IMG/VR virus record: IMGVR_UViG_3300043424_000578
Location: 1-34,386 of that record
Length of the DNA: 34,386 nt
DNA from: a virus
Strand: one strand, 5' to 3'
The position numbers and the translations under genes were made by a program. The notes under the pieces are model-generated. The model had not been told where the DNA came from. It searched no databases and saw nothing but the letters and a program-made list of their open reading frames with translations. Below are positions 1 through 34,386 of the stretch, one piece after another (within the stretch, counting starts at the first letter, position 1; each line of letters starts with the position of its first letter).

Positions 1-136
1 AAATTTACGCCAAAGCTCAAGCGTGCTTTGAGTTTTAAGGCAAAATCTAAACATCCCGCCGACAGATTTGCCAAATTCCGCAAACCCTCCCGTCCCCCTC
101 CGTGCTCTCTGTGTCCTCCGTGGTTAAATCCTAATC

Positions 137-159
137 TTTGACACGCCCGCCGAGGCGTG
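137..159 (+). promoter_or_regulatory. TTTGACA plus start-codon hairpin, gpW-like gene (copy 1)
   Basis: TTTGACAC lies at 137-144. It is followed by the stem CACGCC (142-147) / GGCGTG (154-159) around the loop cgccga. The GTG start codon of the gpW-like gene is the last three bases of the stem. In the second copy (34075-34097) the stem is the same but the loop is ccctcc. No Shine-Dalgarno sequence precedes the start. Confidence 0.6.
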
Positions 160-432
160 ACCGACCTCGACAAAATCTCCGGCGTTAAAGCCTTCCTCCG
201 CCGCACCAAGACCACCGCCGAACTCGAAGCCCTCGCGCTCGCCACCTTCGCGTCGGCCACCGAGGAAGTCGTCATCACATCCCTCGGCTCCGAAGGCGCA
301 AGCAGCGCCGGACAGATCAGCTTCCCCAAGTGGCTCCTCCTCCAAGCCGTCGAAGAACTCCTCTCCGAAGGCACCCACGGCCGCCAGCTCGGCACCTTCG
401 CCAACTTCGGCGCAGTGACCTCCCCCGTTTGA
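157..432 (+). CDS. gpW-like head-tail joining protein (copy 1)
   Basis: This 91-residue protein starts at GTG inside a hairpin. It is predicted helical at both ends, with a central ITSLGSEG segment resembling the strand-turn region of lambda gpW. Its place between the terminase genes (across the circular junction) and the portal gene is where lambda carries W. gpW sits in the portal vertex and prepares the filled head for tail joining. The family assignment rests on gene order and a weak overall pattern. A variant with about ten substitutions is encoded at 34095-34370; the last 36 residues are identical because the DNA there is identical. The stop TGA lies inside the TTTGACAC motif that precedes the portal gene. 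Confidence 0.6.
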   Translation: MTDLDKISGVKAFLRRTKTTAELEALALATFASATEEVVITSLGSEGASSAGQISFPKWLLLQAVEELLSEGTHGRQLGTFANFGAVTSPV

Positions 433-457
433 CACGCCGCCGAGGGCAATGCCCTCG
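428..457 (+). promoter_or_regulatory. TTTGACA plus start-codon hairpin, portal gene
   Basis: TTTGACAC at 428-435 contains the stop codon of the upstream gene (430-432). A 7-bp perfect stem follows, CGAGGGC (441-447) / GCCCTCG (451-457), around the loop AAT. The portal ATG (449-451) spans the loop and the first stem base. No Shine-Dalgarno sequence is present, so ribosomes finishing the upstream gene may be needed to open the start. Confidence 0.6.
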
Positions 458-1903
458 AAAATCAAGAAATCAAGTGGATGGGGAGGCACCCGCCCCGGCG
501 CCGGCCGTCCGCGCAAACTAGACGCCCAAGCCGCCGCGTTCGAGGCCGCCGAGCACTCGACCGCCCGCAGCTTGATTTTCGTCAACACCGTTGACCCCAA
601 GCGCGAAGTCACGCCCCGCACCCGCGAGGAGCTCATCCGCAAAGCCCGCTGGCTCTACAACAACATCCCCTCTGTCACATACATCATCGAGCACATCGCT
701 CAGCGCGCCATCGGCCTCGGCATCGTCCCGAAAGCCCGCACCACCGACCCCGCGTGGAACCGCATCGCCGAGCGCCATTTCGAGGACCGCGCCTGCGGAG
801 AAGCCTGGGCATTCGACGCCAGCGACTCCGTCAATTTCTACTCCGCGCAATCCCTCATCGTCCGACAGGTCGCACTCGATGGCGATGTCTTCGCGCAGAA
901 GCTCGTCACCGGCACCGACGGCGCACGCTTCCGCTTCATCGGCGGCGAGAGCGTCGGCAATACGCTGAACTCCCCCGACTACGCTTTCGACGGCCTCCTC
1001 CTCGACCGCTTTGGCGCGCCCCGCAGCTACCGCGTCATCACCGACCGCACCAACGGCAAATTCGTCGATGTCCCCGCCGACGACATGATGCACATCCGCC
1101 ATGTCCGCCGGATCGGCCAGCCGCGCGGAGTCTCGTGGCTCCACTCCGCCATCATCCCCGCGCAAGACCAAAGCGAGACGAAAGCCTACGCAAAAGGCAG
1201 CACCAAAATGCAGGCGCAGATTGGCTATGTCATCAACAGCAACGAAGCGCAAAAAATCGGCCTCGGCGCGACAAGGATCACCAATTCCGCAGGTGACGAA
1301 ATCAGCACGGACAACCTTTACAATGGGAACATCATCGCCCGCCTAAAGCCGGGCGAGTCTATCCAGAGTTTCAAAAACGAATCTCCAGGCGCTTGGTTTG
1401 AGCCGCTCATGCGCGACTACACGAGCGACATCGCCCGCGCTGTTGGCGTGCCTCCAGAGGCAATGATGCTACTCGTCGGCCTCGCAGGCACCGAGACCCG
1501 CGCCCTCCTCGAAGTCGCGCAGAACTTCCTCGACCGCATTCAGCAGATGGTCATCGATCAATTCTGTTTCCCCGCGTGGAAATACTGGGTGTGGCAGGAA
1601 ATCCAAGCCGGTCGCCTGCCCTATCCCGGCGATGATTGGTGGCGCGTCGAGTGGGTCACCCCCCGCAAGATCACGGTCGATAATGGGAGAGATGGCAGGT
1701 TGTATGCCCAGCTCCTCGACTCCGGGTATCTGAGCTGGGAGCGCTACTGCAACATGCACGGCCTCGATGCCGAAGCCGAAGAGGACGACATCCTCGCCTC
1801 CTATGTCCGCCGCAAAGCCAAGTGCGAAGCCCTCGGCCTCGACCTCGGCCAAGTCTTCCCCAACCAGCAAAGCCAACTCACCTCAACCCCAATCCCATCA
1901 TGA
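449..1903 (+). CDS. Portal protein, lambda gpB type
   Basis: This 484-residue protein forms the dodecameric ring at one capsid vertex through which DNA is packaged and ejected. The family is recognised from the region after residue 60 (YNNIPSVTYIIEHIAQRAIG), the central VPADDMMHIRHVRRIGQPRG segment typical of lambda-type portals, and the late GVPPEAMMLLVG segment. Its length fits the family. The N-terminus has a basic RPGAGRPRK stretch, a motif also seen in the small basic protein at 33601. The gene is followed by the ClpP-like protease, as in lambda (B then C), with a 4-base ATGA overlap. The start codon lies in a hairpin. Confidence 0.93.
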   Translation: MPSKIKKSSGWGGTRPGAGRPRKLDAQAAAFEAAEHSTARSLIFVNTVDPKREVTPRTREELIRKARWLYNNIPSVTYIIEHIAQRAIGLGIVPKARTTDPAWNRIAERHFEDRACGEAWAFDASDSVNFYSAQSLIVRQVALDGDVFAQKLVTGTDGARFRFIGGESVGNTLNSPDYAFDGLLLDRFGAPRSYRVITDRTNGKFVDVPADDMMHIRHVRRIGQPRGVSWLHSAIIPAQDQSETKAYAKGSTKMQAQIGYVINSNEAQKIGLGATRITNSAGDEISTDNLYNGNIIARLKPGESIQSFKNESPGAWFEPLMRDYTSDIARAVGVPPEAMMLLVGLAGTETRALLEVAQNFLDRIQQMVIDQFCFPAWKYWVWQEIQAGRLPYPGDDWWRVEWVTPRKITVDNGRDGRLYAQLLDSGYLSWERYCNMHGLDAEAEEDDILASYVRRKAKCEALGLDLGQVFPNQQSQLTSTPIPS

Positions 1904-2997
1904 CCAAATTTTATGCTTTGGAAAAATCCAACGACGGCACAGCAACGATTCATCTCTATGACGAGGTCGGTGCTTTCGGCGCAGGCTCAAAAGAATTCCT
2001 CTCCGACCTCGCCAAGCTCGACGGCCAACACATCCATCTTCGGATCAATTCACCCGGTGGATCGGTTATCGAAGGTTCCGCCATCTACAACTCACTTCGC
2101 CGCCACAAAGGCGGGCTGACCGTCCACATCGACGCGCTCGCCGCCTCGATGGCCAGCGTCATCGCCATGGCCGGAGCGCCAGTCTACATCGCCGACAACG
2201 CCCTCATGATGATCCACAACCCGTGGACGATTTCTGCTGGCGATGCCGACCAGCTCCGCAAAGAAGCCGACCTCCTCGACAAACTGAAGAGCACCCTCGT
2301 CAACGCGTATGTGCGGAAGACCGGCATGGATCAAAACCAAGTCGCCGAGATGATGGATGCCGAGACCTGGCTCGATGCCGTCGAAGCCGTCGCGCTCGGA
2401 TTTGCCGACGCCATCGAGGAAGGCGTGGCCGCCGCAGCCACCGCAACACCGGAAAGTTTGCGCGCTCGATTTGACAAATTCGCCAAGGGCATGACCGAAC
2501 CAGTAGTCACCGAAACGCCCGAACAGCCCGAGGTCGTCGAGACCCCCGAGGCTAGCATCGTGAGCGAAAACGCCGAAACTCCCGCGCCCGAAGTCATCGA
2601 GACTCCCGTCTCGGAAGAAGTCGCCGCCGAGCCGGTCGTTGAGGAAATCCCCGCCGAGCCAGTCGCCGAGCCGCAAGCCAAGGCCAGCGCCGCCGACTCC
2701 ATCCTCGCCAAATACAACGAACTCTCTGCGAAGCTAGACAGCGCCCTCGCCGAAGCCTCCGCCTACCGGGCGAAGTTCGACGGCGTCACCCAAGACCTCG
2801 CCCGCCTCGAGCGCAGCCTCGGCCTCGCTCCCGCCCGCATCGTCCCACTCATCGAAAATTCCGCGTCAGAGGCAGCCGATCCCGTTGCCGAATACCTGGC
2901 CGCAGTCGAGGCCGGCGACCGCAAAGCCGCCTCGCTCCTCTTCGAAAAACACAAAGCCGCCATCTGGCAGCACCGCAATAAAATTTCCAAGGCCTGA
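1900..2997 (+). CDS. ClpP-like prohead protease with scaffold-like C-terminus
   Basis: This 365-residue protein starts at ATG 1900, overlapping the portal stop. Residues 1-195 are a ClpP/S49-type serine protease domain: INSPGGSV at 50-56, the nucleophile region AASMASV with likely catalytic Ser83, and MMIHNPW with likely catalytic His106. Residues 200-280 are a low-complexity stretch rich in Pro, Glu and Val. The last 85 residues are charged and helical, with a coiled-coil look. This matches lambda C/Nu3, where protease and scaffold share one reading frame. An internal start could give free scaffold, but I see no convincing one. The enzyme is expected to mature the procapsid and then degrade itself. 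A longer upstream reading frame exists, but its extra residues overlap the portal gene. Confidence 0.9.
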   Translation: MTKFYALEKSNDGTATIHLYDEVGAFGAGSKEFLSDLAKLDGQHIHLRINSPGGSVIEGSAIYNSLRRHKGGLTVHIDALAASMASVIAMAGAPVYIADNALMMIHNPWTISAGDADQLRKEADLLDKLKSTLVNAYVRKTGMDQNQVAEMMDAETWLDAVEAVALGFADAIEEGVAAAATATPESLRARFDKFAKGMTEPVVTETPEQPEVVETPEASIVSENAETPAPEVIETPVSEEVAAEPVVEEIPAEPVAEPQAKASAADSILAKYNELSAKLDSALAEASAYRAKFDGVTQDLARLERSLGLAPARIVPLIENSASEAADPVAEYLAAVEAGDRKAASLLFEKHKAAIWQHRNKISKA

Positions 2998-3035
2998 GCC
3001 AAGGAGAACCCAACCACCAACCCAACACCAACAAA

Positions 3036-3881
3036 ATGCCCAATACATTCGACAGCGCCCTGGTTGCTGACTCCATCGCTCAGCAGACCAAAACCGTCCT
3101 CAGCAAGCGCCTCAGCGCGCTCAACCTCTTCGCCTCCGATTTCTCTTCGGATGTTAAGAAGCCAAAAGACACCGTCCATGTGCCAATCGCTTCCGCGACT
3201 GCCAGCACCTCGGTGAACCCCACCACCTTCAACTCGATCGGCGGCACGACCCTCGGCAAAGCCACGGTCTCGCTCGATCACATCTACCAGCCCTTCGGCC
3301 TCAGCTACAGCGACCTCCAATCTGCACACCGCTTGGAGCGCCTCATCCAAATCAATTTGGATGCGATCGCGGACAAAATCTGGACCCTCGCCACGACTCC
3401 CGTGACTGTCGCGAACTTCGGCGCCGCCGTTGTCACCGCAGCTCCCTCGAGCGTGAACGCCGCCAGCGGCGACCTCGCCAGCCTGTGGGCAGCCGTCCAC
3501 AAGAGCGCCCGCAAAGGCCTCGTTGTCTCGCCCGTTGTTTACAGCCAACTCATCCCGACCAGCACCACCGCCCTCAACCTCGGCGACGGAGCTTACGGCT
3601 TCGAGAACGGCGTCCACTACGCCACCAGCTTCGGCGGTGAAGCGGGCCTCTACGGCTTCGCATGCTCCCCAGAGGCGCTCGTCATGGCCGCAGCCGTCCC
3701 CGCCCTTGCGGATAACGACTACCTCGTCAGCGACTCTGTCACCCTCGATCAGATCGGCCTCTCGATCGCTTACAATGTGTATAGCGACAAGAGCACCCGC
3801 TCGCTCATCGCTTCCTTGGAAGTGATGTTCGGCGCAGCCGCCGGCCTCACCGATGGCACGATGGCCCTGATGGTCGACTAA
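3036..3881 (+). CDS. Major capsid protein (HK97-fold candidate)
   Basis: This 281-residue protein follows the prohead protease and precedes a strong terminator, the usual place of the abundant capsid subunit. Supporting features are a hydrophilic N-terminal helix (DSALVADSIAQQTKTVLSKR), a central segment with SYSDLQSAHRLERLIQINLDAIADKIW like the long spine helix region, and a beta-rich C-terminal half. There is no separate decoration gene between protease and capsid, unlike lambda D. The leader is CA-rich (ccaacccaacaccaacaaa). An AAGGAG lies about 30 bases upstream of the ATG, too far to act as a normal Shine-Dalgarno. Precise fold membership needs a profile search. Confidence 0.8.
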   Translation: MPNTFDSALVADSIAQQTKTVLSKRLSALNLFASDFSSDVKKPKDTVHVPIASATASTSVNPTTFNSIGGTTLGKATVSLDHIYQPFGLSYSDLQSAHRLERLIQINLDAIADKIWTLATTPVTVANFGAAVVTAAPSSVNAASGDLASLWAAVHKSARKGLVVSPVVYSQLIPTSTTALNLGDGAYGFENGVHYATSFGGEAGLYGFACSPEALVMAAAVPALADNDYLVSDSVTLDQIGLSIAYNVYSDKSTRSLIASLEVMFGAAAGLTDGTMALMVD

Positions 3882-3912
3882 TTACCCGACACCCGACAAC
3901 ACCAGCCCGCAA

Positions 3913-3955
3913 ACGCCTCGCCGGTTCTCACTCCCGGCGGGGCGTTTTGCTTTTT
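3913..3955 (+). terminator. Intrinsic terminator after the capsid gene
   Basis: A 12-bp stem (3913-3924 with 3934-3945, one G-U pair) and a 9-base loop are followed by TTTGCTTTTT. It should partly stop transcription after the capsid gene, keeping capsid message above connector and tail message. Its T-tract runs straight into the next TTTGACAC element. Confidence 0.9.
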
Positions 3956-3977
3956 GACACGCAGCGAGAAGCGTGTC
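3953..3977 (+). promoter_or_regulatory. TTTGACA plus start-codon hairpin, connector gene
   Basis: TTTGACAC (3953-3960) overlaps the terminator T-tract. The stem GACACGC (3956-3962) / GCGTGTC (3971-3977), with an 8-base loop, holds the GTG start (3973-3975) in its 3' arm. TTGACA resembles a -35 box, but no -10 lies 16-18 bases downstream. Confidence 0.6.
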
Positions 3978-4299
3978 GCCATCTCAAAAGAGCCGCCTCG
4001 AAACCCTCGCCGCCTCCGCGCGCAATTCGCTCCTCGGCATTCCGGTAAAATTCCGCGCGCAGGATCTCCGCGCCTGCATCTCCCCCGTCGCCGTCTCCTT
4101 CGATCTCGAAAGCGGCGGCCTCCGCCAGGGTGGCGAGTTCACCGTCCGCTTTCAAGCCAGCGACCTCGAGAGCGCCCCACGCCGTGGCGAATCGATCCAC
4201 TTCCACGGCCGCAGCTACCTCGTCCAGCAAGTCGGCGAATCGCTCAACAACCCCGCCGAATACACCGCCACCGTCAGCCCCGCCGGAGGTGGCCAATGA
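3973..4299 (+). CDS. Head-tail connector (FII-like/stopper candidate)
   Basis: This 108-residue protein has a helical N-terminus and a beta-rich C-terminal two thirds with patterns such as RRGESIHFHGRSYLVQQV, as expected of small head-tail connector or stopper proteins that seal the filled head. The position is right: first gene after the capsid, directly before a tail-terminator candidate. It starts with GTG in a hairpin and overlaps the next gene by 4 bases. The family is inferred mainly from order and size. Confidence 0.6.
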   Translation: MSPSQKSRLETLAASARNSLLGIPVKFRAQDLRACISPVAVSFDLESGGLRQGGEFTVRFQASDLESAPRRGESIHFHGRSYLVQQVGESLNNPAEYTATVSPAGGGQ

Positions 4300-4703
4300 A
4301 TTTAGAAGTCGAAACCTCCCTCGCCGCGTGGCTCCGCGCCACGCCCGCCTTTGACGGCATCCCCGTCCACACCGGCCAGAGCAGCGACCCGATCGCCAAC
4401 GACCAGCCCGTCCTGATCGTCGGCGTCGAGAGCACCGAGGCCATCGTTCGCGGCCTCTACAAAGTCACCGCCTCCATCGTCCTCGCCACCCCGAGCGTCG
4501 TCGAGGCCGCGCTGGATACCCACGCCGCCCTCGCCTCGTCGCTCAAAACCTCCCTCCTCGCCGCCGACCAACTCGCCGCCTCCTTCGCCGCGCCGCTCAC
4601 CCTCGCCGGCGCCGACCTCCGCACCTGGTCCGAGAGCCAGCAAGACGGCCGCTGGCTCACCACAGCCGCGCTGACCCTCGGCCTCGTCGAGTCCGCGATT
4701 TGA
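4296..4703 (+). CDS. Tail terminator candidate (gpU-like)
   Basis: This 135-residue protein starts at ATG 4296. The GGAGGT upstream is one of the few clear Shine-Dalgarno sequences in the late region. The N-terminal LEVETSLAAWLRATPAFDGIPVHTG and the following VLIVGVESTEAIVRGLYKVTASIVLAT fit the alpha/beta small tail-terminator or minor tail U type, which caps the tail tube and binds the connector. The gene lies between a connector gene and the tube candidate, as U does in lambda. A much longer reading frame starts at 3954, but its first part only shadows the connector gene. The stop codon lies within a TTTGACAC motif (4699-4706) that has no hairpin after it. Confidence 0.6.
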   Translation: MNLEVETSLAAWLRATPAFDGIPVHTGQSSDPIANDQPVLIVGVESTEAIVRGLYKVTASIVLATPSVVEAALDTHAALASSLKTSLLAADQLAASFAAPLTLAGADLRTWSESQQDGRWLTTAALTLGLVESAI

Positions 4704-4753
4704 CACCCGCCACCTCTCCGTAACCCGCAACCCAACCCAACCAACTCAAAATC

Positions 4754-5122
4754 ATGGCAGCTTCAATCTACCGCTCATCGGCCGTCTCTTCGGCCACTTA
4801 TGGAACACCGGATGTTTCCGGACTCATCGTCACCGGCTTTTCGATTTCGGAATCCGCCGATGTCCAAGAGGTGAAAGACGACCAGGGCAGCGTCGTTGCC
4901 GTAGCAGTCGGCGAGCCCATCCAAGAGGTCAGCGTCGAAGGCATGCGCACCGGCAGTTTTTCGCTGACCGTTGGCGGCACCGCCTCCATCACGATGCCCC
5001 AAGGCACATCCCTCGGCTCGACCACCATCTGCACCAGCTTGGAAACCAGCTTCGCCGCCGAGCAGTTCGAGACCGTCAGCGCGACGCTCCGCAGCTACGG
5101 CACCGCGATGACCGCCTCCTAA
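4754..5122 (+). CDS. Major tail (tube) protein candidate
   Basis: This small 122-residue protein is almost all beta-prone, rich in Ser, Thr, Val and Gly. It has ISESADVQEVKDDQGSVVAV near residue 30, a pattern seen in tail tube subunits. It lies between the tail-terminator candidate and the frameshifted chaperones, where lambda has V. It is short for a tube protein, so a tube-like minor protein is the alternative. Its leader is G-poor and CA-rich (caacccaacccaaccaactc). Confidence 0.55.
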   Translation: MAASIYRSSAVSSATYGTPDVSGLIVTGFSISESADVQEVKDDQGSVVAVAVGEPIQEVSVEGMRTGSFSLTVGGTASITMPQGTSLGSTTICTSLETSFAAEQFETVSATLRSYGTAMTAS

Positions 5123-5136
5123 TCCCCACCCTCCGC

Positions 5137-5166
5137 GCCGGGGCAGTCGCCTAGCGGCTCCCCGGC
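5137..5166 (+). promoter_or_regulatory. Strong intergenic hairpin after the tube gene
   Basis: GCCGGGG (5137-5143) pairs with CCCCGGC (5160-5166). The stem continues inward with A-T and GTCGC/GCGGC around the loop CTA, giving 13 pairs with one bulged C. There is no T-tract, so it is not an intrinsic terminator. It may stabilise the 3' end of the tube message or set the start rate of the gene at 5182. Confidence 0.6.
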
Positions 5167-5181
5167 CGCACCCCACGAGAA

Positions 5182-5583
5182 ATGCACCCACGACACATTG
5201 CCATTTTCAACACGCGCGACCTCAAGCTCGCCAGCATCCTCACGGCCCTCGGCTTTGAGTTCGAGAGCGACAAAGCCCCCGCGACCCGCATCAAGCGCGA
5301 GAGCGGAGACGAGAGCACCGTCTTCCACTTCAAAGCCGCGCACCCCACCAGCGGCCAGCAAGCCGACGAGGTCATGCGCGCCTTCGCCAGCGAGGATTTC
5401 ATCGAGAAAAACCCCGAGTCTCCCGTGTCCTACATGCTCGCCGCCCTGCGCAACCGCGATCAACTCCTCACCGCCATCAAGGCCATCCCCCGCCAGATCG
5501 TTTTCGAGCGCAACGGCAAGATCGTGAGCATCTCCGAAAACGCCACCGAAGCCGACAAGAAGCGCTTCGCAAAATTTCTTTAA
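5182..5583 (+). CDS. Conserved-looking tail-region protein, function unknown
   Basis: This 133-residue protein begins HPRHIAIFNTRDLKLASILTALGFE. That pattern recalls small proteins of the DUF5659 type, where a strand is followed by a helix ending in LGF, but the similarity is only by eye. It is charged and has no membrane segment. It lies between the tube candidate and the tail chaperones, so a tail assembly role is likely but unproven. No Shine-Dalgarno precedes it. Confidence 0.6.
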   Translation: MHPRHIAIFNTRDLKLASILTALGFEFESDKAPATRIKRESGDESTVFHFKAAHPTSGQQADEVMRAFASEDFIEKNPESPVSYMLAALRNRDQLLTAIKAIPRQIVFERNGKIVSISENATEADKKRFAKFL

Positions 5584-5605
5584 CCAACCAACCCACGACA
5601 AACAC

Positions 5606-5998
5606 ATGACAGATACCAACGACCTCCTCACCGACGACGAAGCCCTCCGCGAGCAAGCCATGACCAGCGGACCTCAAAAACTCTCCCGATGGGAAATGCG
5701 ACCAACCGCCGCGCTGGAAATCTCCTGGATGCAACGAAACAAAATCCTCTCTCCCGAGATGGATATCCTCTGGCGATCCGGCGGCTTCGCCTTCATCCAC
5801 AGCGCGCCGAAAGCCTCCGTGCGCTCCGTGGTCAACGACTTCTCCCGCTTCGCCATCGCCGTCGACGATTGGATGGAAAAACAAAACCCCACCGCCTCCG
5901 AGATCGCCGAACTCCAAAAGCTCTGCCTCGAGCGGACCAACGAGTATTTCGCCAGCTTCTCCGAGACCCAAGGCGGAAAGTCCGCCTCGGGAAACTAA
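5606..5998 (+). CDS. Tail assembly chaperone, G-like (zero-frame product)
   Basis: This 130-residue, helix-rich acidic protein lies just upstream of the tape measure region. Its last codons are TCG GGA AAC TAA, a canonical X XXY YYZ slippery heptamer (GGGAAAC, 5989-5995) directly before the stop. That is the mark of the lambda G/G-T chaperone pair, which coats the tape measure protein and brings tube subunits to it. Most ribosomes should end here and give the short form. The leader is CA-rich without a Shine-Dalgarno. Confidence 0.8.
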   Translation: MTDTNDLLTDDEALREQAMTSGPQKLSRWEMRPTAALEISWMQRNKILSPEMDILWRSGGFAFIHSAPKASVRSVVNDFSRFAIAVDDWMEKQNPTASEIAELQKLCLERTNEYFASFSETQGGKSASGN

Positions 5999-6219
5999 AC
6001 AGCCCCGGCTGGCTAGCAGGCTATGTTTACCGCATCGCTCGAATCACCGGCTGGGGCTTCCGCGAAATCCTCGAAGACCTCCCCTTCGCCGCAGGCCTCC
6101 AAATCATCCATGCCGACGACGCCGCCCACGGCCGCCGTCGCACCTGGACCCGCAACTCCCGCAAGGTGGATTTTGACTCCCTCGCTGCCATAGATGCCGC
6201 ATTTGAAAAACTGACCTAA
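5606..6219 (+). CDS. Tail assembly chaperone, G-T-like fusion by -1 frameshift
   Basis: A -1 slip on GGGAAAC (5989-5995) makes the ribosome read CTA at 5995-5997 next. It continues for 74 codons to TAA at 6217-6219, giving a 204-residue fusion. The second-frame part (SPGWLAGYVYRIARITGWGF and on) has no good start of its own and abuts the next gene exactly, so it is best explained as a fusion domain. In lambda the equivalent T domain recruits tube subunits. A stem of 10 pairs with two wobbles can form between 6003-6012 and 6047-6056, just after the slip site, and may stimulate it. Confidence 0.8.
5989..5995 (+). promoter_or_regulatory. -1 frameshift slippery site GGGAAAC
   Basis: In the zero frame the bases read (TC)G GGA AAC TAA, so both tRNAs can re-pair after slipping back one base. 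Lambda G-T uses the close relative GGGAAAG. The zero-frame stop follows at once, and a possible stimulatory stem lies 8 bases downstream (6003-6012 / 6047-6056). Confidence 0.85.
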
Positions 6220-6839
6220 TGGCAAAAAAATCCCAAAGCATCAATGTCGTGACCAGCGACTTCTCCCGCGCCATGCGGGAGATGTCGAAAATCACAGGGT
6301 TTTCGTTTGCTGAAATCATCCGCGCCGAGACCAAGTCCATCCTCCAGGCCGCCGCGAAAAAAACCGCCACCGCTCAGGTCAAGCTCATCGAGGCCAATGT
6401 CAACGCCAAGCCTGTGCGCACGCTGAACGGCAAGCGCTACTTCATGAAAAACCGCTATCCAGACACGATCTGGAAAGCCCTCCAGCTCCAGATCAAAAAC
6501 TCCATCAAGCGCCGAAAGGATGCCCGTGGCCTCTCGAAAAAATCGTGGGTGCAGATCGCCGAAAAGCTCGGCATCGAAATCTCCGTTCCGAACTATGTTG
6601 CCAAGGCCACGACGAAAAGCGGCGACTACCCCGAGAATGCCCAAGGCTCCGAAAAGCAAGAGGGCAACGCCTTCCACATCGAGATCACAAACTCCCGCAC
6701 CTACTCCCCTAGCGTGGTCGATGCCCTGCGCGCGGCCATGCGCGGCCGCACGAACTTCTTTAAGAAAAACCTCCGCCTCGGAGTCTTCCAGAAAACCTCG
6801 GAACTCGCCGCAAAATACCCTGGCTTGAAAGCCGCCTGA
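6219..6839 (+). CDS. Tail completion or minor tail protein candidate
   Basis: This 206-residue basic protein has a helical first half (DFSRAMREMSKITGFSFAEIIRAETKSILQAAAKKTA) like HK97 gp10 / lambda Z tail-completion proteins. Its second half mixes charged strands and helices. It shares one base with the stop of the chaperone fusion and lies directly before the tape measure, an unusual place for a Z-like gene. A tail-tube-associated minor protein is therefore an alternative. No Shine-Dalgarno is seen. Confidence 0.5.
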   Translation: MAKKSQSINVVTSDFSRAMREMSKITGFSFAEIIRAETKSILQAAAKKTATAQVKLIEANVNAKPVRTLNGKRYFMKNRYPDTIWKALQLQIKNSIKRRKDARGLSKKSWVQIAEKLGIEISVPNYVAKATTKSGDYPENAQGSEKQEGNAFHIEITNSRTYSPSVVDALRAAMRGRTNFFKKNLRLGVFQKTSELAAKYPGLKAA

Positions 6840-6843
6840 CACT

Positions 6844-9159
6844 ATGGCCGAAGGAAACGCAATCACAGTCAAGATCGGAGCCGAGACAGACGGCATCGAG
6901 CGCGGCCTCAACGAAATCCAAAACTCTCTCAAAAAAATTGAGAAATCCGGAGCCGACTCCGGCGAATCCTTCGGCGCGAGCTTCAGCAAAATGGCCGGAG
7001 CCGTCGCGGTCGGGCAGGCCGCTGTTAATGTTTTCGGCTCTGTGGTGAATGGCGTTTTTGCCGGCGCGCAAAAAGTCGTGGAAGGTTTCTCTGCCGCCCT
7101 CGACCTCGGCGGCACCCTCTCCGACCTCTCTGCCTCCACCGGCGAGACAGCCGGCAATCTCCTCCTCCTCCAACGCGCCTTCGATAACACCGGCGCGGGC
7201 GCGGACAAAGTCGGCCCCGCCCTGGCCAAACTCCAAAACAACATTTTCGGCGCAGGCGAAGGCAGCAAAGAAGCCGTCGCCGCCTTTGGTCGCATGGGCC
7301 TTTCCATGGAAGAACTCGCCGGGAAGACACCCACCGAGCAGCTCGCCCTCGTCGCCTCCGGCCTCACCAGCATCGAAGACCCCACCAAACGCGCCGCCAC
7401 CGCCATCGATGTCTTCGGCAAATCCGGCGCGGAACTCCTCCCGCTGCTCACCAATTTCTCGGGCGAAATGGACGAAGCCCGCGCCACCGTCGGGAGCATG
7501 GCCGACATTATGGACCGCCGAGCCAATGTCTTCGACGCCGTCGGCGACCGCTTCCTCATCATCTCGCAGAAAGTCCGCGACTTCGCCGCAGGCATCCTCG
7601 ACAAAGCCCTCCCAGCCATCGACGCCATCACCAGCGCACTCTCCCGCATCGACGCCGCAGCCGTAGGCCAAAAGCTCGCCGACTCCTTCCTCGGCGGACA
7701 GCAAGCCATGAAAGGATTCCAAGCCGCCGTGGATGCCATTTCCATCGGCCAAGCTGGGCTCGCCTTTGAGGTGTTTTGGGAAAGCCTCAAGCTCCAGGCG
7801 ATGCAGACCGCCGATGAGATTTACAAAAGACTGATAGCCGCATTTCAATCCGCCGGGCAATTTCTTGCCGAGATTTTCAACAGCTCGGGCGCTTTATTTA
7901 CAACCGTCGTCTCTTCTTTTGAATTTTTAGCAAACAAGCTGTCGGTCACAATTCAAAGGAATCTGGCTAATGCTTTAGCTGGGAATTGGCTCACTGAAGG
8001 AATCGCTTTGCAGCTAAACACAGCAGCAAATGATGCCAATACCGCTGCCAATAAAATTGAAGACTCGCTAAAAGGCGCAGGCGGCAGAATCTCGGATCAA
8101 TTCGTTAAGGCCGGGAAAGCATTTCCTGACACATTTGAGAAGAATTACGCTAAAGTTCCCTCGCTCTTCGACGACCTCGGCGCCCAGCAAAACAAAGTCG
8201 CCGAACTCGAGGGTAAAGTCACCGCCGCCACCGCAGCCACCACCGCCGAGCGCGCGACGCAAGCCGCCCAGACCGAGGCCGAGCTTGCAAAACGCCAAGA
8301 ATTAAAAGACCAGCAAGCCGCCGCAGACGCCCAAGCCAAGGCCGACAAGACCGCCATCATCGAGCTCGAGACCCAGCTCAACGCCGCCAAAGCCGCAGGC
8401 AACACCGAACTCGTGGCCTCCCTCGAAAAAGACCTTGAGCGCAAGAAGGCGACCGAGGAGATCGCCAAGCTCGCCGACGACTATGTGAAAACCCTCGGCG
8501 TCACCAAAGAAGAAGCCGGAGTCCTCGCCACGAATTTCGTCAACGCCAAAAACGCCGCCGCTGCCGTGAAGGTGGACAAGACCACCGTATCCGAAGCCAA
8601 AGCCGAGGCCAGCAAAGCCGCCGAGGCCGCCAAGTCCTTCGCCACCTGGCTCGACTACATCAAAGGCGTGGATCCCTCCCAAGGCATTAAGAGCGCCAAG
8701 GAACAAGCCGCCGACGCCCGCAAGGAAATCACCGCCTTCGGCGAATACATCGGCGTGGACCTCAAAAACAAATCCTTCCCCGATGTCGCGCGTGAACTCG
8801 GCATCAAAAACCTCGGCTCCACCGGCAGCGAGCAGATGCAGCAAATCCTAGACTATATCGCCAGCAAACGCGGCGAACTCACCGGCATTCAGCCCATCGA
8901 TGAAAAAGGCGGCAAGAACTCCCTGCAAAACATCCAGGCCGAAATCACAAAGCTCGGCTCTACCCAGCAGACCATCAACCTCGACGCCACCGCCTCCATC
9001 GAGTCGATCAAATCCAAGCTCAAGGAAAACATCGACCTCGCCGTCTCAACCGGCGAAGGCAGCAAAATCCTCGGCGAAATAAAAGGATTCGTCGAAACCA
9101 TCAAGCGCGTCGTCGAAACAATCGAACCCAAGCTCCCCACCCACGCCCTTACCGCCTAA
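6844..9159 (+). CDS. Tape measure protein
   Basis: This 771-residue protein is one of the two longest genes of the window after the terminase-portal block, and it follows the frameshifted chaperones. The N-terminus (VKIGAETDGIERGLNEIQNSLKKIE) and the Gly/Ala-rich membrane-like segment near residues 50-85 are typical. Long Ala/Lys/Glu coiled coils fill residues 430-600. Tape measure proteins set tail length and are ejected with the DNA. At about 0.15 nm per residue the length suggests a tail near 115 nm (family rule of thumb). The stretch 7890-8160 is clearly more AT-rich than the rest, suggesting a swapped internal segment. The start follows the upstream TGA in the string tgacactATG. Confidence 0.88.
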   Translation: MAEGNAITVKIGAETDGIERGLNEIQNSLKKIEKSGADSGESFGASFSKMAGAVAVGQAAVNVFGSVVNGVFAGAQKVVEGFSAALDLGGTLSDLSASTGETAGNLLLLQRAFDNTGAGADKVGPALAKLQNNIFGAGEGSKEAVAAFGRMGLSMEELAGKTPTEQLALVASGLTSIEDPTKRAATAIDVFGKSGAELLPLLTNFSGEMDEARATVGSMADIMDRRANVFDAVGDRFLIISQKVRDFAAGILDKALPAIDAITSALSRIDAAAVGQKLADSFLGGQQAMKGFQAAVDAISIGQAGLAFEVFWESLKLQAMQTADEIYKRLIAAFQSAGQFLAEIFNSSGALFTTVVSSFEFLANKLSVTIQRNLANALAGNWLTEGIALQLNTAANDANTAANKIEDSLKGAGGRISDQFVKAGKAFPDTFEKNYAKVPSLFDDLGAQQNKVAELEGKVTAATAATTAERATQAAQTEAELAKRQELKDQQAAADAQAKADKTAIIELETQLNAAKAAGNTELVASLEKDLERKKATEEIAKLADDYVKTLGVTKEEAGVLATNFVNAKNAAAAVKVDKTTVSEAKAEASKAAEAAKSFATWLDYIKGVDPSQGIKSAKEQAADARKEITAFGEYIGVDLKNKSFPDVARELGIKNLGSTGSEQMQQILDYIASKRGELTGIQPIDEKGGKNSLQNIQAEITKLGSTQQTINLDATASIESIKSKLKENIDLAVSTGEGSKILGEIKGFVETIKRVVETIEPKLPTHALTA

Positions 9160-9163
9160 ATCC

Positions 9164-9790
9164 ATGCCAACCACTTACGGAAATTTTCCGATCCTACTGC
9201 CCGGAAAGACTGAGACCGTTTATCCGTCTGGTCTAAAAAAAATCAGCGGCACCGTGGTTTCGCTTGAGAGCACCCTCCCGGCCGCGAACTCTTTAATGCA
9301 AACTTTCGGCAGCGTTTGGCCGAAGCCGGAAACCCGTAAAACGGAAAACGGGTGGCTGGAAATCCCGTTCTCCGCATACTCTCAAGATTTTACTACAGAT
9401 CTTTATACCGGCCATCCGTTGTATAATGAGGGCAGCAGCACCCTCGGCGTTAATCTTGTGGTTCTATCAAAAACCTTTTCGCAGGAATTCGCTGGGCCAC
9501 CACAAACAAACTATAATTGGACAATCACCGAGACCTGGCTCGTCGATGTCTTGACCTTATTTACGACACTGCCGAGTTCTTCCAAAGACTATCTGACACT
9601 CTCACAAGGCCAGCAAAATTTAATGAGCTCAAGCCTCCGCTCCAGAAAAATGACCGGCACCCCGGCTCCCGGGGCTGTGCTTTTTTTGACCCTGCAGTGG
9701 ACGAACGAAATCGTCAGCGTGTCTCGGTCAAATTTCGGGACCATCGATGAGATCCAAATCAGCTACCAACGAACCGCATTAGTCGCATGA
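9164..9790 (+). CDS. Distal tail region protein, unknown
   Basis: This 208-residue protein is beta-rich and Thr/Ser-rich with several Trp and Tyr, placed just after the tape measure where distal tail or baseplate hub genes lie. I do not recognise a family. Its DNA is less GC-rich than the genes before it and uses more A/T at third positions, as does the next gene, so both may have arrived together. It overlaps the next gene by 4 bases. Confidence 0.65.
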   Translation: MPTTYGNFPILLPGKTETVYPSGLKKISGTVVSLESTLPAANSLMQTFGSVWPKPETRKTENGWLEIPFSAYSQDFTTDLYTGHPLYNEGSSTLGVNLVVLSKTFSQEFAGPPQTNYNWTITETWLVDVLTLFTTLPSSSKDYLTLSQGQQNLMSSSLRSRKMTGTPAPGAVLFLTLQWTNEIVSVSRSNFGTIDEIQISYQRTALVA

Positions 9791-10491
9791 CCGCGCCCCC
9801 TGTTTTATTCAGCGACAAAATAAAAAGCACGGCGTCAGGCGGTGGTTATCCCGTGCAAATTAGCGCTTCCGATCTTGATAAGAATTTCGTTTTCGGCCTC
9901 CTCGAAGCTCCTGCGCTCGATGACGCTGGGAACCCCCAACCTTTTCTGATTTCAGAAAAAACAGGAGCAGGCGGACACCAGCAAAGGCAGATCATATTTA
10001 ACCCTCCCCCGCCTCAAGACGGGGAAACCTACCGCCTCGGCTTCGTAGATGGCGCTTGGGCTTGGGCAAAGCCCGTGCTGCCGGATGGCACTTCTCCCGG
10101 GCAGTTATTGCAATGGGATACGAACTCGCAGACCTATGTGCTAGTCACCCCAACAGAATTAAATCAAATTTTGAGATGGGATGCAGCTTCCCAATCTTGG
10201 AGCTTCATCACGCCCTCTTCAAAAGCTCTGCTTTATTATGACGGAGCGGCTTGGAATTTTATCCCAGAAACAGAAGGAAGCGTTTATCTAAATGGAGGCC
10301 TTTCATTTTCTGAGATTTGCGTGGATGTAAAAATATGCATGCAGCCAGACCTTGATGCCATCGATGCAAGGCTGGATGCTCTCGAAGCCCTCGGCGGGGG
10401 CTCATACATTCCACCGCAACCAGCCACCGGCACCCATGTCCTCGGCGCGGTGGAAGGCGCGCTGCAATGGATCGCCACGGAGGAATGCTGA
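9787..10491 (+). CDS. Tail tip or adhesin-like protein, unknown
   Basis: This 234-residue protein carries three repeats of the type LxWD(T/A)xSQxxxxxTPxEL / LRWDAASQSWSFITPSSK / LYYDGAAWNFIPET (roughly residues 110-165). The pattern is known from phage fibre and collar proteins as short beta repeats ending in a Trp. The C-terminal part holds PDLDAIDARLDALEAL, a short trimeric coiled coil. A role in the tail tip or in fibre attachment is plausible. The stop is followed by gacATG, the start of a micro-frame of 25 codons. Confidence 0.6.
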   Translation: MTAPPVLFSDKIKSTASGGGYPVQISASDLDKNFVFGLLEAPALDDAGNPQPFLISEKTGAGGHQQRQIIFNPPPPQDGETYRLGFVDGAWAWAKPVLPDGTSPGQLLQWDTNSQTYVLVTPTELNQILRWDAASQSWSFITPSSKALLYYDGAAWNFIPETEGSVYLNGGLSFSEICVDVKICMQPDLDAIDARLDALEALGGGSYIPPQPATGTHVLGAVEGALQWIATEEC

Positions 10492-10492
10492 C

Positions 10493-10570
10493 ATGAAAGA
10501 CCGGAAACCTGAGACCGAAAACCGGAAATCCCTCTCCGGTCTCCGCCTTCCCCTCTCCGCCTTCGTATGA
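10493..10570 (+). CDS. 25-codon micro-ORF bridging two genes (uncertain)
   Basis: The frame starts one base after the upstream TGA and ends in an ATGA overlap with the next gene, so it could pass ribosomes between the two genes. Its RKPETENRKSLSGLRLPLSAF text looks like translated non-coding repeat DNA, not a folded protein. The DNA forms a hairpin, GAGACCG (10511-10517) with CGGTCTC (10537-10543). It may be a leader of the gene at 10567 with no protein function. Confidence 0.35.
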   Translation: MKDRKPETENRKSLSGLRLPLSAFV

Positions 10571-11103
10571 CCCTCGGCCGATCCAGCTCCGGAGCCATCA
10601 AGATCAAAACCGACTCCCCCGGCCTCCGCGCCGTCGAGTGCGCGTGTTGCGGGGGTGGGTGCGTAGCGCCGTCCCCCGCCTTGCAGGGCATTTTATTAAA
10701 TTGGACGACATTACAAATTGATTACACTTGGCCAGCTTTTCAAGATTGGATTCCACAAAGAAGCGGAACATTTAATATAGCCAACGGGTCTTGCCCTGAT
10801 CCTGAAACGGGGGAGAAGGGTGTTGTGTTTACTCCAAATTGTGGAGAATCTGAATATGATTCATCAGTAACAAATTCATCTGGATTTTTAGTTGAATACA
10901 CAATGTTTGCAAATGTTTATATTACTGATGAAGGCTTTATTTATTTCGAAATTATGGACGGATCTATCGGTGGGCAAATACTGATGCGGTGCGGTGTTAC
11001 CGAATACGCAAATTCAAGCGTTTCAATAAATGGTCGCGTTTATCCCGCTGATTGGCTTTCTTTCGAAGAAGAAAAAGCAACAGTTACTCTGACCTTCTCT
11101 TGA
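10567..11103 (+). CDS. Mosaic tail protein with Cys-rich N-terminus, unknown
   Basis: This 178-residue protein begins GC-rich (to about 10685) with a CACCGGGC motif near residues 25-32, then switches abruptly to AT-rich DNA. The C-terminal part is Ser/Asn-rich, beta-prone, with acidic and aromatic residues, like a small adhesin or carbohydrate-binding domain. The sharp change inside one frame points to domain swapping. I cannot name a family. The stop is overlapped by a TTGA junction with the next frame. Confidence 0.6.
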   Translation: MTLGRSSSGAIKIKTDSPGLRAVECACCGGGCVAPSPALQGILLNWTTLQIDYTWPAFQDWIPQRSGTFNIANGSCPDPETGEKGVVFTPNCGESEYDSSVTNSSGFLVEYTMFANVYITDEGFIYFEIMDGSIGGQILMRCGVTEYANSSVSINGRVYPADWLSFEEEKATVTLTFS

Positions 11104-11381
11104 ATCTCCCACAGCACATCATTGCATTTCGCGAAAATGCTTTTGCCAAATTCGGCCAAGCCGCGCATCGCTTCGCCCGCAGCGGCTTCGCTACCACCCA
11201 GCCCGAAATCCTCGCCAAGCGCGAAGCCACCTGCCGCGCCTGTCCCGAGTGGGATGCCGCCGCACTGAACAAAACCGGCCGCTGCCGCAGGTGCGGATGC
11301 TCGACCTGGGCAAAATTGCGAATGGCCACCGAGAGATGTCCGCTCGGGAAGTGGGAAGCCGCCTCCGAGCCGCTCCAGTAA
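11100..11381 (+). CDS. Zinc-finger-like small protein
   Basis: The frame has CRACPEW at the first knuckle, then CRRCGC, then CPLGKW: six or seven cysteines in a pattern that often binds zinc in small phage proteins encoded near tail genes. No obvious ATG fits without a long overlap. TTG at 11100, coupled to the upstream stop (TTGA), gives 93 residues. A start at 11052 in the same frame would overlap the upstream gene by 52 bases. The GC-rich codon use returns here after the AT-rich patch. The function is unknown. Confidence 0.6.
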   Translation: MNLPQHIIAFRENAFAKFGQAAHRFARSGFATTQPEILAKREATCRACPEWDAAALNKTGRCRRCGCSTWAKLRMATERCPLGKWEAASEPLQ

Positions 11382-11401
11382 ACGCTCGGAGAGCCGCCCG
11401 A

Positions 11402-11432
11402 TTTGACACCCGCCGCTCGCTCGAGCGGCATG
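11402..11432 (+). promoter_or_regulatory. TTTGACA plus start-codon hairpin, tail fibre gene
   Basis: TTTGACAC (11402-11409) is followed by the stem GCCGCTC (11412-11418) / GAGCGGC (11423-11429) with tetraloop GCTC. The ATG (11430-11432) comes directly after the stem, so a bound ribosome would have to melt it. No Shine-Dalgarno is present. Confidence 0.6.
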
Positions 11433-13565
11433 AAACTTTTCCTCGACTCCAAAAACCGGCGGTTCGTTAAAAGCGCCGCGTCGAATGTCGCGCTCCAGAC
11501 GCTCGTCTTAAAACGCCGCGACCAGGTGCCGATCGAGGTCGTCTTCGTGGAGAACGGCATTGCCATCGATCCCCCCGCAGGCACCACGACCACCGTGGCC
11601 CTCAAGCGCAGCTTCGGCGATTCCAATTTCCTAGCTCTGGCGGCCCCCGGCCAAAACATCCTCGATTTGAATACATTGCCGGTCGAGGCCGCCTTCTCCT
11701 CCTCCGACCCCGCCAGCATCAGCGCCTATCTCGAAATCCGCTGGACCGCTCCGAGCCAAGCCCTCCGCACCGCCACCCTCCAGGTCGAAATCCAAAACTC
11801 CGTAATCTTGGGCGACGAGGCCACGCCTGCCGCCATCCCCGACGGCAAAGCTACCCAAGCCGAAGCCGAAGCCGGAACCGATAATACAAAATGGATGACC
11901 CCGCTCCGCACGGAGCAAGCCATCACCGCTCAAGTTTCCCAAGCCCTCGCCGATGCCAACGAGCGGATTGATTTTGTCCTTGAAAACCTCGACCCAGAGA
12001 AGCTCGATTCCATCGCGGAAGCAGTCGAAGTCATCGGCACCGAACGCGAAGAGCGAATCGCCAGTGATGCCGCGCTTCAGACCGCCCTCACTGCCGAAGC
12101 CGCCACGAGAGCCAGTGCTGATGCCGCCGAGCAAACCGCCCGGATCGCAGGCGACGCCACACTCTCTACGGCCCTCTCGACCGAGACCAGCAACCGCACG
12201 GCCGCCATCTCCGCAGAATCCTCGGCTCGCACCGCCGCCATTTCCGCCGAGACAACCCGAGCCACCGCTGCCGAGCAGTCCATCGCCGCCGGCCTCGCCC
12301 AAGAAATCCTCGACCGCACCGCAGGCGACGACGCCCTCAGCCAGCGGATTGACCTGCTAGCCGAAAACCTCGGGACCGAATCGCTCGACTCCATCGCCGA
12401 AGCCGCCGCGAGCATCAACAGCCTCCAAGCCCAAGTAGAAGGCAAAGCCCCCACCGAGCACACCCACACGGCCAGCGACATCACCGACTTTGCCGAGGCC
12501 GTCGTCGCCGTCTCCCCTCCTGTCGATTGGTCCTCGCTCACCGGCAAGCCTACCGAGTTCCCGCCCGAGGCCCACACCCACCTCGCCGCCGAGATCACTG
12601 ACCTTGCCAGCGCGGTGGAGACCCTCGCCCCCACGCCAACCACCCCGGCGAACTCCGGCCTCGCCATCGACGGGAACTCCCTCGCCACCGCTTACAACAC
12701 CACGATTGCCGATGGCGTCGTTTCCGTGGCCGTCGGCGGCGCGCCCGCCGCGCCAGCCAGCGCGTGGAAGTCCAAGAACCTCGTGCAAGTCCTCGACGAC
12801 ATCCTTTTCCCCACCATCCTCGCCTCCGTCGGCTCCGCCAAATCCATCTCTCTCGCTGTGAGTGGAGCCTCTGGCGTGCTCGAGATCGGCAGCAGCATCG
12901 CCCGCACGCTCACTGCCGCATTCGGGCGCGGCACGATCCTCAACGGCAACGGATCCACCAACTCCAACCCCCTCGTCGGCGACGCCACAGGATTCACCTT
13001 CACCGGCACCGGCATAACTTCCACAAACCAACCCGGCAACACGCTCGCCTTCACCACCGCCGTCGTCTCCGGATCGAACAACTGGGCCGTCACAGCCGCG
13101 CACGCCGCAGGCACCGGCGACTATTTCGACAACAAAGGCGTTGCAGGCACGAACCTCGCCGCCTCCCGCGCCTCCGGCACCGCCACCGACACCACCAGCG
13201 CCCCCACGATTACCGGCGTCCACCCTTTTTATCACCTCAAATCCTCCAGCCCCATCAGCGCCGCCGCCATGGTCGCCGCGATCGAGAACGGCAGCGCTAC
13301 CAAGATCATCGCCGACTCCACCGGAACGCTCACGATCCCCTACGCACCGAGCGCCCAATACCTCGCCGTGGCCTACCCGTCCACGAGCACGACCAAGACC
13401 CGGTATTTCGTCACCGCCCTGGATAACGGCGCGATCACCGTCGTCTTCCAGCCCGTCACCACCCTCAGCGTCACCACCGCCCTCTGGACGCAGAGCTACA
13501 AAATCCACACCTCCGCCGGAGCACTCACGAACTCCGCCGCGAACATCGAATTGAGGAACTCCTGA
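11430..13565 (+). CDS. Tail fibre / receptor-binding protein with coiled coil
   Basis: This 711-residue protein starts at ATG 11430, after the hairpin. The first 150 residues are beta-rich and resemble the BppU-like N-terminal domain that joins fibres to the tail tip. Residues from about 200 to 330 are repeated SAE(T/S)xRxAA heptads, a trimeric coiled coil. Two EHTHTASDITDF / EAHTHLAAEITDL motifs follow, the HxH type that binds metal in trimeric fibres. The C-terminal 280 residues are Gly/Ser/Thr-rich and probably carry receptor binding. An alternative upstream start at 11403 would bypass the hairpin but falls inside the TTTGACA motif. Confidence 0.8.
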   Translation: MKLFLDSKNRRFVKSAASNVALQTLVLKRRDQVPIEVVFVENGIAIDPPAGTTTTVALKRSFGDSNFLALAAPGQNILDLNTLPVEAAFSSSDPASISAYLEIRWTAPSQALRTATLQVEIQNSVILGDEATPAAIPDGKATQAEAEAGTDNTKWMTPLRTEQAITAQVSQALADANERIDFVLENLDPEKLDSIAEAVEVIGTEREERIASDAALQTALTAEAATRASADAAEQTARIAGDATLSTALSTETSNRTAAISAESSARTAAISAETTRATAAEQSIAAGLAQEILDRTAGDDALSQRIDLLAENLGTESLDSIAEAAASINSLQAQVEGKAPTEHTHTASDITDFAEAVVAVSPPVDWSSLTGKPTEFPPEAHTHLAAEITDLASAVETLAPTPTTPANSGLAIDGNSLATAYNTTIADGVVSVAVGGAPAAPASAWKSKNLVQVLDDILFPTILASVGSAKSISLAVSGASGVLEIGSSIARTLTAAFGRGTILNGNGSTNSNPLVGDATGFTFTGTGITSTNQPGNTLAFTTAVVSGSNNWAVTAAHAAGTGDYFDNKGVAGTNLAASRASGTATDTTSAPTITGVHPFYHLKSSSPISAAAMVAAIENGSATKIIADSTGTLTIPYAPSAQYLAVAYPSTSTTKTRYFVTALDNGAITVVFQPVTTLSVTTALWTQSYKIHTSAGALTNSAANIELRNS

Positions 13566-13566
13566 G

Positions 13567-14310
13567 ATGCCCACCGGAATCGAACTCTCAGCCGGAATCG
13601 TCGTAGGAGCCGCCAAGCCCATCGATGCGAAATATGGCCCCTACGCCAGCACCGCCGTCGCCCTCGCCGACATCGGCCCCGCCCTCCGTTACAAAGGCCT
13701 CACCATCGGCATCGAGAGCGGCAGCGCCGTGGTCGAATACTGGTTCCGCGATGGCACCGCGAATGCCGATTTCGTTGAAAAAATCACCCCCCTCGAAGCC
13801 GAGAACATTATCGGCCTTTCGGATTTCATCATCGCCAGCGCGCCCGGCCTTCAGATCAACACCACCGTGCGCATAGGCGATGGCACTGCGACCACCTTCC
13901 CAATCGACGGCCTCGTCAGCAGCGACCCCGAGCATGTCCTCGTGGCCTTGAACGGTGTGACCCAAACCCCCGTCGCCGACTACACCGTTTCCGAGGCCAG
14001 CGGCACGATCACATTCGACGCCCCGCCCGCCGCAGGCACGCAAATCTCCTGCACCGCGCTCGGCCTGCGCACCGTCCAGCCGCCGATCGATCCGACCCTC
14101 TATCTTTACGCCTTCGATCAAAGCCTCGACGGCCTCACCGCCTACAGCGGCCGCCTCCTCAATGCCGACCGCCCCGCCGCGCCAGCACTGCCCGAGACCG
14201 CCACCACCTGGACAATTCGCCGCACCACGCTCAACGCCGCCGGGCGCGTCCTTTCAACCGCCTCGGCCATCGGCTCGTGGGCCAACCGGGAGACTCTCGC
14301 CTACGCATGA
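13567..14310 (+). CDS. Fibre-associated structural protein, unknown
   Basis: This 247-residue, beta-rich protein lies one base after the fibre gene, with GAGGA upstream as a weak Shine-Dalgarno. A motif near the middle, VLVALNGVTQTPVADYTVSEASGTITFDAPPAAGTQI, is the classic small beta domain found in many phage fibre and tail proteins. It probably forms part of the fibre complex or its tip. It ends in an ATGA overlap with a small gene. Confidence 0.65.
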   Translation: MPTGIELSAGIVVGAAKPIDAKYGPYASTAVALADIGPALRYKGLTIGIESGSAVVEYWFRDGTANADFVEKITPLEAENIIGLSDFIIASAPGLQINTTVRIGDGTATTFPIDGLVSSDPEHVLVALNGVTQTPVADYTVSEASGTITFDAPPAAGTQISCTALGLRTVQPPIDPTLYLYAFDQSLDGLTAYSGRLLNADRPAAPALPETATTWTIRRTTLNAAGRVLSTASAIGSWANRETLAYA

Positions 14311-14534
14311 CAACAATCACCGAGAGCAACCTCAGCCAAAGCCTCGACCTCTCCGGCATCGACCTGACTCTGCCCGGCATCATCGTCGAATATCCACGCC
14401 GCGAAAATTTCCCGAGCGTCGGAAAATCCGACCGCCTCTACATGGCCCTCGACGAAGGCATGCCCTACCGCTGGTCGCCCACGGCGAACGCCTATGCGCT
14501 CATGATTCCGGTGATCGATGCCGGAGCTTTTTGA
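14307..14534 (+). CDS. Small tail-region protein, unknown
   Basis: This 75-residue protein starts at ATG 14307 in an ATGA overlap. It has no membrane segment; its second half has Pro, Tyr and Trp residues as in small fibre-assembly or capping proteins. Its stop TGA lies inside a TTTGACAC motif (14530-14537) that is not followed by a hairpin. A 43-base CA-rich spacer leads to the next gene. I do not recognise a family. Confidence 0.55.
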   Translation: MTTITESNLSQSLDLSGIDLTLPGIIVEYPRRENFPSVGKSDRLYMALDEGMPYRWSPTANAYALMIPVIDAGAF

Positions 14535-14577
14535 CACTCAACCCCAGACGAAACCCACAACCACCACCTAAATCCAA

Positions 14578-15495
14578 ATGGCCAATCCCATCCTCAAAAT
14601 CAAACGCGGTTCCGGCGCGCCAGTTTCGCTCCAACAGGGCGAACTCGCGATGGACCTCCTCAACAAGTCCCTCTTCATCGGCACAGCCGAAGGCGTCCTC
14701 GCCATCGGCGGCGAGCATGTTTTCGCAAAGAAAACCTATGTCGACAGCGCCGTCTCGAGCGAGCAATCCGCACGCGAAGCAGCAGACACCACGCTGACCA
14801 ACAACCTCAACGCGGAAATCAGCCGAGCTCAGGGAGCCGAGAGCGATCTCGCCGCTGACATTGCCGCTGAAGAGACAGCCCGCATCGCGGCAGTCAGCGC
14901 CGAGCAATCCGCTCGTGAAGCAGCCGACACCGTCCTCGACGGCAAAATCACCACGGAAAAAGGCCGCATCGATGCGATCCTTTCCGCCTCCACAGCGGAT
15001 GCCGATACTTTCAAAGAGGTCGTGGACCTCATCAACAGCGTTGACCTGACCAACGACAACGCCCTCGCGGCCGCCGTCCTCTCGATCAACGACGACATCG
15101 CAGCCGAAGAGAGCGCACGCATCGCTGGGGATTCCGGCCTCCAGACCTCGATCAATGGCGTCTCGAGCGACCTGAGCGCGCTCACGACCCGTGTCACCGC
15201 AGCGGAAGCCGATCTCGTTGCCGAAGAGTCCGCCCGCATCGCCGCAGTCTCTGCCGAGGCCGCCGCCCGCGCTTTGGATGTTTCCGGACTCGAGTCCGAC
15301 ATCGCCGCAGTCCAGACCAACCTGGATTCGGAAAGCTCGACTCGTTCGACAGCCGACACCTCGTTGAGCAATCGGATCACCGTCCTCGAAGGAGCCAGCG
15401 CCGACAGCCGCCTGGACGCAGTCGAGGCCGATGTCGCCGACCACGAGACCCGCATCTCCGCGCTCGAGAGAACGATCGACGGCGGCACCTACTAA
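14578..15495 (+). CDS. Coiled-coil tail fibre with Mtd-like N-terminus
   Basis: This 305-residue protein begins ILKIKRGSGAPVSLQQGELA and NKSLFIGT, matching the N-terminal pattern of major tropism determinant-like fibre proteins (basic stretch, QGE(L/I), then a label-like strand). The rest is long trimeric coiled coil with repeats such as EEsARIAaxSAE and SAREAADT at about 20-residue spacing. The protein may extend a fibre stalk to which the following proteins attach. The DNA repeats encoding the heptads could allow length changes by recombination. Confidence 0.75.
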   Translation: MANPILKIKRGSGAPVSLQQGELAMDLLNKSLFIGTAEGVLAIGGEHVFAKKTYVDSAVSSEQSAREAADTTLTNNLNAEISRAQGAESDLAADIAAEETARIAAVSAEQSAREAADTVLDGKITTEKGRIDAILSASTADADTFKEVVDLINSVDLTNDNALAAAVLSINDDIAAEESARIAGDSGLQTSINGVSSDLSALTTRVTAAEADLVAEESARIAAVSAEAAARALDVSGLESDIAAVQTNLDSESSTRSTADTSLSNRITVLEGASADSRLDAVEADVADHETRISALERTIDGGTY

Positions 15496-15505
15496 CCCGC
15501 AACCC

Positions 15506-15551
15506 ACTCCCCGGCGGGGCGGCCCATGCCGCCTCGCCAAGCGGGGGGAGT
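15506..15551 (+). promoter_or_regulatory. Large hairpin with start-site mimic in its loop
   Basis: Inner stem 15513-15522 / 15529-15538 (10 pairs, one G-U) and outer stem 15506-15512 / 15545-15551 (7 pairs) are separated by a 6-base bulge. The loop and flanks display GGCCCATGCC (15521-15530), repeated exactly at 15577-15586 where it is the real start of the next gene. A-tracts follow the hairpin instead of T-tracts, so it is not an intrinsic terminator on the + strand. Confidence 0.6.
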
Positions 15552-15581
15552 CTAAAAAAATCCGCTGAATAAAAAAGGCCC

Positions 15582-15956
15582 ATGCCAAACCCAACCATCA
15601 TTCCCAAAAAGTCGGTCCAGAGCGGAGCCGTTCCGACGACCTCTCAGCTTTCGCTGGGAGAGATTTGTGTGAACCACAGTGACCGGAGAATCTACAGCCG
15701 CAACCCGTCCACGGGGGAGGTTTATCGCCTCGCCGGCGCAGGCGAAGCCCCAGACCGCGTGTTCGTCTTCGACTCCGCAGGCGACACCACATACCTGGGA
15801 TACCTGCTGTATTCCGATGTGCCGTCCACCGGCTCCATCTACGACGCCGAAGCATGGGAAATCTCCCGAACCCAATTTTCCGCAGACGGAAACTCCAGCA
15901 CCGAAGCCTCGGCCACCGGCGCGTGGTCTTCCAAAACCTCACTCAATTTCAGCTAA
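15582..15956 (+). CDS. Mtd-like N-terminal domain protein, tail adhesin candidate
   Basis: This 124-residue protein starts with IIPKKSVQSGAVPTTSQLSLGE followed by ICVNHSDRRIYSRNPSTGEVYRL, the same pattern as the previous fibre and as the N-terminal domain of major tropism determinants. The last 60 residues are a small beta domain ending in KTSLNFS. There is no reverse transcriptase or template repeat in the window, so it is not a diversity-generating system. It probably docks a small adhesin to the fibre complex. A polypurine A6GG stretch just upstream of the ATG is a weak ribosome site. Confidence 0.7.
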   Translation: MPNPTIIPKKSVQSGAVPTTSQLSLGEICVNHSDRRIYSRNPSTGEVYRLAGAGEAPDRVFVFDSAGDTTYLGYLLYSDVPSTGSIYDAEAWEISRTQFSADGNSSTEASATGAWSSKTSLNFS

Positions 15957-15974
15957 ACCAAAAATCCAAAAACC

Positions 15975-16256
15975 ATGAACGCATCCGCACCATCCACCAT
16001 CGACGGCAAACAATACGACCGCTACGCATTGAACCTCATCATTTCTGGAACTTACACCCCCGAGGGCCAGCCAGAGGCCAGCGTCGTCTGCAACCTCACC
16101 CCGCTTCGGATCGGAGACGGTGTGGTCGAGACCGCCCCCGCGCACGCGAAATCCATTCGCCTCGGCACTCTCGCCGTGGCAGACGAGCAAACGCTCGCCG
16201 CCGTGGGTGGCATCCAAGCCGTCCTCCAACAATTCATCAAAGCGAAAGGACTCTAA
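15975..16256 (+). CDS. Small tail-region protein, unknown
   Basis: This 93-residue protein starts after an A-rich, G-free leader. It is beta-rich in the middle (RYALNLIISGTYTP, VVCNLTPLRIGDG) with a helical end (QTLAAVGGIQAVLQQFIKAKG). It lies between fibre genes and may be a fibre chaperone or structural adaptor. I do not recognise a family. Confidence 0.6.
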   Translation: MNASAPSTIDGKQYDRYALNLIISGTYTPEGQPEASVVCNLTPLRIGDGVVETAPAHAKSIRLGTLAVADEQTLAAVGGIQAVLQQFIKAKGL

Positions 16257-16259
16257 GCC

Positions 16260-18326
16260 ATGGCCACACGACGCGCTATCGCAAACGGCAACTGGTCGGC
16301 AACCGGCACATGGAACGGCGGCGTTGTCCCAACAAACGGCGACACCGTTTACGCGAATGGTTTCAATGTGACGCTCGACACCGACATCACCATCGGCGGC
16401 GACAACAACCCCACCGTCTCCGCAGGCAGCTTCGTCGCTGGTCAGTGGTATGAGATCACATTCGTCGGCACCACCTCATGGACAGGCATCGGAGCCGCCA
16501 GCAACACGCTAGGCGTCGTCTTTCTCGCCACCGGAGTCGGCAGCGGCACCGGCGAAGCCAAAGCCATCGCCACTCTCACGACGACAAACAACACCTCCGC
16601 CGGAGCCGCCGCAGGCGGAGCGTTCGTCATGTCCACCGTCCGCGCCATAAATACCAACCTCCGCGCTGGCACGACGACTTGCCTCAATGTCACCGCGACA
16701 AGCGGCACGCTCACGCTTTCTGGCATTCGTGTGGTGGGAGGGTCAGCGACAGGCGCTCATGCAATCAACACCTCTGCAAATACGGAGTTGCAAACGGGCT
16801 GCATTTTCACCGGAGGCACCTCCGGCTCCACCTTCGCCCTGAACAACGCCTCTACGGGCAGTGTGAGCATCACCGGCCCTGGCATTTTTACCGGCGGCAG
16901 CGCGGCCAGCGGCTCACACGCAATAAATAACGCAAGCACAGGTAGTGTTACAGTTTCATCGTCTTGCACATTTAATGGAGCAAACGGCGGCGGCAGTGGG
17001 ATAAATAACAATAGCTCTGGAACCATTTCGGTTACTGCCTCTTGCACATTTGATGGAGGAAATAATAATAACCCTTGTGCTAGTATAAACAACGCCGGAA
17101 CCGGCAGCGTTGCGATTGCAAACAGCATTTTTACAGCAGGAGGCAACCTTTCGGGCCCTGCTTTAAACAACGCCAGCACAGGAACGGTCATCGTCACCAA
17201 CGGCACATTCACCGCCAGCGCATTCGCCAATGCCGTCAACATCGTCAACACCGGAGCCGATGTCCGCTTGAGCGGGGATTTCCTCGACCACTGGAGCGGC
17301 TGGCGCGCTGTAAACGGAGCCAAATGGCGGCTCGGCACAGCCCCAACTCTCGGCCAAACACGCTACGCCCTCGCAGGAACCACGGACTCGTATTTCACCG
17401 AGTTCGGCAGCGACTACGGCGTATTCGGCAACCCCATCGCCGCCAATGTCCGCAGCGGCACCATCTACGGCGGCGGCAACCTCACCGGCACCTGCGCAGT
17501 GCCAGCAGCCGGAAGCGTCAGTTTGGGCGTCCCTGTCGATGCGACCACAGGCACAGCCGTCCTCACCGCCGCCAATGTGCAATCCGCGCTCACCGCGCAA
17601 GGACTCACAAGCGCCCGCGCAGGCGCTCTGGACAATCTGGACACAACCGTCTCAAGCCGCCTCTCGCCGAGTGGCACGCTGGCCCGCGTCACGCTCACAG
17701 ATACAGCCACCACGCTCACCAATGCGCCAACGGTTCCAACTGCCGCCGAAATCGCCACAGCCGTCGAAGGCAGCCTCCTCAACGAAGCCGACGGCCAAGC
17801 CGTCCTCAACGCCATCGTTGGAGCCATCGGAAACACGAACCTCTCCGAAGTCTCGCTTGTCGCGGCCGTCCGCGCCGACCTTGAGCGCGCTGGCGGAAAG
17901 CTCGACAACATCCCGACCACCTCGGCCCCATCAGCCTCGGCAGTGGCAGGAGCCGTGCGAACTGAACTCGGAGTTGAGCTTGGGCGTCTGGATGCCTCGG
18001 TGTCTTCGCGTCTCGCACCTTCTGGCACGCTTGCGACCGTCACCAATCTGACCAACGCACCCGCCTCAGTCACGCCTTCGGACATCTGGTCGCACGCCAG
18101 CCGCACGCTCACCAGCGCCAGCGGACCGACAGCCGCCGAGATCAGGCAGGAGATCGACGCAAACTCCACAAAGCTCGATGCCGCAATCTCAAGCCGCATG
18201 GCCGCAAGCGAAGCGGCCAAGCTCGATTCGATAAAAGGCAAAACAGACCTTTTGAACACGGATCGACTTTCGCAAGTGGCAACAACAAATATTGTGGGCA
18301 CTCTTCTAGCTCAGTCGCAAAGCTAA
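16260..18326 (+). CDS. Beta-helix receptor-binding / tail spike-like protein
   Basis: This 688-residue protein has three parts. Residues 1-45 (NGNWSATGTWNGGVVPTNGD and the NVTLD strand) resemble the start of G8-like beta-helix proteins. Residues 130-330 hold about six turns of a right-handed beta-helix with the repeat INNASTGSVxVxxxxxFxGG. Residues 450-688 contain ALDNLDTTVSSRL and AAISSRMAASE helical repeats, typical of fibre tips and collars. The DNA of the third and fourth helix turns (16915-17165) is AT-rich while flanking turns are GC-rich, a sign of exchange of receptor-binding turns. It probably contacts the host surface glycan. No catalytic residues are evident. Confidence 0.75.
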   Translation: MATRRAIANGNWSATGTWNGGVVPTNGDTVYANGFNVTLDTDITIGGDNNPTVSAGSFVAGQWYEITFVGTTSWTGIGAASNTLGVVFLATGVGSGTGEAKAIATLTTTNNTSAGAAAGGAFVMSTVRAINTNLRAGTTTCLNVTATSGTLTLSGIRVVGGSATGAHAINTSANTELQTGCIFTGGTSGSTFALNNASTGSVSITGPGIFTGGSAASGSHAINNASTGSVTVSSSCTFNGANGGGSGINNNSSGTISVTASCTFDGGNNNNPCASINNAGTGSVAIANSIFTAGGNLSGPALNNASTGTVIVTNGTFTASAFANAVNIVNTGADVRLSGDFLDHWSGWRAVNGAKWRLGTAPTLGQTRYALAGTTDSYFTEFGSDYGVFGNPIAANVRSGTIYGGGNLTGTCAVPAAGSVSLGVPVDATTGTAVLTAANVQSALTAQGLTSARAGALDNLDTTVSSRLSPSGTLARVTLTDTATTLTNAPTVPTAAEIATAVEGSLLNEADGQAVLNAIVGAIGNTNLSEVSLVAAVRADLERAGGKLDNIPTTSAPSASAVAGAVRTELGVELGRLDASVSSRLAPSGTLATVTNLTNAPASVTPSDIWSHASRTLTSASGPTAAEIRQEIDANSTKLDAAISSRMAASEAAKLDSIKGKTDLLNTDRLSQVATTNIVGTLLAQSQS

Positions 18327-18583
18327 TGAGCGAGAGCGTCGCCAAAGCCCTAGACATGGCATCCCGGTGGGTCACTCCCGCCGGGATTCTCGTAGTCATC
18401 GCCCTGCAAAGCCAATTCGTGAGCCGATCCGAGTTTGAAGCCGCCTCAGAAAAACTCAGCGGCCGCGTCGAAAAAATCGAAGCCGTCCTGATCCGCATGG
18501 AAGCCAACGCCGAAACCGACAAGCGCCACGACCTCCTTCTCGCCGACCACGAAGGCCGCCTCCGCGCCCTCGAGCGCCGCTGA
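18326..18583 (+). CDS. Membrane protein with coiled coil, holin-like
   Basis: This 85-residue protein has one membrane segment (about residues 16-30, TPAGILVVIALQSQFV), then a charged coiled coil (EFEAASEKLSGRVEKIEAVL) and a basic tail. Single-span proteins of this kind sit beside holins and endolysins in many phages. It shares one base with the spike gene stop. It could be a holin partner, an antiholin or an inner-membrane spanin component. Confidence 0.6.
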   Translation: MSESVAKALDMASRWVTPAGILVVIALQSQFVSRSEFEAASEKLSGRVEKIEAVLIRMEANAETDKRHDLLLADHEGRLRALERR

Positions 18584-18586
18584 CCC

Positions 18587-18610
18587 TTTGACATCTCCGC
18601 AAGGGAGATG
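18587..18610 (+). promoter_or_regulatory. TTTGACA plus start-codon hairpin, holin-like gene
   Basis: TTTGACAT (18587-18594) is followed by the stem CATCTCC (18592-18598) / GGAGATG (18604-18610) with loop gcaag. The ATG (18608-18610) is the end of the stem. The GGAG that might act as a Shine-Dalgarno is also inside the stem, so the whole start is hidden. For a lysis gene this would delay expression. Confidence 0.65.
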
Positions 18611-18781
18611 AATGCAATTTTCTACATCCTCGACCGTCTCGCGGAAAACTCCACATGGCGTGGGGCAATTTTAATCTGCACCGCTGTCGGCCTCCGTCTC
18701 GAGCCCGAGCATCAGGAAGCCATCGTGGCCGCTGGCCTCGGCCTCGTTGGCGCAATCAATGTTTTCCGAAAAGGAAAATGA
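18608..18781 (+). CDS. Small membrane protein, holin candidate
   Basis: This 57-residue protein has two short hydrophobic segments (about residues 18-29 and 39-51) flanked by charges and ending in RKGK, a layout usual for class II/III small holins. It sits between a single-span protein and a lipoprotein, just ahead of the amidase. Holins open the inner membrane to release endolysin. The start lies in a hairpin; an alternative ATG four bases later is in another frame. The assignment rests on position and topology. Confidence 0.6.
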   Translation: MNAIFYILDRLAENSTWRGAILICTAVGLRLEPEHQEAIVAAGLGLVGAINVFRKGK

Positions 18782-19029
18782 CGCCCAAGCAAGTCGCCGC
18801 CGTGCTGATGATCATCGGCTGGCTCTGCCTAGCGATGGCCTTCCTGACCTCCTGCGTGGCCGTCCCTGTGCCGCCATTCGGTGATCGCATCGGCGAGGCA
18901 GGCACATTGCACATCCGCACGAGCGTCCGCTTCGAGCCACGCCTCACGGAAGCCGAAGCCGCCAACCAAGACCTTTGGCACGCCCTCGGCCAATACCAGC
19001 AAGCCCTCCCCGCGCTCAAAGACAAATGA
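18778..19029 (+). CDS. Lipoprotein, outer-membrane spanin candidate
   Basis: This 83-residue protein starts at ATG 18778 in an ATGA overlap. Residues 1-26 form a signal peptide with the lipobox LTSC, so Cys26 should be lipidated after cleavage. The mature part begins VAVPVPPF and ends in a charged helix. A small lipoprotein with a Pro-containing start next to an endolysin fits an o-spanin or a unimolecular spanin, which disrupts the outer membrane of Gram-negative hosts. A separate inner-membrane spanin is not obvious; the gene at 18326 is the best candidate. Confidence 0.65.
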   Translation: MTPKQVAAVLMIIGWLCLAMAFLTSCVAVPVPPFGDRIGEAGTLHIRTSVRFEPRLTEAEAANQDLWHALGQYQQALPALKDK

Positions 19030-19622
19030 TGCACTTCTTCGACTTCCTCCGCCGCATGTTCCCCAAGGCCCAACCGCCCGCCGAACCAGCGCCAAAGGCC
19101 GTAGTCGAGCCAACTGTTAAGAAATCCTTACCAGTTCCCGAGCCCCAAAAATTCTACCCGCAAAGCAACCGGAAAACGCCGAATGTCTCGGCCGGCCGCG
19201 TCATCAAGCCAACGCATGTGATCCTCCACCACACCTCCGGCGCTTACGCTGGCAGCGTCTCGTGGTGCCTCGACCCGATCAGCAAAGTCAGCTACCACTG
19301 CATCGTCGCCCGCAACGGAAAACGAACCGTGCTCGCCACGCCAAGCCAGCGCACATGGCACGCCGGAGTCTCAAGCTGGCAAGGCCGCAAAGACGCCAAC
19401 AATTTCGCCCTCGGACTCGCGTGGGAAGGCGACACCTACCAAGTGCCACTAAGCGACGATGCAATCCTCAGCGCCGTGGAATACCTCCTCCCAATCATGG
19501 ACGAATACCACATCCCTCTTTCCAACATCATCCGCCACGCCGATGTCGCGCCCGGCCGAAAAGACGATTGCTCCCCAGCCGCCCACGCCGCCCTTCTCGC
19601 CGCACTCAACCGGGTGCTCTAA
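19026..19622 (+). CDS. N-acetylmuramoyl-L-alanine amidase (endolysin)
   Basis: This 198-residue protein starts at ATG 19026. Residues 15-50 are a Pro-rich linker, so the catalytic domain starts near residue 58. It shows the Amidase_2 / T7 lysozyme pattern: VILHHTSG (first zinc His), VSYHCIVARNG, TWHAGVSSWQG, then IIRHADVAPGRKDDCSP with the second zinc His and a Cys ligand as in T7 lysozyme. It cuts the bond between muramic acid and L-alanine in peptidoglycan. No signal peptide is seen, so release depends on a holin. Confidence 0.9.
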   Translation: MMHFFDFLRRMFPKAQPPAEPAPKAVVEPTVKKSLPVPEPQKFYPQSNRKTPNVSAGRVIKPTHVILHHTSGAYAGSVSWCLDPISKVSYHCIVARNGKRTVLATPSQRTWHAGVSSWQGRKDANNFALGLAWEGDTYQVPLSDDAILSAVEYLLPIMDEYHIPLSNIIRHADVAPGRKDDCSPAAHAALLAALNRVL

Positions 19623-19624
19623 TT

Positions 19625-19864
19625 ATGGCAAAAAAAATCGCCCCGCCCAAAGACCGCGAGGCCGTCATGCTCCAAGCCCGCGCGCTCCTCGCCGAGCATT
19701 TCGATGTCGCCCTGTGCATCGTCTCGTGGGAGGACGAGGGCGAGACCTTCTATATGGACTTCAAGTTCGGGAACGATTACGCGGCCCGCGCCCTCTGCCG
19801 AGAAGCAGACGAAATCCTCTGGCCAATCCAAGAGGAAGAGGACGACGAGGAGGAAGTCGAATGA
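19625..19864 (+). CDS. Small acidic protein, unknown
   Basis: This 79-residue protein has a very acidic C-terminus (EEEDDEEEVE). The core alternates strand and helix (VALCIVSWEDEGETFYMDFKFGND). It starts two bases after the endolysin stop. I do not recognise a family. Late small acidic proteins may act as inhibitors or as DNA mimics, but nothing here shows this. Confidence 0.6.
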   Translation: MAKKIAPPKDREAVMLQARALLAEHFDVALCIVSWEDEGETFYMDFKFGNDYAARALCREADEILWPIQEEEDDEEEVE

Positions 19865-20118
19865 AAGCCACGCTCGAGTTCACCCTCCCCGAAGAACGAA
19901 CCGAGCACATCTGCGCCGTAAAAGGCATGGATACCGTTTTAATACTGGATGACCTTCTTAACGAAATCCGCTCATTCCTTAAACATGGGGGAGGGGAGTT
20001 CCGCGAATGGCGCGACGACGAAGGCGTCACGCAAAAAGGATGCGACGCAACCCTCGAAAAAGTGCGCTCCTACATTTGGGAACTCCGCAAAGACAACGAA
20101 ATCCCCGACCTCCCATGA
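19861..20118 (+). CDS. Small protein, unknown
   Basis: This 85-residue protein has a strong Shine-Dalgarno (GAGGAGG) 7 bases before the ATG, unusual for the late region. The N-terminal strand (KATLEFTLPEERTEHICAV) and helix (DTVLILDDLLNEIRSFLKHG) resemble small phage proteins often annotated as hypothetical near DNA metabolism genes. It has overlaps on both sides. No function is assigned. Confidence 0.65.
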   Translation: MKATLEFTLPEERTEHICAVKGMDTVLILDDLLNEIRSFLKHGGGEFREWRDDEGVTQKGCDATLEKVRSYIWELRKDNEIPDLP

Positions 20119-20846
20119 CCCCAATCAAGAAATGGAAAAAGTGGATGGCCGTGGGATGCAGCCACGGCGCACAGATCGATCCCGAAGCCCGCGCCGCCGT
20201 GCTGAAATTCAAGGCCGCATGGAAGCCCCACACCACCCTGCACCTCGGCGATTTCATTGACCTCTCCGCATTCCGCGCCGGAGCCGTGCGCGACAGCAAC
20301 GACGCCGACCACGCCGCCGATGTCGCAGGCGACCTGATGGCCGGCATCGAGTTCCTGCACGAGCTCGAGCCCAACCAAATCCTCTGCGGAAACCACGAAG
20401 CCAGACTCTGGAAATTTTCCAAAAGCCCGAACGCCCTCCTCGCTTACGCCGCCAATCTCACGATCCAAAAAATCGAAGAGACCGCCAAAAAACTACGCGC
20501 TCCGCTCACCCCCTACGGCATCCGAAATTTCGTCGAACTCGGCGGCACAAAATTCGTGCATGGCTCGATGTTCAATGTCTCCGCCATCCGCGACCACGCC
20601 GAAACCTATGGCAATGTCGTCATGGCCCACCTCCACCGAGTCGGATGGGAACGCGCTCGCAACATCGACGGCGCCTCTGGCTACTGCGTCGGCATGCTCG
20701 CCAACTTCGACATGCCGTATGCCGCCGAACGCCGCGCCACCCTCGCGTGGTCGCAAGGCTTCGCCTTCGGCCACTACTGCGACAATTCCCTCACCGTTAA
20801 TTTATGCGAACGAAAAAAAGGCCAGCCCTGGCTTCTCCCGATCTAA
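20115..20846 (+). CDS. Calcineurin-like metallophosphoesterase
   Basis: This 243-residue protein starts at ATG 20115. The metallophosphoesterase motifs come in order: GCSHG (residues 14-18), LGDFID (44-49), CGNHE (near 95), VHGS, and MAHLHR. In the usual first motif (DxH) the Asp position is Cys15 here, while the metal Asp46 and the GNHE motif are intact. The family cleaves phosphomono- or diesters with two metals; phage members may act on DNA ends or nucleotides. It overlaps the next gene by 43 bases. Confidence 0.8.
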   Translation: MTPIKKWKKWMAVGCSHGAQIDPEARAAVLKFKAAWKPHTTLHLGDFIDLSAFRAGAVRDSNDADHAADVAGDLMAGIEFLHELEPNQILCGNHEARLWKFSKSPNALLAYAANLTIQKIEETAKKLRAPLTPYGIRNFVELGGTKFVHGSMFNVSAIRDHAETYGNVVMAHLHRVGWERARNIDGASGYCVGMLANFDMPYAAERRATLAWSQGFAFGHYCDNSLTVNLCERKKGQPWLLPI

Positions 20847-21118
20847 GCGCCGCCTGGGCGAATTTTTACGAGTCCACCAAAGAGGACGACTTGGCCGCCT
20901 ATGAATCCGCAGGCTGGAAGACCATCGCCAGCATCGCCGACGAATCCGGCCAATCACTTGCAACAGTCAGTTCGCAAATGAAAACGCTAACCACGCAAAA
21001 ATCTTTCGAGAAAAAAATAATCCGCGCCAAGTGCAGCAACGGCGTCCGGGAGGTGGCCATTTTTCGGCCGGTGAAAAGCAAGAAACAGGGCAACAGCGGG
21101 CAACAGCGTAGCAAGTAG
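20804..21118 (+). CDS. Small helix-turn-helix-like protein beside attP
   Basis: This 104-residue basic protein has a likely winged-helix element: WKTIASIADESGQSLATVSSQMKTL (residues 38-62) reads like two helices separated by a turn. It overlaps the phosphoesterase by 43 bases and ends just before the attachment site. Its last codons are made from the tandem GGGCAACAGC repeat thought to bind integrase. A role as a regulator or directionality factor is possible from its place, not from clear homology. Confidence 0.55.
   Translation: MRTKKRPALASPDLSAAWANFYESTKEDDLAAYESAGWKTIASIADESGQSLATVSSQMKTLTTQKSFEKKIIRAKCSNGVREVAIFRPVKSKKQGNSGQQRSK
21088..21107 (+). repeat. Tandem GGGCAACAGC pair, left of attP (arm-site candidate)
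   Basis: Two direct copies of GGGCAACAGC lie at 21088-21097 and 21098-21107. A similar pair, GGGCAACAC and GGGCAACAG, lies at 21308-21316 and 21317-21325 on the other side of the attachment core. Tyrosine integrases of the lambda type bind such arm repeats on both sides of the core. Confidence 0.5.
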
Positions 21119-21138
21119 TTGGTAATCAGAAGCAGTAA

Positions 21139-21193
21139 AGCGACTCAAAATCGCGTTTCTCACGAAGTGTCGGTTCGATCCCGACCGCCGGTA
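21139..21193 (+). other. attP: attP core: 3' part of a tRNA-Leu(CAA) gene
   Basis: The sequence folds as the last two thirds of a tRNA. The anticodon stem is AGCGA/TCGC(G) with loop CTCAAAA (21144-21150), so the anticodon is CAA. A long class II variable arm (21156-21168, TTC/GAA) is typical of leucine tRNAs. The T-arm is GTCGG/CCGAC with loop TTCGATC (21169-21185), and the acceptor strand CGCCGGT plus A ends at 21193. No matching 5' half is present upstream, so it is not a working tRNA gene. It is best read as the attachment site that restores the host tRNA-Leu after integration. CCA is not encoded. Confidence 0.8.
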
Positions 21194-21204
21194 ATCTCTT
21201 CAAT

Positions 21205-21248
21205 AAAAGCCCGCAGAGGTGCATAAATAAAGCCTCTGCGGGCTTTTT
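21205..21248 (+). terminator. Intrinsic terminator between attP and integrase
   Basis: A perfect stem AAAAGCCCGCAGAGG / CCTCTGCGGGCTTTT (21205-21219 with 21233-21247) ends in a T run. It would stop late transcription before the integrase gene and, in a prophage, follow the restored tRNA. The sequence is nearly symmetrical and could also work on the - strand. Confidence 0.9.
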
Positions 21249-21307
21249 CGTTTCTGAATTGTTTCGACTCGTTTTGACTGCTTGTGACATTAAAAGGTTG
21301 CCTTCAC

Positions 21308-21325
21308 GGGCAACACGGGCAACAG
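21308..21325 (+). repeat. Tandem GGGCAACA pair, right of attP (arm-site candidate)
   Basis: GGGCAACAC and GGGCAACAG are joined head to tail immediately upstream of the integrase start. They match the pair at 21088-21107. Binding of integrase here would also cover its own start region and could repress it. Confidence 0.5.
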
Positions 21326-21336
21326 ATGAAATTGCT

Positions 21337-22371
21337 ATGGCAACACGACTTTTGTCCGAGGGAACGCGATTCTTTGTTTCCTTCTACCCGGCGCGGCCCT
21401 CGACCCCGTGGAAAATGGAAATTCCTGCGGCGGTGGCTGGCTCTAGGATTCGCCGCTTTTTTGCGGAGGAGGCTACCGCTTACATTGAGGGCGGTCGGCT
21501 GGTGGCTCAGATCAAGGAGCAGGGGACGGATTCGCTGAAGGAGCCGACGGGCGTGTCGGTGGCTCGGGCGGTGGCGATGTTCAATGGTCAATTTTCGGAT
21601 TACTCAAAATCGCATCGCGAGAAAGTGGAGAAGGTGACGCGGTGGATCGCGGAGGGATTCAGCGGGCCGCTCAAGGGCGTGACTCCGGTGAGGTGCCTGG
21701 AGTGGTTCAAGACGGTGAAAGGGTGCTCGACTTCGCGGGCGACGATCTACCGCTACGCTCGGATGTTTTTCAACTGGTGCGTGAAGATCGACCTGCTGGA
21801 CAAGTCGCCGTGGCGGGCGGTGGTTTGTCCTGACTCGACGCCGAAAAGAAACATCCTCACTCATGAGGAAATGGTGACGCTTTTATCAGACGAGGCGATG
21901 AGCGACACCCTGCGGGCTTCGATTTTGCTCGGTGGATTTGCGGGCCTTCGGACGGTGGAGATTTTGCGGCTGCGGTGGGAGGATGTGGAGAAGGGACAGA
22001 TTTATATCGGGCCGGAAGTGGCGAAGCAGAAAAAGAAAGGCAACCGTGAGAGGCTCGTGGACATGACGGAGCCGTTGAAAAAACGCATGAAACTTTTCAA
22101 CGGAAAGCGCGGGCCGCTGGTGGCCGGCACGGAGGCGGAATTTTACAAGGAGCGGCGGGCGCTCGTGAAGCGGCTTCGGCGGGAGGGCGCGGTGGCTTGG
22201 AAGACATTTCCAGAAAACTCGCTCCGGCATTCTTTCGCCACCTACCATCTCGGCAAATCCAACGACCCCGGCCGCACGGCTTACCAGATGGGCACAAGCA
22301 TTCAGCTAGTCATTTCGACATACGCCGTGCCTGCACGCCGGGCGGATTGGCGGAGTTGGTGGAAGATTTAA
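21337..22371 (+). CDS. int: Tyrosine recombinase, phage integrase
   Basis: From ATG 21337 the protein has 344 residues. An in-frame TTG at 21259 would add 26 residues but lies at the end of the terminator region. The N-terminal half is a SAM-like core-binding domain. Catalytic residues: Arg205 in GFAGLRTVEILRL, Arg297 and His298 in NSLRHSFATYHL, and Tyr329 in STYAVPARR. The HxxR position carries Asn and the usual MGH/MGN carries MGT, as in the integrase subgroup with NxLRHS, MGNS and a C-terminal WW. It should recombine the tRNA-Leu attP next to it with the host attB. Its DNA is G-rich, unlike the late genes. Confidence 0.93.
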   Translation: MATRLLSEGTRFFVSFYPARPSTPWKMEIPAAVAGSRIRRFFAEEATAYIEGGRLVAQIKEQGTDSLKEPTGVSVARAVAMFNGQFSDYSKSHREKVEKVTRWIAEGFSGPLKGVTPVRCLEWFKTVKGCSTSRATIYRYARMFFNWCVKIDLLDKSPWRAVVCPDSTPKRNILTHEEMVTLLSDEAMSDTLRASILLGGFAGLRTVEILRLRWEDVEKGQIYIGPEVAKQKKKGNRERLVDMTEPLKKRMKLFNGKRGPLVAGTEAEFYKERRALVKRLRREGAVAWKTFPENSLRHSFATYHLGKSNDPGRTAYQMGTSIQLVISTYAVPARRADWRSWWKI

Positions 22372-22502
22372 AGTCAGGTCGCGCGGGAGGCCAAGTCTAA
22401 AACAGTAAAAGCCAACAATTTACCCCCGCCCCCCCCCCCCGAGTAAATCGGGCCAGCGCATTACAGGAGCAGGGTTGTCTTGCGTGAGGTCGTGGATCTG
22501 CC
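22372..22502. other. Non-coding gap with a 12-C run
   Basis: The gap between the convergent integrase and - strand regulator genes holds a run of 12 C (22429-22440) flanked by ATTTAC and GTAAAT. The flanks could pair as a weak stem, but no T-run follows, so a terminator is not supported. The homopolymer may be a sequencing or polymorphic site. I see no gene here. Confidence 0.5.
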
Positions 22503-22769
22503 CTACCCAGCCTTCAGGGAGGGTTTCGTCGTAGCTGTTGAGCGACCAGAAACGGAAGTTCCGGACGCTGGACTCATCACGACACCAACATCCGGCTGGC
22601 CTTTTCCCTGTTGCTCATTGTTACGAAGCTCGGTCAATGCGTGCTCCACGATGCTGGAAAATGTGGCCTTCGCCCATGGGGTTGAAAGCTTAGTTTCTTC
22701 CATCTTTTTTGTGACCCAATCGTGAAGTTCCACGGGAATGGAAACATTCTGAGTCTTGATCGTTTTCAT
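22503..22769 (-). CDS. Ribbon-helix-helix regulator, repressor candidate
   Basis: This 88-residue protein is the only supported gene on the - strand. Residues 1-55 fit a ribbon-helix-helix fold: a strand (QNVSIPVELH), helix A (DWVTKKMEETK), a turn, then helix B (FSSIVEHALTELRNN). It shares the pattern VSI, W, V, E, then V.HA...L with the plus-strand gene at 22934. The last 35 residues are polar and probably flexible. Transcribed away from the early genes and facing integrase, it is placed like a lysogeny repressor. Repeated TTGGCAA sites in the divergent promoter are likely targets. Confidence 0.75.
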   Translation of the reverse strand: MKTIKTQNVSIPVELHDWVTKKMEETKLSTPWAKATFSSIVEHALTELRNNEQQGKGQPDVGVVMSPASGTSVSGRSTATTKPSLKAG

Positions 22770-22933
22770 GAATAGAATTTAGCACGGTCGTCAATGTTGG
22801 CAAAATTGTGAAAATATTTTTTCGCCCGCAAACCTAGTCCCCATGCGGATGTCAACAAAAAAATAACATTTAGAGATGGGGTGTTTTGCTTATTGCATTG
22901 CCAACATTGGCAAGATTGGCAATGTTGCTGGGC
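22770..22933. promoter_or_regulatory. Divergent promoter/operator region of the switch
   Basis: It separates the two ribbon-helix-helix genes. TTGGCAA or its complement occurs at 22797-22803, 22898-22904 (TTGCCAA), 22907-22913 and 22916-22922. The block 22898-22913 is a perfect inverted repeat with a 2-base spacer, and CATTGCCAA (22896-22904) mirrors TTGGCAATG (22916-22924). A - strand TTGACA box lies at 22850-22855. The region is AT-rich, unlike its flanks. Clear -10 boxes were not assigned with confidence. Confidence 0.75.
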
Positions 22934-23113
22934 ATGCAAAACAAGAAGCACAAAGCGGTCTCCATAAGCCTGCCTTCCGAGGTCTGGGATTATGTGAAAA
23001 CCCGCGCTGAAAATGGCGGCGTAAAAGTGCCGCTGAGTCGGGTGGTGGCGCATGCCATCGAGCAACTGGCGCTTAAAGAAAGCCGGGCCGCCAAACGGGA
23101 GGCCGCGAAATGA
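22934..23113 (+). CDS. Ribbon-helix-helix regulator, Cro-like position
   Basis: From ATG 22934 the protein has 59 residues. An upstream ATG at 22886 would add 16 hydrophobic residues and run through the operators, so it is unlikely. The strand KAVSISLPSEV, helix WDYVKTRAENG and helix LSRVVAHAIEQLAL form a ribbon-helix-helix unit, related by eye to the opposite-strand protein. As the first gene of the rightward early operon it sits where Cro lies in lambda. It overlaps the next gene by ATGA. Confidence 0.75.
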   Translation: MQNKKHKAVSISLPSEVWDYVKTRAENGGVKVPLSRVVAHAIEQLALKESRAAKREAAK

Positions 23114-23340
23114 TCTTCTCGCAGGAGTTCATGAGCATCGAAGAAGCCTGCCAAGAGTGCGGGCTGACCAAGCGCGGTCTCTATCCGCACATTCGGCAAG
23201 GGGAGTTTTTGGCGACGCTGCCATTCGGGCGCACCGGCGGTTGGCACATCTCCCGACACAGCTTTCGCGAGTGGCTCATGGGCCGGATCGGCCGTGGCGC
23301 CAATCGCCGCAACACAGCAACCAGTAGGAAACAACCATGA
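23110..23340 (+). CDS. Excisionase / MerR-type HTH protein candidate
   Basis: This 76-residue protein has a Shine-Dalgarno (GGGAGG) before ATG 23110. Residues 8-58 (MSIEEACQECGLTKRGLYPHIRQGEF and GGWHISRHSFREWL) match the small winged-helix domain of excisionase/MerR proteins (HTH_17 type). The C-terminus is basic. Its place right after the switch suggests excision control or early gene activation. Confidence 0.75.
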   Translation: MIFSQEFMSIEEACQECGLTKRGLYPHIRQGEFLATLPFGRTGGWHISRHSFREWLMGRIGRGANRRNTATSRKQP

Positions 23341-23486
23341 ACCTGTATCTCTGCACCGCCAACGGGGTTTTTGGACCCTTCGGCGATTATATCCACGCCA
23401 GCACGCCGGCCGAGGCGCGGCTGAAATTCTGGCGCACATTTAAGGTCACGCCTTTCGCGGTGGTCTTTGAACGGAGGGCCAAATAA
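23337..23486 (+). CDS. Small early protein, unknown
   Basis: This 49-residue protein starts at ATG 23337 in an ATGA overlap and shares one base with the next gene. It reads MNLYLCTANGVFGPFGDYIH, then a helical AEARLKFWRTFKV and a short strand. It is tightly packed in an operon of small genes. No family is recognised. Confidence 0.65.
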   Translation: MNLYLCTANGVFGPFGDYIHASTPAEARLKFWRTFKVTPFAVVFERRAK

Positions 23487-23593
23487 TGGACGCCGATACG
23501 ACGCTCCGCTGTCTCGGCTACGCACTCGACTTTATTCAGATCATCGCTGTGCCGGTCTTGCTACTGGCGATCACCGGGAGGCTCGCACGATGA
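23486..23593 (+). CDS. 35-residue membrane peptide
   Basis: GGAGGG lies 8 bases before the ATG, an ideal Shine-Dalgarno. Residues 14-30 (DFIQIIAVPVLLLAITG) form one membrane segment. It is coupled to the next gene by ATGA. With that gene it looks like a two-component small membrane complex, with unknown role (superinfection exclusion is one possibility). Confidence 0.65.
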   Translation: MDADTTLRCLGYALDFIQIIAVPVLLLAITGRLAR

Positions 23594-23751
23594 GCGCATG
23601 GGAAGGTTTCATTCTGGCGATCGTGACGCTCGGGTCGGTGTGCGCCGCTTACTGGAGTGGCCAGCAGACGATTTTGAACCGCTTCCGCGACATGGAGAAC
23701 CGCCGCAAGGAACGGGAGCGCCGGTGGAGGGAATTCGATGACCGGGACTGA
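23590..23751 (+). CDS. 53-residue membrane protein with charged tail
   Basis: It starts at ATG 23590 with GGGAGG 8 bases upstream. Residues 3-23 (AWEGFILAIVTLGSVCAAYW) form a membrane anchor; the rest is a strongly charged helix (RDMENRRKERERRWREFDDRD). A longer frame starting at 23467 overlaps two other small genes and is less likely. The protein is probably anchored with its charged helix in the cytoplasm. Confidence 0.65.
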   Translation: MSAWEGFILAIVTLGSVCAAYWSGQQTILNRFRDMENRRKERERRWREFDDRD

Positions 23752-23756
23752 GCGCC

Positions 23757-23948
23757 ATGGACCTCATCGAAAACGCCTCCGTGGACTCGAGCTTTTGCCA
23801 CCTCTGCACGGCCGAGGGCAAGACCGTGGTGGCGAACCTCGTGGACAAAGACCTCGGGCCGCTCTGCGTGGACTGCTTCGCGGCGGCGCTCCGAGCCGAG
23901 ACCGAGCTTCGGTGGAGCTGCCTGACTTACTCGCCGTCCGACGAATGA
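23757..23948 (+). CDS. Small zinc-ribbon-like protein
   Basis: This 63-residue protein has two CxxC pairs (CHLC near residue 14 and CVDC near 38) spaced about 20 residues apart, the layout of a zinc ribbon. It is acidic. It lies between the membrane peptides and the recombination genes. Its partner is unknown. Confidence 0.65.
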   Translation: MDLIENASVDSSFCHLCTAEGKTVVANLVDKDLGPLCVDCFAAALRAETELRWSCLTYSPSDE

Positions 23949-24057
23949 GATACGCCATTCACGAATAACGAATGAATTTCCGCTTCGCCTGAGAGGGCAG
24001 GAGCCAAGGGGGGCGCGCATCCCACACAACGCGCAAAACTAACAACGAAAGAGTGAC

Positions 24058-24999
24058 ATGAAAATTATATCTGGAAAACAACAGCGACCACAGCGAGTCG
24101 TGATTTACGGAGTGGAATCGGTTGGCAAGACGACATTTGCCGCGCAGTTCCCTTCCCCATTGTTCTTGGACATCGAAGCTGGCACGGCTCACCTCGATGT
24201 GGATCGCGTGGCGATTGATAAGTGGGCGGATTTGCATCAGGCGCTCAAGGACGCGGCCGGAACCCATTACGAGACGGTCGTGATCGACTCGGCGGATTGG
24301 GCCGAGCGGCTTTGCGTGGAGGATCTTCTGGCCACCACGAAGAAGACCAGCATCGAGGATTTCGGCTATGGCAAGGGCTGGGTGCAGGTGGCGGAGCGGA
24401 TGAGCCGACTCCTTACGGCGCTGGATTCGCTGATCGCGAATGGCAAACATGTCGTTCTCCTGGCGCACTCGAAGGTGCAGCGCGTCGAGCCGCCCGATCT
24501 CATGACGGCCTATGACCGTTACGAGCTAAAGATGAGCAAGCAGTGCTCTCCGCTCGTGAAAGAATGGGCGGATGAACTTTGGTTTTTCCGATTCAAGACC
24601 AAGGTTATCGAGACCGAAAACGGCAAGGCCAAGGGGACGGGCGGGAAGCAGCGCATCATTCTGACCACGCACTCGGCGGCCTATGATGCCAAGACCCGCA
24701 GCGGTCTCGCCGAGGAATTGCCGATGGAGTGGAATTCGGTGGCGCATTTATTTGCACCGGCGAAGCCCGCGGCTCCGGCGAAGGTGGCGACGGCATCGGC
24801 CGAGCGCTGGGAGAAGGAACTCGAGGCGAACGAGGGCACGGTGAATCGTTTCCTCCTCGGGCGCGGGGTCATCACGAGCGGTCAGACCTGGCGCGATTGT
24901 GCGCCGGACTATCTGGCGAAAGTGGCGGCGCGGATCGACCATTTTATCAAAGTGGCGCGTGAGGCGGAGCAGGCGACTCCGATGGAGGTGGCAGCGTGA
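24058..24999 (+). CDS. Sak4-like RecA-fold ATPase (single-strand annealing)
   Basis: This 313-residue protein is an AAA_24-type NTPase. The Walker A GVESVGKTT covers residues 18-26, with Lys24 binding nucleotide. Walker B is ETVVIDSADW, with Asp77. The C-terminal 70 residues are helical and charged. Phage Sak4 proteins bind single-stranded DNA and promote annealing together with an SSB. Here an exonuclease and an SSB-like protein follow, which supports the call. It starts after gagtgac with no clear Shine-Dalgarno and shares a GTGA junction with the next gene. Confidence 0.85.
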   Translation: MKIISGKQQRPQRVVIYGVESVGKTTFAAQFPSPLFLDIEAGTAHLDVDRVAIDKWADLHQALKDAAGTHYETVVIDSADWAERLCVEDLLATTKKTSIEDFGYGKGWVQVAERMSRLLTALDSLIANGKHVVLLAHSKVQRVEPPDLMTAYDRYELKMSKQCSPLVKEWADELWFFRFKTKVIETENGKAKGTGGKQRIILTTHSAAYDAKTRSGLAEELPMEWNSVAHLFAPAKPAAPAKVATASAERWEKELEANEGTVNRFLLGRGVITSGQTWRDCAPDYLAKVAARIDHFIKVAREAEQATPMEVAA

Positions 25000-26006
25000 A
25001 AGCGCGGGAGCTTTCACCCTCCGCTGGGCCAAAGCTGGCGGCGTGCCCGACATTTGTCGGGGCGTCAGGGGCCTCGGCGGCGGCTCAGCGGGGCACGCTC
25101 CTCGACGCGGCGATCCGTGGAGCGGTGCAGTGCGACTATGAGCTTTATGAGCAACTGACTCCGGAGGATCAGCGGGTGTCAGAGTGGGGCCGGAATCAAC
25201 TTCTCGACCTCTCGGCGGGCTACCCTGTCGAGACTCGGGAGGAATTTCTCGGCCTTGCGGTGCCGGGGCTTTCGAAGCTGGGAACGGCGGATGCGATTTG
25301 CCGCACGCGCGGCTGGGTGGCGGATATTAAGACGGGCCAGATCCGCAACTACCGCGAGCAAATGGCTGCCTACTCGCTGGCCTGCATGGAGGACAATTTC
25401 GCACAGCGCTGGACGGCTCATGTGCTGTATGTGGATCAAAAGCAACGCCGCACTTATGAGTTCACCAAAGAGGATGCGGAGCGCATCACGGCGGGGTGGG
25501 TCTCGGAGGCGACGAGCGCGTCGGCAAAGCCGACACCCTGCGAGTATTGCGAATGGTGCGCCCATTTCAATGGGTGCTCGGCGATCGTGCGGCAGGCGGA
25601 GGGCGCTTTGGCTTTGGTCAAGGGCGAGCGGGCGCTGGACGAGATCCGCGCGGAGATCGCGGCGGACCCACTGGCGCTCTCGGTCTTCGCGGCGAATTGG
25701 AAAGCGGCCGAAAAGCACCTCGCTGATCCGTTGATCGAGCTTCTCAAGACCCGTCTCGCCGATGGGGAGGAAATCCCCGGCTGGAAGGTCTCGAGCATGG
25801 CCGGCCGCGATTATGTCGAAGCCGATGCCATCGCCAAGGCAGCGGCCAATGTTTCCAAGGAAACGCTCATCCTCGCCCTCGGCGGCAAGATGAGCGGCAA
25901 GAACTTTCGCCAATTCTGCGCCGACTCCGGCGTGGAGGTGGATGAATCAGCGGTGAAAGCAGGGTCACCCATAACCACCCTGCGCCAAATCAAAACCAAA
26001 AAATAA
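24996..26006 (+). CDS. PD-(D/E)XK nuclease with Fe-S cysteines (Cas4/RecB-like)
   Basis: This 336-residue protein starts with GTG 24996 after GGAGGT. The nuclease motif is Asp99 in LGTADAI and Asp110-Ile-Lys112 in VADIKTG, with a QxxxY-like RNYREQMAAYSLA helix after it. Cys182, Cys185, Cys188 and Cys194 (CEYCEWC and C) probably hold a 4Fe-4S cluster. It most resembles DUF2800 phage exonucleases. With the Sak4-like ATPase and the SSB it forms a two-component recombination set: the nuclease makes single strands, which are annealed. Confidence 0.85.
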   Translation: MKARELSPSAGPKLAACPTFVGASGASAAAQRGTLLDAAIRGAVQCDYELYEQLTPEDQRVSEWGRNQLLDLSAGYPVETREEFLGLAVPGLSKLGTADAICRTRGWVADIKTGQIRNYREQMAAYSLACMEDNFAQRWTAHVLYVDQKQRRTYEFTKEDAERITAGWVSEATSASAKPTPCEYCEWCAHFNGCSAIVRQAEGALALVKGERALDEIRAEIAADPLALSVFAANWKAAEKHLADPLIELLKTRLADGEEIPGWKVSSMAGRDYVEADAIAKAAANVSKETLILALGGKMSGKNFRQFCADSGVEVDESAVKAGSPITTLRQIKTKK

Positions 26007-26009
26007 CTT

Positions 26010-26441
26010 ATGCCAACATACACACAGACAGAACCTAAGCCGGTTTATTTTGTAGAGCCGGGAAAATACAAGCTCGAGGTCGTCAGCGCGGTGGAGAAAT
26101 TGAGCCAAGCGGGCAACCAGATGATCAAACTCATCTGCAAGGTGATACTTGCCAACGGCGACAAGGGGCCAGAAATCCATGAGCACCTGACCTTCACGCC
26201 GAAGGCGGCTTGGAAGATCGACCAATTCCGCGCGGCCTGCGGGCAGGCGGTTGTGCCTGGCGAAGAGGTGACCATCGAGGCGGAGGATTTGGTCGGCGTG
26301 AGCGCCTGGGCGCTCCTCGGCGAAGAGGAGGGAACGGATAACGGCCATCGCTTCAACAAGATCGAGCGGTGGATGTTGCCGACCGAATCGGCTCCAAAAC
26401 CCAAAACCTCCCCAGCGGAAGCGGACGAGATTCCGTTTTAA
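26010..26441 (+). CDS. Single-stranded DNA-binding protein (DUF669-like)
   Basis: This 143-residue protein has a beta-rich core (KYKLEVVSAVEKLSQAGN, MIKLICKVIL) resembling DUF669 phage proteins. It ends in ADEIPF, the acidic tip found on SSB proteins that recruits repair and replication partners. The position between the exonuclease and replication genes fits. Its leader is A-rich with no Shine-Dalgarno. Confidence 0.75.
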   Translation: MPTYTQTEPKPVYFVEPGKYKLEVVSAVEKLSQAGNQMIKLICKVILANGDKGPEIHEHLTFTPKAAWKIDQFRAACGQAVVPGEEVTIEAEDLVGVSAWALLGEEEGTDNGHRFNKIERWMLPTESAPKPKTSPAEADEIPF

Positions 26442-26446
26442 GCGTT

Positions 26447-26740
26447 ATGGAACTTTTAGACGCCATAAAAGCTTCAACATTTAATCGGTTTACTGACCTT
26501 GGCGATGTTATAAAACAAGCTGAAGTTGATAAGTCAAAGATTTGTATCCAAAATGGATACATAGAAATGTTGTGGGGCGGTTATGCCTATGAGATTTCAC
26601 TTGAAAGAATAAATGATTGGGCGGGTTTAACTGACTGGATTCTGCATCTTTGCAGTAAAAGTTGGATGACACCACATAGACTTCGGCTTTTTGCTGAAGC
26701 GGTCATTAAAGAAAAGGGTTGGAAGCGAAGCAATAGCTAA
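26447..26740 (+). CDS. AT-rich accessory protein (moron candidate), unknown
   Basis: From ATG 26447 the protein has 97 residues. Its DNA is clearly AT-rich with A/T at third positions, while both neighbours are GC-rich, so it was probably acquired recently. The protein is slightly acidic, with helix (MELLDAIKASTFNRFTDLGD), an aromatic strand (MLWGGYAYEISLERI) and a helical end. There is no membrane segment. Genes inserted this way in phage early operons often act on the host (defence or anti-defence), but nothing shows that here. Confidence 0.7.
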   Translation: MELLDAIKASTFNRFTDLGDVIKQAEVDKSKICIQNGYIEMLWGGYAYEISLERINDWAGLTDWILHLCSKSWMTPHRLRLFAEAVIKEKGWKRSNS

Positions 26741-26956
26741 ATGCCCGATGATCCCCGCCATATCCGCCTCTCCGTCCGGCTGGTCCTGTGTGCGAACGAG
26801 TGCCCGATCGGGCCTCGGTTGCACCGGGGCAAGCCATTCCCTCCCTACCAGCCTACCTATGCGCTGGAGGACATGGAAAGGGCCGAGGCGGATTTGGCAC
26901 GGGTGCGGGAGTATCTCGTGGACGCGGAAATGAACCCCAGAAAGGGAAGGAAATAA
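26741..26956 (+). CDS. Small protein, unknown
   Basis: This 71-residue protein starts right after the AT-rich gene. The N-terminal RHIRLSVRLVLCANECP and the Pro-rich middle are followed by a helix (LEDMERAEADLARVREYLVDAE). Two other frames are also open here, but this one runs from stop to stop between the neighbours. The function is unknown. Confidence 0.5.
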   Translation: MPDDPRHIRLSVRLVLCANECPIGPRLHRGKPFPPYQPTYALEDMERAEADLARVREYLVDAEMNPRKGRK

Positions 26957-26957
26957 T

Positions 26958-27413
26958 ATGGCAGGAGAATGGATCAAAGTAGAGAACCACCTACACGAGA
27001 AGGTCGAGGTGGCGGCGATTGCCGACCACACCGGCCTCGACCTCGACGCGGTGGTCGGGAAGCTCGTGAAGGTGTGGGCGTGGGCGTCACGGAATTGTTA
27101 CGCTGACGGCGTAACGGGTGTTACGGCACTGCGCATCATCCGCGAAATCACGCACACGCCGACCTTCGATGAAGCGATGGCAAAATGCGGTTGGTTGATT
27201 GTGAAAGGCGACAAAATCGAGTTTGTAAACTTCGACCGCCACAACAGCCAAACATCTAAAGACCGAGCACTTGCGGCGTTGAGAATGGCCAAGAAACGCG
27301 GCAACGATGCCGTTACGGAGAAGTTACGGGACAAGCGTAACAAATCTGTAACCAGAGAAGAGAAGATAATAAAGGCGGTTGCCTACGGCAACGCGCCCGT
27401 CCTGTCCCTATGA
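26958..27413 (+). CDS. Replication initiator candidate (winged helix)
   Basis: This 151-residue protein starts at ATG 26958. The N-terminus (WIKVENHLHEKVEVAAIADHTGLDLDAVVGKLVKVWAWA) and the later TFDEAMAKCGWLIVKGDKIEFVNF form a winged-helix pattern seen in phage replisome organiser proteins encoded just before DnaB. The C-terminal third is basic and probably contacts DNA or helicase. The gene carries seven copies of a GTTAC element, as expected if it binds its own gene as origin. It overlaps the helicase start (ATGA). Confidence 0.7.
   Translation: MAGEWIKVENHLHEKVEVAAIADHTGLDLDAVVGKLVKVWAWASRNCYADGVTGVTALRIIREITHTPTFDEAMAKCGWLIVKGDKIEFVNFDRHNSQTSKDRALAALRMAKKRGNDAVTEKLRDKRNKSVTREEKIIKAVAYGNAPVLSL
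27096..27353 (+). other. Candidate replication origin: GTTACG iterons inside the initiator gene
   Basis: GTTAC(G) or its complement occurs at 27097, 27109 (GCGTAAC), 27120, 27312, 27323, 27335 (GCGTAAC) and 27348 (GTAAC). They form two clusters, with neighbours 10-13 bases apart, about one helix turn. The copies fall in different codon frames, so the protein sequence does not explain them. Lambda O and its origin share this arrangement. Confidence 0.6.
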
Positions 27414-28714
27414 ACGCAATGATCGAACAAAAGATCCTCCCTATGCCAAAGGCGGCGGTGCCATTGAGCGAATCGAGCGAGCGGGCGGCCATCTCGTGCC
27501 TCCTCCAAAACTTTGCCTGCCTGGACGCGATGAGCTGGCCCGAGGATCTGTTTTTTTACGAGAAGCACCGCATCATCCTCCGCGCGATCCGGGAACTCCA
27601 CGAGGCGCGCGTCTCGACGGATTTCTTCGCCGTTCAGTCCCTCCTCGACCGGCAGGGGTTGCTCGACGACGCGGGGGGCGCTCAGGAGTTGATCGATCTC
27701 AGCACGGTGATGCCGACGGGCGACCCGGGAACGGCGGCATGGCACCGCGGATACCTCATGGACGCGCGGCGTTACCGCACGGCGCTCTCGGCGGTCCGCA
27801 AGGCCGAGGAGGGTTTTCTCCGGCAGGAGGGGGACATCGCGGGGCTGGCGCAGGTATTGACCGAGACGGCGGCGATGCAGGACACGCAGCGGGCGGGGCT
27901 GAAGGACATCATCAAAAACCTGACCATCGAAATGGAAAAGACCGAGCCGACGGAGACCTTCGGCACCGGCCTGGGCGAACTGGATCGCACGGCACAACTC
28001 AAGCGGGGGGAACTCCTGACCGTGGCGGCTCCGACCTCGGGCGGCAAGTCGATCATGCTCATTCAAATGGCGCTCCATGCTCTGCGGGCTGGGAAGCGCG
28101 TGGCGGTCTTCTCGCTCGAGATGCCGGCGACTCAGGTCGTGGGCCGGATCCTCTCGGCCATGTGTGGCTTTAACATCGGCATCCTCAAGTATGTGAACCG
28201 CGCGGACACCAAGAACGAGCACCTCAACAAATTCACAGCGGCCACGGCCGAGCTGGCGCACTACGCGCTTGAGGTCGAGAGCACGCTCACCGAGTGGGAG
28301 CAGATCGATGGCGCCGTGCGCGAGCTGGTGGCCAAGGACAAGGCGGACATCGTCATTGTCGATTATGTCCAACTCGTCCACCTCCGGGCTTTAGGCAGCA
28401 ACGAGACGCGGGAGCAGCATGTCTCGGAACTCACCAAGCGACTCAAATCCCTCGCCATTCATCTGAATGTGGCGGTGGTCACGGCCTCCCAACTCAACGA
28501 CGACAACCCGCCGAAACTGCGGGAGTCGCGGGCCATCGGCCACCACTCGGACCATGTGTGGTTCATCGGCCACGGCGACACCGGGAGCTGGCTGACGGTG
28601 GTCAAGAACCGCGAGGGCGAGCGAGGCGGGGCGTTCCCGATCCTGATGCACGGCGCGATATCACAATTTGTCCCACGGGACGAGAGAGAAACCCAACCAA
28701 CCAATAAGAAATGA
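27410..28714 (+). CDS. Replicative DNA helicase, DnaB-type
   Basis: This 434-residue protein has the DnaB N-terminal helical domain (SESSERAAISCLLQNFACLD from residue 20) and a RecA-type C-terminal ATPase. Walker A APTSGGKS covers residues 207-214, FSLEMPA follows, and Walker B is IVIVDYVQL with Asp318. It unwinds DNA at the phage fork and is probably loaded by the upstream protein. The loading region and the length match the family. The start overlaps the previous stop by 4 bases, and it ends by coupling to the resolvase gene. Confidence 0.93.
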   Translation: MNAMIEQKILPMPKAAVPLSESSERAAISCLLQNFACLDAMSWPEDLFFYEKHRIILRAIRELHEARVSTDFFAVQSLLDRQGLLDDAGGAQELIDLSTVMPTGDPGTAAWHRGYLMDARRYRTALSAVRKAEEGFLRQEGDIAGLAQVLTETAAMQDTQRAGLKDIIKNLTIEMEKTEPTETFGTGLGELDRTAQLKRGELLTVAAPTSGGKSIMLIQMALHALRAGKRVAVFSLEMPATQVVGRILSAMCGFNIGILKYVNRADTKNEHLNKFTAATAELAHYALEVESTLTEWEQIDGAVRELVAKDKADIVIVDYVQLVHLRALGSNETREQHVSELTKRLKSLAIHLNVAVVTASQLNDDNPPKLRESRAIGHHSDHVWFIGHGDTGSWLTVVKNREGERGGAFPILMHGAISQFVPRDERETQPTNKK

Positions 28715-29142
28715 AACTATACATCGGCATCGACCCCGGCTTGTCCGGCGGCATCGCATTTATCCCATCCAGCGGCGAACCGTGGGCGCACAAAATGCCC
28801 GAAACGGACCGCGACCTCATCGATCTCCTTCGGGACTCGATCAACCTGTTCGACGCGCGGGCCACGCTGGAGTTAGTCCACAGCAGTCCGCAAATGGGCG
28901 TTAAAAGCGCGTTCACCTTTGGCGAGGGGTATGGACGCCTTCAGATGGCTCTGACGGCGCTGGGCGTCCCCTACGAGCGCGTGAGGCCTGCCATGTGGCA
29001 GAAGGCAATGGGGTGTCTTACTAAGGGAGACAAGAATGTGTCGAAGCGCCGGGCGCAGGAGCTTTTCCCGGCGCTGAAGGTCACGCACGCCATCGCGGAC
29101 GCTCTCCTCATCGCGGAGTTCGCCAGGAGGGCAGGCAAATGA
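28711..29142 (+). CDS. RuvC-like Holliday junction resolvase
   Basis: This 143-residue protein starts IGIDPGLSGG, the RNase H-fold signature with Asp8. Glu54 sits in ATLELV before the typical SxxQMGxxSxFxFGxGYG segment (HSSPQMGVKSAFTFGEGYG). Asp130 in HAIADALLIA completes the catalytic set. It cleaves branched DNA, here probably concatemers before packaging or recombination intermediates. It overlaps the neighbours by ATGA on both sides. Confidence 0.88.
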   Translation: MKLYIGIDPGLSGGIAFIPSSGEPWAHKMPETDRDLIDLLRDSINLFDARATLELVHSSPQMGVKSAFTFGEGYGRLQMALTALGVPYERVRPAMWQKAMGCLTKGDKNVSKRRAQELFPALKVTHAIADALLIAEFARRAGK

Positions 29143-29408
29143 GCGAGCCAAAAATCACCATTGACGCATCCTCATGGAATCGAGTCGTCCGCGAGCGCGA
29201 CGAGGCGCGGGAGGAACTCTCCTCAATACACCGCTGGATTGAACGAAATCACGCAGATGGATTTATTGACTCGCTAACTTATTTGCAAAATTTAGAGCGA
29301 GTTACGGATTGTTGGTATGATCGTATTGATAAAATAGAACGCGAGCGCGACGAGGCGAGGGAGGAACTGCGGGCCATGGCTCGCAAGGCTTTGGAGGGCT
29401 GGAAATGA
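29139..29408 (+). CDS. Coiled-coil protein with duplicated RERDEAREEL segment
   Basis: This 89-residue protein has AGGAGG before the ATG. The peptide RERDEAREEL appears twice (about residues 18-27 and 68-77). The DNA copies (29190-29218 and 29340-29368) match at 28 of 29 bases, exactly 150 bases apart, so the frame is kept. The 121 bases between them are AT-rich and look inserted. The protein is helical and charged. The function is unknown. Confidence 0.7.
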   Translation: MSEPKITIDASSWNRVVRERDEAREELSSIHRWIERNHADGFIDSLTYLQNLERVTDCWYDRIDKIERERDEAREELRAMARKALEGWK

Positions 29409-29638
29409 CCAAAAACGCCGACCATGACTATGGCTACCGCGCGCTGGCCGCGCGGATCATTCTCGAAGCCTACGACGACATTGACCGAAAGACCGACTAT
29501 AAAAGCCAATACGCCACCGTGGTCGCGCAAGACGCCAAGGACAGCGCGGTCCGATTTTTCAAAAGCCCTTGGTTCATAGAACTCGCGGATGGCGTGAATG
29601 TTTGCAGCGAGAACATCAAGACGGAGGCTTTCAAATGA
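29405..29638 (+). CDS. Small early protein, unknown
   Basis: This 77-residue protein has GGAGGG upstream and an ATGA overlap on both sides. It is helical and charged (GYRALAARIILEAYDDIDRK), with a C-terminal DGVNVCSENIK. There is no membrane segment. The position suggests an early regulatory or nucleotide-metabolism accessory role, but I cannot name it. Confidence 0.65.
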   Translation: MTKNADHDYGYRALAARIILEAYDDIDRKTDYKSQYATVVAQDAKDSAVRFFKSPWFIELADGVNVCSENIKTEAFK

Positions 29639-30171
29639 CCCCACACGCCCACCCAACATTTCCATCCGAGGCCGACCGGCTCCACGCGGCCGGTGCGGTT
29701 TATTACCACGACTATGCCGGCGAGATCGACACCGAGGAGGAGATCCTTGCCGATATGTTAGGCGTCACGCCCAGGCAGGCGAGGGGAGTGATGGAATACC
29801 GAGACAAGGCTTTGCGCGAACACCAGGCGCTGATCCTTGGTCGGGTAGTCTCGAATCTAATCGATGGCGGGAATATGCCGGTCATGGTTTGCGCGCTGGC
29901 TTTTGCCGCCGGTCTTGACCAGCTCAACGGCGCGAAATCTCAGTCCAAGATCGCGGAAGAGTTAGGCGTCACTCGGGCGCTCATGTCGCACTATGTCGTT
30001 GGGTGGCGCGATACCTTGAGCGGGAAACAAGGGGCTTTCGATAATCTTAAGTTTAGAAAGAAAAACACCGCACGCGCAATCTTTAAAGAGAAAGCGACTG
30101 ACCCATTTACGGCCATGAAAGCGGCCGCAATAGCAAAACTGAAAACCAAACAAAAACAACCATGCAACTAA
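29635..30171 (+). CDS. Helix-turn-helix protein, two HTH-like segments
   Basis: From ATG 29635 (GGAGG upstream) the protein has 178 residues. One HTH-like segment is EEEILADMLGVTPRQARGVMEYRD near residue 40. A second, SQSKIAEELGVTRALMSHYVVGWRD, is near residue 108. The C-terminal 60 residues are basic and AT-rich in DNA. It might be a late-gene activator, since it lies at the end of the early operon before the terminases. A sigma-like or antitermination role cannot be told from sequence alone. Confidence 0.7.
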   Translation: MTPHAHPTFPSEADRLHAAGAVYYHDYAGEIDTEEEILADMLGVTPRQARGVMEYRDKALREHQALILGRVVSNLIDGGNMPVMVCALAFAAGLDQLNGAKSQSKIAEELGVTRALMSHYVVGWRDTLSGKQGAFDNLKFRKKNTARAIFKEKATDPFTAMKAAAIAKLKTKQKQPCN

Positions 30172-30614
30172 TAGACAACACTATGTTCACGCTGGCGGGG
30201 TTAACCTTGCCGGAAACACTCACACCTGCCGAATGGACGGTGATCCACCGCGACATCCTTACCTGTAAAAGGGCTGCATCTAAGTGGCTACAACAGTCGA
30301 GAGATTACAGCAATGGTAGGTGGGGGATGGAATTCACGGCAGACACCGAGGCGCAACTGGAGTTTGACCTCGGGCTATCCTTGCCTGAGGCCAAACCCAG
30401 CCTAAACCCTGCGGACAAAACCAAGGCGATTGTGACCATCGAGGGGATCAATCAGAGATTCCTTTTGTGGCAAAGGAAGATGGACGAGGAAGTCACCACA
30501 TGGGACAGCGCCCGGCTCAACGCTGCGCTCAATCTCCTTGAACCGATGGAGAAGGAAGCGCAGAGGATTCGGTCGCTCATTGGAGGGGGTGGGCATGGGA
30601 ACCCTACCAACTGA
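30162..30614 (+). CDS. Hypothetical early protein
   Basis: This 150-residue protein overlaps the preceding gene by 10 bases. It is helical, with a Pro-linked middle and a Gly-rich tail (GGGGHGN). It has LPETLTPAEWTVIHRDILTCKRAASKWLQQ near the start, a pattern seen in unknown phage proteins linked to replication modules. No catalytic motif is seen. No Shine-Dalgarno precedes it. Confidence 0.65.
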   Translation: MQLIDNTMFTLAGLTLPETLTPAEWTVIHRDILTCKRAASKWLQQSRDYSNGRWGMEFTADTEAQLEFDLGLSLPEAKPSLNPADKTKAIVTIEGINQRFLLWQRKMDEEVTTWDSARLNAALNLLEPMEKEAQRIRSLIGGGGHGNPTN

Positions 30615-30682
30615 CTCGACCCAAGCAGTTTGCCAGTCGCTCGTTAGTTTCGTGTGAGCAATAAAATTCCCATTTCCCTATA

Positions 30683-31087
30683 ATGACACCCAAGAAAACC
30701 CAAAAGCGGGGCAAGGGTCGCCCGCGCAATCCGGTGACGGATCGCATTGCCGACGAGCTTGCTGTGACGAAACGGCAGGCTCGCAACCTCGCCGCCGAAT
30801 CCGATACGACCGGAATGCCGGTGGAGGACATGAAGGCGGCGAGGCTGAGGAAGCTCAAGCTCGAGGGCGACCGGATCGAATACCTGCTTGAGGTCACGAA
30901 GGGGAAACACATTGCCAAGGAGAAAGTAGAGGAAGAAATGATTGCTCTCGGCATGGCTGTGAAGGCTCAACTCCTTTCGTGGGTGGGCGCATTGCCTGGC
31001 AGACTCGAGGGGCTATCGGCGGCGCAGATGGTCCCGATCCTCGAGGACGAAATAAGCCGCGTGCTGAAAACGCTCTCCGACGAATGA
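30683..31087 (+). CDS. terS: Terminase small subunit candidate
   Basis: This 134-residue protein ends in an ATGA overlap with the large subunit. The N-terminal third is basic (KKTQKRGKGRPRNP) with an HTH-like RIADELAVTKRQARNLAAES. The central KAARLRKLKLEGDRIEYLLEVTKGKHI and the helical C-terminus match the Nu1-like small terminases, which bind the packaging site and hold the large subunit. TATAAT overlaps the ATG but would start transcription inside the gene, so I do not call a promoter. Confidence 0.8.
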   Translation: MTPKKTQKRGKGRPRNPVTDRIADELAVTKRQARNLAAESDTTGMPVEDMKAARLRKLKLEGDRIEYLLEVTKGKHIAKEKVEEEMIALGMAVKAQLLSWVGALPGRLEGLSAAQMVPILEDEISRVLKTLSDE

Positions 31088-32763
31088 TCGCAGAATTCTT
31101 CAAACTCGGAGTCAACCCCGGTGAGCGGCTCAGTCCGGTGCAATGGATGTCTCGGCATGTCGTCGTCCCGCATTCCGCGCGGAATACGCAATTCGATTCC
31201 ACGACAGCGCAATGGATGAACGAGCCCATCGAGGAAATCGCCAAAGACACCAACGACGAGATCATCATTTGCGCGCCTGTCGGCAGCGGCAAGACGACGC
31301 TATTCGAGGCGCTTCTGGCGTGGATCATCAGCGAGAACCCCGGCCCGACATTGGTGACCGGCCAGACCGACAAGACCGCCAAGCAGTGGGCCGAGTCGCG
31401 CCTCGGTCCGATGCTGGAAGCCATCCCATCAGTCGCCAAGCTCTTCCCGAAAGACCGACACCAAAAGCGCAAGACGGAAATCCTCTTTCCCCACATGCCC
31501 CTCTTCATCGGCGGGGCCAACCTCACCAGCCTCCAGGAGAAATCCATCCGGTGGGCCATCGCCGACGAGGTGTGGCGTTGGAAGCGCGGCATGCTCGAGG
31601 AATTTCGCCGGCGAACTCACGACCGCTGGAATGCCCGCCGCATCCTCGTCTCGCAAGGTGGTGAGGAAGGCGACGATTTCCACGACGCGGAAGACCTCTG
31701 CGAAAAGCGAGAATTCTCCTGGCAGTGCCTATGCGGCGAGGTGCATCCGTGGGATTTCAAAAACATAGCCTTCGACCGTGAGACCGACGCCAATGGTGCC
31801 ATGCTCTGGGATCGCGTGGCCAAAAGCGCCCGCCTCGTCTGCCCGACCTGCTCGCACGAATACATGGACGACCCCCGCATCCGCCGCGCCCTCTCATCCG
31901 GCTCCCGCTACACCGTCACCTCGCACGGCGCGCCAGGGCGAATCGCTTTCCACTACGATGCCTCTGCCGTCTGGTGGATTCCGTGGGGATCGCTCGCAGT
32001 CGAGTGGGTCAAGGCCGATCTCGACCGCAAGGCCGGAGACACCGAGGCGATGAAGCAATTCATCCAGAAGCGCAACGCCCGCCGGTGGACAGTCCAAGGC
32101 ACCGGAGCCACCAGCGCCGAGGTGCTCGCCTGTCGCAAAGACTACCTCCGAGGAGCCTGCCCCATCGAGCCCGTCGCCATCACCCTGTCAGCGGATGTCG
32201 GCCAAGACACCTCGCACTGGACGACCATGGCCTTTTCGGAAAATGGAGACTCCTATGTGCTCGACTACGGCACCGTCACCGGCATCGACGACATGATCCA
32301 GATCGCGCAGTCGCAGAAATTCAAAACGCCCGACGGTAGGGAAGTCACTCCCATCGGCGGCCTCCTTGATTCGGGCTTCAACGCCAACGCCGTCTACCGC
32401 GCCTGCTATCTCTCGGGGAATTTCTTTTTCCCCGCCAAAGGCTCCGGCGCGAATTTCGGCAGCATCAGCGAAAGCGTGCTGAAGGAATACCCGACGATGC
32501 CGCTCTACACCGTCAACGAATTCGCCTCGAAAGTCTCCCTCTTCATCGACCGCATCGCTAAGCGGAAATCCCCCTTTCTATTTTTCCCAAAAGACTCAGG
32601 CGAAGAATTCCTATCCGCCTTCATGGGGCAAAAAATCATCGTCAGCAAAAAAGGCCGCAAAGAATGGCGCTCGGTCGCAGGCGACCACTTCGCCGACTCC
32701 GTTCGCCTCAACTACGCCTGCGCCCAACAACTCCGCAAAGCCGGAGCCATCGAATTCAAATGA
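31084..32763 (+). CDS. terL: Terminase large subunit, GpA type
   Basis: From ATG 31084 the protein has 559 residues. The ATPase domain has Walker A CAPVGSGKTT (63-72) and Walker B IADE (159-162). The nuclease domain has the acidic residues Asp371 in SADVGQD, Asp429 in LLDSGF and Asp534/Asp538 in GDHFADS. These motifs are those of lambda GpA-type terminases, which cut concatemers and pump DNA into the head. GpA relatives usually make cohesive ends, but the diverged contig ends prevent deducing cos or pac. A frame extension upstream to 30979 only shadows the small subunit. Confidence 0.95.
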   Translation: MIAEFFKLGVNPGERLSPVQWMSRHVVVPHSARNTQFDSTTAQWMNEPIEEIAKDTNDEIIICAPVGSGKTTLFEALLAWIISENPGPTLVTGQTDKTAKQWAESRLGPMLEAIPSVAKLFPKDRHQKRKTEILFPHMPLFIGGANLTSLQEKSIRWAIADEVWRWKRGMLEEFRRRTHDRWNARRILVSQGGEEGDDFHDAEDLCEKREFSWQCLCGEVHPWDFKNIAFDRETDANGAMLWDRVAKSARLVCPTCSHEYMDDPRIRRALSSGSRYTVTSHGAPGRIAFHYDASAVWWIPWGSLAVEWVKADLDRKAGDTEAMKQFIQKRNARRWTVQGTGATSAEVLACRKDYLRGACPIEPVAITLSADVGQDTSHWTTMAFSENGDSYVLDYGTVTGIDDMIQIAQSQKFKTPDGREVTPIGGLLDSGFNANAVYRACYLSGNFFFPAKGSGANFGSISESVLKEYPTMPLYTVNEFASKVSLFIDRIAKRKSPFLFFPKDSGEEFLSAFMGQKIIVSKKGRKEWRSVAGDHFADSVRLNYACAQQLRKAGAIEFK

Positions 32764-32972
32764 AAAAATCCCAACTCTGGAAAATATACACGGCAAAAAA
32801 TCCCAGCTTCGCGGGAGACGGCAATGTGACGATGAGCGCGCGCGGCCTCCGCAAGATGTTCGATCAGACATGGGACCTGGCTCTGCACGAAGGCGAAGAG
32901 GAGAACGAAGCCCCGCCGGTCACCGACTCAAAAGGCGTTGCCGACCTTATGAAAATCTTCGGGATGTCCTAA
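32760..32972 (+). CDS. Small protein after terminase, unknown
   Basis: This 70-residue protein starts in an ATGA overlap. It has KKSQLWKIYTAKNPSFAGDGNVTMSARGLRKMFDQTWDLALHEGEE, resembling small phage proteins encoded right after GpA-type terminases, often annotated as hypothetical. It is helical and acidic at the end. No further assignment is possible. Confidence 0.65.
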   Translation: MKKSQLWKIYTAKNPSFAGDGNVTMSARGLRKMFDQTWDLALHEGEEENEAPPVTDSKGVADLMKIFGMS

Positions 32973-33008
32973 CTTTTCACCGAACTTTTCCCCGAACTTT
33001 TCCCCGAA
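32971..33008 (+). repeat. Tandem 12-bp repeat CGAACTTTTCCC
   Basis: Two perfect units (32981-32992, 32993-33004) lie between one degenerate unit (AACTTTTCAC) and one partial unit (CGAA). They follow the stop codon of the previous gene directly. The role is unknown; a protein-binding array or replication slippage are both possible. Confidence 0.7.
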
Positions 33009-33082
33009 CCCGCCCGCCGAGCTAGGTTTTAAGCGGCTCCGCAAGCCACCAAAATTATTTTCATTTATTTGAAAAAAAGTTG

Positions 33083-33110
33083 TTGACGAGAAATCAAGAG
33101 CGTGTAGATT
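33083..33110 (+). promoter_or_regulatory. Sigma-70-like promoter before small late genes
   Basis: TTGACG (33083-33088) and TAGATT (33105-33110) are 16 bases apart. They lie in an AT-rich gap 47 bases before the ATG at 33157, after the tandem repeats. This is the best-looking promoter in the late region. Confidence 0.55.
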
Positions 33111-33156
33111 GTCCATATCGAAGCCACCACGGCTACGACAAAACAAAAAACCAAAA

Positions 33157-33423
33157 ATGAAAATTACAACTACACCGACAAAGCACAAAGACAGCGCAAC
33201 ATTCAAAGTCACCGCTGATGGCGTCCAAATTGGCTATGTTTTCGAGACTCGTTTCTCATGGGGATACTGCAACGCCCGCCGAGGTGGCTTGCCGAAATCA
33301 TGGGTGGCCACTGAAGCTAAAGACAAAGACGACGCGGTTGAAAAGCTTCTCGCCGCTGATGCCGGTTTGAGGGAGATGATAAAATCCCTTAGAACAACAG
33401 GCGAATGGACTTCCAAAAAATAA
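33157..33423 (+). CDS. Small basic protein, unknown
   Basis: This 88-residue protein starts at ATG 33157 after a purely A/C leader. It reads as beta strands with aromatic residues (TFKVTADGVQIGYVFETRFSWGYCN) then helix (KDDAVEKLLAADAGLREMIKSL). It follows its own promoter candidate, so it may be expressed apart from the terminase genes. No family is recognised. Confidence 0.65.
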   Translation: MKITTTPTKHKDSATFKVTADGVQIGYVFETRFSWGYCNARRGGLPKSWVATEAKDKDDAVEKLLAADAGLREMIKSLRTTGEWTSKK

Positions 33424-33445
33424 ATTTCACCAACCCACGACAAAA

Positions 33446-33604
33446 ATGAAAACCAACGACAAACAACTCTACAATGCGCTCGCCTACTTCGTGATCTTCG
33501 GCAAGCAGCTCAAAAACACGCTTGAGGAACTGACTTTCGCCATCCAAAAATCCGAAGAAATCCTCCTCGCCCAAAACCTCAAAACCTCAAAAGCCAAGAA
33601 GTGA
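33446..33604 (+). CDS. Small helical protein, unknown
   Basis: This 52-residue protein starts at ATG 33446 after the leader accaacccacgacaaaa, nearly the same as that before the tail chaperone at 5606. It is one long helix pair (LYNALAYFVIFGKQLKNTLEELTFAIQKSEEILLA). It is coupled to the next gene by a GTGA overlap. Confidence 0.6.
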   Translation: MKTNDKQLYNALAYFVIFGKQLKNTLEELTFAIQKSEEILLAQNLKTSKAKK

Positions 33605-33789
33605 CCAAAAAGCCCACCCACGGCGGCCCGCGCAAAGGTGCCGGCCGCAAAACCGGAAGCAAAAACAAAAACGCCAAAGGCCGGACAGCCGTCACCCGCA
33701 GCGTCTCCATGCAACCGGAGAGCTGGCAAAAGCTCGACCGCGACCGAGGCGACCAGAGTCGCGGGAAATACATCGAGTCGAAACTATAA
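33601..33789 (+). CDS. Small basic DNA-binding-like protein
   Basis: It starts at GTG 33601. The N-terminal GGPRKGAGRKTGSKNKN is a very basic, AT-hook-like stretch. The C-terminal TRSVSMQPESWQKLDRDRGDQSRGKYIESKL fits a short ribbon-helix-helix pattern. The same GAGR motif begins the portal protein. It sits upstream of the putative late promoter and gpW, so it could bind nearby DNA. The GTG start agrees with the GTGA overlap with the previous stop. Confidence 0.65.
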   Translation: MTKKPTHGGPRKGAGRKTGSKNKNAKGRTAVTRSVSMQPESWQKLDRDRGDQSRGKYIESKL

Positions 33790-33875
33790 ATCGCCAGATT
33801 TTTATCATGTCGCCCGGCACGCGATAAACAAAAGCCGATCCCTTTACACGATGTCGGAAAAACACCCCCGAATTT

Positions 33876-33905
33876 CCGACAAAACTATCCGCGCCGAGGT
33901 ATAAA
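33876..33905 (+). promoter_or_regulatory. Candidate late promoter with inverted repeat at -35
   Basis: CCGACA (33876-33881) and TATAAA (33900-33905) are 18 bases apart. The inverted repeat GTCGGAAA / TTTCCGAC (33853-33860 with 33873-33880) overlaps the -35 box, so a regulator may bind there. It would drive gpW, portal, protease and capsid. The -35 match is only 4 of 6. Confidence 0.4.
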
Positions 33906-33934
33906 TTCCGGTTATTCGCTCACGAGTATAACAC

Positions 33935-33988
33935 GCTTTGCTTAAAATTTACGCCAAAGCTCAAGCGTGCTTTGAGTTTTAAGGCAAA
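33935..33988 (+). promoter_or_regulatory. Alternative-pairing leader hairpins
   Basis: CAAAGC (33955-33960) can pair with GCTTTG on its left (33935-33940) or its right (33969-33974). TTTGCTTAAAA (33938-33947) can also pair with TTTTAAGGCAAA (33977-33988). The right-hand hairpin ends near TTTT. Mutually exclusive structures downstream of a promoter can act as an attenuator. The same sequence is at 11-30 in the left copy. Confidence 0.4.
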
Positions 33989-34074
33989 ATCTAAACATCC
34001 CGCCGACAGATTTGCCAAATTCCGCAAACCCTCCCGTCCCCCTCCGTGCTCTCCGTGTCCTCCGTGGTTAATCT

Positions 34075-34097
34075 TTTGACACGCCCCCTCCGGCGTG
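34075..34097 (+). promoter_or_regulatory. TTTGACA plus start-codon hairpin, gpW-like gene (copy 2)
   Basis: TTTGACAC (34075-34082) is followed by the stem CACGCC (34080-34085) / GGCGTG (34092-34097) with loop ccctcc. The loop differs from copy 1 at most positions while the stem is conserved. The GTG start (34095-34097) closes the stem. Confidence 0.6.
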
Positions 34098-34370
34098 ACC
34101 GAACTCGACAAAATCTCCGGCGTGAAATCCTTCCTCCGCCGCACAAAATCAAATGCCGAACTCGAAGCCCTCGCGCTCTCGACCTTCGCGTCGGCCACCG
34201 AGGAAGTCGTCATTACCAGCATCGGCACCGAAGGAACATCCTCGTCCGGCCAAGTCTCTTTCCCCAAGTGGCTCCTCCTCCAAGCCGTCGAAGAACTCCT
34301 CTCCGAAGGCACCCACGGCCGCCAGCTCGGCACCTTCGCCAACTTCGGCGCAGTGACCTCCCCCGTTTGA
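34095..34370 (+). CDS. gpW-like head-tail joining protein (variant copy 2)
   Basis: This 91-residue variant of the protein at 157-432 carries conservative changes (for example Asp3 to Glu, Leu43 to Ile, Ile54 to Val) confined to its first 55 residues. It is the copy whose upstream region connects to the terminase genes, so in the circular genome it leads into the portal gene. The two copies probably come from two co-existing strains and do not need to be a true duplication. Confidence 0.6.
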   Translation: MTELDKISGVKSFLRRTKSNAELEALALSTFASATEEVVITSIGTEGTSSSGQVSFPKWLLLQAVEELLSEGTHGRQLGTFANFGAVTSPV

Positions 34371-34386
34371 CACGCCGCCGAGGGCA

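Follow-up and report, generated by a model that had tools for sequence, protein, structure and literature searches.

The stretch of DNA analysed here (the window, 34,386 bp) encodes a portal protein, a head protease, tail proteins, a DnaB-type helicase and terminase (Pfam, PHROG), a gene set that indicates a tailed phage. The gene encoding a tyrosine integrase of 344 aa is found at 21337..22371 (PF00589, E 1.2e-7; PHROG integrase, E 5e-23) on the + strand, as are all the features described below. The int frame is open from a TTG at 21259; the start was taken as the ATG at 21337, with which the relatives agree, and this places the right-hand pair of the repeats described below just upstream of the gene. 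No strong promoter was called near int by promoter prediction. Further upstream the ORF list gives a small frame of 104 aa (20804..21118), the last codons of which hold the left-hand pair of repeats and the product of which has no Pfam or PHROG match. In L003, L004, L010, L012 and L019 this ORF is swapped for an unrelated-looking frame while the repeats behind it stay, and a different gene occupies its place in the phages of arm class B, defined below.

The window has four exact copies of the motif GGGCAACA, at 21088, 21098, 21308 and 21317, and no others. The expectation for the whole window was 1.1 copies in dinucleotide shuffles, and when the local 600 bp were mononucleotide-shuffled no 8-mer reached four copies within 240 bp in any of 2000 shuffles. 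The left pair is a tandem of GGGCAACAGC GGGCAACAGC with a spacing of 10 bp (21088..21107) and is assigned as the P-arm pair of putative arm-type integrase sites. The right pair, assigned as the P'-arm pair, is a tandem of GGGCAACAC GGGCAACA with a spacing of 9 bp (21308..21324), ending about 13 bp 5' of the int start codon. A possible extra arm-like site, TGGCAACA, with one mismatch and weak, overlaps the start codon itself (21338..21345) and is kept in close relatives. The first-pass annotation had proposed that two tandem repeat pairs flank a tRNA fragment beside the integrase gene, and the four exact copies at only these places bear this out. It had also called the arms symmetric, which does not hold in the inverted sense: all four are direct repeats on the + strand, and the pair spacings in the window are unequal (10 bp left, 9 bp right), both values being conserved in relatives.

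Between the two arm pairs lies a segment of 54 bp, GCGACTCAAAATCGCGTTTCTCACGAAGTGTCGGTTCGATCCCGACCGCCGGTA (21140..21193), which matches the 3' portion of tRNA-Leu(CAA), a class II tRNA, beginning in the 5' strand of the anticodon stem and ending with the discriminator base. It comprises half of the anticodon stem, the loop CTCAAAA (21144..21150, between GCGA and TCGC), a long variable arm, the T arm and the acceptor strand, and its assignment as the attP core rests on identity with host tRNA genes. By analogy with known tyrosine integrases the loop is likely to be the 7-bp overlap region in which strand exchange would take place. No complete tRNA was found in the window by ARAGORN and the Rfam scan of the window gave no match. 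When a host 5' half was joined to the window from 21140, ARAGORN returned a tRNA-Leu(CAA), and the phage half by itself returned none. The earlier description of a tRNA-Leu(CAA) 3' part lacking its 5' half thus stands, with its left bound moved from 21139 to 21140, one base shorter.

A hairpin absent from the first-pass annotation follows 12 nt past the tRNA 3' end, between the core and the P' arm (21205..21247). It has perfect arms of 15 nt and a T tail, with a predicted RNA fold of -29.4 kcal/mol (z -8.1), and it has the features of a phage-borne intrinsic terminator. The hairpin is kept in relatives, including the integrated junction L079 and the distant L069, and it may replace the terminator displaced from the host tRNA gene. 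Its outer stem, CCCGCAGA/TCTGCGGG, is nearly invariant even across integrases that are only about 50% identical, a conservation that exceeds the needs of a terminator.

Relatives were collected in several ways. The integrase query gave 15 IMG/VR loci and the core pattern 32 contigs, the two sets overlapping in part. A scan of GTDB yielded two Verrucomicrobia MAGs with the integrase, at 97% in one (L019) and 75% in the other (L018). Comparison of the attP with the phage collection by blastn gave no match, and the best phage-protein matches are just 24-31% identical, approximately, over part of the length, so that the phage has no named close relative. The layout of arms and core, with near-constant spacing, is common to about 28 relatives. 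The P' arms of the window lie at +167/+176 from the core and are near-constant across the relatives; the P arms lie at -53/-43 in class A relatives and at -55/-45 or -54/-44 in most others. Among the attPs with both arms the left pair has a spacing of 10 bp and starts 53-55 bp ahead of CGACTC, and the right pair has a spacing of 9 bp and usually starts 166-169 bp past it. The inner arms are 199-212 bp apart and fall into two groups offset by about one helical turn: in L013, L080 and L094 the distance from core to right pair is shorter by about 11 bp, roughly one turn, and L015 is similar, with one extra imperfect arm copy. The automatic sorting had listed L015 as an attR because its terminator differs; this was rejected, as its arms and integrase make it an attP.

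At the tRNA-Leu(CAA) site three arm classes were found, with the arm sequences GGGCAACA (class A, that of the window), TGCCACAA (class B) and TGGCACAA (class C). Class A integrases have NSLRH in box II, with Asn in place of the usual His (residue 294 in the window), and lack the box III His, reading MG-TS (residues 319-320) where the others have MGHT or MGHS. As both of the usual active-site histidines are missing, the recombinase activity of class A is not certain. The catalytic domain itself is recognizable as that of a tyrosine recombinase by Pfam, PHROG and fold. An AF2 model built from 8 rows was poor (pLDDT 65) and a model from 19 sequences, with a mean pLDDT of 86.7, was used instead. 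In this model codons 11-62 (21367..21522) form a predicted N-terminal arm-binding domain of three strands and a helix (E13-16, E25-29, E38-42, H45-62). The best full-length fold matches are the lambda Int structures 1z1g and 1z1b, residues 1..340 being aligned to 1z1b_A with the N-terminus included (overall rmsd 7.8, 14% identity). A profile search of solved structures by sequence gave weak Xer-type matches only, apart from a single chain annotated as a ribosome-associated protein (E 5e-4); this match was set aside.

The relation between arms and integrase is most visible in L016, L098 and L105, which have class B arms at all four places. In L016 and L105 the catalytic part shows about 67-76% identity with class A and 50-55% with class B, whereas the first 35 residues or so show about 39-52% and 64-73%, respectively. 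Read along the DNA, this lineage is a mosaic: a class B upstream gene and P arms are followed by a class A spacer, core and terminator, then by class B P' arms and N-terminus, and finally by a class A catalytic part. An assembly chimera is unlikely, since the class B arms are common to three separate contigs. Across 17 integrases, which include relatives at other tRNAs and for whose distant members the arm registers were set manually, arm distance was correlated with N-terminal distance when the catalytic part was held fixed (partial r 0.69, p 0.0002, a value that is indicative only, in view of these registers and because the integrases are related and not independent). With the N-terminus held fixed the correlation with catalytic distance was absent (partial r 0.04, p 0.32). 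As far as sequence comparison can tell, the arm sequence follows the N-terminal 35 residues, approximately, of the integrase and not the catalytic part. On balance we favour the idea that these residues form an arm-reading module that is swapped together with all four arms, the core, terminator and catalytic domain forming a second module interleaved with it. If this is true, the series GGGCAACA, TGCCACAA, TGGCACAA, GGACAACA, GGGCTACA, GGGCCACA and others would constitute a readable arm-recognition code. Residue 26 in strand 2 is a candidate arm contact, being Val where arm base 3 is C and Lys where it is G or A.

This covariation also bears on whether the GGGCAACA pairs could be a regulatory operator, of int or of the upstream gene, instead of integrase arms. 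The right pair lies so close to the int start that binding there would also regulate int. However, an operator would not explain why identical pairs flank the core at near-constant distances, nor why all four repeats change together following the integrase N-terminal domain, and autoregulation is compatible with arm sites without being an exclusive role. A purely regulatory role is highly improbable, and the repeats are best regarded as putative arm-type sites which flank the core and are distinct from the core sites.

The putative hosts, all of them MAGs, are Verrucomicrobiota. Host tRNA-Leu(CAA) genes with a matching 3' part had been anticipated from the window alone, and such genes are present, complete, in Verrucomicrobiota genomes: core matches were obtained in 37 genomes among 97 relatives searched, and those inspected were mostly whole tRNA-Leu(CAA) genes. 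The identity between attP and attB starts at 21140, inside the anticodon stem, and stops at the discriminator base. Differences in sequence from host to host are mirrored by differences among the attPs, with exact allele pairs between L083 and its relatives and G012/G014, between L098/L105 and G002/G016, between L091 and G010, and between L093 and G023. The attP thus carries a tRNA 3' part identical to attB in several exact pairs, as in tRNA-targeting integrative elements of the 3'-half type. The window shares its core allele with an attR of MAG G003. A search of G003 itself for a full tRNA 5' half gave none, probably because this MAG is incomplete. In L019 and L018 the attP is intact, with no junction, and a complete tRNA-Leu(CAA) is found elsewhere in the genome of each MAG. 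The core of L019 (9805-9857; a phage binned in MAG G002) differs from G002's own tRNA-Leu(CAA) allele (L035), although an unpaired T-T is present in the T stem of both; this mismatch suggests that phage-host binning or host matching may be inexact here.

Integrated forms were found among the relatives. L079, from IMG/VR, is an attL, in which host flank, a complete tRNA-Leu(CAA), the phage terminator, P' arms and int follow each other; its left host flank resembles the empty sites of G012 and G014 at about 80% identity. Contig C411 of G003 (L070/L078) is an attR, in which phage DNA with P arms and core gives way to host DNA that opens with what appears to be the host tRNA's own terminator. In that MAG, contig C78 has the same P-core start and continues into P' arms and integrase, so that the two contigs together look as expected were attP and attR both present in the sample. 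The host flank of the G003 attR had one 2-kb match to G002, of 70% and in inverted orientation, which was not used as evidence of synteny. Two further attR junctions are L082, with a short host-flank resemblance (27 bp to G010), and L088, judged by eye. The arms are of class B or C in all relatives whose junctions show a rebuilt tRNA or a displaced fragment; the search for an attL whose integrase is close to that of the window gave none, and the rebuilding of the tRNA by the window is a modelled join only. The expectation of prophages at tRNA-Leu(CAA) has accordingly been confirmed in relatives (attL L079; attR L070/L078, L082 and L088), none of them carrying the window's integrase class.

An attR likewise has the 3' half of a tRNA and lacks the 5' half (L070, L082 and L088 are examples), and the window could in principle be host chromosomal DNA, or the remnant of a prophage, whose tRNA fragment is a leftover attR. 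The fragment of the window leads, however, into the phage terminator, P' arms and integrase and not into host flank, phage sequence is continuous on both sides, and the structural phage genes are on the same contig. Moreover, the two ends of the window (1-448 and 33945-34386) repeat each other with 91% identity over 449 bp. Contig C38 of G002 holds this end region once, window positions 34073-34376 and 137 onward mapping from about 9290, and it runs contiguously across the window ends, its own break lying near window 26.5-26.8 kb. Given the single copy in C38 and a break elsewhere, the most plausible view of the window is that mixed strains were assembled into one circularly permuted phage genome, in which the attP is intact. 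A host or remnant origin is scarcely credible, and the earlier view that the molecule is the free or circular form is supported by C38 crossing the ends and by the intact attP in both the window and C38.

Taken together, the stretch is almost certainly the attP of a lambda-type, arm-binding (heterobivalent) tyrosine integrase, and the phage would insert in the tRNA-Leu(CAA) gene of Verrucomicrobiota. The N-terminal domain of the integrase would bind both arm pairs and its core-binding and catalytic domains would bind the core, the arms being bridged through a bend of about 210 bp of DNA, probably made by a host bending protein. Integration would combine the host 5' half with the phage 3' half into an intact tRNA at attL, as is seen in the sequence of L079, and the phage hairpin would then terminate the tRNA gene. 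The host 3' half and the host terminator, both displaced, would land at attR. In actinobacteriophages tRNA-dependent lysogeny is known at the same isotype, tRNA-Leu-CAA (PMC10865867), and such a strategy, or a phage-encoded tRNA gene, might be considered in place of host tRNA rebuilding. The known cases have cores of about 8-10 bp and a complete phage tRNA, whereas here the core is 54 bp, the window holds no tRNA gene and the joined tRNA is predicted to be intact, which makes this alternative most improbable compared with the rebuilding of the host tRNA.

Related integrases are not confined to tRNA-Leu(CAA). The order-wide search found them beside complete tRNAs Ser(CGA), Arg(ACG), Leu(TAA), Leu(TAG) and Arg(TCT), and one beside a tyrosine-like tRNA cut by the contig end; family integrases for which the reading frame was recovered have a tandem repeat near the int start. 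The architecture is thus a family trait in which targets and arms change. One Verrucomicrobiota genome, G048, has six matches to the integrase family (L112, L116-L120), 5/6 beside a complete tRNA (Ser-CGA, Leu-TAA, Arg-ACG, Leu-TAG and Arg-TCT) and the remaining one, L118, beside a tRNA-Tyr-like 3' end and with an internal TAG. In addition, contig C47 of G001 (L115) has a second phage-like attP of that genome, consisting of a tRNA-Ser(CGA) 3' half with GGACAACA arm pairs.

The integrase is like that of lambda in its three-domain, heterobivalent organization and unlike it in arm layout. The attB of lambda is not a tRNA gene. Closer counterparts are found in mycobacteriophages. In cluster J phages (Omega, BAKA) the attP, at tRNA-Leu-CAA, has a core of 44 bp and arm sites that are paired direct repeats (PMC3706429, PMC10865867). 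As in the window, the core there is the 3' half of tRNA-Leu(CAA), the tRNA is rebuilt at attL, the arm pairs P1/P2 and P3/P4 (10-bp direct repeats) flank the core, and the tyrosine integrase has an N-terminal arm domain. The attP is however located 3' of int in cluster J and 5' of int here, and the host belongs to another phylum. Moreover, the cluster J authors saw no systematic arm differences matching differences in the N-terminal domain (PMC3706429, PMC10865867), whereas this relation is clear in the family of the window. For cluster K1 (CrimD) a putative stem-loop terminator between core and P3 was described and N-terminal residues were proposed to follow arm changes (PMC3203893). Cluster K1 shares with the window the core 5' of int, two arm-repeat pairs and a stem-loop terminator past the core; it differs in that P3/P4 are inverted relative to P1/P2, all arms being direct here, and few of its arm positions vary. 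The attPs of metagenomic phages, including a Verrucomicrobia phage, have been used for host assignment through their tRNA fragments (PMC3861242); the same inference is made here and is checked through attL/attR junctions and allele-level matching. The arrangement is thus lambda-type and a close match to clusters J and K1, its mechanism is ordinary and this kind of site is well known. What is new is the host and site of this family, the junction evidence, the allele tag and the natural co-movement of the arms with the N-terminal domain.

For this uncultured phage family the host group and the exact insertion site can now be named, backed by junctions, and the integrase with its attP could serve as a site-specific integration tool for Verrucomicrobiota. 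The tRNA allele inside the attP is in addition a host tag, apparently finer than the phylum level. Moreover, with the arm variants and the L016-type mosaic at hand, how integrase N-terminal domains read their arms becomes directly testable.
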